This document shows positions 1 through 64,000 of a stretch of DNA of 64,000 nt, in pieces. The notes below the pieces were generated by a model that saw nothing but the letters and a program-made list of their open reading frames with translations, was not told the DNA's origin and did not search any database. The stretch is from Clostridium putrefaciens. Its GTDB lineage: Bacteria > Bacillota > Clostridia > Clostridiales > Clostridiaceae. The DNA is taken from contig NZ_UFWZ01000001.1 in assembly GCF_900461105.1 (NCBI RefSeq), positions 372,001 through 436,000 of the forward strand, in the 5' to 3' direction. Every line of letters begins with the position of its first letter. The first letter of the stretch is position 1. The position numbers were made by a program, and so were the translations under genes.

Positions 1-1
1 A

Positions 2-667
2 AAGGAAAGACAATCTTACATAGATTCAGAGATTGGAAGAAAACAATTATTAGAGCAAATAATTTCTTTTGAACTTATGTATAAGCACGGAAAAGAACTA
101 GGATTTGATAGTGATAAAGAATTTTTAGATCATGCAAATAAGATGGAAAAGGAATTATTAACTCAATTCACTATAGCTAGGGTTTTAGCTGAAACGCCTA
201 TTACAGATGAAGAAATAGCATTATTTTATGCCGAAAATGGTAATATGTTTAAAGAAGAAGAGTCAGTAAGTGCTAAGCATATCTTAGTAGATTCTTTAGA
301 AAAAGCTAAGAAAATAGAAGAAGAAATGGCAAATGGATTAAGTTTTGAAGATGCAGCAAAAAAACATTCATCTTGTCCATCTAGCCAAAATGGCGGTGAC
401 CTTGGAAACTTTACAAGAGGAAAAATGGTTCCTGAGTTTGAAGAAGCAGCATTTAAATTAAATGTTGGAGAGATAAGCGGACCTGTACAAACTCAATTTG
501 GATATCATATTATAAAAACTGAACAAAAATCAGAACCTAAAGTTAAGCCATTAGAAGAAGTTAGAGATATTATAAAAGAGAATCTTTTTCAAGAAAAACA
601 AAACAAAAAGTATATGGATATGACAGAAGAATTAAAAATAAAATATAATGTAGAATATGAGAAATAA
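2..667 (+). CDS. Peptidyl-prolyl cis-trans isomerase, PpiC/parvulin family (5' end missing)
   Basis: The reading frame is open from base 2, in frame with an ATG at 77, so the gene starts before the window; 221 residues are visible. The parvulin domain covers roughly visible residues 80-180: VSAKHILV opens it, GGDLGNF and PEFEEAAF lie in the middle, and FGYHIIKT closes it. These are the usual PpiC landmarks. A charged helical segment precedes it and a short charged tail follows. The family catalyses proline isomerisation during protein folding. Because the N-terminus is missing, a signal peptide or lipobox cannot be judged, so cytoplasmic or surface location is open. A hairpin with a T-run follows the stop. 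Family assignment is secure; the cellular role is not. Confidence 0.9.
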   Translation, partial: KERQSYIDSEIGRKQLLEQIISFELMYKHGKELGFDSDKEFLDHANKMEKELLTQFTIARVLAETPITDEEIALFYAENGNMFKEEESVSAKHILVDSLEKAKKIEEEMANGLSFEDAAKKHSSCPSSQNGGDLGNFTRGKMVPEFEEAAFKLNVGEISGPVQTQFGYHIIKTEQKSEPKVKPLEEVRDIIKENLFQEKQNKKYMDMTEELKIKYNVEYEK

Positions 668-711
668 TTAAATCTCAAGAGAAGTTTGAACACAAAGATA
701 ATAAGATAAAT

Positions 712-748
712 AAAAAAGGTGCCTTTATAAAAAAGGTACCTTTTTTTA
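712..748 (+). terminator. Rho-independent terminator after the parvulin gene
   Basis: A 12-bp stem, AAAAAAGGTGCC against GGTACCTTTTTT with one G-T pair and a short AT loop, runs directly into a T-run. It lies between the parvulin stop and the convergent deacetylase, so it may serve both genes. Confidence 0.85.
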
Positions 749-789
749 TTTTCTTATTGAAAATGTCATACATAAGCGCTTAATAGTAA

Positions 790-1626
790 TTAAAATTTAG
801 AAGATATTATTCTTCTAAGTTTTCTAAACTTATATTTACCCATATAATAATTATTCTTTTCAACTTTACCAAGGAAGTTGTCCATATCTTCAATAACGGC
901 CCTCCTACTGATTTCAAAAATATCAGTATCCTCATTGGTATATTCATCTAGGATTCCTATAGCACCTTTATAACCTAGGTTCTTCGCTATCTTTTTTGAT
1001 TCATCATTACAAGAACCATAAGGATAAGCTATGTAGTTAACAGGTTTACCTATTATCTTTTCTAGAATAATCTTTGAATCTGATAATTCTTTTTCTTGAT
1101 CTTCATTAGATAAAGTAGAAAGATCTTTATGGGTTACGGTATGAGATCCTATTTCTACCCCATTTTCACTTAACTCTTTAATCTGTGAAGAAGTTAAGAA
1201 GTAATCATCCTTATCTGTTTTATCAGTTTGTACAAAAACTGTAGCCTTAAATCCATATTGCTTTAATAGAGGATATACCTTGGTGTAATTATCTTTGTAT
1301 CCATCATCAAAGGTCAATACTACACTTTTTTTAGGAATCTTTTTACCTGAATTAAGATGATCATATAGCTCGTCTAAGGTTAAAGTTTTAAAGCCATTAG
1401 CTTTTAAATATTTTAATTGTTTTACAAAGCACTTTTTACTTATAGTTATTTCAGAAACCTTAGTTTCTTGAACGGAATGATACATTAAAACAGGTATTTT
1501 ATCTTCAAACTTTTGATAAAATGTAAAGGATACAAGTAAAACTGATATAAGAGAAAGGGTTACTAGTAACAAAGTTTTATGATGAAAAGATTTTGTTGAT
1601 GATTTTGTTGTATTTTTAGACTTCAC
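790..1626 (-). CDS. Membrane-anchored polysaccharide deacetylase (NodB homology, CE4)
   Basis: The protein has 278 residues from a GTG start at 1626, chosen because GGAGGTG sits five bases upstream; the in-frame TTG at 1647 lies before that site. A basic N-terminus and one hydrophobic segment (about residues 18-37) suggest a signal anchor, leaving the catalytic domain outside the cell. NodB-type motifs are present: PVLMYHSV, the metal-binding TFDDGY motif, SHTVTHKDL supplying the HxxxH pair, and YPYGSCND. The CE4 family removes N- or O-acetyl groups from peptidoglycan or other N-acetylhexosamine polymers. It is divergent from the polysaccharide operon that starts at 1945, which fits a role in modifying surface glycan. 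Exact substrate is unknown. Confidence 0.88.
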   Translation of the reverse strand: MKSKNTTKSSTKSFHHKTLLLVTLSLISVLLVSFTFYQKFEDKIPVLMYHSVQETKVSEITISKKCFVKQLKYLKANGFKTLTLDELYDHLNSGKKIPKKSVVLTFDDGYKDNYTKVYPLLKQYGFKATVFVQTDKTDKDDYFLTSSQIKELSENGVEIGSHTVTHKDLSTLSNEDQEKELSDSKIILEKIIGKPVNYIAYPYGSCNDESKKIAKNLGYKGAIGILDEYTNEDTDIFEISRRAVIEDMDNFLGKVEKNNYYMGKYKFRKLRRIISSKF

Positions 1627-1653
1627 ATTAACACCTCCAATAATCAAAAAAAG

Positions 1654-1692
1654 TTTTAATAAAGAATATATTCTTTATTAAAATTAAGTCAA
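1654..1692 (-). promoter_or_regulatory. Deacetylase promoter with an overlapping 30-bp perfect palindrome
   Basis: On the minus strand TTGACT (1687-1692) and TATATT (1665-1670) are separated by 16 bases. A perfect 15+15 palindrome occupies 1654-1683, covering the -10 element and the start of the transcript; its left arm is TTTTAATAAAGAATA. The position suggests a repressor operator. A hairpin role is less likely because transcription would start inside it. Confidence 0.6.
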
Positions 1693-1810
1693 TATCCATT
1701 ACAATTATAAACCTAAAATAACACCATAAAAATTACAAAATAGTAACGTTTGTATTAAACATATTAAAAGTGTCAGAAGGTTTAAGCAATTATGCTCATA
1801 TTAATAGGTA

Positions 1811-1864
1811 TAACACTCAATAAGAGTGTTATTACTTGACAGTAAATTTAATTATTTATATACT
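1811..1864 (+). promoter_or_regulatory. Promoter of the first polysaccharide operon with adjacent dyad
   Basis: TTGACA (1836-1841), a 17-base spacer and TATACT (1859-1864) form a near-consensus housekeeping promoter 80 bases before the polymerase gene. An inverted repeat TAACACTC/GAGTGTTA with a 5-base centre (1811-1831) ends four bases before the -35 box and could bind a regulator. The rest of the 1627-1944 gap is AT-rich without recognisable features. Confidence 0.7.
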
Positions 1865-1944
1865 CTATTTATTGCATAAAATCAACTAAAGTGATAGGAT
1901 TATAAATTGAAATATAAACTTTCATATAACTAGGAGGTGCTGGA

Positions 1945-3288
1945 TTGACCAGTAAAAGTAAAAAGTCATATATAGAGACACTTATACCGATAATTATACT
2001 ATTTGTATCAACGACAGGATGGTATTCATTAGATTATGTAGGGATGAAAGCCTTTTGGATAGGGTTTTTCTTATTATCATTTACCTATGCGTTTTTAATC
2101 CTAAAAGATTTTAAGTGGAATACGGGTATAAAAAGGCTAGTAACTAATAGGTATAATATAATTCTTATCCTATACACTTTATGGGTTAGCATAAGTTATT
2201 TATATAATTATAATGGACGAGGATCATTGTTATATACATTTAAAGTTTGGTTTATGATTATATTTTATGTGATTTTAACTGAAATTTACATTGATAATAT
2301 AACAAAAGAAAATAAAAAGATTTTAATACATAATATATCAAAATATATATTCATATTAGGTGTATTCCATTCAGTTATAGGACTATATCAATTCATAACT
2401 TTATCTAATAAGGTTTTTGGAGTAGTTATAAGTGACTGGCATCCTTACAATCCAGCAGCTATGTATGGAAACGTAAATGGATTTGGAACTTATCTTTTTA
2501 TATCAATTATATGTGGATTTAATTTATTTATAGAAGGATTAAATAAAAAGAGTAATAAGTACACCACATTTTTATTAATATTTCAAATGTACATGATATA
2601 TTTAACAGTATCTAGAACAAGCATCGTATCTTTAATTGCATATTTTATATTTATTCTTATTCTGTTTTTTATTAAAAAGAAAGAATTGTTAGTTAAAATA
2701 TTTTCTAAAAACAATGTTATACTATTTATAATATGTAATTTAATAATGCTTTCAATTATAAAGCTTCCACAGCATAGAGGATACATCAATGAGTTACTTC
2801 ATAAGGAGACTGTTGAGGAAGAAAGAACAGCAGAAAATATGTTGAAGGAAAAAAACAGCAAAGGCTTTAATAATAGAAGTATTATATGGAATGCTGTAGG
2901 TGATAATTACACAGAATACATTTGTTTTGGAGATGGATTAAAATACAATGTTTTGGATAGAATAGATGTGATAAATGTTATAAGTGAAAGAAGTGAAGGG
3001 GTAGATAGAATAAGCTATCATAACACTTTAGTTAGGTATTTTGCATCTAATGGAGTACTTGGACTTGTGCTATTTTTAGCAATGTATTTTGCTATACCAC
3101 TGAAACTTTTTATTAATATGATAAAACGTAGAGAAGTAGAGATGGAATCCTCCATTATAATTATTTTATTAGCTGTAACATTTATGTACATGCAGATGGA
3201 AGAAGTTTATATGGGAGAGATAGGGTTTATGTCTATAATAACTAACCTTGTATTAGGTTACGGAAGTACCCTTTTAACAAGGAAATAG
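1945..3288 (+). CDS. O-antigen ligase/polymerase-like membrane protein (Wzy-like)
   Basis: The protein has 447 residues and starts at a TTG preceded by AGGAGGTG. It has about ten to twelve hydrophobic segments and one large soluble loop (about residues 270-350), the architecture of Wzy/WaaL family proteins. The loop contains NNRSIIWNAVGDNY and SYHNTLVRYFASNGVLGL, resembling the family motif with a conserved His before the next membrane segment. Such proteins polymerise lipid-linked repeat units or ligate glycan outside the membrane. It is the first gene of a run with two GT4 transferases and three LicD proteins, which supports a cell-surface polymer. Polymerase versus ligase cannot be decided from sequence. 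Confidence 0.8.
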   Translation: MTSKSKKSYIETLIPIIILFVSTTGWYSLDYVGMKAFWIGFFLLSFTYAFLILKDFKWNTGIKRLVTNRYNIILILYTLWVSISYLYNYNGRGSLLYTFKVWFMIIFYVILTEIYIDNITKENKKILIHNISKYIFILGVFHSVIGLYQFITLSNKVFGVVISDWHPYNPAAMYGNVNGFGTYLFISIICGFNLFIEGLNKKSNKYTTFLLIFQMYMIYLTVSRTSIVSLIAYFIFILILFFIKKKELLVKIFSKNNVILFIICNLIMLSIIKLPQHRGYINELLHKETVEEERTAENMLKEKNSKGFNNRSIIWNAVGDNYTEYICFGDGLKYNVLDRIDVINVISERSEGVDRISYHNTLVRYFASNGVLGLVLFLAMYFAIPLKLFINMIKRREVEMESSIIIILLAVTFMYMQMEEVYMGEIGFMSIITNLVLGYGSTLLTRK

Positions 3289-3299
3289 GGGTGAAGTTA

Positions 3300-4388
3300 A
3301 TGAATGTATTATTTATAGGCGTAAGATGGGATAATGAAGAAGATATAACCTCAGCGCCTCAAAAGATAGGGAATATTCTTTATAATAGACTTTCTAAAGA
3401 TAAAGAAGACTTTTATTTTTATGGATTACAGACAGACGAGTCACCAGGCGAAAATGTAGAATTTCAAAATATAAATGAAAGAGAAGCAAGAGGGGATTTA
3501 AAGCATATATCTTCTTATATAAAAGATAAAGATATAAAGGTCATATATATTGCAAGGTACCACTCAGCCATTGCTCTATATGCTATTTACCTAAAGTTTA
3601 AGCATAAGGTTAAAATAGTTTACACAATGCATGGATTGGTGAAAAAAGAAAAGACTATAAATGGATCCTTTAAGGCAAGGCATGTTTTTATTGAAGGAGT
3701 CTTCTTAAAAAGATGTGATAAAATAATAGCCGTCTCAAAAGACTTAAAATTAGAAGTTCTAAAGTATTATCCTTTGCTTTTAGAAGAAAACATTGAAGTT
3801 ATAAATAACGGTGTAAGCATAATATCCATAAAAGAAGATATAGATATAAGAACTCTTTATAATATTGAATCAGATAAAAATATATTATTTACTGTAGGAG
3901 TAAGGAAGATAAAAAACATAGATATAATATTACAAAGCTTTATAAATAATAAAGGTCTTTATGAAAGTTCTTATTTGTTAGTAACTGGAGAAAAGGATAG
4001 TGAGTACGCTATAGACATAATGGATAAGTATGAAGATTACGATCACATAGTATTTACAGGATATGTAGATACTAATATGATGAATAATATATATAATCAA
4101 ATGGATGTATTCATTCAAATAAGTGAGTTTGAAACTTTTGGTATGTCTATAGTAGAGTCACTTCTTCATAAAAAACATGTTATAATATCATCAGATCTTC
4201 CTATTGCAAAATATTTTAACCAGGATGAAGTTAGATTTTATAATAAGAATGAAGATGATTTATCTTTATTAATATTGGATAGCTTAAGAGATGATGATAT
4301 AAATCAAAAGGGATACGAAAAGGCTAGAGAGTTATTTCATTGGGATAAGATTAAAGAAGATTATTATAATTTGTTTATGAAATTGTAG
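3300..4388 (+). CDS. Glycosyltransferase, GT4 family
   Basis: The ATG at 3300 is preferred over the GTG at 3291 because AGGGGTG lies six bases before it; this gives 362 residues. The GT-B fold is suggested by an N-terminal acceptor half containing YIARYHSA and VYTMHGLV, and a C-terminal half with the E-x7-E-like region around EFETFGMSIVESLLHKK, which binds the nucleotide-sugar in GT4 enzymes. There is no signal peptide, so it probably acts at the cytoplasmic face on a lipid-linked glycan. It starts 12 bases after the polymerase stop, in the same operon. Donor and acceptor are unknown. Confidence 0.88.
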   Translation: MNVLFIGVRWDNEEDITSAPQKIGNILYNRLSKDKEDFYFYGLQTDESPGENVEFQNINEREARGDLKHISSYIKDKDIKVIYIARYHSAIALYAIYLKFKHKVKIVYTMHGLVKKEKTINGSFKARHVFIEGVFLKRCDKIIAVSKDLKLEVLKYYPLLLEENIEVINNGVSIISIKEDIDIRTLYNIESDKNILFTVGVRKIKNIDIILQSFINNKGLYESSYLLVTGEKDSEYAIDIMDKYEDYDHIVFTGYVDTNMMNNIYNQMDVFIQISEFETFGMSIVESLLHKKHVIISSDLPIAKYFNQDEVRFYNKNEDDLSLLILDSLRDDDINQKGYEKARELFHWDKIKEDYYNLFMKL

Positions 4389-4437
4389 TTTATAGGATAT
4401 ATAATATTAAACCAATAAGTACAAAAGGGGTATATAT

Positions 4438-5427
4438 ATGGAATTAGTATATAAAGAAAAACTTAAAGAAGATATTGAAGAAGGTTTAAAAGGTCAGAAT
4501 AAGGTTAATTTTGACGAATTGTTTCCAGATAAAAGATTAGAAAACTTACAGGAAACTGAACTTAGACAATGCCAGTTAATACTACTTAGGATACTAAAGA
4601 TAGTAGCATATGTTTGTGAAAAAAATTCATTAACATACTGGATAGATGCTGGTACACTTCTTGGTGCTGTGAGACATGAAGGATTTATACCTTGGGATGA
4701 TGATATAGACATAGCAATGCCAAGAGAAGACTATGAAAAGTTCTTAAAAATTGCAAAAGATGAACTTCCAGAAGATCTATATATACAAAACTTAGATAAC
4801 ACAGAATTTGCAGGGAATACATGGACTCAAATAAAGGATAGAAAAAGTAAAATAGTTTTATCAGAAGATGCTAAGTATCATCAAGGACTTTATATTGATA
4901 TATTTCCAATGGATTCTTATTCTAATAATTTCTTTAAAAGAAACTTTGTTGAGAAAATACATAAACTTTCATATATAAAAGTACAAGCTATAAATGCACC
5001 CTTAAAAAAGCCATTTTTAAAAGGAATGAATCTTCCTAAAAATATAATTAAAATTCTTTTGAAAATAATATTTTTTATATTTGCTATATTTGATTATAAT
5101 AAAATATATGAGATGAATATAAAGTCTAAAAACAAAAGAATAGAGAAGATGAAGGAAAATCCTAAGACTAATTACGGCTATGGCACAGAAGTTTTAAATT
5201 GGGATGTAGTTTTTAATAAAGAAGATATATTACCAATTACTGAAAAAATGAAATTTGAAGATTCAGAGTTTATGGTTCCAAGAAATACAGATGCTATCTT
5301 ACGAGGGTTATACGGAGATTATATGCAAATACCAAAGGTAGACAAGCAAGTTTATCACAATCTTAGTCTAAAGTCTGTATTAACAAAAGAAGAAGAGGAA
5401 GAACTTAATAGAGGATTTTATTATTAA
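4438..5427 (+). CDS. licD: LicD family phosphotransferase, copy 1
   Basis: This 329-residue protein begins at an ATG behind AAAAGGGG. The LicD/fukutin core is clear: YWIDAGTLLGAVRHEGFIPW followed by DDDIDIAMPREDYE, with acidic residues that bind metal and the CDP-linked donor, then GLYIDIFPMD. The C-terminal half has a hydrophobic basic stretch (about residues 185-225) and ends with YGDYMQIP. LicD proteins transfer phosphocholine from CDP-choline to sugars; some relatives transfer other phospho-alcohols. Two paralogues follow within 4 kb, and a LicC-LicA fusion with a LicB-like transporter lies at 39.8-42.7 kb, supporting choline as the donor moiety. Acceptor sugar is unknown. Confidence 0.9.
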   Translation: MELVYKEKLKEDIEEGLKGQNKVNFDELFPDKRLENLQETELRQCQLILLRILKIVAYVCEKNSLTYWIDAGTLLGAVRHEGFIPWDDDIDIAMPREDYEKFLKIAKDELPEDLYIQNLDNTEFAGNTWTQIKDRKSKIVLSEDAKYHQGLYIDIFPMDSYSNNFFKRNFVEKIHKLSYIKVQAINAPLKKPFLKGMNLPKNIIKILLKIIFFIFAIFDYNKIYEMNIKSKNKRIEKMKENPKTNYGYGTEVLNWDVVFNKEDILPITEKMKFEDSEFMVPRNTDAILRGLYGDYMQIPKVDKQVYHNLSLKSVLTKEEEEELNRGFYY

Positions 5428-5510
5428 AAGTTCTACAAAATATAAAATTCTAAGAAATATAAAGTTCTAAGAAATATAAGATTCTTAAAATAAATATTGG
5501 ATAAAAGTTT
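5424..5510 (+). repeat. Short tandem repeats directly after licD copy 1
   Basis: Three imperfect copies of a unit like TTCTAAGAAATATAAAG follow the stop codon with a period of about 17-18 bases. The copies differ by a few bases. No hairpin or promoter explains them. Confidence 0.6.
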
Positions 5511-5543
5511 AAATATATATTTTTAAGATTATGAGGTGTAAAA

Positions 5544-6395
5544 ATGGATAATAAGGCTGATAATACTAAGGAAAGTAATTTGCAAAAAGCTCAAAGAAGG
5601 ATGCTTGAAATATTAAAAGATGTAGATAAAATATGTAGGGAAAATGATATAAGCTATTGGTTAGATTCAGGCACTCTTTTAGGGGCAGCAAGACATAAAG
5701 GTTTCATACCCTGGGATGACGATATAGATATTGTAATGCCAAGAGCTGACTATGAAAGATTTAAGCTTATAGCTAAGAAAAAGCTACCAAAACACTTATT
5801 TTTACAAACTAATTATTCAGACCTAGAATATGATATGCTCTGGACTAAGGTTCGAGATAATAATAGTGAGATTGTAGAATATAAGATAGGAAATTATCAT
5901 AATGGTTTATTTATTGATATATTTCCAATGGATGATTATACTGACACGGGTAAGTACTTAAAGTATAAGAAAAAGTTTAACTATATATATAGGACATTAA
6001 TTTTAGTAAAAGAGCCCTTCGAAAAAGTTAAAAACAAAAAGATATTTATAAAAAATATTATAAAGTTTTTTGCAAGGGTTGTATTATTCCCATTTACATT
6101 CATGGAAAAGAAAAAGGTTTTTGATTATATATATAGAAAAATAGATAAATATGTAGAAAAGTCTAAGGGTACAAACACTGATATTATAGGGTATTCAATG
6201 GAAGTTGCCTATTGGAACTTTCATATTGAAAAGAAAGATGTGTTTCCATTAACAGAAATTCAATTTGAAGATGGTAGTTTTTATGCACCAGGTAACTATG
6301 ATGCATATCTTACTAAACTTTTTGGAAATTACATGGAGTTACCCCCTGAAAATGAAAGAATACCACATAACTTAGAGCTAATAATTAAAGAGTAG
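5544..6395 (+). CDS. licD: LicD family phosphotransferase, copy 2
   Basis: The protein has 283 residues with ATGAGGTG upstream of its ATG start. It repeats the LicD core: YWLDSGTLLGAARHKGFIPW, then DDDIDIVMPRADYE, then GLFIDIFPMDDY, and a C-terminal FGNYMELPP. It lacks the longer N-terminal extension of copy 1. A basic-hydrophobic region around residues 165-195 may dock on the membrane. The paralogues differ outside the core, so they probably modify different acceptor positions rather than being redundant; that is inference. Part of the 1945-8602 operon. Confidence 0.9.
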   Translation: MDNKADNTKESNLQKAQRRMLEILKDVDKICRENDISYWLDSGTLLGAARHKGFIPWDDDIDIVMPRADYERFKLIAKKKLPKHLFLQTNYSDLEYDMLWTKVRDNNSEIVEYKIGNYHNGLFIDIFPMDDYTDTGKYLKYKKKFNYIYRTLILVKEPFEKVKNKKIFIKNIIKFFARVVLFPFTFMEKKKVFDYIYRKIDKYVEKSKGTNTDIIGYSMEVAYWNFHIEKKDVFPLTEIQFEDGSFYAPGNYDAYLTKLFGNYMELPPENERIPHNLELIIKE

Positions 6396-6461
6396 GATAG
6401 ATTAAGGTGCTTATATTATGTAGGCATCTTAAAGTTTATTTAAATAGAAGGTGAGGACGTT

Positions 6462-7571
6462 ATGGAAAAGTTAAAAGTCATGCATGTAGTTACTACAGAT
6501 AAATTAAGTGGTGCTGAAAAGGTAGTTTTAGATATTGAAAGCAATTTAGATAAAGAAAGATTTTCGCCCTTTGCCCTTTGCAAGGGTGGTGACCTTAAAT
6601 GTTTATACGAAAATGCAGGAATTAAAACTTATGTGGCAGATCTTAGTTCATTAAATCCTAGGGAAATAAGAAAGTTTAAAGCTTATTTAAAGGAAAGCTC
6701 AATAGATATCTTGCATGCTCATGACGTTAAGGCATCCATAGCAGCGAAAATAGCTTCTAGAGGGCTTGAGATACCAGTTATATCACATATGCATAGTTCT
6801 TATCCTTGGCTTGAAGGCATGTCCCCGTTAAAGTATATAGACGCATTTTACAGGGATAGCTATAAATTATCCATTGCCTGTTCAGATATGGTAAAAGAAC
6901 ATTATATAAAATATAATAATAAAATTTCAAAAGATAAGATTAAGGTATTAAATAATTCTTTTAACTTTAATGAACTTAAGGATAAATCTATAATTCCAAA
7001 AGAAGAAATGCGACATAAGCTTAATATTAAAAATGATACCTATGTATTTGGTTTTCTTGGGAGGCTTTTAGATATAAAAGGGGTAGATCTTTTAATAAAT
7101 AGTTTTAATAAGATATGTAAAGAGATACCAGAAAGTATGCTTGTAATAGTAGGGGATGGGCCAGAGAGAGAAAGATTAGAGGCTATGGTAAAAGATTATG
7201 GACTAGAGAAAAAGGTATTACTTGAAGGATACCAAAAGGATGTATATAGCTATCTTAATATGTTCGATACATTTATATTACCCTCAAAGTTAGAAGGACT
7301 ACCTATGGCTGTATTAGAAGCTATGGCAATGAAGATACCAGTGATTTCAACCCCTGTTGCAGGTGTTAAAAATCTTATTCAGGATAATTTTAATGGTATA
7401 ATACTAAAAGTAAGAGATGAAAAGAGTCTTTATGAAGCTATGACTAAAATATATTACCTAAAAGATGAAAGAAATATAATGGTTGAAAATGCATATAAGC
7501 ACTTGTTTGAAAACTATAATATAGATATATATATAAATAATCTTCAAGATATTTATGAAAATATAGTATAA
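6462..7571 (+). CDS. Glycosyltransferase, GT4 family
   Basis: This 369-residue enzyme starts at an ATG after AAGGTGAGG. The N-terminal half carries MHVVTTDKLSGAEKVV, a glycine-rich start typical of GT4 GT-B enzymes, and HAHDVKASIAAKIA. The C-terminal half carries FLGRLLDIKGVDLLI, VGDGPERERLE and PSKLEGLPMAVLEAMA, the donor-binding region with the two family glutamates. It is cytoplasmic and probably membrane-associated, adding one sugar to the lipid-linked unit. It sits between licD copies 2 and 3, suggesting alternating sugar and phosphocholine addition. The sugar is not predictable. Confidence 0.92.
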   Translation: MEKLKVMHVVTTDKLSGAEKVVLDIESNLDKERFSPFALCKGGDLKCLYENAGIKTYVADLSSLNPREIRKFKAYLKESSIDILHAHDVKASIAAKIASRGLEIPVISHMHSSYPWLEGMSPLKYIDAFYRDSYKLSIACSDMVKEHYIKYNNKISKDKIKVLNNSFNFNELKDKSIIPKEEMRHKLNIKNDTYVFGFLGRLLDIKGVDLLINSFNKICKEIPESMLVIVGDGPERERLEAMVKDYGLEKKVLLEGYQKDVYSYLNMFDTFILPSKLEGLPMAVLEAMAMKIPVISTPVAGVKNLIQDNFNGIILKVRDEKSLYEAMTKIYYLKDERNIMVENAYKHLFENYNIDIYINNLQDIYENIV

Positions 7572-7645
7572 TAAAGCTTAGAAGGTAAAACAGAATTTAG
7601 AAAATATAGTATAATAGAGTTTGGAAAATAAAATAAAATTAAAAG
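7557..7645 (+). repeat. 43-bp tandem duplication covering the 3' end of the glycosyltransferase gene
   Basis: GAAAATATAGTATAATA begins at 7557, inside the last codons, and again at 7600. The following sequence is also similar but diverged. The repeat therefore copied the gene's 3' end together with the stop codon into the intergenic region. Confidence 0.65.
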
Positions 7646-7714
7646 AATCTAGATTTATATAAAATTAATATTGAACCTAGATTAATTATAATTGTAATGG
7701 AGAGAAGATAAATA

Positions 7715-8602
7715 ATGTCAATAAAAGATGAATTAAGTGCCCTAGATGATGTAGATGATCATTTATGCAGTAGAGTTAAGGAAAATGATATTAACACTAT
7801 AGCTACAGCTTGCTCCTTAAAGGAAGCTCAAGGTATAATGCTAAATATACTAAAAGAAGTACACAGACTATCGGAAAAGTATGGTCTAACATATTTTATT
7901 ACAGATGGAACACTTTTAGGTGCAGTAAGGCATAAGGGATTTATACCTTGGGATGATGATTTGGATATAGCAATGCCTAGAAATGATTATGAAATATTTA
8001 AAGAAGTAGCAAAAGATGAGCTACCAAAGGAGCTTTTTTTACAGACAGTAGATACAGATCCAAATTATGATTTGTACAATATACCTATGAAGATAAGACA
8101 TAATAGTAGTGTGCTTATAGAAAAGGGTGAAGAAGAAAAAACCTATAATAACGGTATATACATTGACATATTCCCTCTAGATAGGGTTCCGGATACAAGA
8201 TTAAAGCATGGAGTTCAAAAAGGATTATCTAAGCTTTTAATTAATATGAAAATGGATATTAGCTTTGAAGATGGTATAAATATAAAGTCTATAACAAGGT
8301 CATTCCTTCAACTTATAGGTAAACTTATACCCTATAGGGCAGTTAGAAAAATATTATACTCTACCTTAAAATGGAGCAAGAGGTCAAAGTCACCTAATCT
8401 TTATTATGGAGTAGATCTTACATGGCCAAATGAGTTTAGTGAACAAGAAATTTTTCCATTAACACTTATGGAATTTGAAGGTGAAAAGTTTTGGGGTCCA
8501 AAAGATTTCAATTCTGTACTTACAAAAGCTTATGGAGATTACATGAGCCTTCCAAAAGAAGAGGAACGAGAAATGCATTCAATCTTTATAGGCTTAAAAT
8601 AA
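7715..8602 (+). CDS. licD: LicD family phosphotransferase, copy 3
   Basis: The protein has 295 residues and starts at an ATG after GGAGAGAAG. An N-terminal extension of about 50 residues precedes the core YFITDGTLLGAVRHKGFIPW, then DDDLDIAMPRNDYE (Leu in place of the middle Ile) and GIYIDIFPLDRV. It ends with YGDYMSLPKEEEREMHS. It is the last gene of the operon; a strong terminator follows at 8717. The core replaces the WxDxGTLLG Trp-Ile-Asp of the other copies with FITDGTLLG, keeping the Asp. Function as for the other LicD proteins; acceptor unknown. Confidence 0.9.
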   Translation: MSIKDELSALDDVDDHLCSRVKENDINTIATACSLKEAQGIMLNILKEVHRLSEKYGLTYFITDGTLLGAVRHKGFIPWDDDLDIAMPRNDYEIFKEVAKDELPKELFLQTVDTDPNYDLYNIPMKIRHNSSVLIEKGEEEKTYNNGIYIDIFPLDRVPDTRLKHGVQKGLSKLLINMKMDISFEDGINIKSITRSFLQLIGKLIPYRAVRKILYSTLKWSKRSKSPNLYYGVDLTWPNEFSEQEIFPLTLMEFEGEKFWGPKDFNSVLTKAYGDYMSLPKEEEREMHSIFIGLK

Positions 8603-8716
8603 GAAATTAAAGATGAAACAAAAACAGACATATTTCAGCAAAACAATAAACAAATGTAATAAAAGATGTAATAAAAAGATATAATAAAACAAAAGATGAT
8701 AGAACAAAGAGATAAT

Positions 8717-8756
8717 AAAAAAGCTTGCAGTTTAATTTATAACTGTAAGCTTTTTA
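8717..8756. terminator. Bidirectional terminator between licD operon and hydrogenase
   Basis: A 15-bp stem (AAAAAGCTTGCAGTT against AACTGTAAGCTTTTT, one G-T pair) has an 8-base loop, with T-runs on both strands. It separates convergent transcription units. Short repeats of ATGTAATAAAAG type lie just before it (8655-8690). Confidence 0.85.
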
Positions 8757-8773
8757 TAGTAGTAGATTTAACT

Positions 8774-10120
8774 CTAAAAATGCCTTTCGAAAATTTCTAT
8801 TTTCTTTTCGTCAGTGAAGTCTTTTCTAGAGGTTATATTTATTCTACCAAGGATATCATCCATTATTTCGCTATGAGTAGCAACTTTTATAGTGGAAGCT
8901 GTTGCAAAGTCATCTACAAATCTTTTACCGTCCTCTTTAGGGATTAGTGCTTTAGGACCACCAACACAACCTCCAATGCAGCCCATGCCTTCTATAAAGT
9001 TAGCTTTAAGGGTTCCGTTTTTAACTTGTTCTAGTACAACCTTACATTCTCTAACACCGTTTGCTTGAATTGGGTTTAATAACTTATGTTTTTCAGGATA
9101 CATATCTTCAAGTGCATCGGATACTGCCTTTGATACCCCGCCAGTTCTTGCATATAATCTTCCGCCTTTAGATGCGTATTCCATAGAAGGAACACCAGTA
9201 AGAGTTGAAGGATTTATATCTAAGGCTTCAAATATATCACGAAGTTCATGGAAGGTTAAAACATAATCAATGTCTCCCACAAGATCCTTTTCTTTAGCCT
9301 CAGCTTTTTTAGCTATACAAGGACCTACAAATACAACCTTGCAATCTTGATTTAAGGCTTTTAAAACTCTGCCAGAAGCTATCATAGGTGACACAGAAGG
9401 TGATACATATTTAACAAGGTCTGAATACACCCTTTTAAGCATGCCTACCCACATAGGACAGCAACAAGAAGTAATCATAAGGTCTTCCTTAGTTTTCACA
9501 AGGTGATCAAATTCTACGGCTTCTTTTAAGGTTAGCATATCAGCAAAGAAAGCTACCTCTACCATATCCTTAAATCCTAATTTTATAAATGCAGCTCTTA
9601 ACTGATCCATGGTAACATCTTCACCAAATTGACCAGAAATTGCAGGGGCTACAGCTGCAATTACAGGCTTACCAGATTTAAGTAAATCTAGTACAGGCAA
9701 AAATTCTACCCTATCTACAAGGTTACCATTATCACAGGCCTCAACACAAAGACCACAATCAGCACAAGCGTCTATATCTATGTAAGTTGTCTTTTTTATT
9801 GGGTCCACCAATATGGCGTTAAAAGGGCAGACGCTTTGGCATGCAGTAGTCTTGCCATCTTTAGAGCAATTCATATTACAATTATTTAACTTTTCTACTA
9901 CTCTATTTTTTGATTGGTAAGCAGTAATAGCCTTTTTTAGGCTAACTATAAAATCCTCACCATAATCAATATCTACACCACATAAGGTAGAAATTACTTT
10001 ACCTAAGGTCTCTTTATTAGTTACCTCATCTTTAAGTAGGCTCTCTACCTGTGTATCAAAAGTATCATTATAATAACTTGAAACCAAGAGCTTAAAGATA
10101 TCATTATATTTTTTATTCAT
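8774..10120 (-). CDS. [FeFe] hydrogenase, group B type
   Basis: The 448-residue protein starts at an ATG preceded by GGAGG. After a helical N-terminus, two 4Fe-4S clusters are indicated by NCNMNCSKDGKTTACQSVCP and CADCGLCVEAC (about residues 80-127). The H-cluster motifs follow: TSCCCPMW (about 218), GPCIAKKAEAKE (about 270) and MGCIGGCVGGPK (about 380). The GPCIAKK form and the shortened third motif match group B rather than classical group A hydrogenases. Group A enzymes reduce protons with ferredoxin; the role of group B is poorly established. No maturase or partner gene is adjacent, and terminators flank both sides. Soluble and cytoplasmic, since no signal or membrane segment is seen. Confidence 0.88.
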   Translation of the reverse strand: MNKKYNDIFKLLVSSYYNDTFDTQVESLLKDEVTNKETLGKVISTLCGVDIDYGEDFIVSLKKAITAYQSKNRVVEKLNNCNMNCSKDGKTTACQSVCPFNAILVDPIKKTTYIDIDACADCGLCVEACDNGNLVDRVEFLPVLDLLKSGKPVIAAVAPAISGQFGEDVTMDQLRAAFIKLGFKDMVEVAFFADMLTLKEAVEFDHLVKTKEDLMITSCCCPMWVGMLKRVYSDLVKYVSPSVSPMIASGRVLKALNQDCKVVFVGPCIAKKAEAKEKDLVGDIDYVLTFHELRDIFEALDINPSTLTGVPSMEYASKGGRLYARTGGVSKAVSDALEDMYPEKHKLLNPIQANGVRECKVVLEQVKNGTLKANFIEGMGCIGGCVGGPKALIPKEDGKRFVDDFATASTIKVATHSEIMDDILGRINITSRKDFTDEKKIEIFERHF

Positions 10121-10350
10121 AAAAATCCTCCTTCCATAGTAACAGCTTACTATAGGTCCTATTATAAGAGTTTGTCATTAATATAAGAATATTATACCAA
10201 TATTTATGATTATATTATATAAACTTAGATATGATATTTTCATAAATATTCACGAAGAAAAATAGGGATTTTATAATAACTATAATAATTATAGATTTTA
10301 ATAAGGTTAAATTAGATATTCACAAAAATATAGTATAAAAATTTAAATCA

Positions 10351-10385
10351 AAAAAAGAGATATAGAAAACTATATCTCTTTTTTT
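10351..10385 (-). terminator. Terminator of tRNA-Pro
   Basis: A perfect 15-bp stem with an AAAA/TTTT loop (10351-10365 and 10370-10384) begins at the CCA end of the tRNA and is followed on the minus strand by a T-run. The gap from 10121 to 10350 is AT-rich and contains nothing else I recognise. Confidence 0.85.
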
Positions 10386-10460
10386 GGTCGGGGTGACAGG
10401 GATTGAACCTGCGACCTCATGGTCCCAAACCACGCGCGCTCCCATCTGCGCTACACCCCG
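10385..10460 (-). tRNA. tRNA-Pro, anticodon TGG
   Basis: The minus strand folds into a complete 76-base cloverleaf. The acceptor arm is CGGGGTG/CACCCCG with discriminator A and encoded CCA. The anticodon arm is CGTGG-TTTGGGA-CCATG, giving TGG at positions 34-36, and the T arm is GCAGG-TTCAATC-CCTGT. TGG reads proline CCN codons. Confidence 0.97.
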
Positions 10461-10472
10461 CTAACAAAACTT

Positions 10473-10501
10473 ATTATAGTACAATTTTTCTTATAAGTCA
10501 A
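10473..10501 (-). promoter_or_regulatory. Promoter of tRNA-Pro
   Basis: On the minus strand TTGACT (10496-10501) and TATAAT (10473-10478) are 17 bases apart, placing the start just before the tRNA. The ISAs1-family element begins 19 bases upstream of the -35 box, so the promoter itself is intact. Confidence 0.85.
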
Positions 10502-10510
10502 TGTATATTA

Positions 10511-10520
10511 ATAACATTGG
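10511..10520 (+). repeat. Target-site duplication, left copy
   Basis: The ten bases ATAACATTGG abut the left end of the insertion sequence and are repeated exactly at 11882-11891. Ten-base duplications fit ISAs1-family insertion. Confidence 0.92.
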
Positions 10521-11881
10521 CAGGGCAATTGCATCCTTATATTGTAATGAGCTAAAGTTTAATCATATTTTGGTAGTATAAGGATATTGTTGCACTTGAA
10601 AATACAGAAGTTTAATATAACGTTTACTTAAGATATTAGAACTGTAATAACTTTATGAAAACGATATTCCTATTGGATTGAAGTTAAAACCTTTTTTAAA
10701 TAATCATTATCCCAACCGGATTTGAGCCTTTTAGCTTTTACACCAATCTTTACTGATTTTTCATTTTTTAATAAGTTTAAAGCTATGTGCCTTAAAATGG
10801 CAAAGTTTTCAGCTGCATTTTCAATTCTTATTCGGCTATCATCTTCTCTAAAAGCAATATCTAAAATCCAATGTAAGCTATTCTCTATTCCCCAATGTTT
10901 TCTAATGGCATCAGCAACTTTTTCAACATTTTCTGTTAAGCTCGAAATATAATATCTTCTTTCTTTAGATGTTTTATCGCCTATGGTTCTTTCAGATTCA
11001 ACCATAATTATACTATTTAGGTTTTTCCACTCTGACTTCTGTGAAAGCCAGTTTAAATCGTTAATTAAGTAATGTTTACGTGTTTCAATTCTGCCATGGT
11101 CTTTGTTAGTAGTCTTGAAAAAACTATATTCAACATCAGCAAATTTATTCTTAGATTCTTCTTCAAAAAAGTATTTTATATCGTTGGAAAAGTTTTTATG
11201 ATTACCTTTTAAAGCTAAAACATAATCTCCGCCCTTTTTGATTATTTTTTTAGCTATATTTTTTTGAGTACCCATAGCATCAATTGTTACTATAGATTTA
11301 TTTATATCTATCTTATCTAATAATTCTGGAATTGCTGTTATTTCATTTGATTTATCATTAACCTTTATCTGACCTAAAACTAAACCCAACTGATTTGACC
11401 ATGCACTTACCATATGAATAGCTGATTTATTGTTACTTGTATCAAAGGAATGCCTAACTGTCTTGCCATCTATGGCAATTACGTCACCAGTAACTTTATC
11501 AGAAATATCTTTGATCCACTTAATAAACGCTTCCTGAAATTCTTTTGGATTAATAATAGAAAATACTCTTCCAAAAGTATCATGGGATGGTATCCCATGA
11601 TTAAGCTCTAAGAATGTTGAAAACCACTCTTGTTTTGATGTGCCATATTGAGCTATATCTGTCCATGTATCGGCTCCGCATATTATTGCACAAGTTGCTA
11701 TTGTTAGTATATCAATAAGCTTATGTTTTGAATTATTATCTCTTGGGTCTGAAATGCTTATAAAAGAATTTGAAAGTTCGTTATACATAATTATAAAAAT
11801 CCCCTTTACATTAGTAATATTATTAAATAAATTCTACTATGTAAAGGGATTTAACTCAAGTTTTTAAATGCAATTGCCCTG
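10521..11881 (-). mobile_element. Complete ISAs1-family insertion sequence (1361 bp)
   Basis: The ends are perfect 14-bp inverted repeats, CAGGGCAATTGCAT at 10521-10534 and its complement at 11868-11881. One full-length transposase gene lies inside on the minus strand. Identical 10-bp flanks (ATAACATTGG) mark the target duplication. Unmutated ends, duplication and gene suggest a recent, possibly still active insertion. Its target is the spacer between the tRNA-Pro promoter and the small membrane-protein gene at 11994. Confidence 0.95.
10670..11788 (-). CDS. ISAs1-family DDE transposase
   Basis: The 372-residue protein is full length for the family. The N-terminus (FISISDPRDNNSKHKLIDILTI) is the DDE_Tnp_1-associated region of ISAs1/H-repeat proteins. 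The catalytic acids are visible in IAIDGKTVRHSF, TIDAMGTQ and HWGIENSLHWILDIAFREDDSR. It cuts and rejoins DNA at the 14-bp terminal repeats of the surrounding element. The reading frame has no stops or shifts, so it may be functional. It is carried inside the element and unrelated to neighbouring genes. Confidence 0.95.
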   Translation of the reverse strand: MYNELSNSFISISDPRDNNSKHKLIDILTIATCAIICGADTWTDIAQYGTSKQEWFSTFLELNHGIPSHDTFGRVFSIINPKEFQEAFIKWIKDISDKVTGDVIAIDGKTVRHSFDTSNNKSAIHMVSAWSNQLGLVLGQIKVNDKSNEITAIPELLDKIDINKSIVTIDAMGTQKNIAKKIIKKGGDYVLALKGNHKNFSNDIKYFFEEESKNKFADVEYSFFKTTNKDHGRIETRKHYLINDLNWLSQKSEWKNLNSIIMVESERTIGDKTSKERRYYISSLTENVEKVADAIRKHWGIENSLHWILDIAFREDDSRIRIENAAENFAILRHIALNLLKNEKSVKIGVKAKRLKSGWDNDYLKKVLTSIQ

Positions 11882-11904
11882 ATAACATTGGTGTGTGATA
11901 TAAT
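11882..11904 (+). promoter_or_regulatory. Right target duplication and extended -10 promoter
   Basis: The second ATAACATTGG copy (11882-11891) is followed by TGATATAAT, an extended -10 element at 11896-11904. The -35 region of any promoter here now lies in the insertion-sequence end, so the insertion may have changed expression of the downstream membrane-protein gene. Confidence 0.5.
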
Positions 11905-11993
11905 TATACAATAAGTTTTAAGTTTAAATGGAGTTTTCTTATAGAAGGATTTTACAAACAGTATTAGTATATTATTAGAAATGAGGAATGTTT

Positions 11994-12293
11994 ATGAAGG
12001 CTACAACTATAGTTATGTTTGTAACTAGCATTTTCTTTATAATCTTTGGAATGCTTATTTTAATTAACAAAGGTTTTAGAGGGAAGATGACAAAATCCAC
12101 AAGAAATATTAGGGATAAAGAAGGATACATGAGGTTTAATGCAAAATATAATATTATTATAGGAAGTCTAGGGGTAATAGTTGCTATAATTGATAATTTT
12201 ATTGTTAATAATAAAATAACATTAATAATGTTTATAGGGGTTATGTTAGGTGCTTCTTTAATACAATCAACGAAGGTAAAAAGGTATCTATAA
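11994..12293 (+). CDS. Small integral membrane protein, unknown function
   Basis: The protein has 99 residues from the ATG at 11994, which has GAGG at suitable spacing; the ATG at 11988 is too close to it. It has three hydrophobic segments (about 2-22, 52-68 and 73-91) with a basic loop KGFRGKMTKSTRNIRDKEGY after the first. The layout resembles small clostridial proteins of the DUF3784/SdpI-like kind, but I cannot assign it firmly. It is a single gene with its own terminator. The insertion sequence ends 112 bases upstream. Confidence 0.65.
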   Translation: MKATTIVMFVTSIFFIIFGMLILINKGFRGKMTKSTRNIRDKEGYMRFNAKYNIIIGSLGVIVAIIDNFIVNNKITLIMFIGVMLGASLIQSTKVKRYL

Positions 12294-12336
12294 ATAATTT
12301 AACAGCTATTCAAATTAATAATGCCTAATACATAAA

Positions 12337-12386
12337 GCTTGATACACAAGTTATATAATGAAATTGTGTATCAAGCCTTTTGTTTT
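12337..12386 (+). terminator. Terminator after the small membrane protein
   Basis: A perfect 13-bp stem (GCTTGATACACAA against its complement) with a 14-base loop is followed by CTTTTGTTTT. Confidence 0.85.
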
Positions 12387-12476
12387 ACAAAATTACTAAG
12401 AGGTGTGCTTAGCGTCTAAATAAAGTTTATTGACACATGAAGAAGTTATAAGTATGTAAAAGAAGGGGATTTATTT

Positions 12477-15260
12477 ATGAAAAGAATTGATAAGGTATAT
12501 AATTGTTTATTACAAAAATCGTTAACGTTAAAGAAAGAAGATTTAGAAATAAAAAAAGGTTTTTCAACAGATGAATTATCAAATGAACTAGATATAATAC
12601 GAAATAACGTAAGCTTAGAATTGAATAATTTAGTAAGGCAAGGAAAGGTAGTTAAGTTAATAGGAAGGCCTGTTCTATATTTACCGAAGGAAATATTAGA
12701 AAGGTTGCTTAATATATCTATTTCAAAATCACTTATGACGATAAATAGCCACAGTGAATTGATAGAGCATAAAATAAACATGAAAAAGAAAGAGGATAAG
12801 TCTCCCTTTGATTTTATAATTGGATCTAAGGGAAGTCTAAAAACTCAAATTGAACAAGCAAAGGCTGCGGTGCTTTATCCGCCAAACGGATTACACACTC
12901 TTATACTAGGACCAACTGGAGTTGGAAAGACTTTATTTGCAAATAAGATGTATAGCTATGCAAAGTTTGCTGGAAAACTAAAAGAAGATTCTCCATTTAT
13001 AGTATTTAACTGCGCGGATTATTATAATAATCCTCAGTTACTCATATCTCAAATATTTGGACATGTAAAAGGTTCTTTTACAGGGGCTGAAACTGAAAGA
13101 GAAGGGCTTGTGGAAAAAGCAGACGGAGGTATATTGTTTTTAGATGAGGTTCATAGACTACCGCCAGAGGGACAGGAGATGATGTTCTACTTTATGGATA
13201 CTAGCACCTTTAATAAGTTAGGGGAATCAGAAAGAAACAGGAAGGCTAATGTGCTTATATTATGTGCTACCACTGAAGATCCTAATTCTTCCCTTTTAAA
13301 AACATTTATAAGAAGAATACCTATAATAATCAACATACCTAATTTAGATGAAAGGCCAATAAGAGAAAAAGTAGATATAATTAAGCATCTTTTAAGAAGA
13401 GAAGCAAATAGGGTAAATAAGTCCATAAAGATTACATCAGATGTTATAAAAGCATTAATAGGAAGTATTTCTTTTGGAAACATTGGGCAGCTAAAATCTA
13501 ATATACAACTTATTTGTGCCACAGGATTTTTAAATAGCATAAAAGATAAGAACTATATAAATATAGAATTTAAAGGAGTTCCATCTCAAATAAAAAGTGG
13601 ATATTTGGTTATAGGAAATAAAAGAAATGAGCTAGAGGAAATATTAGAATACATAGATGAAAGTATTACAATAGTGCCTGAAGGGTCGGAGGAACAGATA
13701 GAACAAGATAATTATGATCCACCTTTTAATTTATATAAAATAATAGAAGACAAGGCTAGTATTTTAAGAGATGAAGGGGTAGATGATGAATACATTCAAA
13801 AATTTATAACTACAGACATAAACCTGCATTTAAAGTCTTTTTATGACAATGTAAAAGCAGATTCTAATACTAGGGAAAAGTTCAGCAAAATAGTAGATGA
13901 GGATATAATAAAATTATCAGAAGAGATTAGAGATATGGTAGAGAAAACATTAAATAGAAGATACAATGAAAGATTTATATATGCTATGAGTCTTCATATA
14001 AGTTCATTTTTAAAGAGGGTTCAAGAAGGTATAGACTTAAAATATGAGGTCAATATGAATGTGGTAATAAAAGATAACCCAAAAGAATATGAGGTAGCAA
14101 TAAAAATTGGCAATATAATAAGAAAAAATTATAATATTGTAGCTCCTGACATAGAACTTATATATTTAACACTTCTTTTAACCTCCATGCAAGATACAAC
14201 TGGGGTTGGTAAAGTAGGAATAGTTGTTGCAGCACATGGGAGCAGTACGGCGAGTAGCATGGTAGCGGTAGCTGTAAAGTTACTTGGAGAATATAACATA
14301 ACAGCGGTAGATATGCCACTTGAAGTAGGTCCAAGAGAAACCTTTCAAAAAATATTAGAGGCGGTAAAGTGTATAGATATGGGTAAAGGTGTTTTGTTAC
14401 TTGTGGATATGGGATCTTTATATTATTTTGAAAAAGAAATAATAGAAAATACAGGAATTGAAATAAAAACATTAGATATGGTTTCTACAGCTTTGGTATT
14501 AGAAGCCCTTAGAAAAGCAAATCTTTTTGATATGGACTTAGATAGTATATATGAATCTTTAAAGAGATTTAAAGGTTATGGTAAGTATGAAGAAGTTAAA
14601 AATATAGAGGTTAATAAGGCTATAGTAACAATATGTTCTACAGGACAGGGAGCAGCTATTAAGCTAAAAGAATTAATTCAAAGTATTGTAAAGAACATTA
14701 CAGAAGAACCCATAGAAATAATTCCTGTAAGTATAAAGAACTTAAAAGAGCAACTTAAAAATATTCAAGATAAATATGAAGTATTGGCTACAGTAGGAGT
14801 AAAAAATCCAAAGATAGACTCACCATTTATTTCATTAGAAAAACTTATATCAGGGGAAGGAGAAAGAGAGCTAGAAGGGATAATAAAATATAAAAACATA
14901 AAGATAATAAAAAAGGATAATGAAGTTATTACAAAAGAATTGTGCTTAGATAGTTTAAATGAGTTTTTAACTTACATTAATCCAAAAAAGGTAATTGGAA
15001 TACTAATGACATTTTCAAGGTGTTTACAAAAAGAGTTTAATACTCAGTTTTCTAATTCTATGACAATAAGATTAGTAATACATACAGGGTGTGCATTAGA
15101 AAGAATGATAATTAATGATGGACTACATTATGGAGGAAATAAAGGTGAAATTAATAAACAAAATGTAAACAAGATAAAAAAGGTATCAAAAATATTTAAA
15201 GATAGTATAAATGTAGAGTTAAGTGAGGATGAAATATATTACATAGCGGATATGTTTTAA
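12477..15260 (+). CDS. LevR-type sigma-54 activator with PRD and PTS-like domains
   Basis: The 927-residue protein has an N-terminal helix-turn-helix region (about 1-70) and an AAA+ domain (about 100-330) with GPTGVGKT, the sigma-54 contact loop GSFTGA and the Walker B segment LFLDEVHR. A PTS regulation domain lies around 430-530, a mannose-type IIA-like domain with VVAAHGSS around 575-690, a IIB-like segment and a second PTS regulation domain at the end (HTGCALERM). LevR/ManR proteins activate sigma-54 promoters of mannose-family PTS operons and are tuned by phosphorylation from HPr and PTS components. The PTS operon starts 364 bases downstream behind a good -24/-12 promoter. Upstream, TTGACA at 12430 is a possible -35, but its -10 is poor. 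Confidence 0.93.
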   Translation: MKRIDKVYNCLLQKSLTLKKEDLEIKKGFSTDELSNELDIIRNNVSLELNNLVRQGKVVKLIGRPVLYLPKEILERLLNISISKSLMTINSHSELIEHKINMKKKEDKSPFDFIIGSKGSLKTQIEQAKAAVLYPPNGLHTLILGPTGVGKTLFANKMYSYAKFAGKLKEDSPFIVFNCADYYNNPQLLISQIFGHVKGSFTGAETEREGLVEKADGGILFLDEVHRLPPEGQEMMFYFMDTSTFNKLGESERNRKANVLILCATTEDPNSSLLKTFIRRIPIIINIPNLDERPIREKVDIIKHLLRREANRVNKSIKITSDVIKALIGSISFGNIGQLKSNIQLICATGFLNSIKDKNYINIEFKGVPSQIKSGYLVIGNKRNELEEILEYIDESITIVPEGSEEQIEQDNYDPPFNLYKIIEDKASILRDEGVDDEYIQKFITTDINLHLKSFYDNVKADSNTREKFSKIVDEDIIKLSEEIRDMVEKTLNRRYNERFIYAMSLHISSFLKRVQEGIDLKYEVNMNVVIKDNPKEYEVAIKIGNIIRKNYNIVAPDIELIYLTLLLTSMQDTTGVGKVGIVVAAHGSSTASSMVAVAVKLLGEYNITAVDMPLEVGPRETFQKILEAVKCIDMGKGVLLLVDMGSLYYFEKEIIENTGIEIKTLDMVSTALVLEALRKANLFDMDLDSIYESLKRFKGYGKYEEVKNIEVNKAIVTICSTGQGAAIKLKELIQSIVKNITEEPIEIIPVSIKNLKEQLKNIQDKYEVLATVGVKNPKIDSPFISLEKLISGEGERELEGIIKYKNIKIIKKDNEVITKELCLDSLNEFLTYINPKKVIGILMTFSRCLQKEFNTQFSNSMTIRLVIHTGCALERMIINDGLHYGGNKGEINKQNVNKIKKVSKIFKDSINVELSEDEIYYIADMF

Positions 15261-15391
15261 AAGTTTTGATATTTGCGATGAATATATTAGCGTAGAATAT
15301 CAAAAAAAACAATATTAAACAACAATTTTAAAAAAAATAGAATGTTTAAGTGGATTTTAGGTAATATATCATAAAATATAAGCTTAGTATA

Positions 15392-15428
15392 TTAATACAC
15401 AATATATATATTGTGAGTAGTGTATTAA
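15392..15428 (+). promoter_or_regulatory. Candidate activator-binding dyads upstream of the PTS operon
   Basis: CACAATATATATATTGTG (15398-15415) is a perfect 18-bp palindrome. It is nested in a larger dyad with arms TTAATACAC (15392-15400) and GTGTATTAA (15420-15428). TTAATACAC recurs at 15555-15563 next to the sigma-54 promoter. The position, about 155-175 bases upstream, suits an enhancer site for the LevR-type activator; this is inference. Nothing else is seen in the 15261-15623 gap. Confidence 0.5.
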
Positions 15429-15568
15429 AGTATAAAGATAAAAGAGTAATATAATATTTAATATAAAAAAGGTGGTAATATAATTTAACACTAAATGTTG
15501 AGAGGACGTTGATTATATGTTGCGTATAAAATAGATAGGACTAAAGATTAACTTTTAATACACTAACT

Positions 15569-15584
15569 TGGTATGAAACTTGCT
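15569..15584 (+). promoter_or_regulatory. Sigma-54 (-24/-12) promoter of the PTS operon
   Basis: TGGTATGAAACTTGCT matches the consensus TGGCAC-N5-TTGCW in spacing and at the invariant GG and GC. It is 40 bases before the IIA start codon. A LevR-type sigma-54 activator is encoded directly upstream. Confidence 0.85.
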
Positions 15585-15623
15585 ATATAACTATGTATAA
15601 AACTAAAGGAGGGTTTAAGGGTT

Positions 15624-16043
15624 ATGGTAGGAGTAATAATAGGAAGTCACGGAAGATTATCAGAGGAGATTTTAAGAACGTCAGAGATGATATTTGGAAA
15701 GCAAGAAAATATACAAACAGTAACCTTTGAAACAGGGGAAGGTAGTGAAGATCTAGTAAGAAAGTATGAAGTTGCCCTTGGAAAATTAAATAAGGTGGAG
15801 GGTATATTATTTTTAGTAGATTTATTTGGTGGAAGCCCATTTAATGTAGCCACTAGTATAGCTATAAATGAAGAAAACATGGATATACTTACAGGGGTAA
15901 ATCTTCCGATGTTATTAGAGGTTTGTGGTATGAGAGAAAGTTTAACTTTAGATGAAATCGTATTTAATGCAGAAGAGTCAGGTAAACTAGGCATAAAGAA
16001 ATTTGAAAAATGTATAAGAGAAAATACAGAGGAGGAACTATAA
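15624..16043 (+). CDS. PTS mannose/fructose/sorbose family component IIA
   Basis: The 139-residue protein starts at an ATG after AAAGGAGGG. GSHGRLSEEIL contains the phosphorylated histidine (His9) of mannose-type IIA domains, and LFLVDLFGGSPFN is the second family signature. It takes phosphate from HPr and passes it to IIB in the cytoplasm. Here IIA and IIB are separate proteins rather than the fused IIAB of E. coli ManX. First gene of a four-gene operon behind the sigma-54 promoter. Confidence 0.93.
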   Translation: MVGVIIGSHGRLSEEILRTSEMIFGKQENIQTVTFETGEGSEDLVRKYEVALGKLNKVEGILFLVDLFGGSPFNVATSIAINEENMDILTGVNLPMLLEVCGMRESLTLDEIVFNAEESGKLGIKKFEKCIRENTEEEL

Positions 16044-16044
16044 A

Positions 16045-16524
16045 ATGAGTATGAATATTGTTCTTACAAGAATAGATGACAGATTAATACATGGACAAGT
16101 TGCAACAGTATGGGCTAAAGAAACAAAATGTAACAGAATTATAGTAGTAAGTGATGAGGTAGCCAATGATAACTTAAGAAAGACACTATTAGTTCAAGTA
16201 GCGCCACCAGGTGTTAAAGCAAATGTAATTACTATAGATAAGATGATAGATATATATAAGAATCCTAAATATGATAGCTTTAAGGCTTTATTATTATTTA
16301 CAAATCCTACAGATGTATTAAGGGTTATTGAAGGTGGAGTTAATATAAAGTCTGTTAATGTAGGGGGAATGTCTTTTAAAGAAGGTAAAAAACAAATAAC
16401 TTCAGCTATATCTTTAGATGAAAAAGATATTGAGTCATTTAAAGATATAAATAAAAAAGGCGTTGAACTGGAAATTAGAAAAGTAACATCTGATTCTAAG
16501 GTGGATTTAATGACAAAACTTTAA
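16045..16524 (+). CDS. PTS mannose/fructose/sorbose family component IIB
   Basis: This 159-residue protein begins at an ATG whose ribosome site GAGGAGG lies inside the end of the IIA gene, so translation is probably coupled. The phosphorylation motif IDDRLIHGQV carries the active histidine near residue 16. The rest matches the IIB sorbose family, with NVGGMSFKEGKKQI. It phosphorylates the incoming sugar bound to the IIC/IID membrane complex. The sugar cannot be read from the sequence; mannose, fructose, sorbose or an amino sugar are all possible. Confidence 0.93.
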   Translation: MSMNIVLTRIDDRLIHGQVATVWAKETKCNRIIVVSDEVANDNLRKTLLVQVAPPGVKANVITIDKMIDIYKNPKYDSFKALLLFTNPTDVLRVIEGGVNIKSVNVGGMSFKEGKKQITSAISLDEKDIESFKDINKKGVELEIRKVTSDSKVDLMTKL

Positions 16525-16547
16525 AAAAATTTTAGGGAGGAAAAACT

Positions 16548-17321
16548 ATGGGAATAAATGCTTTTCAAATTATACTTATTTTCATCATAGCAAGTATTGC
16601 TGGTATGGGTAGCATTCTTGACGAATTTCAAACTCATAGACCTTTAATTGCATGTACTTTAATAGGATTAGTTCTTGGAGATGTCCAAAAGGGGATCATC
16701 CTAGGTGGTACATTAGAACTTATGGCTCTTGGATGGATGAATATTGGTGCGGCTATGGCTCCAGATGCAGCTATGGCAAGTGTTGTTTCGGCCATATTAG
16801 TAATAGGTGCAAAGCAAAGTGTAACGTCAGGTATTGCCATTGCTATTCCTATAGCAGCAGCAGGACAAGTGTTTACTATATTTGCAAGGACTGTTTCTGT
16901 AGGACTTCAACATAGGGCGGATAGATTTGCAGAGGACGGAAACTTAAAAGGTATAGATCTTTGTCACCTAACTGGACTTCTTGTTCAGGCTTTGCGTGTT
17001 GCAATACCAGCCTTAATAGTTTCGTTAATAAGTCCAGAGGCAGTAAATAGTCTTTTAATGTCAATACCAGTTTATATAACTGAAGGTTTAAGAGTTGCTG
17101 GAGGATTTATTGTAGTTGTAGGATATGCCATGGTAATTAATATGATGGAAGCAAAATATTTAATGCCATTCTTCTTTTTAGGATTTGTAATAGCTGCATT
17201 TACTGACTTTAATTTAGTTGCACTAGGAATCTTAGGTGTAGTATTTGCTATAGTTTATATTCAATTAAATCCTAAATACCATGCAGCTACAGCAAGCATA
17301 GATGATTTAGATGATTTATAA
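16548..17321 (+). CDS. PTS mannose/fructose/sorbose family component IIC
   Basis: The 257-residue protein starts at an ATG behind AGGGAGG. It is hydrophobic with about seven membrane segments and the IIC-Man signatures GSILDEFQTHRPLIACTLIG and GGTLELMALGWMNIG near the N-terminus. It forms the sugar channel together with IID. It lies 23 bases after IIB and 18 before IID in the operon. Confidence 0.93.
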   Translation: MGINAFQIILIFIIASIAGMGSILDEFQTHRPLIACTLIGLVLGDVQKGIILGGTLELMALGWMNIGAAMAPDAAMASVVSAILVIGAKQSVTSGIAIAIPIAAAGQVFTIFARTVSVGLQHRADRFAEDGNLKGIDLCHLTGLLVQALRVAIPALIVSLISPEAVNSLLMSIPVYITEGLRVAGGFIVVVGYAMVINMMEAKYLMPFFFLGFVIAAFTDFNLVALGILGVVFAIVYIQLNPKYHAATASIDDLDDL

Positions 17322-17339
17322 AAGTAGGAGGTTATAAGA

Positions 17340-18197
17340 ATGAGTGAAAATTCAAATAAAGATGTTAATGAAGATATTAATAAAAAGAAATTAACCCAAA
17401 AAGATTTGACAAACATGTTTATTCGTTCAAATTTTCATCAAGGATCTTGGAACTTTGAAAGAATGCAGGGTTTAGGATATTGCTACTCTATGATACCTAT
17501 TATAAAAAGATTATACGAGGGTGATGAAAGAAAAGAGGCTCTTAAAAGGCACTTAGAATTTTTTAATACTCAACCTTTTGTTACAGCTCCAATACTTGGT
17601 GTAACAGCAGCAATGGAAGAGGAAAAGGCTAACGGAGCAGATATAGATGGTGGAAGTATAAATGGTGTAAAGATAGGACTTATGGGACCTCTTGCAGGAG
17701 TTGGAGATCCAATATTTTGGGGAACACTAAGGCCGGTACTTGCCGCACTTGGAGCTAGTCTTGCTTTAAGTGGAAGTATACTTGGACCTATATTATTTTT
17801 TGTGTTATTTAACGCAGTTCGTCTTGCTGTAAGATGGGGTGGAATTAAATATGGATATACAAAGGGAACAGAAATAATATCAGATACTGGAGGAAATAGG
17901 CTTCAAAAGTTAACAGAAGGTGCATCCATACTAGGTCTATTTGTAATGGGATCCCTTGTAGCTAAATGGACAACCTTTAATATGCCGGTAGTAGTTTCTA
18001 CTATAACTAACCAAAATGGAGAACAGGTTATAACTACAGTTCAAAATATATTAGATTCATTGCTACCTGGATTAATTCCTTTGATACTAACCTATGTGTG
18101 TTCAAGGTTATTAAAGAAAAAGATAAACGCCATTTGGATAATATTTGGATTGTTTATAGTTGGAATAGTGGGGTACAAATTAGGGATATTGTCATAA
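17340..18197 (+). CDS. PTS mannose/fructose/sorbose family component IID
   Basis: The 285-residue protein starts at an ATG behind GTAGGAGG. Family signatures include RSNFHQGSWNFERMQGLGY near the N-terminus and KIGLMGPLAGVGDPIFWGTL in the middle, with membrane segments toward the C-terminus. It is the second membrane subunit of the transporter. It is the last gene of the operon; a long hairpin follows the stop. Confidence 0.93.
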   Translation: MSENSNKDVNEDINKKKLTQKDLTNMFIRSNFHQGSWNFERMQGLGYCYSMIPIIKRLYEGDERKEALKRHLEFFNTQPFVTAPILGVTAAMEEEKANGADIDGGSINGVKIGLMGPLAGVGDPIFWGTLRPVLAALGASLALSGSILGPILFFVLFNAVRLAVRWGGIKYGYTKGTEIISDTGGNRLQKLTEGASILGLFVMGSLVAKWTTFNMPVVVSTITNQNGEQVITTVQNILDSLLPGLIPLILTYVCSRLLKKKINAIWIIFGLFIVGIVGYKLGILS

Positions 18198-18211
18198 TAG
18201 TATCTTCTAAT

Positions 18212-18271
18212 AAAAAGGTACCTATAGATGAAACACTCTTTTTAAAGTGTCCTATCTATGGGTACCTTTAT
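18212..18271. terminator. Long hairpin between the PTS operon and femX-like gene
   Basis: Outer arms AAAGGTACC/GGTACCTTT enclose inner complementary parts (TATAGAT with ATCTATG, AACACT with AGTGT). The T-run is short, but the position between convergent genes supports termination. Confidence 0.65.
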
Positions 18272-18308
18272 AAAATGAATCACGTTTTTATTTGTATAAA
18301 AATTCAAG

Positions 18309-19640
18309 TTACTTATTTCGAAGTTTACTTCTTACTTCTTTAAATCGTGGAAATACATACTTGAAGGCATTATAAATAGGTTTTTTAATTACTAAATCAA
18401 ATTCACCTATGAACTCTACAAACTTTCCATTAAAGCCTTTTTTGAATTTATATAGTCCATATAAAGGGTTTTCAGGATTTAAGTCTCCAGAAACACCTCT
18501 AAAGTCATATAAATAGCACCCAAGGTCTATACTATCATTGATCATAGCGTATTGCATAAGGAAATTGGGCATAGCATCTCTTAAAACATCATCAGAGGCA
18601 CCATAAAGGTACCAGGCCTTGCCACCATAATATAAGTATATAGCACCAGAGATATAGAACTCCTTGCCTTCATATGGCTTTATATCTTCCATTCTATTTT
18701 TAAAGCCCTCTATTTGTCTTTCAGACTCTTTTAATTTATTTTCATTATCTTGAAGCTTTTTATTAAGCTTTTCTATTTTATCTTCAGTATTATCACCTAA
18801 AAGCTCTTTTTTAATCTCTTCAATTTTTACTAAAGCTCTAGAATTTGCATCTTGTTGTTTTTTAAGCTTTTCAGTAAGTCTTTCAAAGTCTTTTTCATAA
18901 CTATACTTAATCATATATAGTTTCGAGAAAGGAAATAGGTCATCTATCATTTCCTTAAAATATTCTTTGTTTCTAATTATAAAGTTATCTCTTTTTCCTG
19001 TAACCACCATTATTTTATAAAATTCTTCAAGCATTTGATCTGTCATGTTAGATTTATCATAAATTTCGCAAGATAGTCCACGCTCTTCAGCAACTCTTAT
19101 ATTATATCTAGTTTTACTAGAGAAACTTTTAAATACCTTCTTTTTTGCATCTTCTTTGTCTTCGGAAGTAGGAAGATCGAGTCTAAATACAAAGTTTGGT
19201 TGAATCCCTTCAAAGCTTATAGAGTCCGTATGATTATATCCAAGGCTTTGCAAGAATCCTGAAATCTTCTCACTATTATAAACTAGCTTTTCATCCTCTT
19301 TTAAATGTATGTCAGGATCTATTGTAATAAATGCAATTTTATTAGATTTCGAAAATTCACGAAGATATTCTGTGAATTCTATAAGTAAGTCTTTATTATT
19401 ATAATCTGAAACGAAGCCCCTAGGGATATAACCTATGTAATAAGGCATTTTAGGTATCTTTCTTAAAATCATCATACAAGATAAGACCATATTATTATTA
19501 GAATCATATCCTGCTATATATTTAGGAATCCAATCTTTTTTTACATTACCCCATCCGGAAGTTTGGAATATGTGACCTTTCAAGTGTTCTTTGCTAAAAT
19601 CATCAATGTGGTTAGGTTTAACTTCTATAAAATTATACAA
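18309..19640 (-). CDS. FemX/FemAB-family peptidoglycan aminoacyltransferase
   Basis: I place the start at the TTG at 19640 (443 residues) because AAGGAGA lies just upstream; the ATG at 19661 contains that site within its own first codons. The new N-terminus, YNFIEVKPNHIDDF, also matches how relatives begin. HIFQTSGWGNVKK and YYIGYIPRGFVSDY belong to the first GNAT-like half. A charged segment of about 60 residues (about 240-310) is a coiled coil as in FemA. The family uses aminoacyl-tRNA to add residues to the lipid II peptide stem and so builds interpeptide bridges. The amino acid is not predictable. Cytoplasmic, with no signal peptide. Confidence 0.88.
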   Translation of the reverse strand: MYNFIEVKPNHIDDFSKEHLKGHIFQTSGWGNVKKDWIPKYIAGYDSNNNMVLSCMMILRKIPKMPYYIGYIPRGFVSDYNNKDLLIEFTEYLREFSKSNKIAFITIDPDIHLKEDEKLVYNSEKISGFLQSLGYNHTDSISFEGIQPNFVFRLDLPTSEDKEDAKKKVFKSFSSKTRYNIRVAEERGLSCEIYDKSNMTDQMLEEFYKIMVVTGKRDNFIIRNKEYFKEMIDDLFPFSKLYMIKYSYEKDFERLTEKLKKQQDANSRALVKIEEIKKELLGDNTEDKIEKLNKKLQDNENKLKESERQIEGFKNRMEDIKPYEGKEFYISGAIYLYYGGKAWYLYGASDDVLRDAMPNFLMQYAMINDSIDLGCYLYDFRGVSGDLNPENPLYGLYKFKKGFNGKFVEFIGEFDLVIKKPIYNAFKYVFPRFKEVRSKLRNK

Positions 19641-20137
19641 TCTATATAATCTCCTTTTCATCTATGTTTATCCTTATTGTACTCCTATTTATATATAACT
19701 TGTTAATTATTCTATATATATTTTATATTAACATAAGTCTTATTTCAAGAGCGGTTAAAGTAAAAAAGGTGGAGAAAATAGTATATAGTTAATAGTTTCA
19801 GTAAAAATAAATAGTGAATATAAAGAATGGTGATAGGAGATAGTTATAATTAAAGTACATAAAGTTTAATAAGAGTCATAGAATAAATAAAGATAGAAAT
19901 AATAGGAAATATCATAGGAAATATCATAGGAAATAATATAAGACATGATATAAAACATGATAAAAGGTGATATAAGACATGATAAAAAACATGATAAAAC
20001 ATTATATATATATTAAAAAATCCACGAAATATGAAAATAAAAAGATAAAAGTTACAAAAAGATAACATTGTTCACTAAAGGTTCATAAATGGTTTTTGAA
20101 AGCCTATTAGTGGAAGGTGGGAAAATGGAGGGGTATT
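19641..20137. other. Intergenic region with degenerate tandem repeats
   Basis: At 19900-20010 there are copies of a 12-base unit (ATAGGAAATATC type) followed by several ACATGATA-containing units. No gene, terminator or clear promoter is visible; the open frame across it on the minus strand is an artefact of the repeats (recurring F-Y-H-V and F-P-M-I). Confidence 0.5.
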
Positions 20138-20326
20138 ATGAAAATGAATAAGTTTTTTTATAGTGAAAAGATTTGTGCGTCTTGTAAACACTTTCAAAAA
20201 GAGAGATCTTTAAAGCCTAGATATATAGAGGTGTTAAGCGATGATGGGTATTGCAACGAAAAACAAGGGTTCTACAAAATGAACACATTAAATATGTCAA
20301 AGTGTGATTTGTGGAAAGGGTTATAA
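20138..20326 (+). CDS. Small cysteine-rich protein, unknown function
   Basis: The protein has 62 residues from the ATG at 20138, with GGAGGGG just upstream. It contains C-A-S-C near residue 13, a Cys in DGYCNEK and a final Cys in MSKCDLW. Four cysteines in this arrangement could bind one zinc ion or an iron-sulfur centre. There is no signal peptide or membrane segment. I do not recognise the family. It stands alone before the NlpC/P60 gene. Confidence 0.65.
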   Translation: MKMNKFFYSEKICASCKHFQKERSLKPRYIEVLSDDGYCNEKQGFYKMNTLNMSKCDLWKGL

Positions 20327-20413
20327 ATACTATTAAAAGAGATAGTCATGTAATTATAATAGGTTCAATCAAGGGGCCTTTTGTGTACAGTCTGTAAAAA
20401 AGTAAGTTTGCTA

Positions 20414-20479
20414 TTGTTTGAAGTTTTTATTTAGTATATAATAGTCACAGTGATGTGAAAACAAATGGGGGACTACCCC
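20414..20479 (+). promoter_or_regulatory. Promoter and small leader hairpin of the NlpC/P60 gene
   Basis: TTGTTT (20414-20419) and TATAAT (20437-20442) are 17 bases apart. The 5' leader contains GGGG-GACTA-CCCC at about 20467-20479, a small GC stem rare in this AT-rich DNA. No known riboswitch matches. Confidence 0.6.
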
Positions 20480-20510
20480 TATATAAATAAAATTTTAGTG
20501 GGGTGGAATA

Positions 20511-21734
20511 GTGAATAAAAAATTAATAGCAGTATTTATGACAATGGGGATTATCATGACTTCTGGTGTACAAGCGTTTGCAGCGCCTATTACAGATGCA
20601 GAAAAGGCTCAAATTAAGCAAGGCCAGGAAGAACTTGAGAAAGCAGAAGATAAATTAAACGAATTAGAAGTTAAACTTCAGGAGTTAGATTCACAAATTG
20701 GTGGACTTCAAGATAAGATAAACGAAAATAAGTCTAATATTCTTACAAAAGAAAAAGATATAATTACAATTAAAAAGGAAATCGAAAAGATAACTAAAGA
20801 TCTTAAAGAAAAACAACAAATCTTTGACACAAGAATGAGAGCGATTTATAAAAGTGGATCACCAGGATACCTAGAGCTTATTATTAAAGCTGAAGGTATG
20901 TCAGATCTTTTTTCAAAGGTTAAAGCAATAGGTAAATTAATGGATTTCGACAAAAAGATAATAGAAGAGCTTGATAATACTAAATTAGAGCTTGATAACA
21001 AAAAGGAATCTTTAGATAGCCAAGTTAAATCTTTAAGTGAATTAAAAATAGAAAATGAAAAGAAATTGTCAGAAGTAAATGTAAAAAAACAAGAACAAAA
21101 GAAATTAGTGGACAATGCTAAAGAAGAAAGTAAAAAAGTAAAAGTTGATTTAAAAGAAAAAGAAAGAAAAATTATAACTTTTCAAAAAGATATAATTCAA
21201 AATTCATCTAGTTCGGTAGATGATATAAAAGGTGCCATAGGAGCACTAAGAGAAACTAGGAAAATCATCGTAGTTATTGACGATGAAGTGGTTGAATTAA
21301 TTGAAAAAGGTAAAGATATAATTAAGAATAGAGAAGCGGCAGCTAAAGCTCCAAGCATAGTTCAATCAAGAGGTGGAAGTAACGCAGCGCCAGCATCAAG
21401 TAATTCTATAGTAAATTATGCTTATAACTTTATAGGAGTACCTTATGTATGGGGTGGTACAAAACCATCAGGATTTGACTGTTCAGGGTTTACGTCATAT
21501 GTTTACAATGCCTTTGGGTATGGAATAGGACGAGATACCTATGCTCAAATAGGAAGTGGAAGTGCTGTGTCTTATAATGACCTTCAACCTGGAGATTTAG
21601 TATTCACAAATGGTGTGGGACATGTTGGTATATACGTAGGTGGAGGACAGATGATTCATGCTCCACGTACAGGAGAAAGAGTAAAGGTTGGACCAATATA
21701 TAAATTCAGTAGTGCAAGAAGAGTTTTAAGATAG
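20511..21734 (+). CDS. Secreted NlpC/P60 peptidoglycan endopeptidase with coiled-coil N-domain
   Basis: The 407-residue protein starts at a GTG with GGGGTGG upstream. Residues 1-25 form a signal peptide ending AFAAP. A long coiled coil (about 30-270, rich in E, K and L) follows, then an Ala/Ser linker and a C-terminal NlpC/P60 domain (about 300-407). The domain has the catalytic cysteine in FDCSGFTSYVYN and the histidine in GHVGIYVGGGQMIHAP. Such enzymes cut peptide stems of peptidoglycan; the coiled coil of PcsB/CwlO-type relatives controls activity through FtsEX, which is inference here. Monocistronic, with promoter and terminator. Confidence 0.93.
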   Translation: MNKKLIAVFMTMGIIMTSGVQAFAAPITDAEKAQIKQGQEELEKAEDKLNELEVKLQELDSQIGGLQDKINENKSNILTKEKDIITIKKEIEKITKDLKEKQQIFDTRMRAIYKSGSPGYLELIIKAEGMSDLFSKVKAIGKLMDFDKKIIEELDNTKLELDNKKESLDSQVKSLSELKIENEKKLSEVNVKKQEQKKLVDNAKEESKKVKVDLKEKERKIITFQKDIIQNSSSSVDDIKGAIGALRETRKIIVVIDDEVVELIEKGKDIIKNREAAAKAPSIVQSRGGSNAAPASSNSIVNYAYNFIGVPYVWGGTKPSGFDCSGFTSYVYNAFGYGIGRDTYAQIGSGSAVSYNDLQPGDLVFTNGVGHVGIYVGGGQMIHAPRTGERVKVGPIYKFSSARRVLR

Positions 21735-21844
21735 TATGCAGCTTATTATAATATAGAAGATAATATAATAAATATATTGAAGAATATGATAGTCCGCGGT
21801 GAAACAGGACAATGGTATCTTTTACAAGTGTATTTATAATGATT

Positions 21845-21878
21845 AAAAAGCTTTCGGAGTTGCCGAAGGCTTTTTTGT
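21845..21878 (+). terminator. Terminator after the NlpC/P60 gene
   Basis: The stem AAAAAGCTTTCGG/CCGAAGGCTTTTTT has one T-G pair and the loop AGTTG, and it ends in a T-run. Confidence 0.9.
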
Positions 21879-21986
21879 TAGGTATAAAGTTTTAATACTA
21901 TAAGTTTATATATAAATTTAGTAGAGACTTTTTGTTAAGAGTAATATAGAATGTAAGGATGGTAATTAATATCATTTGATGAAAGT

Positions 21987-22028
21987 AATGATAACTTTAG
22001 AATGATAACTTTAGAATGATAACTTTAG
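21987..22028 (+). repeat. Three tandem copies of a 14-bp unit
   Basis: AATGATAACTTTAG occurs three times without mismatch. It lies 70 bases before the methyltransferase start. It could bind a regulator or be a slippage product. The rest of the 21735-22098 gap is plain AT-rich sequence. Confidence 0.8.
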
Positions 22029-22098
22029 TTAGATAAGCTTAAATTAATGTATATAAAAATAAAAGTTTAACAGTGATAATAAGGGGTTGATTTAAATC

Positions 22099-22857
22099 AT
22101 GATAGAAGATTATAAAAACTACATAAAAGAAGATGAAACATTAGATGATCTTCAACTTAAAGGAATACATATAATACAAAAGACAAAGGGGTTTAGATTT
22201 GGCGTGGATGCTGTACTTTTAGCAAACTTTGCAAAGTCGAAAAGAAGTAGCAGCATAATGGATATTTGCACCGGTACTGGAATAGTTCCTCTTTTAATAG
22301 CGGGTAAAAAAGAATTTTCTAAAGTAACTGGCATGGAAATACAAGAGGACATGATAGACATGGCAAAAAGGTCTGTAATAATAAATAATCTTAAAGAAAA
22401 GGTAGAATTTAAATGTTCAGATCTAAAAGATTTAAAGTATTTGAAGACCTTAGAGAAGGTAGATGTATTAACAGTAAATCCGCCATATAAGGTTTATAAG
22501 TCAGGAATCTTAAATGTAAGTGATAAGGATGCTATTGCAAGGCACGAGATAGCTTGTACATTAGAAGATGTTGTAATAGCCTCTAGAATATTATTAAAGG
22601 ATAATGGGCGTATGTTCATGGTACATAGGCCAGAAAGGCTTGCTGACATACTGTGCACTATGAGAAAGCATAAAATAGAACCTAAAACCATAAGGCTTGT
22701 ACATCCTAATAGTAAAAAGGCACCTAACATAGTTTTAGTTGAGGGGCAAAGAGATGGTGGAGCCTTCTTAAGATTTGAACCACCCCTGTATATTTACGAG
22801 GAAGATGGAGAGTATAGCGAAGAAATAAAAAATATTTATAACGAAGATATATTATAA
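22099..22857 (+). CDS. tRNA1(Val) A37 N6-methyltransferase-like protein (TrmN6 family)
   Basis: The 252-residue protein has a class I methyltransferase fold. The SAM-binding motif is DICTGTGIVPLLIAG (about 52-66), followed by GMEIQEDMIDMAKRS. The catalytic NPPY motif is at about 128, typical of adenine N6 or glutamine methyltransferases. The N-terminal G-I-H-I-I-Q and FRFGVDAVLLANFA match the TrmN6 (YabB) family. The rRNA methyltransferase gene rsmI follows 122 bases downstream, the usual order in Firmicutes. Cytoplasmic, probably acting on tRNA. Confidence 0.88.
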   Translation: MIEDYKNYIKEDETLDDLQLKGIHIIQKTKGFRFGVDAVLLANFAKSKRSSSIMDICTGTGIVPLLIAGKKEFSKVTGMEIQEDMIDMAKRSVIINNLKEKVEFKCSDLKDLKYLKTLEKVDVLTVNPPYKVYKSGILNVSDKDAIARHEIACTLEDVVIASRILLKDNGRMFMVHRPERLADILCTMRKHKIEPKTIRLVHPNSKKAPNIVLVEGQRDGGAFLRFEPPLYIYEEDGEYSEEIKNIYNEDIL

Positions 22858-22979
22858 TAAAAGATTAATATGAAAAGATTAACATAAAAAGATTTTTAAT
22901 GAAAATATAACAGTTCAATATGATTTAGATAATTCAAGTTGTTTAAAGTTATTTGAAATTGTTAAAATAGGAGGAAGAT

Positions 22980-23816
22980 ATGGCTAAACTTTATATAGTA
23001 CCAACACCTATAGGAAATTTAAAAGACATAACATTAAGGGCTCTAGAAGTTCTTAATATGGTGGATGTAATAGCGGCAGAAGATACAAGACAAACCTTAA
23101 AGTTACTTAATCATTTTAATATTAAAAAGCCACTTATAAGTTATCATATGCATAATGAGCAATTTAAAAGCGAGGAATTATTAAACAAGATAGTACAAGG
23201 TGAAAATATAGCAATCGTAAGCGATGCTGGAACTCCAGGTATTTCTGACCCGGGCAGCGTTGTAATCAAAAAGTGCATAGAAAACTCTATAGAAATAGAA
23301 GTTCTTCCAGGGGCAACAGCTCTTATTACAGCTATGGTTTATTCTGGGCTTGACTCAACTAAATTTTTATTTAGAGGGTTTTTGCCAAGAGAAAATAAGG
23401 ATAGAAAGGTCATAATAGAAGACTTAAAAGACAGGACGGAAACGCTTATATTATATGAGGCTCCACATAGATTAAAGGATACACTTGCATTTTTAAGAGA
23501 AAACTTAGGCAATAGAAATATTGGGATTTGCAGAGAACTCACTAAATTATATGAAGAAATTTTAAGAGGAAGCATTGATGATATCATTTGTCACTATGAT
23601 GCGGTTCAACCTAGAGGAGAATATGTAATTGTAATTTCAGGTAAAAGCGAAGAAGAGATTGCAGAGGAAAGAGAAAGTCTTTGGATAGATATGACTATTG
23701 AAGAACATATTAAGAAATATATAGCTGATGGTCTAACAAAAAAAGAAGCAATTAAAATGGTAGCAAAAGATAGGAAGATGCCAAAATCAGAGGTTTATAA
23801 GCACAGTATTGAGTAA
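22980..23816 (+). CDS. rsmI: 16S rRNA (cytidine-1402 2'-O)-methyltransferase
   Basis: The 278-residue protein starts at an ATG behind TAGGAGGAAG. The N-terminus LYIVPTPIGNLKDITLRALE is the RsmI signature, followed by AAEDTRQTLKLLNHFNI and VSDAGTPGISDPG, which form the SAM-binding site of this tetrapyrrole-methylase-fold family. LYEAPHRL and PRGEYVIVISG lie further on. RsmI methylates the ribose of C1402 in the decoding centre of 16S rRNA. Length and motifs are complete. Short repeats (AAGTATTAAGT type, 23815-23850) follow the stop. Confidence 0.96.
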   Translation: MAKLYIVPTPIGNLKDITLRALEVLNMVDVIAAEDTRQTLKLLNHFNIKKPLISYHMHNEQFKSEELLNKIVQGENIAIVSDAGTPGISDPGSVVIKKCIENSIEIEVLPGATALITAMVYSGLDSTKFLFRGFLPRENKDRKVIIEDLKDRTETLILYEAPHRLKDTLAFLRENLGNRNIGICRELTKLYEEILRGSIDDIICHYDAVQPRGEYVIVISGKSEEEIAEERESLWIDMTIEEHIKKYIADGLTKKEAIKMVAKDRKMPKSEVYKHSIE

Positions 23817-23881
23817 ATATTGACTAAGTATTAAGTAAGTATTAAGCAGAAGATAAATAGTAAATGAATAGGAAACTAACA

Positions 23882-23960
23882 AAAAAACCAATAAGTCATA
23901 CAGTGGTGAAGTTGATTTTAGTTAAATCAACTTCATCAATGCAATAGCTTATTGGTTTTA
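23882..23960 (+). terminator. Large nested-stem terminator after rsmI
   Basis: Outer arms AAAACCAATAAG/CTTATTGGTTTT enclose a perfect 12-bp inner stem (TGAAGTTGATTT, 23906-23917, with 23923-23934). TTTT and AT-rich sequence follow. Confidence 0.8.
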
Positions 23961-24003
23961 TTAATAACTGTATCCTAAAGAAACAGTGTAATTTTTTGAA
24001 ATA

Positions 24004-24033
24004 CCTTAAATTACATTTCCATGTAATTTAAGG
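24004..24033 (-). terminator. Probable terminator of abrB
   Basis: A perfect 13-bp stem CCTTAAATTACAT/ATGTAATTTAAGG with loop TTCC (GGAA on the minus strand) lies 74 bases beyond the abrB stop. The T-run is interrupted. Confidence 0.6.
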
Positions 24034-24106
24034 CTAAGATAACTTTAAAGTTAAAATATTAATTAAAAGTGTTTAAAAATATTTAAAAATATTTATCTAA
24101 AAGATA

Positions 24107-24349
24107 CTACTTCTTAAATTCTTCCATACAACTTTTACAAATATTCTTTCCTTTATAGTTTGTTACATCTCTAGCGTCTCCGCAGAAAATACAAGCTGGC
24201 TCATATTTCTTTAATATGATTTGTTCGCCATCTACATATATTTCTAAAGCATCCTTTTCAGCAATATCCAAAGTTCTTCTTAGTTCTATTGGAATTACTA
24301 TTCTACCAAGTTCATCTACTCTTCTAACAACACCTGTTGATTTCATCAT
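24107..24349 (-). CDS. abrB: AbrB/SpoVT-type transition-state regulator with C-terminal zinc motif
   Basis: I use the ATG at 24349 (80 residues), which directly follows GAAGGAGG; an ATG at 24376 lies upstream of that site. The N-terminal swapped-hairpin DNA-binding domain reads STGVVRRVDELGRIVIPIEL and continues RRTLDIAEKDALEIYVDGE. The C-terminal part has C-I-F-C-G and C-K-S-C pairs that could bind zinc. AbrB proteins repress stationary-phase, sporulation and toxin genes during growth. A TTGACA promoter and a dyad lie upstream. Monocistronic. Confidence 0.93.
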   Translation of the reverse strand: MMKSTGVVRRVDELGRIVIPIELRRTLDIAEKDALEIYVDGEQIILKKYEPACIFCGDARDVTNYKGKNICKSCMEEFKK

Positions 24350-24436
24350 GTTTCCTCCTTCTACATCTTTCGACATCTACACTTAAATAATAACAAAAAT
24401 TCCACTTAAAGTTAATGGACTAACATACCATTTTTC

Positions 24437-24503
24437 CATTTGAAATATTAACTAGAAAATTTGTTTCAAATGTTAATATACTACCATATTATTGAAATGT
24501 CAA
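24437..24503 (-). promoter_or_regulatory. abrB promoter with dyad near the transcription start
   Basis: On the minus strand TTGACA (24498-24503) and TATATT (24475-24480) are 17 bases apart. The inverted repeat CATTTGAAA/TTTCAAATG (24437-24445 and 24464-24472) lies just downstream of the -10, where repressor sites often lie; autoregulation is possible. Confidence 0.7.
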
Positions 24504-24753
24504 GTATGTTAATAAAAGTATAAGATTCATTAAAAACAAGCCTAAGCACTGGTATGTAAGGGCTTGGACTATATATGGAGAGAAATGTAAAGAAAAAATT
24601 TATAAAAATAATTTAAAAAGTTATAAAAAAGATCTTTTTAGAACCTTTTATTTTCGTAAGTTGTTAATAAGGATAGAGAACATAAGGTACAAAATGGATA
24701 AATAGGGAAATAATAAAATTACCATTAAAGGGCTACTTATCAATATTAATTAA

Positions 24754-24781
24754 AATATTTTTTAATTAATTAAAAAATATT
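24754..24781. repeat. 28-bp perfect AT palindrome
   Basis: Fourteen bases (AATATTTTTTAATT) are followed by their exact complement. It lies in the long gap between abrB and the aldolase gene and is pure A/T. It could be a protein-binding site; chance is possible in such AT-rich DNA. Confidence 0.5.
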
Positions 24782-24849
24782 AAAAAAAGTTTATATAAAA
24801 TGTTAATTTTAATAAATGTTAATGAATATTAATTAATGAAGTTTTAAAA

Positions 24850-24957
24850 TTGTAAAGTTATGATGCTATATGTTATAATTATATACATTATAGTAAAGGC
24901 TTTGCAAGTATATATAACAAGTGAAATCATTCAAATTAAAAAAGGTTACTTTTATAA
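24850..24957 (+). promoter_or_regulatory. Promoter region of the aldolase gene
   Basis: TTGTAA (24850-24855) with TATAAT 18 bases on (24874-24879) is the best promoter candidate. A second TATAAT at 24951-24956 has a poor -35. Paired motifs TTTGCAAGTATAT (24901-24913) and ATTGCAAAGTATAT flank the second candidate and may be regulator sites. Confidence 0.5.
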
Positions 24958-25011
24958 TGATTCAAATGTAAACTATTGCAAAGTATATTCAAAATAAGGG
25001 GAGGAATTATT

Positions 25012-25653
25012 ATGAAAATATTTATTGATACTGCTAATATAGAAGAAATAAAAAAGGCAGCAGAACTTGGAGTTATAGATGGGGTTACAACTAATCCTAG
25101 TTTAATAGCAAGAGAAGGAAGAGATATTAAAGAGGTTATAGAAGAAATTTGCTCTATAGTAGATGGACCTATAAGCGCAGAAGTTATGAGTTTAGAGCAT
25201 TCTAAAATGATAGAAGAAGCTGAGGAATTAATAAAACTTCATAAAAACATAGTTATTAAGATCCCAATGTGTGCTGAAGGGCTAAAAGCTGTAAGCGCTT
25301 TATCAAAAAAGGGAATCAAAACTAATGTAACTTTAATATTTTCAGCACAACAAGCACTTTTAGCTGCAAAGGCAGGAGCAAGCTACGTTAGCCCATTTCT
25401 TGGAAGACTTGATGATATAGGAAATGGTGGTCTTCCAGTAGTTCAAGACATTGCAGAAGTATTTAGTATTTATGGAATAGAAACAGAAATTATAGCAGCT
25501 AGTGTAAGAACACCAATGCACGTTTTGGAATGTGCAAAGGCAGGTTCAGATATTGCAACTATACCATATAAAGTAATAGTTCAAATGATAAGTCACCCAC
25601 TAACAGATTCAGGGATTAAAAAGTTCATAGAAGACTATGAATCATCAAAATAA
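25012..25653 (+). CDS. fsa: Fructose-6-phosphate aldolase/transaldolase, TalC-FSA family
   Basis: The ATG at 25012 follows GGGGAGG and gives 213 residues, the usual family length; earlier codons lack a ribosome site. [20 protein letters not shown] and [12 protein letters not shown] are the N-terminal family motifs. The Schiff-base lysine is in [14 protein letters not shown] (about residue 84), with [19 protein letters not shown] and [13 protein letters not shown] further on. Small enzymes of this group work either as transaldolase in the non-oxidative pentose phosphate pathway or as fructose-6-phosphate aldolase; the sequence alone does not decide. Cytoplasmic, monocistronic, with a terminator at 25678. 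Confidence 0.93.
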
Positions 25654-25677
25654 ATTAACAACAACATGATAATAGAT

Positions 25678-25720
25678 AAAGGATCAAAATCTTAGTAAAT
25701 TAGATTTTTGATCCTTTTAT
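25678..25720 (+). terminator. Terminator after the aldolase gene
   Basis: AAAGGATCAAAATCT pairs with AGATTTTTGATCCTTT (one bulged T) around a 9-base loop, and T-rich sequence follows. Confidence 0.9.
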
Positions 25721-25922
25721 TTATTTTTTCTTAAATAATAAACCACATTAATATACAATGATACAGATTATTTAAATATAGACAAGTGTGAAACCTTGTA
25801 AAGGGTTTATGCATACCGTATAATATTATTATACTTTAAACATACTTATAAAGTAGTAATTATAAAATACAACTTGTATTTTATAATTTGAAATACTAAT
25901 TAATTAAAAGGAGGTTTTGTTA

Positions 25923-26516
25923 TTGAATGATGAGAAATTTGATGTAAGTTACATATTGTCATTGGCAGAAGAGATGTCTAATAATAAATTAGTGCCCTAT
26001 GAAGATCTACCTCAATATGATCTATTTTTATCACAGGTTATTGATTATTTAAATGATAAATTTGTAGAAGAAAAGTACACAAATAATATAGTCCAAAATT
26101 ACATTAAAAGCGAGGCTATATCAAAGCCGGAAGATAGTAAAAAAAGAGGATATACAAAGCTTCATCTAGCACAACTTTTATTGCTAAGTTATATGAGACC
26201 AGTACTTACAACAGAAGAGATAAGGAAGGTTTTTAGACTAGCATTTAATGATATAAATGATAGGGAAGATGATATAATATCCTTTGAAAAGGCATATAAG
26301 ATATTTTCAGATATACAAAAAGAAAGCGTAAATGAATTTTTAACAGAGCATAGATTTTTTAATCAAGAAAAGTTAGACAGTATAGTATCTGAACTTAATT
26401 TAAAACCAAGTGATGAAGGTAGGATAAAGACCTTTATAATGGTTATGAATCTAATAGCTGAAGCTAGTGTAATAAAGAAAATAGTACAAAAGATAATAGG
26501 CGATTACCACGAATAG
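25923..26516 (+). CDS. DUF1836 family protein
   Basis: The TTG at 25923 is eight bases after AAAAGGAGG and gives 197 residues; the TTG at 25917 is too close to the site. The segment KKRGYTKLHLAQLLLLSYMR followed by LTTEEIRKVFRLAF is the DUF1836 hallmark, and VPYEDLPQYDLFLSQVIDY precedes it. The arrangement resembles a MerR-like winged-helix DNA-binding region, so a regulatory role is plausible but unproven. No signal or membrane segment. A 7-bp stem (TAGGTGG/CCACCTA) overlaps the stop codon but has no T-run. Confidence 0.85.
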   Translation: MNDEKFDVSYILSLAEEMSNNKLVPYEDLPQYDLFLSQVIDYLNDKFVEEKYTNNIVQNYIKSEAISKPEDSKKRGYTKLHLAQLLLLSYMRPVLTTEEIRKVFRLAFNDINDREDDIISFEKAYKIFSDIQKESVNEFLTEHRFFNQEKLDSIVSELNLKPSDEGRIKTFIMVMNLIAEASVIKKIVQKIIGDYHE

Positions 26517-26534
26517 GTGGAATGCTATGGAACC

Positions 26535-26574
26535 ACCTAAAAGGTACACTATTTATTAGATTAACCTAAAAGGT
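26535..26574 (+). repeat. Two copies of the dyad ACCTAAAAGGT
   Basis: The 11-base, self-complementary motif occurs at 26535-26545 and 26564-26574, 29 bases apart, which places both on one face of the helix. It is upstream of the yvrJ gene and may be an operator. Confidence 0.5.
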
Positions 26575-26656
26575 GATTCCATTTATTGTTGATATATATA
26601 TAATGTAGAACTTTCCAAGGCTTTGCATATTTATTCATTGAGGGGAGATGATGAAT

Positions 26657-26809
26657 ATGGAAGGTTTTATTTCGCTTATAGGCAATGTAGGATTTCCTAT
26701 AGCAGTGTCTTTATACTTACTTATAAGGATAGAAGGAAAGCTAGAAAATTTAACTACAAGCATAAATACCTTATCCACAGCTTTAAACACATTTTTTAAG
26801 AGCTCTTGA
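26657..26809 (+). CDS. yvrJ: YvrJ family small membrane protein
   Basis: The 50-residue protein starts at the ATG at 26657, nine bases after GGGGAG. FISLIGNVGFPIAVSLYLLI forms one membrane segment, followed by RIEGKLENLTTSINTLSTAL, an amphipathic helix. The pattern ISLIGNxGFPI with a following R-I/M-E is the YvrJ signature. These proteins are short, single-span and of unknown function; a holin-like role has been guessed. It is convergent with the HesB-like gene and shares a terminator with it. Confidence 0.85.
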   Translation: MEGFISLIGNVGFPIAVSLYLLIRIEGKLENLTTSINTLSTALNTFFKSS

Positions 26810-26833
26810 ATGGTAGAATACTATGTAATTAAT

Positions 26834-26870
26834 AAAAAGAGTCATGAGACATATAATCTCATGACTTTTG
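26834..26870. terminator. Bidirectional terminator between yvrJ and the HesB-like gene
   Basis: The stem AGTCATGAGA/TCTCATGACT has a 7-base loop, with A-run before and T-run after. It serves both converging genes. Confidence 0.85.
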
Positions 26871-26892
26871 ACTTTATTATTAAAGATTAGTG

Positions 26893-27201
26893 TTAGCTAC
26901 AAGAAGAGTTTCCAGCATCTGTAGAGGCCTTTGTCACTATATTAAAGTTATCTCCAAAGATTCCTTTAGTGTGTACTATTTTAGCATCATCAAATAGGAA
27001 TGAAAATTCCTTGTCTGCTACAACCTTTATTCCATTTTCAACAAATATATCATCCTCTGATTGTTGTTCATCCAGAACAACTCCAAAACTAGGACCACCT
27101 CAGCCAAAACCTTTTATAACTATTCTTACCGCATCTTTATTTTTACTGTCTAAAGATTTTTTTAAAGCCATAGAAGTATTATCATCAATATTAAATTTCA
27201 T
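26893..27201 (-). CDS. HesB/IscA-like selenoprotein with in-frame UGA (Sec34)
   Basis: A 102-residue reading frame runs from an ATG at 27201, preceded by AAGGAGG, to TAA at 26893, interrupted only by TGA at 27102-27100. The context is IKGFG-TGA-GGPSFGVVLDE, the place where HesB-like relatives carry cysteine. Eighteen bases after the TGA a 7-bp stem GTTGTTC/GAACAAC with loop TGGAT forms a bacterial SECIS-like hairpin with G bases in the loop. Sequence before and after the TGA belongs to one HesB-like domain (VENGIKVVADKEFSFLFDDA), and the C-terminus is NSSCS. The family has been reported to include selenoproteins. A true nonsense mutation is the alternative, but frame, domain and hairpin all favour selenocysteine. 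Possible role in iron-sulfur or redox chemistry. Confidence 0.88.
27063..27081 (-). promoter_or_regulatory. Candidate bacterial SECIS element
   Basis: On the minus strand GTTGTTC-TGGAT-GAACAAC forms a perfect 7-bp stem with a 5-base loop containing GG. It begins 19 bases after the TGA and lies within the coding sequence, as bacterial SECIS elements do. It would be bound by SelB carrying Sec-tRNA. Confidence 0.8.
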
Positions 27202-27255
27202 TACATTGCCTCCTTATAAAATATATATATTATTAGTTTTCCTTATACCTGAGAA

Positions 27256-27261
27256 ATTATA
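27256..27261 (-). promoter_or_regulatory. Possible -10 of the HesB-like gene
   Basis: TATAAT on the minus strand lies 55 bases before the start codon. The -35 (ATAACT, 17 bases upstream) is poor, so an activator may be needed. Confidence 0.4.
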
Positions 27262-27317
27262 GTGTATTAATAAATGAAAGTTATCCCATATATATAGGGA
27301 ATATTAAATCGCTTCGT

Positions 27318-27332
27318 TACCCCTAGGGGGTA
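27318..27332. promoter_or_regulatory. GC-rich dyad resembling a CsoR-family operator
   Basis: TACCCCTAGGGGGTA has 6-bp arms around a TAG centre and stands out in AT-rich DNA. It overlaps a plus-strand TATAAT (27331-27336). It resembles the G-tract dyads bound by copper, persulfide or nickel sensors of the CsoR/CstR/RcnR family. A second CTAG-centred palindrome, TCCTCTAGAGGA, lies at 27395-27406. The gene controlled is uncertain; the HesB-like gene is the nearest promoter. Confidence 0.45.
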
Positions 27333-27453
27333 TAATGTTATTATATATTAATTAATCTTTAATGTCAAATGATTTAATTTATTAAGTACCTATTTCCTCT
27401 AGAGGAGTAGCATTCCAATTGTTTAGTTTTAAGTGGTTTAATTTACTAAAGTG

Positions 27454-28209
27454 TTAATTTATATTTCTTAAAAATTTAGAAAGATCATGATCTTGTATAG
27501 GAAAGTTATCTGCACTTATATCATCGAAGTGCCACCACTCAGTTTCAATAGGACAAAATCCGTTTTTAACCATTATCTCTGTAAGTAGATCTACATTTTT
27601 TTTAGCGTTACCTGTCATAATGGCATTTCTATAGGCAGTGGTATTAAATTCATCAAAACCTGTAGGCATTTCGATTTCTTTACCTTTCATATCTACTAAG
27701 GTTAAATCCACAGCAGTACCTCTATTGTGACGAGAGCCATTATAATAAGGACTTGCAATATATCGCCTATCTTGAACTATATTCCAAAAGTATTCTTGGA
27801 CATGAGCTGGTCTATAAGCATCCCAAATCTTTATTCTATAGCCTAAAGCCTTAAAGTCCTCATTAGCACTTATAAGCTTATTTAAAGTATCCTTTTGAAG
27901 CACAGCAACGTAAGCATCATATACCTTTTTACTAGAAAAGTTGTTATCTGTTGCATATCTAAGATCTAAAACAAAATCATATTCACTTATATTTATAGGA
28001 ACTAGTCCATTAAGATTTTTTGTGTAGTCAATATCTCCAGTAATAATTTTAACTTCATCTTCATTTAATATTTTATGTATTTTATTTATATTTGAAGTGT
28101 TTTTAATAGGAATAGAATCTATATTTTCATAACAATATCCAATGCAATAACCTAAAAGGATTAATGATAAGTATAAAAAGAATATAATAAAAGCATTTTT
28201 AAGTTTCAT
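27454..28209 (-). CDS. D-alanyl-D-alanine dipeptidase, VanX/DdpX family (M15D), membrane-anchored
   Basis: The 251-residue protein begins with a hydrophobic segment (about 7-25) that is a signal anchor, so the domain is probably outside. Family motifs are DLRYATDNNF, IWDAYRPAHVQEYFW, SRHNRGTAVDLTL with a zinc histidine and aspartate, and ETEWWHFDD with the catalytic glutamate and another zinc histidine. VanX-type enzymes hydrolyse D-Ala-D-Ala. No vanHA-like ligase or dehydrogenase is adjacent, so a wall-turnover role is more likely than glycopeptide resistance. Monocistronic. Confidence 0.92.
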   Translation of the reverse strand: MKLKNAFIIFFLYLSLILLGYCIGYCYENIDSIPIKNTSNINKIHKILNEDEVKIITGDIDYTKNLNGLVPINISEYDFVLDLRYATDNNFSSKKVYDAYVAVLQKDTLNKLISANEDFKALGYRIKIWDAYRPAHVQEYFWNIVQDRRYIASPYYNGSRHNRGTAVDLTLVDMKGKEIEMPTGFDEFNTTAYRNAIMTGNAKKNVDLLTEIMVKNGFCPIETEWWHFDDISADNFPIQDHDLSKFLRNIN

Positions 28210-28913
28210 TTTAATTTCATAACCTCACATTTATAATGTAGTGTCAATATAATACAATATTCTACATTTTAATTTAGGACAAATCTATTATACTATCATA
28301 TATGATTACAAACAATTTTAATTTCGTAATAGTTATTAAAAGAGGGTATGAACTTATAAACAGGAGTTGTAGGGAGATATACGTAGTTATAGGGAGTTGT
28401 GAAGTGGTGTTGATATTTATAAAGTATAAAGTATAAATAGGATTATATAGTAAGCACTTATTATAAATAAGATTAGGGTATTACAGTAGGTAAGTTTTTA
28501 AATAAAAGTTAGAAAGGCATTGTATAAGGTAGATATATGAAAAAACAAGAAGAAAGGACCTATTTCCCGGAAAATAATATGTCAAAAATAAGCGTAAGAT
28601 GACTATTATAGTTTGTATTAATAAGGGGAAGTATAAATAGCGGTTTTATTAATAGCAAAAGGCCTCAGCAAGGTACAATGATTCACAAAAAGCTACACTT
28701 GTCCAAGCTAAATGTTATGCTTATATGTTTTTCATGGAAAATGAAAAAGAAAGAGAATTTGCTGTAGCTATTTATGGAACAATAAGAGATGGAAAAAAGA
28801 TATTTGTAAAGGCTTCAACAGGTATAAGATAACCCGGTAAAATCAAAAAGAGTTATATAGGTTAATACATGAAATTTAAAAATAGAATAAACCAATAAAA
28901 AAAGAGGTACCTT
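28210..28913. other. 700-base gap with a possible gene remnant
   Basis: Apart from the open stretch at 28656-28832 and a short ATG frame at 28537, I see only AT-rich sequence with a loose repeat of AGGGAG motifs near 28360-28400. No terminator, tRNA or known riboswitch is visible. Confidence 0.4.
28656..28832 (+). pseudogene. Possible remnant of a coding sequence, unknown family
   Basis: Fifty-eight codons are open and end at TAA at 28830. The peptide includes ATLVQAKCYAYMFFMENEKE and REFAVAIYGTIRDGKKIFVK, which looks like real protein rather than random translation. There is no good start or ribosome site; the only in-frame ATG is at 28725. I do not recognise the family. Confidence 0.3.
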
Positions 28914-28926
28914 TTAGGATACCTCT
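28903..28926 (-). terminator. Terminator overlapping the end of the aldose epimerase gene
   Basis: On the minus strand AGAGGTATCC and GGTACCTCT pair around TAAAA, followed by a run of seven T. The stop codon TAA lies in the loop, so the last codons are part of the hairpin. Confidence 0.85.
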
Positions 28927-29786
28927 ATAGCCATTTTTGCATTAAACTCTTCATTTACATTTAACTTTAAAATCCCTTCTTTATCTTTGAACTCACCTTT
29001 GAAGTCTTCAAAGTCAGCATGGCCATACCAAGGCTCTATACAAACAAAAGGTGAATCGTTACCCTTAGTCCATATGCCAAGGTATGGGAAGCCTTTAAAG
29101 CTCACTTTAACCTTCCTTTGGTTTTTAGTGCTCTTTAACGTTATACTTTCAGATTTAAGATTTTTAAATACCAAGGCATCTTTTTTAAATATATCATAAT
29201 TTAAAGAAATCTTATTTTCATTTACTAAATAAGGTTTTGACTTATTATTAAAATACCCCTCAGAATTTAAACACATTGTATCTAAGGTTTCAAGTTCTTC
29301 TAGCTCTAAATAATAATCATCAAAGTTTTCATTAGTGTACAAAGGACAATTAAAGCCTGGATGAGCTCCAAGGGAAAAGTAAATTTCTTTATTATCTAGG
29401 TTTATAACCTTATAATTTATCCGAAGGATATTTTTTGTTAGTTTATATTCTATTTGAAACTTAAATTTAAAGGGATATATCTTAAGAGTTTCCTTTGAAT
29501 ATAAAAGTTCAAAACATAAAGTAGTATCTGTTTTTTCTATTAAATCAAAATTATAATCTCTAGCAAAACCATGTTGAGGTAATGAATAGCTTTCTTTATT
29601 CACTCTATAAGTATTATTGTTTACCTTACCTATGATTGGGAATAATACAGGTGCATTACGACCCCAAATTGATTTATGGCCATACCATATATATTCTATA
29701 CCATGATGCTTCTCATAAAGACTACAAAGCTCTGCCCCCATGTCTTTAATTTTTAAGGAAATTAAATGATTTTCCAGGTTATGCAT
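28914..29786 (-). CDS. Aldose 1-epimerase family protein (LacX-like)
   Basis: The 290-residue protein starts at an ATG behind AAAGGAGG. Landmarks are GAELCSLYEKHHGIEYIWYG, PVLFPIIGKVNNNTY and PQHGFARDYNF, with the catalytic histidine in HGFAR. LGAHPGFNCPL carries a second conserved His, and PFVCIEPWYG a C-terminal glutamate. The family interconverts alpha and beta forms of hexoses; LacX-like members have unknown exact substrate. Cytoplasmic, single gene. Confidence 0.9.
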   Translation of the reverse strand: MHNLENHLISLKIKDMGAELCSLYEKHHGIEYIWYGHKSIWGRNAPVLFPIIGKVNNNTYRVNKESYSLPQHGFARDYNFDLIEKTDTTLCFELLYSKETLKIYPFKFKFQIEYKLTKNILRINYKVINLDNKEIYFSLGAHPGFNCPLYTNENFDDYYLELEELETLDTMCLNSEGYFNNKSKPYLVNENKISLNYDIFKKDALVFKNLKSESITLKSTKNQRKVKVSFKGFPYLGIWTKGNDSPFVCIEPWYGHADFEDFKGEFKDKEGILKLNVNEEFNAKMAIEVS

Positions 29787-29929
29787 AAGAATCCTCCTTT
29801 TTTAAAGTCTTTTATTAAAAATATTGTGTAACCATGTTGATACAGTAAATTTAACCATTCTGTAATCAATTTGTAACGATAAAGAAAGGACTTTAACTAA
29901 TTTATATTATATAATAATACCATAGACAA

Positions 29930-30037
29930 TAAAAACAACAAAACAATAAAAACAACAAAGAAATAAAACAAAAACAAAATTTAATTACATTAAACTCACA
30001 TCACTTATAGGCAACCGCCCCCACGGTTGCTTATTTT
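29930..30037 (+). ncRNA. Candidate small RNA ending in a GC-rich terminator
   Basis: A hairpin GCAACCG-CCCCCA-CGGTTGC (30011-30030) followed by TTATTTT resembles an intrinsic terminator, yet no plus-strand gene lies upstream. The preceding 70 bases are almost free of T and G (repeats of CAATAAAAACAACAAA type), as in unstructured RNAs. An AT-rich TATAATA-like element lies near 29915. A small RNA is inferred, not shown. The rest of 29787-30171 has no recognisable feature. Confidence 0.35.
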
Positions 30038-30171
30038 AATGTATAAAAATAAAATAATTTATTTTTTATAGTTTAATTAATCATAAAAGTTTAGTATATT
30101 TATATATATAAATATTAAAAAATAAGTTAAAGTCTTTAAAGAGATGAGTAATTATAGAGGGGAAACGTATT

Positions 30172-32502
30172 ATGAGCATCAATTTAGAATGCATGAGAAT
30201 GTCATTTATAAGTGCATACTTAGTTTTGAATATGATTTTGGCTATTATGGTACATTATAACATAAGGTTAAGAGAGCATAAAGCTGCAATTAATAAAGAA
30301 TTAATGAATTTAAACAAAGAAGATAACACCTTAAAGGAAGAGTTAAGTGAGGTGAATACAATAATAACAACATTAGAAGATGCTATTATATGTAGTAAAT
30401 TAGATGGTACTATAATTAGATGGAACGAAGGGGCTAGAGGTATTTATGGATATACAAAAGAAGAAGCTATAGGTAGAAACATATCCATTATAAGTAAAGA
30501 TAAATATGTTAAAGAAATTGAATGGTTATCTATGGAGATAAAAGGTGGAAAGGTTATCAAAGGCTATGAAACTGAAAGATATAGGAAGGACAATAAAAAG
30601 ATTAATGTATCGTTAACATTGTCCCCTATAAAAGACAATGAAGGAAATGTAATTTATATAGCTGGTATAGATAGGGATATAACTGAAATAGTAAATCAAA
30701 GGTCAATCCTTAAAAGAAGCTATGACGAGCTATCTACTGTGTATAATCAGCTATCAATAAAAGAAGAGGAATTAAGATATCAGATACATGAATTAAAAGA
30801 TAGTGAGATAGCTTTAAAGACTAGTGAGGAAAGATTTAAGCTAGCATTAGATGGTGCTAATGATGCTATATGGGAGTTGGACTTAGTAGAAGATTCACTT
30901 TTTATATCTGATAAGTGGGAAGGCATATCAGGAAATAAGTTTACGAATCAAACTAATAGCGTTAAATATATGTATAGGTATGTGCATCCCGACGATGTGC
31001 GAAGGGTTGTAAAAGATTTGAAAGATCATATTTTAGGTAAAAAGGATACTTATGAAAGCGAGTTTAGAATAAAAACTAGTGATGGAAGTTATAAATGGGT
31101 AAACAATAGGGGCAAGGTATTAAAAAATTCATCAGGGATATCTTTAAAGGTGGCTGGATCCATTACAGATATAGATGAAAAGAGGAAGTACCAAGAAAAA
31201 ATAAAGTTTTTAGCTTACTATGATACGTTGACAAGTTTACCTAATAGATTTTTCCTTAGGGAGGAACTAGATAAGATTATAGAAGAGAGTAATAGAGATA
31301 ATAAAAGGTTCGCCCTTATATCTATAGATATAGATAATTTTAAGATGATAAATGATATATTGAGTCATGACTTTGGTGATGAGGTAATAAAGAATGTATC
31401 TTATATAATAAAACAAAGAATACCAGAAGATTCTATTATGAGCAGGACTGGTGGAGACGAATTTATAGTATTAATAAAAGATGTCACAAGTATTAAATCA
31501 GTTACTGATATTTGTGAGGGGCTTTTAAAAACATTTAAAGAAGCAATAGAAATAAGAGAGACTAGAGTCTATACAGGAATAAGCATTGGTATATGTATGT
31601 ACCCACATCATGCAACTACATCTAAAGATTTATTTACGAATTCTGATGCTGCACTTTATGAATCAAAGAAAAATGGAAGAAATCAAAGTACAATGTTCAA
31701 CACAAAGATGTCAAAGGAGGCGATAAGAAGAGGTGAGATAGAAAGGCAATTAAGAGGAGCACTTGATAAAGATGAATTTATGGTTTACTATCAACCACAA
31801 TTGGATATTAAAACTAGAAAGATTGATGGATATGAGGCACTGATTAGGTGGCATAACGAAGAGCTTGGATGGGTATCACCTGGTGAATTTATTCCAGTAG
31901 CTGAGGAGGCGGGACTTATATCACTTATAGGGCAATGGGTAATTAAAGAGGTGTGTAGGCAGATAAGATGCTGGAAAGATAAGAACCTAAAGATTTCAAC
32001 TATAGCTGTAAATATATCATCAATACAGTTTCATGATAATGGGTTTATAGAAAATATATTACATACATTAGAACAAGGAGATTTATCACCAAGTGATTTA
32101 GAAATAGAGATAACAGAAAGCGTACTTATGAACTTTTATGAAAAAAACATTTCTTTATTAAATACATTAAAAAATTTAAATTTTAGTTTAGCATTAGACG
32201 ATTTTGGAACAGGGTACTCATCATTAAGTTATTTAAGCGTTATGCCTATAAATAAACTAAAAATAGATAAATCCTTTATAGACTTCATAGAAAACAGTGA
32301 AAAGGACAAGTCCATAGTGGAAGGCATAATAAAACTTTCCCACAACATGGGTATTAAGGTTGTAGCAGAAGGAGTGGAAGAGGACAACCAATTAAAGTTA
32401 TTAGAAGAGATGAATTGTGATAAAATACAAGGATATCTTTTTAGTAAACCGTTATCCTCAGAGGATGCAGAAAAGCTTATGACCACTTATGAAAGATGTT
32501 AA
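30172..32502 (+). CDS. PAS-PAS-GGDEF-EAL protein (cyclic-di-GMP turnover)
   Basis: The 776-residue protein starts at an ATG behind GAGGGG. A hydrophobic segment at about 10-28 suggests membrane attachment. The first PAS domain (about 58-170) contains DAIICSKLDGTIIRWNEGA; the second (about 220-335) contains DAIWELDLVEDSLFISDKWE and ends DITDID-like. GGDEF lies at about 340-505 with RTGGDEFIVL intact. EAL lies at about 520-770 with YEALIRWHNEE, EITES and LALDDFGTGYSS, all needed for activity. Both synthesis and breakdown of c-di-GMP are therefore possible, with PAS sensing deciding which. There is no clear RxxD inhibitory site before GGDEF. Monocistronic. Confidence 0.94.
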   Translation: MSINLECMRMSFISAYLVLNMILAIMVHYNIRLREHKAAINKELMNLNKEDNTLKEELSEVNTIITTLEDAIICSKLDGTIIRWNEGARGIYGYTKEEAIGRNISIISKDKYVKEIEWLSMEIKGGKVIKGYETERYRKDNKKINVSLTLSPIKDNEGNVIYIAGIDRDITEIVNQRSILKRSYDELSTVYNQLSIKEEELRYQIHELKDSEIALKTSEERFKLALDGANDAIWELDLVEDSLFISDKWEGISGNKFTNQTNSVKYMYRYVHPDDVRRVVKDLKDHILGKKDTYESEFRIKTSDGSYKWVNNRGKVLKNSSGISLKVAGSITDIDEKRKYQEKIKFLAYYDTLTSLPNRFFLREELDKIIEESNRDNKRFALISIDIDNFKMINDILSHDFGDEVIKNVSYIIKQRIPEDSIMSRTGGDEFIVLIKDVTSIKSVTDICEGLLKTFKEAIEIRETRVYTGISIGICMYPHHATTSKDLFTNSDAALYESKKNGRNQSTMFNTKMSKEAIRRGEIERQLRGALDKDEFMVYYQPQLDIKTRKIDGYEALIRWHNEELGWVSPGEFIPVAEEAGLISLIGQWVIKEVCRQIRCWKDKNLKISTIAVNISSIQFHDNGFIENILHTLEQGDLSPSDLEIEITESVLMNFYEKNISLLNTLKNLNFSLALDDFGTGYSSLSYLSVMPINKLKIDKSFIDFIENSEKDKSIVEGIIKLSHNMGIKVVAEGVEEDNQLKLLEEMNCDKIQGYLFSKPLSSEDAEKLMTTYERC

Positions 32503-32519
32503 ATAATACATAGAAAAAT

Positions 32520-32565
32520 AAAACAGGTTAAAAGTATTGACATTAAGATACTTTTAACCTGTTTT
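32520..32565. terminator. Bidirectional terminator, 18-bp perfect stem
   Basis: AAAACAGGTTAAAAGTAT pairs perfectly with its complement around a 10-base loop, between the convergent GGDEF/EAL and LCP genes. Confidence 0.92.
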
Positions 32566-32581
32566 ATGATATGAAGTTTAA

Positions 32582-33649
32582 TTAGTTGGTTTTGGGTTGT
32601 GGCTTAATGTCATTAAATATATAATCTTGCATTTGTTTTATTGTAACCTTGCTATCAAAAGGCAAATACCAAACATCTTTTATTATTTCTCCACCATCTT
32701 TAAAGTACCCATCCACAGGAAACCTTTCCTGTTCTATGTTAATCTTTCCATCCATCAATACGCCTGTACCAAGTTTGATTATATCTGTTTTAGACAAACT
32801 AGTTTCAACTAAAGGTAGCAATTTTGCAACAATGGAAGGATATTGTGATGCACCTGAAGTCTTTATGATTTCAAACATAGAATTCAAAACAACTCTTTGT
32901 CTATCAGTTCTCTCAAAGTCACCATTACCGACATGACGTATTCTACTATAGGCTAAAGCTTGTTTACCATTTAATTTTTGAAGACCAGGTCGTGAAATAG
33001 AAGTAGGTGAACCTACAGTAGTAATATTTATTTCATTAACTTCTTCTCTTTTAACATCTACATTTACTCCGCCTAAGGCATCTATAAGCTTTTCCATGTT
33101 AGAAAAGTTTACAGAGACATAATCTTTAATATTAAGCTTATAATTCTTGTTTATTGTTTTAATAGCCAGCTGTGGACCACCAAAAGCATGGGCATGATTA
33201 AGTTTATCCTTTCCATGACCATCGATATCTACATAGCTATCCCTCATTATAGAACTCATTTTTAACTTATCATTCTTTTTGTCTATGGTAACTACCATAG
33301 TAGCGTCAGAACGACCAAGCTCATCATTTGAAGTCTTATCAAGGCCAAATAAGGCAATGTTAATAATATCAGGGTCAGTAAAAGAGCTAGATACATCAGA
33401 GTGTATACCTAAATCATCAACATCTTTAGAAATTACATTGGTTTTTACCTTACTTAATAAGTTGGAAACATAAAAAGTACCAAATCCTATTAGAAATAGC
33501 AATATGAATATAAAGGTACAAGTTATAATCCTTCGTTTTTTTCTACGAATCTTATTTCTTTTTATAGTATTTCGATTAGACCCTTTTCTTATTTCAGAAC
33601 TAGAAATTGGAGCGGTTTGTCCATTTTTATTATTAGACTTACTAGACAT
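32582..33649 (-). CDS. LytR-CpsA-Psr (LCP) family wall-polymer ligase
   Basis: The 355-residue protein starts at an ATG after AAAGAGG. The N-terminus is very basic (KRNKIRRKKRR) and is followed by one membrane segment (about 40-62), so the domain faces outward. LCP motifs include LGRSDATMVVTID, SSIMRDSYVDIDGHGKDKLN, HAHAFGGPQLAI and YSRIRHVGNGDFERTDRQR, with the arginines that bind pyrophosphate. LCP enzymes transfer teichoic acids or capsule from the lipid carrier to peptidoglycan. Given the polysaccharide operons here, it may anchor one of those glycans. Confidence 0.94.
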   Translation of the reverse strand: MSSKSNNKNGQTAPISSSEIRKGSNRNTIKRNKIRRKKRRIITCTFIFILLFLIGFGTFYVSNLLSKVKTNVISKDVDDLGIHSDVSSSFTDPDIINIALFGLDKTSNDELGRSDATMVVTIDKKNDKLKMSSIMRDSYVDIDGHGKDKLNHAHAFGGPQLAIKTINKNYKLNIKDYVSVNFSNMEKLIDALGGVNVDVKREEVNEINITTVGSPTSISRPGLQKLNGKQALAYSRIRHVGNGDFERTDRQRVVLNSMFEIIKTSGASQYPSIVAKLLPLVETSLSKTDIIKLGTGVLMDGKINIEQERFPVDGYFKDGGEIIKDVWYLPFDSKVTIKQMQDYIFNDIKPQPKTN

Positions 33650-33928
33650 AATTAAATACCTCTTTTCATTTTAATTGTAAATACTTATAAATGAATGTTT
33701 GTTAGTTAATATGTATATTTGATATTTCATTTTTCATGTTCGGGATGGTGGATTTCTTATTTTTAATAGGGGTAAGATGTTAAATATAAAATGATATACT
33801 TTTACATTATACTACAGAGTACATAGGGAAATAAATATATAATATGTTAAATTATAAGGAATAAGAAGAATATGTGTATAGTATGATAATATATTCATTA
33901 ATAGCTTTTAAAATTGTATTAAAGATGG

Positions 33929-34000
33929 TAAAATAAAAGTCGGAATAAGTGCATTATTCTAAGGTATAAGGACATTCGAAATCGGACTTAAATAGGTGGT
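33929..34000 (+). promoter_or_regulatory. Possible promoter and structured leader of the amidase gene
   Basis: TGGTAAAAT (33926-33934) is an extended -10 element with a weak -35. The leader that follows can form GAATAA-GTGCA-TTATTC (33943-33959), enclosed by AAGTC near 33938 and GACTT near 33990. I cannot match a known riboswitch. The rest of 33650-34089 is AT-rich without other features. Confidence 0.35.
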
Positions 34001-34089
34001 GAGGCTTAGTGATAGACTAATATACAGAATACATTATGAATTTTAGTACTATTTTATACTACAGTTTGATTAAGAATGGAGGGGAATAT

Positions 34090-37000
34090 TTGAAAAAGAA
34101 GTGTTTATTAGTATACATGTTTTTGATTTGTTTTATTTCTTCAGCATTATTACCGGTTAAAGTTGTACAAGCATCACCGGATATATCTCATTTTGAAGAT
34201 ATGGATATATTATCAAAAAATGAGATAACCCTAAAGGACATGCAAGATTGGGCTAGAAAGGCAAATGCTACAGAAACATTTATAAACCTAGCACCAATGT
34301 ATGTTAAATTAGCACCAATACATGGAAATGTAAATCCAGTAATAGCATATGCTCAAGCAGCTAAAGAGACAGCCTATGGAAGATTTACAGGAGTTTTGAA
34401 TGAAGCATTTTTTAATCCTTGTGGAATAAAGATAGCACAAGGTGGAGACGATAAAGATCCACTAGCTCATTCAAAATTTAATTCTTGGGAAGAAGGCGTT
34501 AGTGCTCATCTTGATCACTTAGCTCTTTATGCAGGTGCAGCCTCTTATCCTAAAAAGCATACTTTTGATCCTAGACATTTTGAAATCATAAGAGGAAAGG
34601 CTACCTTAATTAAAGATTTAGGAGGAAAGTGGGCTCCGTCAGAAAGCTATGGTTTAGAAGTAGCAGCTTTAGTTAAAGAAATTTCTAAAGGTACCAAATC
34701 TTTAGAACCAAAAGTAATTAAGCCGGAAGTAGTTAAAGATATTAAGCCTGCAGTGCCAGAAGTAATTAAGCCGGAAGTGGCTAAAGATGTTAAGCCTGCA
34801 GTGCCAGAAGTAATTAAGCCGGAAGTAGTTAAAGATATTAAGCCTGCAGTGCCAGAAGCAATTAAGCCGGAAGCGGCTAAAGATATTAAGCCTGCAGTGC
34901 CAGAAGCAATTAAGCCTGCAGTAGCACAAGTGGTTACAAAAATAAACAGTGTAACTATAGATGGTACTAAATATAATGCTAACAAATCAAAAGTAAATAC
35001 TACAGACTTCGGAAGAAAAGTAGAAATATCCGTAGATGCTACAGGAAACGGAAACTTCTATGAGTTTTGGATATCAGATGGAAGTACATGGACACCAATT
35101 GCACCAGGCTCTGCAAAGCCTAGTGTTTCATGGACACCAAAAGAAAAAGGTTATCATGATATTTGGGTAGGTATTAAAGAGAGTAGTGCATCAAAAGAAT
35201 ATATAGCAAACTTTAATACATTTTACTATATTGATAATATAGTTACAAAAGTAAACAGTGTAACTATAGATGGTACTAAATATAATGCTAACAAATCAAA
35301 AGTAAATACTACAGACTTCGGAAGAAAAGTAGAAATATCCGTAGATGCTACAGGAAACGGAAACTTCTATGAGTTTTGGATATCAGATGGAAGTACATGG
35401 ACACCAATTGAACCAGGCTCTGCAAAGCCTAGTGTTTCATGGACACCAAAAGAAAAAGGTTATCATGATATTTGGGTAGGTATTAAAGAGAGTAGTGCAT
35501 CAAAAGAATATATAGCAAACTTTAATACATTTTACTATATTGATAATATAGTTACAAAAGTAAACAGTGTAACTATAGATGGTACTAAATATAATGCTAA
35601 CAAATCAAAAGTAAATACTACAGACTTCGGAAGAAAAGTAGAAATATCCGTAGATGCTACAGGAAACGGAAACTTCTATGAGTTTTGGATATCAGATGGA
35701 AGTACATGGACACCAATTGCACCAGGATCTGCAAAACCTAGTGTTTCATGGACACCAAAGGAAAAAGGTTATCATGATATTTGGGTAGGTATTAAAGAGA
35801 GTAGTGCATCAAAAGAATATATAGAAAACTTTAATACATTTTATTATATTGATAATATAGTTACAAAAGTAAACAGTGTAACTATAGATGGTACTAAATA
35901 TAATGCTAACAAATCGAAAGTAAATACTACAGACTTCGGAAGAAAAGTAGAAATATCCGTAGATGCTACAGGAAACGGAAACTTCTATGAGTTTTGGATA
36001 TCAGATGGAAGTACATGGACACCAATTGCACCAGGATCTGCAAGACCTAGTGTTTCATGGACACCAAAAGAAAAAGGTTATCATGATATTTGGGTAGGTA
36101 TTAAAGAGAGTAGTGCATCAAAAGAATATATAGCAAACTTTAATACATTTTACTATATTGATAATATAGTTACAAAAATAAACAGTGTAACTATAGATGG
36201 TACTAAATATAGTGCTAACAAATCAAAGGTAAACACTAACGATTTTGGAAGACCAGTAGAAATATCTGTAGATGCTACAGGAAACGGAAACTTCTATGAG
36301 TTCTGGATATCAGATGGAAGTACATGGACACTAATTGCACCAGGATCTGCAAAGCCTAGTGTTTCATGGACACCAAAAGAAAAAGGGTATCATGATATTT
36401 GGGTAGGTATTAAAGAGAGTAGTGCATCAAAAGAATATATAGCAAACTTTAATACATTTTATTATATTGATAATATTTATAATGTAGCTACCAAAATAAA
36501 CAGTGTAACTATAGATGGTACTAAATATAATGCTAACAAATCAAAGGTAAACACTAACGATTTTGGAAGACCAGTAGAAATATCTGTAGATGCTACAGGA
36601 AACGGAAACTTCTATGAGTTTTGGATATCAGATGGAAGTACATGGACACTAATTGCACCAGGATCTGCAAAAGCTAATGCTTCATGGACACCAAAAGAAA
36701 AAGGGTATCATGATATTTGGGTAGGTATTAAAGAGAGTGGTGCATCAAAAGAATATATAGCAAACTTTAATACATTTTATTATATTGATAATATAGTTAC
36801 AAAAGTAAACAGTGTAACTATAGATGGTACTAAATATAATGCTAACAAATCAAAAGTAAACACTGAACATTTCGGAAAAGCAGTAGAAATATCCGTAGAT
36901 GCTACAGGAAACGGAAACTTCTATGAGTTTTGGATATCAGATGGAAGTACATGGACACCAATTACACCAGGATCAACAAAACCTAATGCTTCATGGACAC

Positions 37001-37776
37001 CAAAAGAAAAAGGTTATCATGATATTTGGGTAGGTATTAAAGAGAGTAGTGCATCAAAAGAATATATAGCAAACTTTAATACATTTTATTATATCTCACA
37101 GCCTAGTGTTATAACAAAGAGATTAATAGTATTAGATCCAGGTCATAATTATGGTGGAGATGATGGAGCTTACTCTAACATAGATGGAGTACGTTATTCA
37201 GAAAGAGACCTAAATATGGAGATATCCTTAAAGGTTAAAGCTAATCTTGAAAAGTTAGGATTTAAGGTTATTCTTACAAGGCAGCCAGAAGATAGAAGTA
37301 AAGATTCTCTTAGTGACAGCCTTAAGATGAGGACTAAGATTGCAAATGATGCAAAGACAGATTTTTTCTTAAGTCTTCATCATGACAGTGGAGCTCCAGC
37401 TGCAACTGGAATAAGCACACATTACAGTAGCTTTAGACCAACTATAGACAACGAAGGCGTAACTCCAGGAGTAGATCCAGGTGGATGGAAATATGATGAT
37501 TTAAAAATAGACACTACACCTTCTGCCCAAGCTATAGTAAGCAGAGAACTTGCAAATAACTTAGTAAATGGATTGTCGTCATCATTTGGTTATATTAATA
37601 GAAAAGCACATGACCATGGTCTTTATGTTACAAGACAAATAGATGTACCATCAGTACTTCTTGAACTAGGTTTTATAACTAATAAAGCAGAAGTTGAAAG
37701 ATGTTCTAATGATTACGAACAAGAAAAGAAAGCTAAAAAGATAGCAGAAATATTATATAATTATTTTAATAGATAG
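34090..37776 (+). CDS. Secreted multi-domain amidase with glucosaminidase-like N-domain and seven triple-tyrosine repeats
   Basis: I start at the TTG at 34090, behind GGAGGGG, giving 1228 residues; translation from 34036 would put 18 residues before the signal peptide. The signal peptide ends near VVQAS. A glucosaminidase-like domain (about 40-210) contains NPVIAYAQAAKETAYGRFTG and WEEGVSAHLDHLALYAGA. Four to five copies of a PEVIKPEVVKDIKPA unit form a rigid linker. Seven near-identical 103-residue repeats follow (FYEFWISDGSTWTPI, KGYHDIWVGIKES, FNTFYYI), resembling triple-tyrosine motifs. The C-terminal amidase_3 domain (about 1015-1228) has VLDPGHNYGG, SERDLNME, LSLHHDSG and LLELGFITN with the zinc and catalytic residues. 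The enzyme should cut wall glycan or the muramyl-alanine bond at the surface. Confidence 0.93.
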   Translation: MKKKCLLVYMFLICFISSALLPVKVVQASPDISHFEDMDILSKNEITLKDMQDWARKANATETFINLAPMYVKLAPIHGNVNPVIAYAQAAKETAYGRFTGVLNEAFFNPCGIKIAQGGDDKDPLAHSKFNSWEEGVSAHLDHLALYAGAASYPKKHTFDPRHFEIIRGKATLIKDLGGKWAPSESYGLEVAALVKEISKGTKSLEPKVIKPEVVKDIKPAVPEVIKPEVAKDVKPAVPEVIKPEVVKDIKPAVPEAIKPEAAKDIKPAVPEAIKPAVAQVVTKINSVTIDGTKYNANKSKVNTTDFGRKVEISVDATGNGNFYEFWISDGSTWTPIAPGSAKPSVSWTPKEKGYHDIWVGIKESSASKEYIANFNTFYYIDNIVTKVNSVTIDGTKYNANKSKVNTTDFGRKVEISVDATGNGNFYEFWISDGSTWTPIEPGSAKPSVSWTPKEKGYHDIWVGIKESSASKEYIANFNTFYYIDNIVTKVNSVTIDGTKYNANKSKVNTTDFGRKVEISVDATGNGNFYEFWISDGSTWTPIAPGSAKPSVSWTPKEKGYHDIWVGIKESSASKEYIENFNTFYYIDNIVTKVNSVTIDGTKYNANKSKVNTTDFGRKVEISVDATGNGNFYEFWISDGSTWTPIAPGSARPSVSWTPKEKGYHDIWVGIKESSASKEYIANFNTFYYIDNIVTKINSVTIDGTKYSANKSKVNTNDFGRPVEISVDATGNGNFYEFWISDGSTWTLIAPGSAKPSVSWTPKEKGYHDIWVGIKESSASKEYIANFNTFYYIDNIYNVATKINSVTIDGTKYNANKSKVNTNDFGRPVEISVDATGNGNFYEFWISDGSTWTLIAPGSAKANASWTPKEKGYHDIWVGIKESGASKEYIANFNTFYYIDNIVTKVNSVTIDGTKYNANKSKVNTEHFGKAVEISVDATGNGNFYEFWISDGSTWTPITPGSTKPNASWTPKEKGYHDIWVGIKESSASKEYIANFNTFYYISQPSVITKRLIVLDPGHNYGGDDGAYSNIDGVRYSERDLNMEISLKVKANLEKLGFKVILTRQPEDRSKDSLSDSLKMRTKIANDAKTDFFLSLHHDSGAPAATGISTHYSSFRPTIDNEGVTPGVDPGGWKYDDLKIDTTPSAQAIVSRELANNLVNGLSSSFGYINRKAHDHGLYVTRQIDVPSVLLELGFITNKAEVERCSNDYEQEKKAKKIAEILYNYFNR
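34711..34930 (+). repeat. Proline-rich linker repeats in the amidase gene
   Basis: A unit of about 48 bases encoding P-E-V-I-K-P-E-V-V-K-D-I-K-P-A-V is repeated about four and a half times, with substitutions of V/A at fixed places. It separates the N-terminal enzyme domain from the long repeats. Confidence 0.85.
34933..37104 (+). repeat. Seven tandem 309-bp repeats in the amidase gene
   Basis: Units begin at 34933, 35242, 35551, 35860, 36169, 36487 and 36796. The period is exactly 309 bases except between units five and six, where nine extra bases occur. Units one to four are almost identical at DNA level, including silent positions, so recent duplication or gene conversion is likely; unit seven is the most diverged. 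Confidence 0.95.
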
Positions 37777-37900
37777 ATTATAATTATTTAGTTATATTAT
37801 ATAATCATTTAGTTATATAAATTAAAAGTTATATCTTTAAAATTAAAATTCTAAAAATTAAAAAGTCAAAGTCACTATAAAGTACTATAATTCATAAAAG

Positions 37901-37940
37901 ACATAATCAGCACAAAAATGTGTGTTGATTATGTTTTTTT
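37901..37940 (+). terminator. Terminator after the amidase gene
   Basis: ACATAATCAGCACA pairs with TGTGTTGATTATGT around AAAATG and runs into T7. Between the stop and this hairpin lie short repeats of ATTTAGTTATAT type (37785-37820). The remaining gap to 38107 is AT-rich. Confidence 0.9.
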
Positions 37941-38107
37941 ATACTTTATAATTTATATTAAATATAATATGGTAAAATGAAAGATGTGTTATAATAATTA
38001 ATGATTTAATAATACTTTAGTTTTATAATATTAGTATCTAATGATATTATGATATAATAAAAAAATAAAAATAATATAAATAATATAAAACTTGGAAGGA
38101 AAAACTT

Positions 38108-39571
38108 ATGAGTAAATCAATAGCTAAAAATGCGTTATACAAAGTGTTGCTTAATATATTCAATATAATAATGCCAATTATTATAGCTACCTATACCTAT
38201 AGAGTAATGACTAAGGAATTAATAGGTAGATATACTGCAGCCTATACTATATTTAACTATTTCTTTATATTTGCAGGATTTGGTATATATAATTATGCAA
38301 TTAGAGAGCTTAGTAAGGTAAGAGACAACAAAAAGAAGATGTCTCAACTTTTCACAAGTTTTTTTGTAATAGGGCTAATCTCAAATATAGTAACTATTAT
38401 AGCTTATGTAGCATTTAATTATACTTTATTTAAGGGGACACCAGTATTTGCAGTACATCTTATATTAGCACTTAACATGATTTCTAATATATTTTATATT
38501 GAGTGGGCAAATGAGGCTTTAGAGAACTATGGATTCATAACCTTAAAGACTATAATAGTAAGGCTTGTCTATGCAGCACTTTTATTTCTTACAGTAAAGT
38601 CATCGAAAGACTTTTTAATTTATGTATTTTTAACGACTTTTTCAACATTTTTAAACAATATAATAAGTTATATTTACATAAAAAAAGGTATTGGATTCGA
38701 TTTTAGTAATATAAAGATAAAAAGACATATCAAGTTTTTACTTTTAGTTATAGTAATGTCTAATGGAAATGTTTTGTACACACAGTTAGATAAGGTAATG
38801 TTAGCTCACTATGTAGGTGAAATTTCTGTAGCCTATTATGGAGTGGCAAATAATGTAATGAATATAATAAATGCATTGGTACTTTCCGTAGTATTTGTTA
38901 CAATACCAAGACTTTCAAATATTATAGCGAGTAAAGATCATGAAAGATACATAAATCTTTTAAATAAAATAACCCAAACCTTATTTGCATTTTTATTCCC
39001 TGTAGCAATAGGTATGTTTGTACTTGCAGAGGAGATATTTGTATTATTTGGCGGAGGTGAATATGCAGGAGGTGGACCTGTACTTAAGGTGTTTTGCTTG
39101 TACATGATATCTTTAGGTATGGAAGCCATATTAACCAATCAAGTTATGTATGTAAATAGAAGAGAAAAACAATTAGTACCCATGATATTTATGGCGGGAT
39201 TTATAAATATTATATTAAACTATTTACTCTTAAAGTTTAATGTATTTAACGAAGTAACAGCAATAGCAACAACTACAGTAAGTAGTTATATGCTAATATT
39301 TATTGAGTACATCTACACAAGGAAGGTTTTAAATATAAAGTTTAATATGTTTAATTTTAAAAACTTTAGATATCTTTTATACGCATTAACATTTTTACCT
39401 ATATCCTTTATATTTAAATCATTAATATCAAACATGTACATATACATTGTAGCCATAGTATTAACCTCAGGAATTGTCTATACATTATTCCTATTCATTA
39501 CAAAGGATGAAATTTGGAATACCGCAGTTAATAGATTTATGCCCAAAATTAAAACTAAACTAAGAAGATAA
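38108..39571 (+). CDS. Polysaccharide flippase, Wzx/MurJ-like (MOP superfamily)
   Basis: The 487-residue protein starts at an ATG behind GGAAGG. It has about 12-14 hydrophobic segments across its full length, with the N-terminal pattern KNALYKVLLNIFNIIMPIII and TYRVMTKELIGRY typical of oligosaccharide flippases. LDKVMLAHYVGEISVAYYG and LFGGGEYAGGGPVLK are further family landmarks. It would move lipid-linked repeat units across the membrane for the Wzy polymerases at 1945 or 53503. It stands apart from both clusters, with its own terminator. Confidence 0.9.
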   Translation: MSKSIAKNALYKVLLNIFNIIMPIIIATYTYRVMTKELIGRYTAAYTIFNYFFIFAGFGIYNYAIRELSKVRDNKKKMSQLFTSFFVIGLISNIVTIIAYVAFNYTLFKGTPVFAVHLILALNMISNIFYIEWANEALENYGFITLKTIIVRLVYAALLFLTVKSSKDFLIYVFLTTFSTFLNNIISYIYIKKGIGFDFSNIKIKRHIKFLLLVIVMSNGNVLYTQLDKVMLAHYVGEISVAYYGVANNVMNIINALVLSVVFVTIPRLSNIIASKDHERYINLLNKITQTLFAFLFPVAIGMFVLAEEIFVLFGGGEYAGGGPVLKVFCLYMISLGMEAILTNQVMYVNRREKQLVPMIFMAGFINIILNYLLLKFNVFNEVTAIATTTVSSYMLIFIEYIYTRKVLNIKFNMFNFKNFRYLLYALTFLPISFIFKSLISNMYIYIVAIVLTSGIVYTLFLFITKDEIWNTAVNRFMPKIKTKLRR

Positions 39572-39675
39572 AGATAATGAATATAGAAGAATTAAAAGTA
39601 AACTAAGAAGATAAAGATAATGAAGATAGAAGAATTAAAACTAAACTAAGAAGATGAAAAGCATGAAGATAGAAG
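39547..39675 (+). repeat. Three 43-bp tandem repeats duplicating the 3' end of the flippase gene
   Basis: Units start at 39547, 39590 and 39633, each beginning AATTAAAA and containing AACTAAGAAGAT. The first includes the final codons (K-T-K-L-R-R and stop). Since 43 is not a multiple of three, the copies could not have been coding in one frame. Confidence 0.85.
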
Positions 39676-39694
39676 ACATAAGACATAAAAAAAA

Positions 39695-39737
39695 GAAAAA
39701 GATAGGAGCTACCTAAAAGGTAGCTCCTATCTTTTTC
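39695..39737 (+). terminator. Terminator after the flippase gene
   Basis: A perfect 19-bp stem (GAAAAAGATAGGAGCTACC and its complement) surrounds the loop TAAAA and ends in T-rich sequence. Confidence 0.93.
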
Positions 39738-39766
39738 AAAATATTTAATTTATAGCTTGTATTATG

Positions 39767-39794
39767 TCGACAAATATATTAACATTAATATAGT
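39767..39794 (+). promoter_or_regulatory. Promoter of the licCA-licB unit
   Basis: TCGACA (39767-39772) and TATAGT (39789-39794) are 16 bases apart. The -35 hexamer is the same as in the exopolysaccharide promoter at 45082. An alternative pair TTGTAT/TAACAT overlaps. Confidence 0.5.
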
Positions 39795-39829
39795 GTTCAA
39801 TAAATGAACTGATAAAGGTGGGTAATTAA

Positions 39830-41668
39830 ATGGATGAAGAATATTTAAGACTACTTTCTATAATAAATAATGATAAAAATTTAAGTCAAAGAGGCCTTTC
39901 AAGTAAGGCGGATATTTCTATAGGTAAGATCAATAATATGATCAAAAATCTTATGGAAGAAGAATATGTATATGTTGAAAAGTCAGGAAAAAGGCTATCT
40001 TATATGTTAAGTGATGATGGTATAAGCTTACTTGAAGCAAGTTTTAAAGATAATCATTTAAAGAAAATAATATTACATGAAGGGGGAAAAAAGGTGATTA
40101 AACAAGCAGTTATTTTAGCAGCAGGGGAAAGAGAAGAATTTAATGTGCCAGTTGGAATGTTACCATTACCAGATGAAACTATAATTGAAAGGGTTCTCGA
40201 TATACTAGAGATGAATGGAATTAAGGATGTAATTATGGTTACGGGATATAAATCTGAACATTACGAAGAAATAGCCAAAAGTAGGGGAATTAAAATTGTA
40301 CAGAATCCTAAATATAAATGGACAGGCACCATGCCATCTTTAGCTTGCGCAAAGGACTTTATAAAGGATGATTTTCTTTTAATTGAAAGCGATTTAATAT
40401 TTGAAGACAGAGTAATAGAAGCTGTAATAAAGGCAAAAAAGAGGGATTTAGTAGTAATAACAAATGAAAGTGGATCAGGAGATGAAGCTTTTGTAGAAAT
40501 AAGAAAGGGCCACTTATTTAAGATGTCTAAAGATAAGCATCAGTTAAATAAAATAGATGGAGAAATGATAGGTGTGAGCAAGATTTCCTTAGATGTATTT
40601 AATAAGATGTTAGAAGAGTTTAAGTACAATACAAATCCTTATTTAAATTATGAATACTCACTTCTAGATGTTTCTAGAAATTACGATATAGGTTATCTAA
40701 AATTGGATGACATTATATGGGGAGAAGTTGATAATAGGGAGCATTATGAAAAGGTAACAAAGAGAATATATCCTAGAATTAAAAGAAGAGAGAATCAAGC
40801 TAAAGAAGCTAATATAAAGGCTAGCATAGTGGAAGCTTTAGATATAGACGAAGATGAAATTAGTAACATAATACCTTCAGGGGGCATGACTAATAAAAAC
40901 TATAAGGTAGATATAAAAGATGAAACTTATGTGCTAAGAATAGCTGGTGCAGGCACTGATGATATGATAAATAGAATAGAAGAAAAGAAAAATTCTATAC
41001 TAGCATCCAGCCTAAACATAGATACAGAAATTCTTTGCCTAGACGAAGTTTCAGGACTTAAGATAGCTAAGTTTATAAAAAATGCAGAAACCCTTACAGG
41101 AGAAAGTTCAAAAAAAGAAGAAAATATGAAGCTTACAACAGGCATATTGAAAAAGCTGCATAGATCAGGACTAAAATTCGAAAATACCTTTGATGTGTTT
41201 GAAAAAATAGAGCTTTACGAAAAGCTATTAGAAAAAGCAAAAGGGAAAAACTATGAAGACTACTATGAAGTAAAAGAAAAGGTTATGAAACTACAAAATA
41301 TGCTAAAAGATTTGGATGTAGAGATTCTAGCATCTCATAACGACACAGTACCAGAAAACTTTGTGAAAAATGAAGAAAGAATATATCTTATAGACTGGGA
41401 ATATAGCGGAATGAATGACCCAATGTGGGATCTTGCTGCTCATTCTTTAGAATGTAACTTTTCTAAAAAGGATGAGGAGCTATTCTTAAATATATACTTT
41501 GATGGTGAGCCAGAAGAAAAGTTCAAAAAGAGGGTACTTATATATCAAATATGCCAAGACTTCCTATGGGCTACTTGGACTAATATTAAAGAAGCTAAGG
41601 GTGACGACTTTGGGAGCTACGGTATAGATAGATACAATAGGGCAAAGAAGAATTTAGAGCTTATCTAA
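39830..41668 (+). CDS. Fusion of winged helix, LicC-like cytidylyltransferase and LicA-like choline kinase
   Basis: The 612-residue protein starts at an ATG behind AAAGGTGGG. Residues 1-80 form a MarR-like winged helix (LSQRGLSSKADISIGKINNM). Residues about 90-320 are a nucleotidyltransferase of LicC type, with AVILAAGEREEFNVPVGMLP, where the usual G-x-G-x-R loop is degenerate, and LIESDLIFE. Residues about 330-610 are a choline-kinase/APH domain with SGGMTNKNYKV, ASHNDTVPENF and YLIDWEYSGMNDPMWD, the HxDxxxxN and DxE-type catalytic residues. One chain would thus phosphorylate choline, couple it to CTP to give CDP-choline, and perhaps regulate transcription. A LicB-like transporter gene follows. 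Confidence 0.88.
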   Translation: MDEEYLRLLSIINNDKNLSQRGLSSKADISIGKINNMIKNLMEEEYVYVEKSGKRLSYMLSDDGISLLEASFKDNHLKKIILHEGGKKVIKQAVILAAGEREEFNVPVGMLPLPDETIIERVLDILEMNGIKDVIMVTGYKSEHYEEIAKSRGIKIVQNPKYKWTGTMPSLACAKDFIKDDFLLIESDLIFEDRVIEAVIKAKKRDLVVITNESGSGDEAFVEIRKGHLFKMSKDKHQLNKIDGEMIGVSKISLDVFNKMLEEFKYNTNPYLNYEYSLLDVSRNYDIGYLKLDDIIWGEVDNREHYEKVTKRIYPRIKRRENQAKEANIKASIVEALDIDEDEISNIIPSGGMTNKNYKVDIKDETYVLRIAGAGTDDMINRIEEKKNSILASSLNIDTEILCLDEVSGLKIAKFIKNAETLTGESSKKEENMKLTTGILKKLHRSGLKFENTFDVFEKIELYEKLLEKAKGKNYEDYYEVKEKVMKLQNMLKDLDVEILASHNDTVPENFVKNEERIYLIDWEYSGMNDPMWDLAAHSLECNFSKKDEELFLNIYFDGEPEEKFKKRVLIYQICQDFLWATWTNIKEAKGDDFGSYGIDRYNRAKKNLELI

Positions 41669-41779
41669 ATATTTAATAGCCTAAGATTTATAAAGATAGA
41701 ATAGAGGATATAACGTATAAGGTGTAAAAATTAATAAATAAGCTAAATGTTTAACATATTAAAGAGGGGGAGAATCCTA

Positions 41780-42730
41780 TTGGATATTAATAAAAATTCT
41801 TCTAAAAAGGGGACGGGCTACGGCTTGATTTCTGGTATTACCTGGGGTATAGATACGGTTTTAATAGGGGTTGTATTATCCATGACAAGCTTTGTATCTA
41901 CAGATAAGGCAATACTTTTAGCACCTTTCATAAGTACATTTCTACATGATTTATTTTCAGCAGTATGGATCACATTGTACCATGTTTTTAGGGGAGAATT
42001 TAGGGCTGTACTTAAATCATTAAACACTAGAAGTGGTAAGTTCATAATGCTAGGAGCACTGCTTGGAGGACCCTTAGGTATGACTTGTTATATGCTAAGT
42101 GTAAAGTATATAGGACCTTCCTATGCAGCGTCTATAACCTCAATATATCCAGCTATTGGAGCCTTCTTTGCCTTTATATTCTTAAAAGAAGAACTAGGCA
42201 AAAGGGAATGGATTGGTATAGTCTTAAGTATCACAGGAGTCATAGTACTAGGATATCAGCCCTCAGAGTTTAATGCTGGAGGTGGGTTTCTAATAGGAAT
42301 ACTATTTGCTATGGGAACCGTTCTTGGATGGGGGCTTGAAAGCGTTATCTGTGCTTATGGAATGAAAGAAGATGTAACAGCAAAAGAGGCTCTAAACATA
42401 AGGCAGCTTACATCAGCTATATTTTATGGAATAATAATACTTCCAATAGTAGGTGGCACTGTAATGGCCTTTGACATTATGTTAAGCAAAGTAGCAATAT
42501 GGCTTATAATAACAGCCTTAGTTGGAACTACATCTTATATGTTTTATTACAAGGCAATAAGTACCATAGGTGCAGCAAAGAGTACCTCACTAAACATCAC
42601 CTACGCTATATGGGCAATAATAATACAAGTTATATTCTTTAAATCTCCAGTGAGTGCACAGCTTATATTAGGCTGCCTCATAACATTTACAGGAACAGTA
42701 CTAGTTTCAGGAATAAGCAAATCAAAGTAA
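41780..42730 (+). CDS. licB: LicB-like choline transporter, EamA/DMT family
   Basis: The TTG at 41780 follows AGAGGGGGAG and gives 316 residues; the ATG at 41747 precedes the ribosome site. The protein has ten predicted membrane segments in two EamA halves. GITWGIDTVLIGVVLSM, PLGMTCYMLSVKYIGPSYAA and SITSIYPAIGAFFAFIFLKE are close to LicB-type permeases. The gene lies 111 bases after the LicC-LicA fusion and probably shares its transcript. Choline uptake is inferred from this context; EamA proteins also move other small molecules. Confidence 0.82.
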   Translation: MDINKNSSKKGTGYGLISGITWGIDTVLIGVVLSMTSFVSTDKAILLAPFISTFLHDLFSAVWITLYHVFRGEFRAVLKSLNTRSGKFIMLGALLGGPLGMTCYMLSVKYIGPSYAASITSIYPAIGAFFAFIFLKEELGKREWIGIVLSITGVIVLGYQPSEFNAGGGFLIGILFAMGTVLGWGLESVICAYGMKEDVTAKEALNIRQLTSAIFYGIIILPIVGGTVMAFDIMLSKVAIWLIITALVGTTSYMFYYKAISTIGAAKSTSLNITYAIWAIIIQVIFFKSPVSAQLILGCLITFTGTVLVSGISKSK

Positions 42731-42751
42731 GAATATTTTGGGTAACTTTGA

Positions 42752-42790
42752 AAGGGTAAGCATATATTATGTATGTTTACCTTTTTTATT
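42752..42790 (+). terminator. Terminator after licB
   Basis: GGTAAGCATA pairs with TATGTTTACC (G-T pair included) around a 7-base loop and ends in T6. Confidence 0.85.
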
Positions 42791-42792
42791 TT

Positions 42793-42826
42793 TCGAAATG
42801 TCGATTAAGGGCGAACACACTGTCGA
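42793..42826 (+). promoter_or_regulatory. Clustered TCGA motifs before the sigma factor gene
   Basis: TGTCGA occurs at 42799-42804 and 42821-42826, exactly 22 bases apart, with TTCGAA at 42793 and GCGAACAC between. CpG-containing motifs are rare here. A regulator-binding site or alternative promoter is possible. Confidence 0.4.
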
Positions 42827-42986
42827 AATATAAGAGAAAAAGTCTATGGAAATATATTGCAAATAAACTTTAATTCTTATATACTAGATTTACAGAAAGA
42901 ACCCAGGTTCAAAAGCATCTTAGTAACCAAATCTTTTAATTCAACAAAGCCAAAAGAAAAAAACAAAATATGAGGAGGCAAATTAA

Positions 42987-43565
42987 ATGGAAATTAACAT
43001 GGAAGAAATAATTAAAAGAGCTAAAGACGGAGATGATGAGGCTAAAACATCTTTATTAGAGAAGTATACACCTTTAGTGTATAGCTTATCTAGAAACATC
43101 TATATTAAAGGTTACGATGCTGAGGATCTAGTTCAAGAAGGCTTTAACTCAATACTAAAAGCTATCACAAAGTATGATCCGGAAAAAGGAGTCGAATTTG
43201 GATATTATTTAAAACAATCTATTAAGTTTAATTATTATTACATTATAAGGCAAAAGTCAAGGGTTAATTTTGAGACAAGCCTAAATAAATTATCTAAAGA
43301 AGGCGTGGAGTATATAAATACCATAGAGGATGAGTTTAACCTTGAAGATATTATAATAGAAAATGAAGAGATTGAAAACCTTTTCCAGGCTTTAGAAATA
43401 TTAAAAAAGGAAGAAAGAGAACTTATAGACATGGTATTTTCAAAAGGCTATGGCGGAATAAAAGAATACGCAAAGCTTAAAGGACTTAATTACTCCCTAG
43501 TTTCTAAAAGAAAAGATAGGATAATAGAGAGAGTAAGGCAAGAAATGTTAAAATCCATAAACTAA
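42987..43565 (+). CDS. Small sigma-70 family RNA polymerase sigma factor
   Basis: The 192-residue protein starts at an ATG behind GAGGAGG. The region 2 segment reads LLEKYTPLVYSLSRNIYIKG with YDAEDLVQEGFNSILKAITK, and region 4 near the C-terminus has KKEERELIDMVFSKGYGGIK and a recognition helix around YSLVSKRKDRIIERVRQE. Region 3 is short. Its size resembles clostridial ECF-like or TcdR/UviA-group sigma factors, but it cannot be placed securely. It has its own terminator and no adjacent anti-sigma gene. Confidence 0.85.
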   Translation: MEINMEEIIKRAKDGDDEAKTSLLEKYTPLVYSLSRNIYIKGYDAEDLVQEGFNSILKAITKYDPEKGVEFGYYLKQSIKFNYYYIIRQKSRVNFETSLNKLSKEGVEYINTIEDEFNLEDIIIENEEIENLFQALEILKKEERELIDMVFSKGYGGIKEYAKLKGLNYSLVSKRKDRIIERVRQEMLKSIN

Positions 43566-43579
43566 TCAAAAGAAAAATC

Positions 43580-43620
43580 AAAAACCTTGTGGCTTAATAA
43601 ACCACAAGGTTTTTAATTTT
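43580..43620 (+). terminator. Terminator after the sigma factor gene
   Basis: AAAAACCTTGTGG pairs perfectly with CCACAAGGTTTTT around a 9-base loop. Confidence 0.92.
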
Positions 43621-43752
43621 AAATAGCCATAAGATTGTATAATAAAAGATATGAGTTAGGGAACCATCCACTTCTATAATAGGTTATATTTGAAATATAC
43701 TAAAATAGAATATATAATAAAGAAGTATTATAAAAGAAAGGAGTGGAATGAA

Positions 43753-44607
43753 CTGAAAAAAGTTTTAGGATATCACCTAGACGCTAGAATATTATTCTTT
43801 GGACTTATAAAAAAATTCAAGGAAGATGAGATAGTAGCACTATCATCTCAACTTTCATATAGTCTTGTTTTATCTTTCTTTCCTTTTTTAATATTTTTAC
43901 TTACAATGATAGGTTTTTTGTCTTTAGACAGTGTTCAAGTATTAAAGGCTCTAGAAGCATTTTTACCCCTAAGTGTTTATGATTTAGTTTCAAGCATAGT
44001 GCTAGACATTGTTGAATCTCAAAATGGAAGCTTATTATCTCTAAGTTTGATATTAAGTATATGGAGTGCTTCTGCAGGGTTTAGTGCCGTAATAAGAGGC
44101 CTTAATAAAGCTTATAATCAAAACGAAACAAGAGGATTTATTAGAGTGAAATTAATATCTATATTATTTACCATGACCATTGTAGTAATTATTATAGTTA
44201 ATCTTATATTATTAGTATTTGGCGGAGTAATAAGAGGGTTTTTATTAAAATATGATTACTTTAGCCCAGGGTTTATAACCTGGATATGGGGAGCTCTTAA
44301 GTATGTAATAATTATATTCACCACTAACTTTTTATTTGCAGTGCTATATAGATACACTCCAGCAAAAAGGCTTACATGGAAAGAAGTAATTCCAGGAGCT
44401 GTATTTACAACTATAAGCTGGATTGGGGTATCTCTCGGATTTTCTTACTACGTTAATAATTTTAATAACTTTTCTAGGTTTTATGGAAGCATAGGAGCAG
44501 TTATAGTTCTAATGACGTGGGTATTTTTAAGCTCAATTATAATGCTTATTGGGGGAGAGATAAATGCCTTAATTGCATTAATGGAAGAAAAGAGTAGAAT
44601 CAGTTAA
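43753..44607 (+). CDS. YihY/BrkB family inner membrane protein
   Basis: The frame is open from a TTG at 43690, but the only good ribosome site, AAAGGAG at 43737-43743, points to a CTG at 43753 (284 residues); I favour that start. Six or more hydrophobic segments are seen. Family landmarks are ALSSQLSYSLVLSFFPFLIF, SLILSIWSASAGFSAVIRGL with NKAYNQNETRGF, and SRFYGSIGAVIVLMTWVFLS. The family was once called RNase BN; that activity was not upheld, and its role, perhaps transport or secretion, is unknown. Confidence 0.88.
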   Translation: MKKVLGYHLDARILFFGLIKKFKEDEIVALSSQLSYSLVLSFFPFLIFLLTMIGFLSLDSVQVLKALEAFLPLSVYDLVSSIVLDIVESQNGSLLSLSLILSIWSASAGFSAVIRGLNKAYNQNETRGFIRVKLISILFTMTIVVIIIVNLILLVFGGVIRGFLLKYDYFSPGFITWIWGALKYVIIIFTTNFLFAVLYRYTPAKRLTWKEVIPGAVFTTISWIGVSLGFSYYVNNFNNFSRFYGSIGAVIVLMTWVFLSSIIMLIGGEINALIALMEEKSRIS

Positions 44608-44646
44608 CAATTAAAACTTAACAATTAAAAGTTAATAGTAGTACTT

Positions 44647-44680
44647 AAAATGGATCGGAATTACTCTTGATCCATTTTCT
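44647..44680 (+). terminator. Terminator after the YihY gene
   Basis: AAAATGGATC pairs with GATCCATTTT around a 12-base loop. Before it, two copies of a 16-base TTAACAATTAAAA-type unit follow the stop codon. Confidence 0.75.
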
Positions 44681-44707
44681 TATGGTGTAAAAACTAAATA
44701 AAATAAG

Positions 44708-44730
44708 AATGTTAACTAAAAGTTAACATT
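44708..44730. repeat. Perfect 10-bp inverted repeat upstream of the exopolysaccharide locus
   Basis: AATGTTAACT and AGTTAACATT are separated by AAA. It could be an operator or a weak hairpin. The rest of 44731-45081 is AT-rich without recognisable elements. Confidence 0.6.
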
Positions 44731-45081
44731 TGATATATATACGATAAAATTCCTATTTAAAAAAAAGATAAATGATTTATTATGATAGAAATAATGTATT
44801 TTACATTAAGTGGAATAATCAAAAAGAAAAATGTTAATTGTTTATTGAAGAAAATTAAAATAAAAGGAAAAAATAAGGAATAAATTATACTGTCTATTAT
44901 GAGTGTATGATTATAATGTTAAAAAAATGTAGAAAGTAAAAATAAAATATAAGAAAATCAAAAGATTTAAAAAAGGAATAGTTTGAAAATTGAATTGTAA
45001 CTTGTAACATTAACTCAATTTATATGAAGGTTTTAGGAGCTTTTCATAACATCTTCATGAACTTATGCGTTGTTTACTAAT

Positions 45082-45110
45082 TCGACATAACTTTTTAAAA
45101 ATGCTATAAT
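45082..45110 (+). promoter_or_regulatory. Promoter of the exopolysaccharide locus
   Basis: TCGACA (45082-45087) and TATAAT (45105-45110) are 17 bases apart, 46 bases before the first gene. Confidence 0.75.
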
Positions 45111-45155
45111 TAAAAATAGAAAAGGGTAAAAACATACTAGGTTGGGGGAGACGTT

Positions 45156-47078
45156 ATGCGCAATTTTAAAAAGGTAGTTTTAGTTATAACGGATATATTT
45201 TCCGTTAATATAGCTTATATAATAGCCTTCAGTTTAATTTACTATGACATTCCAAGACTTTATTTTGATTCCTTTAAGAAAGATGCAATAATAATTTCTG
45301 TAATTTTCATAACAATATTTTACATAATGAAGTTGTATGAAAGCTTATGGAACTATGCTAGTGTAGATGAGCTTATGCTAGTTGTAGCAGCTAATATTAC
45401 AGCAGGATGTTTAGCTATGGTATATGGAAGAAGTATGGGGCATTACTTACCTATAAATATTCATATTATAGCTGTAGTTCTATCAATGGCACTTACACTA
45501 TCTTTTAGACTATGCTTTAGGATATATAGACGAGGAATCCTATCTGTTTATATAAGGCATAATAGAAATATGAATAGGGTAATGGTTATAGGAGCAGGAT
45601 CCGCAGGGAATATGATAATAAAAGAGATGTTCACAAAAAGAGAAAAACGATATAAGCCTGTAGCTATTATAGACGATAGCCCCTATAAGATGGGTAAGAG
45701 AATTTCTGGGGTAAAAGTTATGGGTAATAGATATGACATAGAAAGAATTGCAAAAGAGGAAAGAATAGATACAATACTAATTGCAATACCTTCTATAAAT
45801 CAAAAAGATAAATCAGAAGTAATTAATATATGTAAGAAAACAGAATGCAAGCTTCAAATGATACCAGGACTTTATGAAATACTTAATGGACAGGCTAAAT
45901 TAAATACCATCAGAGATGTAAGTGTTGAAGACCTACTTGGTAGAGATCAAATAAAGCTTGATGATAAAGGTATATCAGAATATATACGTAATAAGGTTGT
46001 AATGGTTACTGGTGGTGGAGGATCTATAGGCTCAGAGCTTTGTAGGCAGATAGCTATTTTTAAACCAAAGGAACTTATAATATTTGATATATACGAAAAT
46101 AACGCTTATGATATACAAAACGAATTAAAATACAACTATCCAAGTTTAAACCTAAAAGTTTTAATAGGCTCTATTAGAGACAAAAAGAGGTTAGACTCAA
46201 TATTCTCTAAGTATAAACCAGAAGTAATATTTAATGCAGCTGCACACAAGCATGTACCTTTAATGGAGGTAAGTCCAGGAGAGGCCATAAAGAACAATGT
46301 TTTTGGAACGCTTAACCTTGCAGAAACTGCAGATAAGTATGGTGTAAAAAAGTTCGTTATGATATCTACAGACAAAGCTGTAAATCCTACTAATGTAATG
46401 GGCGCAACTAAAAGAATATGTGAAATGATAGTACAGGCTATGGATAAGGTAAGTAAAACAGAATTTGTAGCAGTAAGATTCGGAAATGTACTAGGCAGTA
46501 ATGGTTCCGTAATACCATTATTCAAAAATCAAATAGCAAAAGGTGGACCACTTACATTAACCCATAAAGAAATAACAAGATTTTTCATGTTAATACCAGA
46601 GGCAGCGCAGCTAGTAATTCAAGCAGGAGCCTATGCCAAAGGTGGAGAAATCTTCGTATTAGATATGGGAAGTCCTATTAAGATATACGATTTAGCCACA
46701 GACCTTATAAAACTATCAGGACTTGTGCCTAATGAAGATATAGAAATAAAAGTAACAGGCCTTAGACCCGGGGAAAAGCTGTATGAAGAGCTACTAATGT
46801 CAGAAGAAGGACTAGAAGAAACCAGGCATGATAAGATCTTCATCGGGAGACCAACCTATACAAACATAGAAGAGCTAAAGAGAAATCTAAGCTCACTAAA
46901 GTTTGTTATAGATAATGATAATGAAGAAGAAATAAAAAAAGCAATAAAACAAATGGTACCAACTTATAAAGAAGCTACCTTAAGGCAGCAACAGGGACAG
47001 GGTAAAGATATGGGACATAAGGAGCATATGGAAAATAAAAAGGGAATAGCAGAGAAAGAAGTTGTGGCTAGTGTTTAA
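45156..47078 (+). CDS. Nucleotide-sugar 4,6-dehydratase, CapD/FlaA1 (WbpM) type, membrane-bound
   Basis: The 640-residue protein starts at an ATG behind GGGGGAG. Four or five membrane segments occupy residues 1-125. A first Rossmann fold (VMVIGAGSAGNMIIKEM, about 140) and a second (VMVTGGGGSIGSELCRQI, about 285) follow. The catalytic region is STDKAVNPTNVMGATKRICE; as in the WbpM/PglF group the usual YxxxK tyrosine is Met, with the Lys kept. The family makes UDP-4-keto-6-deoxy-N-acetylhexosamine from UDP-GlcNAc. It is first in a locus with an initiating phosphosugar transferase, so the product may start the repeat unit. The charged C-terminal tail is poorly conserved. Confidence 0.92.
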   Translation: MRNFKKVVLVITDIFSVNIAYIIAFSLIYYDIPRLYFDSFKKDAIIISVIFITIFYIMKLYESLWNYASVDELMLVVAANITAGCLAMVYGRSMGHYLPINIHIIAVVLSMALTLSFRLCFRIYRRGILSVYIRHNRNMNRVMVIGAGSAGNMIIKEMFTKREKRYKPVAIIDDSPYKMGKRISGVKVMGNRYDIERIAKEERIDTILIAIPSINQKDKSEVINICKKTECKLQMIPGLYEILNGQAKLNTIRDVSVEDLLGRDQIKLDDKGISEYIRNKVVMVTGGGGSIGSELCRQIAIFKPKELIIFDIYENNAYDIQNELKYNYPSLNLKVLIGSIRDKKRLDSIFSKYKPEVIFNAAAHKHVPLMEVSPGEAIKNNVFGTLNLAETADKYGVKKFVMISTDKAVNPTNVMGATKRICEMIVQAMDKVSKTEFVAVRFGNVLGSNGSVIPLFKNQIAKGGPLTLTHKEITRFFMLIPEAAQLVIQAGAYAKGGEIFVLDMGSPIKIYDLATDLIKLSGLVPNEDIEIKVTGLRPGEKLYEELLMSEEGLEETRHDKIFIGRPTYTNIEELKRNLSSLKFVIDNDNEEEIKKAIKQMVPTYKEATLRQQQGQGKDMGHKEHMENKKGIAEKEVVASV

Positions 47079-47111
47079 AGCAAATAATTAAAGTTGGGAA
47101 GGAAGACATTT

Positions 47112-47744
47112 ATGTATCCTTATATTAAAAGAATAATTGATTTCATAATGGCTTTAATAGGACTCATTATATTAAGTCCTCTATTTATATTACTAGCTAT
47201 AATAATAAAACTAGACTCAAAAGGGCCAGTGTTTTTTAAGCAAAAAAGAGTAGCAAAGGATAAAGGTTATTTTAATATATTAAAGTTTAGAACCATGAGA
47301 GTTGATACTCCAAAAGATATGCCAACACATATGCTTAATAATCCAGATGCATTTATAACGAAGTTAGGAAAGTTTTTACGTAAGACTAGTCTTGATGAGC
47401 TACCGCAGATAATTAATATACTAAAAGGTGAAATGAGCATCGTAGGCCCAAGACCCTGTCTCTGGAATCAATATGACCTAATAGCAGAAAGAGATAAGTA
47501 TGGGGCGAACAACATATACCCAGGGCTAACAGGATGGGCTCAGGTTAATGGAAGAGATGAACTACCAATAGCGCTAAAAGCAAAGCTTGACGGAGAGTAC
47601 GTTCAAAGAAGAGGCTTTGCATTTGATGTAAAGATATTCTTTAAAACCATACTTAGAGTAATAAAGAGTGATGGGGTAAAAGAAGGCGGAGTAGAAAGTA
47701 TAGAGATTAAAGATATAGAGATAAGGGAAGAGGTTGTTAAGTGA
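47112..47744 (+). CDS. Initiating sugar-phosphate transferase (WcaJ/PglC type)
   Basis: The ATG at 47112 follows GGGAAGGAAG and gives 210 residues; an earlier TTG precedes the site. The N-terminal hairpin MYPYIKRIIDFIMALIGLII inserts into the membrane. The catalytic part has FFKQKRVAKDKGYFNILKFR followed by TMRVDTP, then LRKTSLDELPQIINILKGEM and SIVGPRP. These enzymes load the first sugar-1-phosphate onto undecaprenyl phosphate. Its size matches the short, single-hairpin PglC form. It should act on the product of the upstream dehydratase or on a related UDP-sugar. Confidence 0.93.
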   Translation: MYPYIKRIIDFIMALIGLIILSPLFILLAIIIKLDSKGPVFFKQKRVAKDKGYFNILKFRTMRVDTPKDMPTHMLNNPDAFITKLGKFLRKTSLDELPQIINILKGEMSIVGPRPCLWNQYDLIAERDKYGANNIYPGLTGWAQVNGRDELPIALKAKLDGEYVQRRGFAFDVKIFFKTILRVIKSDGVKEGGVESIEIKDIEIREEVVK

Positions 47745-47830
47745 TTGAGGGTGGAAATGGTAGAAGATTTAGGGTATAATTACAAATGAAGATATGGGTA
47801 TAGTATATGCAGGAAGAAGGTGATGCCACA

Positions 47831-48700
47831 TTGAAGAAAATACTCATTACAGGTGCTAATAGTTACATAGGTACGAGCTTTGAAAAGTGGATGCAAAAGT
47901 GGACTAAAGATTATTCAATTGACACTATTGATATGAAGGATGGATCATGGGAAAGAAAAGACTTTTCTAAATATGATGTGGTGTTTCATGTGGCTGGGAT
48001 TGCTCACGTATCAACAGATCCTAACATGGAAGATTTATATTATAAAGTTAATCGTGATTTAACCATTGAAACCGCAATGAAAGCAAAGGCTGATGGAGCT
48101 CGCCAGTTTGTTTTTATGAGTAGTATTATTGTTTATGGGGATAGTAGCCATATCAATCATAAGCGGGTTATAGATAAAAATACAGTGCCAGAGCCAAGCA
48201 ACTTCTATGGTAAGAGTAAACTAGAAGCTGAAGAGGGGATTCTTCCACTTCAAGATAATAGCTTTAATGTGGTAGTTATAAGACCACCTATGATATTCGG
48301 CAAAGGCTCTAAGGGAAATTACCCAAAGCTATCAAGAATAGCTCAAAAGCTACCTATATTTCCTGATATAAAGAATGAAAGAAGTATGTTACATATAGAT
48401 AATCTTTGTGAATTTATTAGACTTATGATTGTGAATGAAGAAAGTGATGTGTTTTATCCGCAAAATAGAGAATATGTTGGGACAAGTCAGCTAGTAAAAC
48501 TTATATCAGAGGCTCATGGGAAAAATATAAGATTAACGAAAGTATTTAATGGAGCGTTAAGACTTATGGGGGATTTTACTGGGGCTGTTAATAAGGCATT
48601 TGGTAATTTAGTTTATGAGAAAAGTATGAGTGAATATAAAGAAGATTATAGAGTTAGGGATTTAGAAGAGTCGGTTAGAGTGACGGAAGGTAGGGATTAA
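47831..48700 (+). CDS. NAD-dependent sugar epimerase/dehydratase (extended SDR)
   Basis: The TTG at 47831 follows AAGGTGAT and gives MKKILITGANSYIG with the GxxGxxG-like dinucleotide site; starts further up would add an unrelated extension. The 289-residue protein has VFMSSIIVYGDSS and NFYGKSKLEAEE, the Y-x-x-x-K catalytic pair. It resembles WbpV/GalE-type UDP-sugar epimerases or 4-ketoreductases. With the dehydratase at 45156 it could finish a deoxy-amino sugar such as QuiNAc or FucNAc. The exact product is inferred, not proven. Confidence 0.85.
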   Translation: MKKILITGANSYIGTSFEKWMQKWTKDYSIDTIDMKDGSWERKDFSKYDVVFHVAGIAHVSTDPNMEDLYYKVNRDLTIETAMKAKADGARQFVFMSSIIVYGDSSHINHKRVIDKNTVPEPSNFYGKSKLEAEEGILPLQDNSFNVVVIRPPMIFGKGSKGNYPKLSRIAQKLPIFPDIKNERSMLHIDNLCEFIRLMIVNEESDVFYPQNREYVGTSQLVKLISEAHGKNIRLTKVFNGALRLMGDFTGAVNKAFGNLVYEKSMSEYKEDYRVRDLEESVRVTEGRD

Positions 48701-48702
48701 TT

Positions 48703-49476
48703 GTGAGTTCTATACAAAACAATGATATGTCAGAAGAGTTGGTTTCAATAATAATGCCTGCTTATAATTGCTATGAGTTCATAAATATTGCGCTGAATTC
48801 TGTTATAGCACAAACATATGAAAATTGGGAAATAATTATTGTAGATGATTGTTCAACAGATAACACTGCAGAAATAGTTAAGGACTATATTTCGAAAGAT
48901 TTACGGATTAAATATTATAAATTAGATGTGAATTCAGGTGCAGCAGTAGCAAGAAATAAAGCCGTTGATCTTGCACAGGGGAAATATATTGCTTTCCTTG
49001 ATAGTGATGATGTGTGGTTTCCTGAGAAGCTATCCAAGCAAATTAAATTTATGAAACAAAATGGGTACAACTTTACTTGTACTAGTTACACAAAGATTGA
49101 TGACCATGGAAAATATCTCAATCGCATCATCAAAACAAAAGTCAAGAGTGATTATGACGGAGTTTTAAAAACTTGCCCAGGGAATTCAACAGTAGTATAT
49201 GATGCTGAGAAGCTAGGTAAATTTAAAATACCAAATATTAAAAAGAGAAATGATTATGTGATGTGGCTACAAATCATAAAAGCGGAACATTACCTATATG
49301 GCCTAGAAGAGCCACTTGGAAGTCATCGGATCACACCAGGTGCAATATCTAGTAATAAATCTAGTTTGGTAAGTTATCACTGGAAAGTGTATCGTGAAAT
49401 AGAGAAATTATCGATGGTGAAATCCAGTTACTTAATACTTTATTGGGTTATTGCCACGGCATTTAAATTGAGATAA
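48703..49476 (+). CDS. Glycosyltransferase, GT2 family
   Basis: The 257-residue protein starts at a GTG two bases after the previous stop. The GT-A domain is clear: [35 protein letters not shown] and [16 protein letters not shown] with the D-x-D metal site. It transfers one sugar from a nucleotide donor at the cytoplasmic face. Codon choice is less AT-biased than in flanking genes (for example CGC, ATC and CGG codons near 49120-49330), hinting at separate acquisition. Confidence 0.92.
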
Positions 49477-49499
49477 AGAAGCAAGGAGGGGTATCACAA

Positions 49500-50666
49500 A
49501 TGAGAATAACAGTAGCAGGAATAGGCTACGTAGGCATATCCAATGCAGTGTTATTAGCCCAACATAATGAGGTTATAGCATTGGATATCATACAAGAAAA
49601 AGTTGATATGCTTAATAATAAAAAATCTCCTATTATTGATAAGGAAATAGGAGAATATTTAGAAACAAAAGAATTAAATCTAACTGCAACGACAGATTCA
49701 TATAAGGCTTATAAAGACGCAGAGTATGTCATTATTGCAACACCAACTAATTATGACCCTGAGAAGAATTATTTTAATACTAGAACGGTGGAAGCAGTTA
49801 TAGCTAATGTCTTATCCATAAATCCGGATACAGTAATGGTTGTAAAGTCTACTGTTCCAGTTGGTTATACTGAAAAAGTAAGATTAATGTTTGAAACAGA
49901 AAATATTATTTTCTCACCAGAATTTTTAAGAGAAGGTAAGGCTTTATATGATAACTTATATCCATCTCGTATTATTGTAGGAGAACAATCAGAAAGAGCT
50001 AAGAAATTTGCAGACCTTTTAGTAGAAGGAGCTATTAAAGAGGACGTTTCAGTCTTATTTACAAATTCAACGGAGGCTGAGGCAATTAAGTTATTTGCCA
50101 ATACATATCTTGCTATGAGGGTAGCTTATTTCAATGAACTTGATACTTATGCAGAAGTAAGAGGGTTAAATACACAGCAAATCATTGAAGGGGTATGTTT
50201 AGATCCTAGAATAGGTAAGCATTATAATAATCCGTCTTTTGGATACGGTGGATATTGCTTACCTAAGGATACAAAACAATTATTAGCAAATTATTCTGAT
50301 GTGCCTAACAATATTATGGCTGCAATAGTAGATGCAAATAGAACTAGAAAAGATCATATTGCTGAAATGATATTAGCAAGAAATCCTAAAATTGTAGGTA
50401 TTTATAGATTAACCATGAAAACAGATTCAGATAACTTCAGAGCATCATCTATTCAAGGTGTAATGAAGAGAATAAAAGCAAAAGGCATTGAAGTTGTAGT
50501 GTTTGAACCAGCATTAGATGAAGATTATTTTTATAATTCAAGAGTTATGAAAGACTTTGATGAGTTTAAAGAGATTAGTGATGTAATTGTTGCTAATAGG
50601 TTATCTGATGAGATTAAGGATGTAGCTGATAAGGTGTATACTAGGGACTTATTTAGTAGAGATTAG
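49500..50666 (+). CDS. ugd: UDP-glucose/UDP-sugar 6-dehydrogenase
   Basis: The 388-residue protein starts at an ATG behind GCAAGGAGGGG. The N-terminal NAD site is [18 protein letters not shown]. The centre contains [28 protein letters not shown] and [19 protein letters not shown], with the catalytic cysteine. It oxidises UDP-glucose to UDP-glucuronate in short-form Ugd enzymes. A decayed galU, the gene for the preceding step, follows at once, which supports UDP-glucose as the original substrate. Confidence 0.94.
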
Positions 50667-50690
50667 GAGTATAGGGAGTTTAACCAATCA

Positions 50691-51441
50691 ATAAAAGTGC
50701 GTAAAGCTATAATACTAGCATTAAAACTAGGTACTATATTCTTAAATGCAACAAAAGCACGAACTAAAGAAATGTTACAATAGTAGATAAACCTACTTTA
50801 CAATACCTTATTAAGGAAACTATAGAGTCTGGAATAGAAAAGATACTTATTCTTACTGGAAGATACAAATTATCTATAGAAAATGACTTTGATAAATCAG
50901 TGGAGCTAGAGATTGAATTAGAGAAGCATGGTAAAATGGAATTACTGAAAGAGGTAAGAAAAATATATGATATAGTCATTACATACGTCAAAAAGAACCT
51001 AAAGGATTAGGACATGAGATATATTGTGCAAAGAGTTTTATAGGAGATGAATCATTTGCAGTTCTTATTGTTGACGATATCGTTTATAACCCTAAAAACC
51101 TTGTTTAAAGCAAATGATTGAAGCTTATGATAAATATAAGACATATATTCTTGGTATACAAGAAGTTGCTAAGGTATATGTATGTAATTATGGAATCGCA
51201 TATGTAAAGCAAGTGGAAGATCGAGTTCATAGGGTAAAAGGATTAGTAGAAAAGTGATCTTTAGAAGAAGCACCTTCCAATTTATCCATACTTGGTAGAT
51301 ATCTCATTAATCCTGAGATATTTGAAATACTTGGATATATTAAACCTGATAACTGTGGAGTTTGCATTGAGAAGATAAGACTTGAGGGATGAGTTTAAGC
51401 ATTATTTGATGAAATTATTTAAAGAAGATTTTAAATTATAA
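50691..51441 (+). pseudogene. galU: Decayed galU (UTP-glucose-1-phosphate uridylyltransferase)
   Basis: Translation in shifting frames gives recognisable GalU pieces: KVRKAIILALKLGTIFLNAT with KARTKEML, then [65 protein letters not shown] and a final DEFKHYLMKLFKEDFKL. The start codon is ATA instead of ATG. One C is missing near 50778, creating TAG at 50781; further shifts occur near 50970, 51100 and 51250. About 40 residues are deleted before the C-terminus. The gene is dead; a functional copy must lie elsewhere if UDP-glucose is made. Confidence 0.9.
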
Positions 51442-51499
51442 AGGAAAATGGAAGAAATATATTAAGTTTATATAAAAACAATAAATTTACGATAAGAAT

Positions 51500-51603
51500 C
51501 ATATAACCTAAAGAGGAATATGAAAGAATGAGTCATGTAAATAAGCCTTATGATGATGGGGTTGCAAGTAAGGCGATAGTAGATATATTATGTAGATGGT
51601 GAT
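51500..51603 (+). pseudogene. 3' remnant of a UDP-GlcNAc 2-epimerase (WecB-like) gene
   Basis: The frame EEYERMSHVNKPYDDGVASK followed by AIVDILC ends at TGA (51601). It matches the C-terminal end of non-hydrolysing UDP-GlcNAc 2-epimerases, where M-S-x-x-x-N-P-Y-G-D-G is typical. Nothing of the rest of the gene is present. Confidence 0.65.
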
Positions 51604-51611
51604 TTGTAAAA

Positions 51612-51652
51612 AAGATAGAACAGTATTGATTATATAGTCCTATCTTGTTATT
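51612..51652 (+). terminator. Possible terminator after the decayed genes
   Basis: AAGATAG pairs with CTATCTT over a 21-base loop that can add AC/GT; a weak T-rich tail follows. It may mark the old end of the operon. Confidence 0.4.
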
Positions 51653-51821
51653 TCATGAGAAATAAAAATGATTATTTTTGAACTTAATATTTTCAAAAAT
51701 AAAAAGATGAATAATGGTAATAAAAACTTACATGTTAAATATATGAAATTAAGATATTCATAGCAATGATAAGACGTTGATTAAAGGTATAATTATATAA
51801 AAAACCGCAAGGGAGACTAAT

Positions 51822-52973
51822 ATGAAATTACTTTCTTTACTAAAAAGGGTTGTTATAATCACAAAAAAAGATAAAGTTATGATTTGTTCACTAGAAAAAC
51901 AAAAAGAAATTCTTTGTTCATTATCTGAACCTAAAGATGATTACGAACGGTCATATTTTCAATATATATGCCAGAAAAGGCAAATGGGATTTCTATTTAA
52001 TATTCTTTCTAATTTTTCTGCATTTTTCTTATTTATTATATTTTATTTTAAATTAAGCTTAAAAGTAATGAGTAAAAGTGTAACGGAATGCGAAGCAGTA
52101 TTTTTATCAAATGATATTTCTAGAAATATTCTGCCTGATACTTTGTATGAAGAATTTAAAGAAATTATGTATAATAATAACTTTGATGCATTTATATTAA
52201 CTAAGGATGATAAAAGGTTTGTTAGAGGTTTATGGAAAAGGCATCCACTTTCATTTTATTTTTTGTATAAGTGTATGATGAAAATTTCTATGTATAGTGC
52301 ACAAATACAAATGTATTCTCCGAAGGCTATAATTACATATTCAGAATACTCATTTACGTCTTCAGTTCTGACCACTTATTGTAAATTAATGAATGTTGAA
52401 CATATTAATGTAATGCATGGAGAAAAACTATTTGATATAGTTGATTCATTTTTTAGATTCGATCGTTGCTACGTCTGGGATGAATTCTATAAAGACCTAT
52501 TCATAAAACTGAGAGCGTATAATAATCAATTTATAGTGGAAGTACCACCTTCTTTAAAGATGGATTTAAGCTATGATATCAAACCTATTTATGATTTTAC
52601 ATACTACTTGATGAATGAAAATGAAGTTCAACTAAATCTTATCAAAAATAGTCTTGAGACCTTAAAAAGTCAAAACAAAAGAATCGCAGTTAGACCTCAT
52701 CCAAGATATTCGAATAAAAGGTTGATTAGCAAGGTTTTTAATGGGTTTAGTATCGAAGATTGTCCAATTGTTTCAATAAAAGAATCTTTTGAAAAGACTA
52801 GTGGAATAATGTCTCAGTATTCAACTGTTTTGTTGCAGGGAAGTTATAATAATAAAAATATTATTATTGATAATTTAACCAATGAAGAAAATTATAAAAG
52901 ATTATTTGAAGTTGATTATATTATGCTGAGTAAGCCTCATAAATTATTATCTGAAATTATAAACGAAAGGTGA
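51822..52973 (+). CDS. Putative GT-B glycosyltransferase with RPHP motif
   Basis: The 383-residue protein starts at an ATG after CAAGGGAG. One hydrophobic segment lies at about 60-85. The second half carries VMHGEKLFD, AVRPHPRYSNKRL and SQYSTVLLQGSYNNKN. A His-Pro motif followed by a Ser-Thr patch occurs in bacterial sialyltransferase-like GT-B enzymes. Because the downstream block makes a nonulosonic acid, this could be the transferase that adds it; this is inference. Other capsule glycosyltransferases share these features. Confidence 0.6.
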   Translation: MKLLSLLKRVVIITKKDKVMICSLEKQKEILCSLSEPKDDYERSYFQYICQKRQMGFLFNILSNFSAFFLFIIFYFKLSLKVMSKSVTECEAVFLSNDISRNILPDTLYEEFKEIMYNNNFDAFILTKDDKRFVRGLWKRHPLSFYFLYKCMMKISMYSAQIQMYSPKAIITYSEYSFTSSVLTTYCKLMNVEHINVMHGEKLFDIVDSFFRFDRCYVWDEFYKDLFIKLRAYNNQFIVEVPPSLKMDLSYDIKPIYDFTYYLMNENEVQLNLIKNSLETLKSQNKRIAVRPHPRYSNKRLISKVFNGFSIEDCPIVSIKESFEKTSGIMSQYSTVLLQGSYNNKNIIIDNLTNEENYKRLFEVDYIMLSKPHKLLSEIINER

Positions 52974-53475
52974 TGAACGCCTACATGAAGTTATTAAAAA
53001 GACTAAGTAGAATTATATCTACGTTTATTGGAAAAAAGATGTGTGGTAACTAGGGTAAAGAATTATGTGCGAATTATCTTTGTGGATTTACTAAGAATAC
53101 GCATATAGGTGATAATTGTAATTTCAATGGGGTGAAAGTAATAGGGAGTGAGAAAGTTGTGATTGGAAAAAATTTTCATTCAAGAAAACAAATTCTTGTA
53201 ATGACCTCAAATCATAATTATGAAGGGGATGCTATTCCATATGACAACACTTATATTACAAAAGATATAACCATGAAGATAATGTTTGGATAGGAACTAA
53301 AGTTATTGTTTTAAGCGGGATAACTATCGGTGAAGGTGCTATTATTCAGGCAGGAAGCGTAGTTGTTAAAGATATTCCTAAATGTAGTATAGCAGGTGGT
53401 TCACCTGCGAAGGTTTTTAAATATCGAGATATTGAACATTATAAAGAATTAAAGGGAAATGGGAAAGTATTTTAA
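52973..53475 (+). pseudogene. Broken hexapeptide-repeat acyltransferase
   Basis: The frame starts at the ATG overlapping the previous stop (TGATG). TAG at 53051 interrupts it after MCGN. A missing base near 53271 shifts the frame, so DITMKIMFG ends at a stop, while the next frame continues [20 protein letters not shown] and [20 protein letters not shown] with GSPAKVF. This is a left-handed beta-helix acetyltransferase of the maltose/CapG-like group. It would have O-acetylated a glycan. Confidence 0.9.
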
Positions 53476-53502
53476 TTCAATAAAAAGTCAGGGGTATTAT
53501 AT

Positions 53503-54651
53503 ATGAATGATATTATTAATCAAAAATCAAAATTAAATAAATTAAAAATGGATATAGATATAACTGCTAGTATAATCTTATGTTTATATTTGTTTATAGA
53601 CTTACTAAGGTTTTTCAATATTATACCGTTAATTTTAGGAAATGCATTATATGTTTTAATTGGCTCTATTGCTATTATTTATTCGGTTTTTAGAAAGGGC
53701 ATTAAAAGACAGATTCCAATCTTCTGTTTTATGTTTTTTTATATTTCTTTTGGGGCTATAGGTATATTATTTAATAGAAACATAGATCCGCAAGAATTGT
53801 TGTGGCCGTTTGCGTTTATAGGATTAGCAACATTGTTTCTCAACTTTAAAATTAATAATAAAATAGCAAAGATAATTTATTATTTTGTAATAGCTCTCTT
53901 AATGATAAAAATTATTTTATCAGGTGGTGTGAATAATTTAAATACTGCCTCTAGTAGAAATACTATTGGGATAATGATATTAATTTATTTTGCAATATAT
54001 TCTATTACTAGTTATACTTGTGGTAAAAAGATAGCAATTTACCCTATCTTATTAGGCTTTTTAGTAAATGTGATGGCTATAGGAAGAAGTGGAATATTAA
54101 CATTTGTATTGTTAATAGTTTTATTTTCATTTTTAGAATTTGATGAAGGAAAATATAAGATTAGTAATCCAATTAAAAGCTTTATTAAATTATTTGTTGC
54201 AGGGATAATTCTTTGGATAGCATACAATATATTAGAAATTTATTTTGTTGAAATGATGTTAAATTTCCAAAAGCGTGGTTTAGAATCTGTGCGAAGTTTA
54301 ATATGGTCAAATTATTTAACAAAGACATTTACTTCTGCAAGATATGTATTGTTTGGTACGCCTATAAGTGGAACTTATTTATTGGATGCGTTTAACTATA
54401 ATCTACACAACTCATTTTTCATGCTACATGCAAAATATGGACTTGCACCATTGATAGTAGTTATTATTTTGATTGTAAAATCATTTATATATTTTATTAA
54501 GACGAAGAATGCATTGTATTTTATGATACTACTTTCAGTGGTGTTTAGAATGCAGTTTGATTACACTAACTTCAATGCTCAATTAGATATTATTTTATTC
54601 TATTTTATGTTTTTTCCATACATTAAGAATGAATATAATACAAAGATATAA
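53503..54651 (+). CDS. O-antigen polymerase-like membrane protein (Wzy-like)
   Basis: The 382-residue protein starts at an ATG behind GGGG. It has about ten to eleven hydrophobic segments and a soluble loop (about 250-300) with LESVRSLIWSNYL and LHNSFFMLHAKYGL, the His-containing pattern of Wzy proteins. It would polymerise the repeat unit made by this locus outside the membrane. A second, different polymerase lies at 1945, so two glycans are likely made. Confidence 0.78.
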   Translation: MNDIINQKSKLNKLKMDIDITASIILCLYLFIDLLRFFNIIPLILGNALYVLIGSIAIIYSVFRKGIKRQIPIFCFMFFYISFGAIGILFNRNIDPQELLWPFAFIGLATLFLNFKINNKIAKIIYYFVIALLMIKIILSGGVNNLNTASSRNTIGIMILIYFAIYSITSYTCGKKIAIYPILLGFLVNVMAIGRSGILTFVLLIVLFSFLEFDEGKYKISNPIKSFIKLFVAGIILWIAYNILEIYFVEMMLNFQKRGLESVRSLIWSNYLTKTFTSARYVLFGTPISGTYLLDAFNYNLHNSFFMLHAKYGLAPLIVVIILIVKSFIYFIKTKNALYFMILLSVVFRMQFDYTNFNAQLDIILFYFMFFPYIKNEYNTKI

Positions 54652-54677
54652 AGAACTCAAGAAAGGTAGGTTTGAAA

Positions 54678-55661
54678 ATGAAAAATAAAATATTAGTAAC
54701 AGGTGCTGATGGTTTTATCGGTAGTCATCTAACAGAAGAATTAGTAAAACGAGGACATAAAGTAAAAGCTTTTGCGTACTATAATTCATTTAATACATGG
54801 GGATGGCTTGATAGCCTACCAAAAGAAATTCTTCAAGAGATAGAAGTTTTTACAGGAGATATAAGAGATCCAAATGGAGTACGAGAGGCGATGAAGAATG
54901 TTGATGAAGTACATCACCTAGCAGCTCTTATTGCGATACCTTTTAGTTATTATTCTCCAGATTCTTATGTAGATACGAACATAAAGGGTACTTTAAATGT
55001 ACTTCAGGCAGCAAGAGATTTAGACACAAAAAGAATTTTGATTACTTCGACTTCAGAAGTCTATGGTACAGCACAATATGTACCAATAGATGAAAAGCAT
55101 CCTTATCAAGGACAATCACCATATTCTGCTACAAAAATAGGTGCGGATAGACTAGCAGAGTCTTATTACAGAAGTTTTAATATGCCTATTACCATAGTTA
55201 GACCATTTAACACATATGGTCCACGTCAATCAGCAAGAGCAGTAATTCCTACAATTATTACTCAACTACTTTCAGGAAAAGAAGAAATTGAACTTGGCTC
55301 GTTAACTCCGACTAGAGACTTTAACTATGTAAAAGACACTGCTAATGGATTTATTGAAATAGCTAAGTCGGACAAGACTATTGGAGAAGAAATAAATATT
55401 GCAACCCAACATGAAATATCAATAGGACAACTTGCGGAAGAGCTAATAAGACAAATCAACCCTAATGCAAGAATTATTTGCGATAATCAGAGACTTAGAC
55501 CTGAAAAGAGTGAAGTTAATAGATTATTGGGAGCCAATGAGAAAGTAAAGAGATTAACAGATTGGAAACCACAGTATACGTTTGAACAGGGACTTGCAGA
55601 AACTATAGAGTTTTTTAGACAGAATCTAGATAAATACAAAGTTGATATTTATAATATTTAA
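54678..55661 (+). CDS. legB: LegB-type UDP-GlcNAc 4,6-dehydratase (nonulosonic acid pathway)
   Basis: The ATG at 54678 is seven bases after AGGTAGG and gives 327 residues. KILVTGADGFIGSHLTEELV is the NAD site; AFAYYNSFNTWGWLDSLPKE is a stretch typical of LegB. TSTSEVYGTAQYVPIDE and QSPYSATKIGADRLAESYYR give the catalytic Y-x-x-x-K. LegB makes the 4-keto-6-deoxy sugar that LegC aminates. The downstream aminotransferase, synthase and epimerase complete the same pathway. Confidence 0.87.
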   Translation: MKNKILVTGADGFIGSHLTEELVKRGHKVKAFAYYNSFNTWGWLDSLPKEILQEIEVFTGDIRDPNGVREAMKNVDEVHHLAALIAIPFSYYSPDSYVDTNIKGTLNVLQAARDLDTKRILITSTSEVYGTAQYVPIDEKHPYQGQSPYSATKIGADRLAESYYRSFNMPITIVRPFNTYGPRQSARAVIPTIITQLLSGKEEIELGSLTPTRDFNYVKDTANGFIEIAKSDKTIGEEINIATQHEISIGQLAEELIRQINPNARIICDNQRLRPEKSEVNRLLGANEKVKRLTDWKPQYTFEQGLAETIEFFRQNLDKYKVDIYNI

Positions 55662-55677
55662 CTAGGGAGAGAATGAA

Positions 55678-56341
55678 ATGGATATGGAAATAAGCAAATC
55701 AGATTTAACAGATCTCGTTCATCTACAACTTAAAAATATGTAGTTCATTTGGAGATATAGAACCTTACTTGGATAATGCTTTGCAACGAGTTTCTAAATG
55801 TTTTAAAATGGCAAGGGATAAATATTACAGCAATGAAATGGGATGTACATTTTCACCTTATAACTCTGGACAATACTCGATATTTCTTTACTATTTAGCT
55901 AATACAATCTTCAGAGCTGGTGGAAATTATAAACTTGCCACAAAATTATATTACCTTAATAAAATTATGCATTCTGTTGATTGGTATTATGAGATTGAAC
56001 TACCAGAATATTTTGGCGTTGAGCATCCAATAGGAAGTGTTTTAGGACGAGCTGAATACTCTGATGGATTCTATTTATTTCAAGGTTGCACAGTTGGTGG
56101 CGACAAGGGCACAGAACCTAAATATCCCAAGTTGGGTAGAAATGTAATATTATATGCAAATTCAACAGTCCTTGGACATGCGATAATTGGTAATAATGTT
56201 GTGGTATCAACAGGCACAACGATTATTAATGATAGGATTCCTGATTGCAGTTTTGTATTTGGACACTTACCAAACCTGATAATCAAGAAAAGGAATCCTG
56301 ATGAAATAGAAAAACACATTTCGGATTTTTGGATATTGTAG
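55678..56341 (+). pseudogene. Serine-acetyltransferase-like hexapeptide protein with a frameshift near its start
   Basis: The ATG at 55678 has a good site (AGGGAG), but its frame stops at TAG after MDMEISKSDLTDLVHLQLKN. Removing one A from the five-A run at 55732-55736 joins it to NICSSFGDIEPYLDNALQRV and the rest of the protein. The downstream part, HPIGSVLGRAEYSDGFYLFQ then GCTVGGDKGTEPKYPKLGRN, is an intact left-handed beta-helix with the histidine of the CysE group. A TTG at 55769 could restart translation. It is either a recent pseudogene, a sequencing error or a slip-prone switch. In this context it may N-acetylate the 4-amino sugar. Confidence 0.75.
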
Positions 56342-56388
56342 GGATAAGTAAAATAAATTTTAAAGTGTATAATAATGGAGGGAAGAAA

Positions 56389-57510
56389 ATGAAATATTGT
56401 AAAAAGTGCGTTATGCCAGACACAAGACCAGGGATTGAATTTAATGAAGATGGAATATGTTCAGCTTGCCAATCTTATGAATTAAGAAAGGAAATTGACT
56501 GGGATAAACGATATAAAGAACTAGAAAAGTTATGTGATAAGTACAGGGGCATGAACGGAACATCCTATGATTGCGCAATTGCGGTTAGTGGAGGAAAAGA
56601 TAGTTATTATCAAGTATATTTAATGAAAGAAGTCATGAAGATGAATCCTATTCTTTTTAGTGTAGAGGATAACTTCCCAATGACAGAGGCTGGAAAACAC
56701 AATATTAAAAATCTTTCACAAGAATTTGGTTGTAATATTATTAGCCTAAAACCGGATCTGAAAGCTCAGAAAAAACTGATGAGGTATACATTTGAAAAGT
56801 ATGGAAAACCAACATGGTTTATCGATAGATTAATTTATACATTTCCTATGAATATGGCTATTAAGTTTAATACGCCTCTTTTGGTTTATGGAGAGAATGT
56901 GAGTTATGAATATGGTGGGTCTGATTATGTAGAAACTTATTCAGCAAAAAATCAATTAAGTAATGGTGTAGCATCTGATATTAAAATAGATGAACTTATA
57001 AAAATTGAGGGAATAACTCAACAAGTTCTTGATATGACAAAAGCCCCTTCTTTAGAAGATATGGAAAAATTGGATCCAATGTATGTTTCATATTTCATTT
57101 CATGGAATAGCTATGCGAATTATCAATTCGCTAAAACAAGGGGGTTTAAAGATTTGACACATGAGTGGGATAGAACACACCATATAGAAAACTTTGACCA
57201 AATAGATAGTAGAGCATATCTTGTTCATTCATGGTTAAAGTATCCAAAATTTGGTCATGCTTCAGCTACAGATTATGCTGCAAGATATGTGAGATATGGA
57301 TTCTTATCTAGAGACGAAGCAATCGAACTTGTAAAGAGACATGATCATGATTTAGATAGCAAAAGTGTTCAGGACTTTACAAAATTTGCGGGATATACAG
57401 CATCTGAATTTTGGAAGGTTATTGACGGTTTATATAACAGGGAGATTTTTGAAAAGAGTTCCTATGGTGAATGGATGTTGAAGAATCCTATATGGAATGA
57501 AATTAAGTAA
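56389..57510 (+). CDS. N-acetyl sugar amidotransferase (PseA/WbpG-like)
   Basis: The ATG at 56389 follows GGAGGG and gives 373 residues. MKYCKKCVMPDTRPGIEFNE with DGICSACQSYE holds four zinc-type cysteines. AIAVSGGKDSYYQVYLMKEV is the PP-loop ATP pyrophosphatase motif. YGENVSYEYGG lies in the middle. Relatives convert an N-acetyl group into an acetamidino group on pseudaminic or legionaminic acids, or amidate LPS sugars, using ammonia from a glutaminase. No HisH-like glutaminase is in the window. Confidence 0.88.
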   Translation: MKYCKKCVMPDTRPGIEFNEDGICSACQSYELRKEIDWDKRYKELEKLCDKYRGMNGTSYDCAIAVSGGKDSYYQVYLMKEVMKMNPILFSVEDNFPMTEAGKHNIKNLSQEFGCNIISLKPDLKAQKKLMRYTFEKYGKPTWFIDRLIYTFPMNMAIKFNTPLLVYGENVSYEYGGSDYVETYSAKNQLSNGVASDIKIDELIKIEGITQQVLDMTKAPSLEDMEKLDPMYVSYFISWNSYANYQFAKTRGFKDLTHEWDRTHHIENFDQIDSRAYLVHSWLKYPKFGHASATDYAARYVRYGFLSRDEAIELVKRHDHDLDSKSVQDFTKFAGYTASEFWKVIDGLYNREIFEKSSYGEWMLKNPIWNEIK

Positions 57511-57523
57511 AGGTGTTGATAAG

Positions 57524-58687
57524 ATGAAGCAATTTATACCATTATCTGTACCAAATTTAAATGGGAAGGAATTAGAGTATGTAACCCATGCAGTTAAAAC
57601 TGAATGGGTATCAACTGGTGGCCCATACGTTAATGAGTTTGAAAATAAGGTAGCAGAATATGTTAAGTGCAAAGGAGCTGTATCTTGTCAGAATGGAACT
57701 TCAGGATTACATATAGCACTACAAGTTTGTGGAGTATCAAAAGATGATGAAGTAATCGTACCTACACTTACATTTATTGCAGCGGTTAATCCAGTTAAAT
57801 ATATTGGTGCAGAGCCAATTTTTATGGATTGTGATGATTCTCTTTGCATGGATCCAGACAAGTTATTAGAGTTTTGTGAGGAACAGTGTAGCTTTATTAA
57901 TGGAAGGCTTATTAACAATAAGACTAAGAAAATTATCAAAGCATTAATTGTAGTGCATGTATTTGGTAATATGGCTAATATGGAAAAGATAATGGAAGTA
58001 GCAGAGAAGTATAATTTAAAGGTAATTGAAGATGCTACTGAAGCTATAGGGACTTACTACACAAGTGGAAAATATGAAGGTAAATATGCAGGAACTATTG
58101 GAATAATTGGAGTTTATTCATTTAATGGGAATAAGATTATTACCACTGGAGGCGGTGGAATGATAGTTTCCGATAATGAAGAGCTCTTAAAGAAAGCTAA
58201 ACATCTAACTACTCAAGCTAAAAGTGACGAGTTGTATTATACTCATGACGAGATAGGTTATAACTATCGCATGACAAATTTACAGGCAGCACTCGGACTT
58301 GCACAATTGGAACAACTTGAAATCTTTATTAAGACAAAAGAAGAAAACTATAAATTGTATAAAGAAAGAATTCAGGATATACCAGGATTAGAGATTTTAA
58401 ATTTTAAAGAAGAGATTAGAAGCAACTACTGGTTTTATGGTTTAAATTGTAGTGAACAATATCCTATGAATATAGATGAAATAATAAAATACTTATCAAC
58501 AAAAGATATTCAAACAAGACCAATATGGGGTTTAATTAATGAGCAGAAACCATATTTAAATAATCAGGCCTTTAAAATAGAAAAGGCGAAATTTTACCTG
58601 AAACATATAATTAATATTCCATGTAGCTCTAATTTGACAAAAGATGATGTATTATATGTTATTGAATGCTTGAAAGAAATCCGATAA
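57524..58687 (+). CDS. legC: LegC-type PLP-dependent sugar aminotransferase
   Basis: The ATG at 57524 follows AAAGGTG and gives 387 residues. FIPLSVPNLNGKELEYVTHA and TEWVSTGG start the DegT/DnrJ/EryC1 fold. VIEDATEAIGTYY precedes the PLP lysine in GVYSFNGNKIITTGGGGM, and DEIGYNYRMTNLQAALGLAQ follows. The insertion around CSFINGRLINNKTKKI is typical of the LegC group. It transfers an amino group to C4 of the LegB product. Confidence 0.88.
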   Translation: MKQFIPLSVPNLNGKELEYVTHAVKTEWVSTGGPYVNEFENKVAEYVKCKGAVSCQNGTSGLHIALQVCGVSKDDEVIVPTLTFIAAVNPVKYIGAEPIFMDCDDSLCMDPDKLLEFCEEQCSFINGRLINNKTKKIIKALIVVHVFGNMANMEKIMEVAEKYNLKVIEDATEAIGTYYTSGKYEGKYAGTIGIIGVYSFNGNKIITTGGGGMIVSDNEELLKKAKHLTTQAKSDELYYTHDEIGYNYRMTNLQAALGLAQLEQLEIFIKTKEENYKLYKERIQDIPGLEILNFKEEIRSNYWFYGLNCSEQYPMNIDEIIKYLSTKDIQTRPIWGLINEQKPYLNNQAFKIEKAKFYLKHIINIPCSSNLTKDDVLYVIECLKEIR

Positions 58688-58718
58688 TATATAGTTGAGT
58701 ATTAGGGAGGGTGATGGA

Positions 58719-59768
58719 GTGGAAGTTAAAGACCTTTTAATTGATGAAGAAAGTTCAATGATAGAAGCAATGAAACAACTTGATAAAGTTGCAATGAAAG
58801 TTTTATTTGTTCTAAGGAATGAAAAGTTCATTGCAGCAATAACGGACGGAGATATTAGAAGGTGGATATTGAAAAAAGGTAGCCTTGATGCAAAAGTTAA
58901 AGATATAGCCAACTATACTCCTAAATTTATTTCTTTAAAGCATAAGGCACTCGCGAAAGAGCATATGAAGAAATATTCAATCGAAGCGCTTCCTATTGTC
59001 GATGAAAATATGGAGATAGTTTCAATCGCATCATGGAACGATGAAGAGCTTAAGGTTAAAAGGAATTTGGATTTACCTGTAGTCGTAATGGCTGGAGGAC
59101 TTGGAACAAGGCTATATCCTTATACGAAAATACTACCTAAGCCATTAATACCAATTGGGGAAATACCAATTGCAGAGCATATTATAAATAGATTTAACAA
59201 ATATGGTTGTAAAGACTTCTTTTTAATTGTTAATCATAAGAAAAATATGATTAAAGCTTATTTCAATGAAATAGAAAAAGATTATAAGGTTAATTATGCA
59301 GATGAAGACAAGCCACTGGGTACGGGTGGTGGCTTAAGTCTTCTTAAAGGACAGATTGATAAAACCTTTATCCTTTCCAACTGCGATATTCTTATAGAGG
59401 AAGACTATGAAAAGATATATCAGTATCACAAAAAGGAAAAAAACCTTATTACTATGATCTGTTCTTTAAAGCATATAAAAATACCTTATGGTGTTATTGA
59501 AATTGGGGAACACGGTGAAATTGAGACTATGAAAGAAAAACCTGAGTTAAGCTTTTTTACTAATACAGGTTGCTATATAGTAGAACCTAAAGTGATAGAA
59601 GAGTTAGAGGAAGCGAAGTCTATAGGATTTCCTGATATTATTGAAAAGCACAAGAGTCGTGGCGAAAAGATAGGAATATATCCGATAAGTGAACATTCAT
59701 GGATGGACATGGGCCAACTAGATGGAATGGAAGAGACAAGGAAGAGATTAGAAAATGAGGGAGGTTGA
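58719..59768 (+). CDS. ptmE: PtmE-like nucleotidyltransferase with CBS pair
   Basis: The GTG at 58719 is eight bases after AGGGAGG and gives 349 residues; the TTG at 58695 precedes the site. Two CBS motifs occupy about 5-115 (VLFVLRNEKFIAAITDGDIR and IEALPIVDENMEIVSIAS). The nucleotidyltransferase part has VVVMAGGLGTRLYPYTKILP with KPLIPIG, and ILSNCDILIEEDY. PtmE of Campylobacter makes GDP-glucosamine for legionaminic acid, so a GDP-sugar route is plausible. Substrate remains inferred. Confidence 0.85.
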   Translation: MEVKDLLIDEESSMIEAMKQLDKVAMKVLFVLRNEKFIAAITDGDIRRWILKKGSLDAKVKDIANYTPKFISLKHKALAKEHMKKYSIEALPIVDENMEIVSIASWNDEELKVKRNLDLPVVVMAGGLGTRLYPYTKILPKPLIPIGEIPIAEHIINRFNKYGCKDFFLIVNHKKNMIKAYFNEIEKDYKVNYADEDKPLGTGGGLSLLKGQIDKTFILSNCDILIEEDYEKIYQYHKKEKNLITMICSLKHIKIPYGVIEIGEHGEIETMKEKPELSFFTNTGCYIVEPKVIEELEEAKSIGFPDIIEKHKSRGEKIGIYPISEHSWMDMGQLDGMEETRKRLENEGG

Positions 59769-59773
59769 TTTTT

Positions 59774-60445
59774 TTGAGGTGGAATGGTTTACCGGTTGTG
59801 ATATTTGGCAGTGGAGGAATATCCAAAGAGACATATCATATTGTTGAACAAATTAATAATCATAGTAATGTAAAAGTTTATGACTTTTTAGGGTTTATTG
59901 AAGATAGTGAACCTAAAATAGGTACTGAAGTAATAAGTGGATATAAAGTTGTTTCAAGTGATTCTAATATTTATGAATATGCTAAGGACTTTCCTGTATT
60001 GGGTATTATTATTCCTATTGGTAACCCCAAGATTAAGTCAATAATATATAATAAGATAAAATCTATTGATAATTTAGTTTATCCTAATATAATACATCCG
60101 AATGTTAATTTTGATTCTAAGACAGTATCTTTTGGATATGGAAATATTTTAGCTTCTGGAGTTATTTTAACTTGTAACATTGATATTGGAAATTTTAATC
60201 TTATTAATTTAAATTCAACCGTTGGACATGATAGTAAGATAGAAGACTTTAATGTTATAAATCCGTTAGTGGCCATATCGGGAAGTGTGAATGTGAAAGA
60301 TTTATGTTTGATAGGAACGGGGTCTACGATACTACAAGAAACAACAATAAATAAAAATGTAACAGTTGGAGCAGGTGCTGTAGTAGTTAAGGATGTAGAA
60401 GAATGTAGTACAGTTGTTGGAATTCCAGCAAAAAAGATAAAGTAA
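59774..60445 (+). CDS. NeuD/PglD-like sugar acetyltransferase
   Basis: I place the start at the TTG at 59774, about ten bases after GAGGGAGG; the TTG at 59765 touches the site. The 223-residue protein has an N-terminal Rossmann-like part (PVVIFGSGGISKETYHIVEQ) and a C-terminal left-handed beta-helix (YPNIIHPNVNF, LNSTVGHDSKIEDF, TVGAGAVVVKDV). The catalytic histidine is in VGHDSKIED. NeuD-family enzymes acetylate sialic-acid-type sugars or their amino precursors. With the upstream SAT-like gene frameshifted, this could be the only intact acetyltransferase of the pathway. Confidence 0.85.
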   Translation: MRWNGLPVVIFGSGGISKETYHIVEQINNHSNVKVYDFLGFIEDSEPKIGTEVISGYKVVSSDSNIYEYAKDFPVLGIIIPIGNPKIKSIIYNKIKSIDNLVYPNIIHPNVNFDSKTVSFGYGNILASGVILTCNIDIGNFNLINLNSTVGHDSKIEDFNVINPLVAISGSVNVKDLCLIGTGSTILQETTINKNVTVGAGAVVVKDVEECSTVVGIPAKKIK

Positions 60446-60467
60446 TAATTATATTGAGGTGAAACTA

Positions 60468-61469
60468 ATGGATAAAAGAGTATTTATCATCGCTGAGGCA
60501 GGTGTCAATCATAATGGTAATATTGAAATAGCTAAAAGAATGGTAGATAAAGCATTGGAAGCAGGAGTAGATGCTATAAAGTTTCAAACATTTATTTCAG
60601 AACAAGTAGTTTCAAAATATGCTGAAAAGGCTGAATATCAAAATGAGAATACTTTAAAAACAGAAAGTCAGTTAGAGATGGTTAAAAAACTTGAGTTATC
60701 ATTTGATAGATTTATGGAATTAAAAAGATATTGTGATTTGAAAGAATTAGAATTTCTTTCAACAGCATTTGATTTAGATAGTATAGATTTTTTAAATGGT
60801 CTTGATATGAAAGTATGGAAAATACCATCAGGAGAAATAACGAATCTTCCATATCTAATTAAAATAGCAAAAATGAATAAATCAGTTATTTTATCTACGG
60901 GTATGAGTACCATAGAGGAAGTAAGAGATGCTATAGAGGTACTGAATAACAATGGCTGTGGAGATATTACTTTACTTCACTGTACTACGGAGTATCCTGC
61001 ACCGTATGAAGATGTTAATTTAAAGGCAATGCACACATTAAAGCATAAGTTTAATGTGCCAGTAGGATATTCTGATCATACAAAGGGGATAGAAATTTCC
61101 GTAGCAGCAGTAGCTATGGGGGCTGAGGTTATTGAGAAGCACTTTACCCTTGATAGAAATATGGAAGGTCCAGATCATAAAGCAAGTTTAGAACCTAATG
61201 AATTAAAAGCTATGGTGAGGGCTATTCGGAATGTAGAAGTAGCCATAGGAAATGGTGATAAGAAACCAGCTCAATCTGAAAAGAAAAATATGGCTATTGC
61301 AAGAAAAAGTATCATAGCAAAATGTAATATCAAAAAAGGTGAAATTTTTACTGAAGATAATTTAACAGTAAAGAGGCCTGGAAGTGGCATTAGTCCCATG
61401 CAATGGTTTGATGTAATTTCACAAACAGCTGTACGAGATTTTGAAGAAGATGAGTTGATTGAGATATGA
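60468..61469 (+). CDS. legI: Nonulosonic acid synthase (LegI/NeuB family)
   Basis: The ATG at 60468 is preceded by GAGGTGA and gives 333 residues. RVFIIAEAGVNHNGNIEIAK and DAIKFQTFISEQVVSKYA form the start of the TIM barrel; STGMSTIEEV, LLHCTTEYPAPYEDVNL, GYSDHTKGIEI and VIEKHFTLDRNMEGPDHKAS bind metal and phosphoenolpyruvate. A C-terminal SAF (antifreeze-like) domain starts at about 275 (KGEIFTEDNLTVKRPGSGIS). It condenses a 2,4-diamino hexose with phosphoenolpyruvate. The accompanying LegB and LegC point to legionaminic rather than neuraminic acid. Confidence 0.93.
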   Translation: MDKRVFIIAEAGVNHNGNIEIAKRMVDKALEAGVDAIKFQTFISEQVVSKYAEKAEYQNENTLKTESQLEMVKKLELSFDRFMELKRYCDLKELEFLSTAFDLDSIDFLNGLDMKVWKIPSGEITNLPYLIKIAKMNKSVILSTGMSTIEEVRDAIEVLNNNGCGDITLLHCTTEYPAPYEDVNLKAMHTLKHKFNVPVGYSDHTKGIEISVAAVAMGAEVIEKHFTLDRNMEGPDHKASLEPNELKAMVRAIRNVEVAIGNGDKKPAQSEKKNMAIARKSIIAKCNIKKGEIFTEDNLTVKRPGSGISPMQWFDVISQTAVRDFEEDELIEI

Positions 61470-62632
61470 AGAAAATAAGTATATTGACAGCCACTAGAGC
61501 TGAGTACGGTCTATTAAAACCAATAATTAAGAAATTGATTGAAGTCCCAGAATTTGAGGTACACGTGGTTGTTACAGGAGCACACCTATCACCAGAGTTT
61601 GGGTTAACATATAAAGAAATAGAACAGGATGGAATTAACATTGATGAAAAGATAGAAATTTTACTAAGTGGAGATACTCCATCAGCTATATCTAAATCCA
61701 TGGGACTTGCAATGATAAATTTTTCTGATTATTTTAGCAAACTGAATCCAGATATATTGATAGTTCTAGGAGATAGGTATGAAACACTGGCGGTTTGCTG
61801 CACAGCCATGAATCAAAGAATACCAATAGCACATCTTTATGGAGGGGAAATCACTGAAGGCGCAATCGATGAATCTATTAGGCATGCTATCACTAAATTA
61901 AGCTATTTACATTTTACAAGCACTGAAGAATACCGTAGTCGTGTTATTCAACTTGGAGAACAGCCAAATAGAGTTTTTTGTGTGGGAGCTATTGGAATAG
62001 AGAATATACTAAAAGAAAAGTTGATGAGTAAAGATGAACTAGAGTCTTCCATTGATTTTAAATTAGATAAGCCATATGGGATGATAACTTTTCACCCAGT
62101 AACGTTAGAAGGAAATAATTCAGCAAAGCAATTTGAAGAATTATTAAATGTTTGTAAGAAACATAAGGATATGAAATTTATATTTAGTAAAGCTAATGCT
62201 GATGCCAATGGACGTGTTATAAATCAAATAATTGATAGATTTGTAAATGATAATGATAATGTTGTTGCGTTTACTTCGTTAGGAATGGTAAGGTACTTAA
62301 GTGCAATAAGATATAGTTCGATGGTTATTGGAAATTCATCAAGTGGATTAGTAGAAGCCCCAAGTTTTGGAGTGCCAACTATTAATATTGGAGATCGCCA
62401 AAAGGGAAGGTTGCAATCGGAAAGTGTTATTAATTGTGAACCTATTTCAAAAGAAATTGAACAAGCAATTAATTTGGGTTTAACTGAAGAATTTAAAAAT
62501 AAAGCAAGAAATACTATTAATCCTTATGGGGATGGTAATACATCAGTAAAAATAGTTGATGTGATAACAGACTTTTTATTGAATAATAAGATAGATTTGA
62601 AAAAGAAGTTTTATGATTACGAGGTGAGATAA
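61466..62632 (+). CDS. legG: Hydrolysing UDP-sugar 2-epimerase (LegG/NeuC family)
   Basis: The 388-residue protein overlaps the synthase stop by four bases (ATGA), so translation is coupled. KISILTATRAEYGLLKPIIK opens the GT-B-like epimerase fold. VLGDRYETLAVCCTAMNQRI, PIAHLYGGEITEGAIDESIR and VIGNSSSGLVEAPSFGVPTI are the NeuC-type signatures. It releases UDP and inverts C2 to give the free hexose used by LegI. A complete chain to the nonulosonic acid is therefore present, except the CMP transferase, which is not in the window. Confidence 0.93.
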   Translation: MKKISILTATRAEYGLLKPIIKKLIEVPEFEVHVVVTGAHLSPEFGLTYKEIEQDGINIDEKIEILLSGDTPSAISKSMGLAMINFSDYFSKLNPDILIVLGDRYETLAVCCTAMNQRIPIAHLYGGEITEGAIDESIRHAITKLSYLHFTSTEEYRSRVIQLGEQPNRVFCVGAIGIENILKEKLMSKDELESSIDFKLDKPYGMITFHPVTLEGNNSAKQFEELLNVCKKHKDMKFIFSKANADANGRVINQIIDRFVNDNDNVVAFTSLGMVRYLSAIRYSSMVIGNSSSGLVEAPSFGVPTINIGDRQKGRLQSESVINCEPISKEIEQAINLGLTEEFKNKARNTINPYGDGNTSVKIVDVITDFLLNNKIDLKKKFYDYEVR

Positions 62633-62633
62633 T

Positions 62634-63611
62634 ATGAGAGTAGCAGTAATTGGATTAGGTTCTATGGGTAAAAGAAGAATTCGTTTGATTCACAAGTATA
62701 GAGAGGCATTCCAAATAGTTGGAATAGATACTAATAAAGAACGAAGAAAATCATGTGAAGATGAATATGGCATTCAAACTTTTAATACTTTAACTGATGC
62801 AATTGATGCATTTAATGTGGAGTGCGTTTTTGTGTGTACATCACCTTTATCTCACAGTAAGATAATTAGTGAATGCTTGAATCATAGATTACATGTATTT
62901 ACTGAATTGAATTTAGTGGATGATGGTTACGAAGAAAATATTATTCTTGCGAAGCAAAATAATTGTGTGTTATTCATGTCTTCAACCTTTTTATATAGAG
63001 AAGAAATTAAAAAGATTAAAAATTTGACTCAAGAAATAAATTCTATCATTAATTACACATATCATATTGGGCAATACCTTCCCGATTGGCATCCTTGGGA
63101 AAGTTATAAAGACTTTTTTGTTGGAAACAAGCGTTCTAATGGATGTAGAGAAATTTTTGCTATTGAACTTCCATGGCTTATAGATGTATTTGGGGAAATA
63201 TCCAAGATTGATGTAGTTAAGAGTAAAATAAGTAATTTAAATATTGATTATAATGATAATTATTTAGTAATTATTCAACATAAGGATGGACATAAGGGTT
63301 CCTTAGCTGTAGATGTAATATCACGAAAAGCTGTAAGGAACTTGGAGGTATTTGGGGAAGATATTTATATACATTGGGATGGATCACCAACGGGATTATA
63401 TACATATGATTTTGAAACAAAAGAAGATGTTAATATTAAGTTATATGAAGAAATAGATCAACTTAATAATTATAGTAGCTTTGTGGTTGAAAATGCCTAT
63501 TTAAATGAAGTTGTTTCATTTTTTGAAGCGGTGATAGAGGGAAAAACACCAGCGTATACTTTTCAAAAAGATAAAGATGTTCTAAAAATTATTGATAGAA
63601 TAGAGGACTAA
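62634..63611 (+). CDS. Gfo/Idh/MocA family oxidoreductase
   Basis: The 325-residue protein starts at an ATG one base after the previous stop. RVAVIGLGSMGKRRIRLIHK is the NAD(P) site, and TELNLVDDG stands where relatives have EKP. GQYLPDWHPWESYKDFF is a distinctive segment in this family of nonulosonic-acid and flagellin-glycan loci. It likely oxidises or reduces a sugar or a modified nonulosonic acid. The substitution of the usual EKP lysine region by TEL is notable and may alter catalysis. Confidence 0.82.
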   Translation: MRVAVIGLGSMGKRRIRLIHKYREAFQIVGIDTNKERRKSCEDEYGIQTFNTLTDAIDAFNVECVFVCTSPLSHSKIISECLNHRLHVFTELNLVDDGYEENIILAKQNNCVLFMSSTFLYREEIKKIKNLTQEINSIINYTYHIGQYLPDWHPWESYKDFFVGNKRSNGCREIFAIELPWLIDVFGEISKIDVVKSKISNLNIDYNDNYLVIIQHKDGHKGSLAVDVISRKAVRNLEVFGEDIYIHWDGSPTGLYTYDFETKEDVNIKLYEEIDQLNNYSSFVVENAYLNEVVSFFEAVIEGKTPAYTFQKDKDVLKIIDRIED

Positions 63612-63612
63612 T

Positions 63613-64000
63613 ATGAAAGAAACTTATAAAATAGGCATAGTTGGTTTTGGGTCAATTGGTGGTCGGCATTTAAATAATATTGTAGCGGTTTTAAAAGAAA
63701 GACATAAACCGTATATAATCGACATTATAAGAAGTGGTAAGGGACAAGAGTTAGAAGAAAAGATTGCCAAGCATGTTACAACAGTATATCACTCTTATGA
63801 TTCAGCCCCAAACGATTATGACATAATCTTTGTTACAAATCCAACATACCTACATTTTAAAACTATACAACAATTTCTTTTAAAAACTAAGCATATGTTT
63901 ATTGAAAAGCCAGTATTTGATACAATAGACATTTCGATAGATGCATTAAACTTAAAAAATGACAGTGTGTATTATGTAGCTTGTCCATTAAGATATACTA
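63613..64000 (+). CDS. Gfo/Idh/MocA family oxidoreductase, N-terminal part (cut by window end)
   Basis: The frame begins with an ATG at 63613, one base after the previous stop, and is open to base 64000 (129 residues seen). KIGIVGFGSIGGRHLNNIVA is the dinucleotide site and FVTNPTYLHFKT is the usual strand before the active site. FIEKPVFDT contains the family EKP motif with the catalytic-site lysine, unlike the preceding paralogue. Two adjacent members, one lacking EKP, may work together. The C-terminal substrate domain lies outside the window. Confidence 0.85.
   Translation, partial: MKETYKIGIVGFGSIGGRHLNNIVAVLKERHKPYIIDIIRSGKGQELEEKIAKHVTTVYHSYDSAPNDYDIIFVTNPTYLHFKTIQQFLLKTKHMFIEKPVFDTIDISIDALNLKNDSVYYVACPLRYT

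Follow-up and report, generated by a model that had tools for sequence, protein, structure and literature searches.

The window analysed here, a 64,000-nucleotide stretch of the Clostridium putrefaciens genome, carries on its minus strand a frame that runs from an ATG at 27201 to a TAA at 26895-26893 and contains one internal TGA (Table 1). With TGA translated as selenocysteine (U), the predicted product reads MKFNIDDNTSMALKKSLDSKNKDAVRIVIKGFG-U-GGPSFGVVLDEQ...NSSCS. An initial annotation had described a ribosome site, a complete 102-codon frame and a HesB-like domain continuing across this single TGA, and all three were found again in the sequence and in profile matches. Because the gene has its own sigma-A promoter and its own intrinsic terminator, it appears to form a single-gene transcription unit; a shared operon with the upstream peptidase-like gene was ruled out by the same two signals. 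The leader (27202-27317) is unusually long, the operator lying ~115-160 nt before the start codon in this genus, as against roughly 15-55 nt in most other genera. As foreseen in the initial annotation, a simple ORF caller would miss the gene, since a list of ORFs of at least 60 aa under translation table 11 holds nothing for it and gives at this place only a 97-aa antisense frame. That antisense frame, at 26969-27262 (+), covers the selenoprotein gene and could be wrongly annotated by a gene caller. A 199-aa gene at 25917-26516 (+) is convergent to the selenoprotein gene, an adjacency kept in several genera.

Table 1. Features of the selenoprotein locus (window positions).
Feature	Position	Strand	Evidence
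HesB-like selenoprotein gene, 102 codons, Sec at codon 34	26893..27201	-	Translation with TGA read as U, profile matches, structure model, orthologues
Selenocysteine codon TGA (Sec34), at the first Cys of A-type carriers	27100..27102	-	TGA in 41/41 UGGP orthologues
Bacterial SECIS hairpin GUUGUUC-UGGAU-GAACAAC	27063..27081	-	Covariation, codon bias; lost in Cys homologues
Ribosome binding site AAGGAGG	27209..27215	-	Sequence
Putative palindromic operator TACCCCCTAGGGGTA, CsoR/CstR-family type, 7 nt after the -10 box	27318..27332	-	Motif search, orthologue conservation
Sigma-A promoter TTGACA-N17-TATAAT, 12/12 consensus	27340..27368	-	Sequence; kept in operator-bearing orthologues
Intrinsic terminator, stem 26866-26840 then T-rich tail	26831..26866	-	Sequence

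The genome (3.1 Mb, 99.85% complete) encodes the selenocysteine machinery that the initial annotation had expected elsewhere in it, namely one selA (4.7e-160), one selB above cut-off (380 bits), one tRNA-Sec (selC; 64 bits, anticodon TCA) and a selD that adjoins selA and selB. The selD gene reads MDVKLTQYAKTSG-TGA-AAKIG, with an in-frame TGA at 3986-3988 (-) of locus L001, and the organism's own selenophosphate synthetase is predicted to be a selenoprotein itself. In the other two genomes of the genus, those of Clostridium algidicarnis DSM 15099 and C. simiarum, the window's gene is 89% and 80% identical and has the same TGA; both before and after this codon, most nucleotide differences within the genus are at third codon positions, and the protein is conserved on both flanks. 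Across the order, relatives are present in 131 of 226 genomes, most with exactly one TGA, and reading the frames of 41 UGGP-clade orthologues gave TGA as the Sec codon in every one. Conservation of the TGA in independent genomes excludes a sequencing error, which counters the alternative of a misread TGT or TGC. The claim that the UGA stands where homologues have Cys is borne out by the alignment, which gives Cys or Sec at codon 34: Cys is found there in related forms (L024, L036, L042, L121 and L125-L127), and Sec34 aligns with the Cys of GGGCSGF in ErpA-like proteins. A TAA at the Sec site of some relatives was also considered and was ruled out, being the natural end of shorter proteins. Judged by these comparisons between genomes, the gene is almost certainly a real selenoprotein gene.

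The hairpin starts 18 nt after the TGA, with a 7-bp stem and a 5-nt loop (UGGAU) that starts 25 nt after the TGA. The bacterial SECIS model has a loop of 3-9 nt, a stem of 4-16 bp, a G in the first two loop positions and 16-37 nt from UGA to loop (PMC13188914), and the hairpin agrees with it in loop, stem, G position and spacing. The fold energy of the bare hairpin, -7.1 kcal/mol, is slightly short of the published -7.5 limit; that of 54-66 nt including the hairpin is -14 to -16. When the same peptide is recoded synonymously, 20% of the recodings give a 7-bp stem with a G in the loop under a permissive definition, and the fold energy of the natural sequence ranks in the lowest 4%; the argument from the hairpin alone was dropped as weak. 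The hairpin becomes convincing as a SECIS through its conservation across 41 genes, so that the geometry pointed out in the initial annotation is joined by conservation and covariation. For example, pairs 4-7, the inner four, form in all 41, and at pair 5, 34 genes have U-A and 7 have C-G, the change from Val to Ala (GTT to GCT) always being matched by GAA to GAG; pair 3 is swapped from U-A to A-U in L128. CTG encodes the Leu of the stem-loop in 40 of 40 cases, against 5 of 232 elsewhere in the same frames, and the hairpin is absent from the three Cys homologues examined. This pattern of substitution indicates that the hairpin is a real SECIS, and the sequence evidence strongly supports a step in which SelB on the hairpin would bring Sec-tRNA to the UGA, placing Sec at codon 34 of a protein with the HesB/IscA fold.

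Profile searches with Cys in place of Sec gave matches to TIGR01911 (E 4.5e-13) and NF038090 (E 7.6e-13) and a weak one to Pfam Fe-S_biosyn, all of them below cut-off; the protein's TIGR01911 score of 49.6 bits, against a curated cut-off of 66.35, places it outside the membership of that model. Ten relatives score 41.7-52.2 bits with TIGR01911 or are unlisted and, like the window's protein, reach no NCBIfam cut-off. The clade carries no name in current NCBIfam models, and its genes may therefore be missed or truncated in clostridial annotations. The UxGP motif of HesB-like selenoproteins is present as U34-G-G-P, and the AlphaFold model (pLDDT 77.9) has HI1723, IscA and SufA as its closest PDB matches, a HesB/IscA fold. 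A-type carriers use three cysteines, the first Cys plus CGC. The clade keeps Sec34 and one C-terminal Cys of these three and thus does not have the C...CGC arrangement; the model has this C-terminal Cys in a tail of low confidence, so that a Sec34-Cys101 contact is conjectural. The family of HesB-like selenoproteins was described long ago, with the model TIGR01911 (HesB_rel_seleno) and the motif UxGP (PMC1794560, PMC13188914), so that the kind of protein is not new; the initial annotation was right in calling it a selenoprotein and overstated its novelty. The HesB-like selenoprotein of M. maripaludis was identified by mutagenesis and 75Se labelling, its mutant had no nitrogen-fixation defect, and its function is unclear (PMC11097638). 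A second Sec-HesB is encoded in the genome of C. putrefaciens itself (L021, G000:C1:798351-798521 (-)) and is of the canonical TIGR01911 type, with USGP, the tail GGCSSCSSCS and 92.7 bits; this paralogue has the same SECIS core, UUGUUC-UGGAU-GAACAA. A third HesB subfamily (L112-L114, L121, L125-L127) has a UGGL or CGGI motif, Sec and Cys being exchanged between relatives.

Upstream of the gene lies a conserved promoter-operator that fell outside the coordinates of the initial annotation, was missed there and is more informative. A palindrome of the TACCCCCTAGGGGTA type is expected 0.01 times in the window. The exact pattern TACCC-N5-GGGTA stands upstream of 26 of the 41 orthologues, nearly always right after a TTGACA/TATAAT promoter, and occurs in 0.01% of upstream regions after shuffling; neither the tested Cys homologues nor the second Sec-HesB have it. 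Searching twelve genomes for the pattern gave few further sites; where these share the promoter layout, the genes behind them are mainly trxA-trxB, trxB-glutaredoxin and one NapH-like gene. The same operator and promoter layout is found before trxA-trxB in the window's own genome (C1:2740660) and seven others, and before trxB-grx (glutaredoxin) in two genomes; the operator is thus very probably common to the selenoprotein gene and trxA-trxB. The NapH-like case (L063, G117:C1:2479993) has the operator right after the promoter, before the gene for a 4Fe-4S membrane protein, which neighbours a sulphite/nitrite-reductase-like gene. At L086 (G089:C158), two operators of the same type flank a set of DUF156 repressor, rhodanese and TusA, a CstR-like sulphur operon. 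A second palindrome near 27300-27280 (TTCCCTATATATATGGGATAA) was dropped, as it is not conserved even within the genus, and an Rfam search with a permissive threshold had no relevant match around the gene.

Repressors of the DUF156 family sense Cu, Ni/Co, formaldehyde or persulfide. The genome encodes two DUF156 proteins, the copper CsoR of a copA-copZ-csoR operon and an orphan beside aspS (C1:1887318-1887587). The orphan has the two cysteines of a dithiol repressor, C36 and C65, with NYA replacing the copper His, and these features are conserved in relatives. CstR, the persulfide sensor of S. aureus, is a CsoR-like sulphurtransferase repressor (PMC5480029); two Cys 29 residues apart and no copper His, as in CstR, point by analogy to a thiol or reactive-sulphur signal for the orphan. 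An orthologue of the orphan (at least 58% identity) is present in 26 of 26 operator-positive genomes and lacking from 8 of the 15 operator-negative ones, several of those 8 still having a DUF156 gene beside a P-type ATPase. None of the 8 examined genomes without the orphan has the operator at the selenoprotein gene, and the pattern is at background level in repressor-less genomes; a further 7 genomes have the orphan and no exact operator at the selenoprotein gene. The association gives a Fisher p of 7e-5, uncorrected for relatedness, and since gene loss follows genus lines, the co-occurrence of repressor and operator rests on few independent events. Autoregulation of the orphan is suggested by TACCTGGTATAGGTA after the -10 of its own promoter. 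Together, these data make the orphan CstR-like repressor the probable ligand of the selenoprotein operator. Two genomes (G134:C138:308-853, G136:C73:140129-140677) encode two DUF156 domains in one frame of ~200 aa, an apparent tandem fusion; in these, the HesB homologue carries Cys where Sec would stand and lacks the operator.

Other explanations of the locus were weighed against the same data. An in-frame TGA is a stop by default, and the TGA might be a genuine stop or a sequencing error in a decaying pseudogene, but its conservation across 41 genes, the conserved protein on either side of it, the complete Sec machinery and the covarying SECIS leave this reading with hardly any probability. 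It is also improbable that the copper sensor CsoR binds the operator and that the selenoprotein is a copper-stress protein. CsoR-family operators have GC-rich palindromic cores in common (PMC10318464), and the organism's own copA-copZ-csoR operon does carry a related GC-rich palindrome; however, the copA sites are laid out differently, the operator's partners are trxA-trxB and not copper genes, and the selenoprotein gene has no operator in those genomes of genus g25 that lack the orphan but have DUF156 genes adjoining P-type ATPases.

The proposal that the protein is an A-type Fe-S cluster carrier of the ordinary kind, with Sec in place of one cluster ligand and with a regulation that responds to Fe-S damage under thiol or sulphur stress, agrees with the HesB/IscA fold and family matches and with the position of Sec at the first cluster Cys. 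A classical carrier is nevertheless less likely, since only one Cys remains of the usual C-terminal CGC pair, which leaves two of the three ligand positions of A-type carriers, and in the sister subfamily (UGGL/CGGI) even this Cys is missing; on balance we regard the carrier role as rather unlikely.

Our preferred reading combines Sec decoding, control by the orphan repressor together with trxA-trxB, and a selenol redox role, and we put its probability at roughly 80%. From operator sharing and co-occurrence, we infer one thiol- or reactive-sulphur-sensing repressor over both the selenoprotein gene and trxA-trxB. The strong sigma-A promoter would drive transcription, and the orphan, on TACCC-N5-GGGTA just past the -10 box, would block it, as it would at trxA-trxB; by analogy with CstR, oxidation or persulfidation of C36/C65 may then lead to the selenoprotein and the thioredoxin system being made together. 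Tentatively, we put forward a clostridial regulon that places the thioredoxin system and a two-residue (Sec plus Cys) HesB selenoprotein under one orphan dithiol CstR-like repressor. More speculatively, the protein may handle persulfides or act in selenol/thiol redox reactions, with Sec34 attacking the substrate, the C-terminal Cys resolving the adduct as a selenenylsulfide and thioredoxin re-reducing it, a chemistry to which we give somewhat less than even odds. If this is true, this HesB branch would be a selenol enzyme that is linked to thioredoxin and acts on reactive sulphur or selenium species, and not an Fe-S carrier. In the roughly two decades since HesB-like selenoproteins became known, they have been given no function, and an operator common with trxA-trxB, together with a dithiol repressor, provides a concrete inducing condition to test. 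No link between CstR/CsoR, thioredoxin and a selenoprotein in clostridia was found in the literature searched, which was that readable without subscription.

Compared with known systems, the orphan resembles CstR of S. aureus in its cysteine spacing (C31/C60 in CstR), in lacking the copper His and in a GC-rich palindromic operator, the similarity being only at the DUF156 level. Unlike CstR, it does not adjoin its inferred targets, and these are thioredoxin genes and a selenoprotein rather than a sulphide-oxidation operon. The window's protein shares with the HesB-like selenoproteins of TIGR01911 the HesB fold, Sec at a conserved Cys, the UxGP motif, a bacterial SECIS and anaerobic hosts, whereas its sub-cut-off score, UGGP instead of USGP, single C-terminal Cys and own promoter-operator set it apart from them. 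With the A-type Fe-S carriers IscA, SufA and ErpA, on the other hand, it has in common the fold and the position of the first Cys/Sec, but it has one Cys in place of the CGC pair and scores far under all IscA/SufA/ErpA cut-offs.
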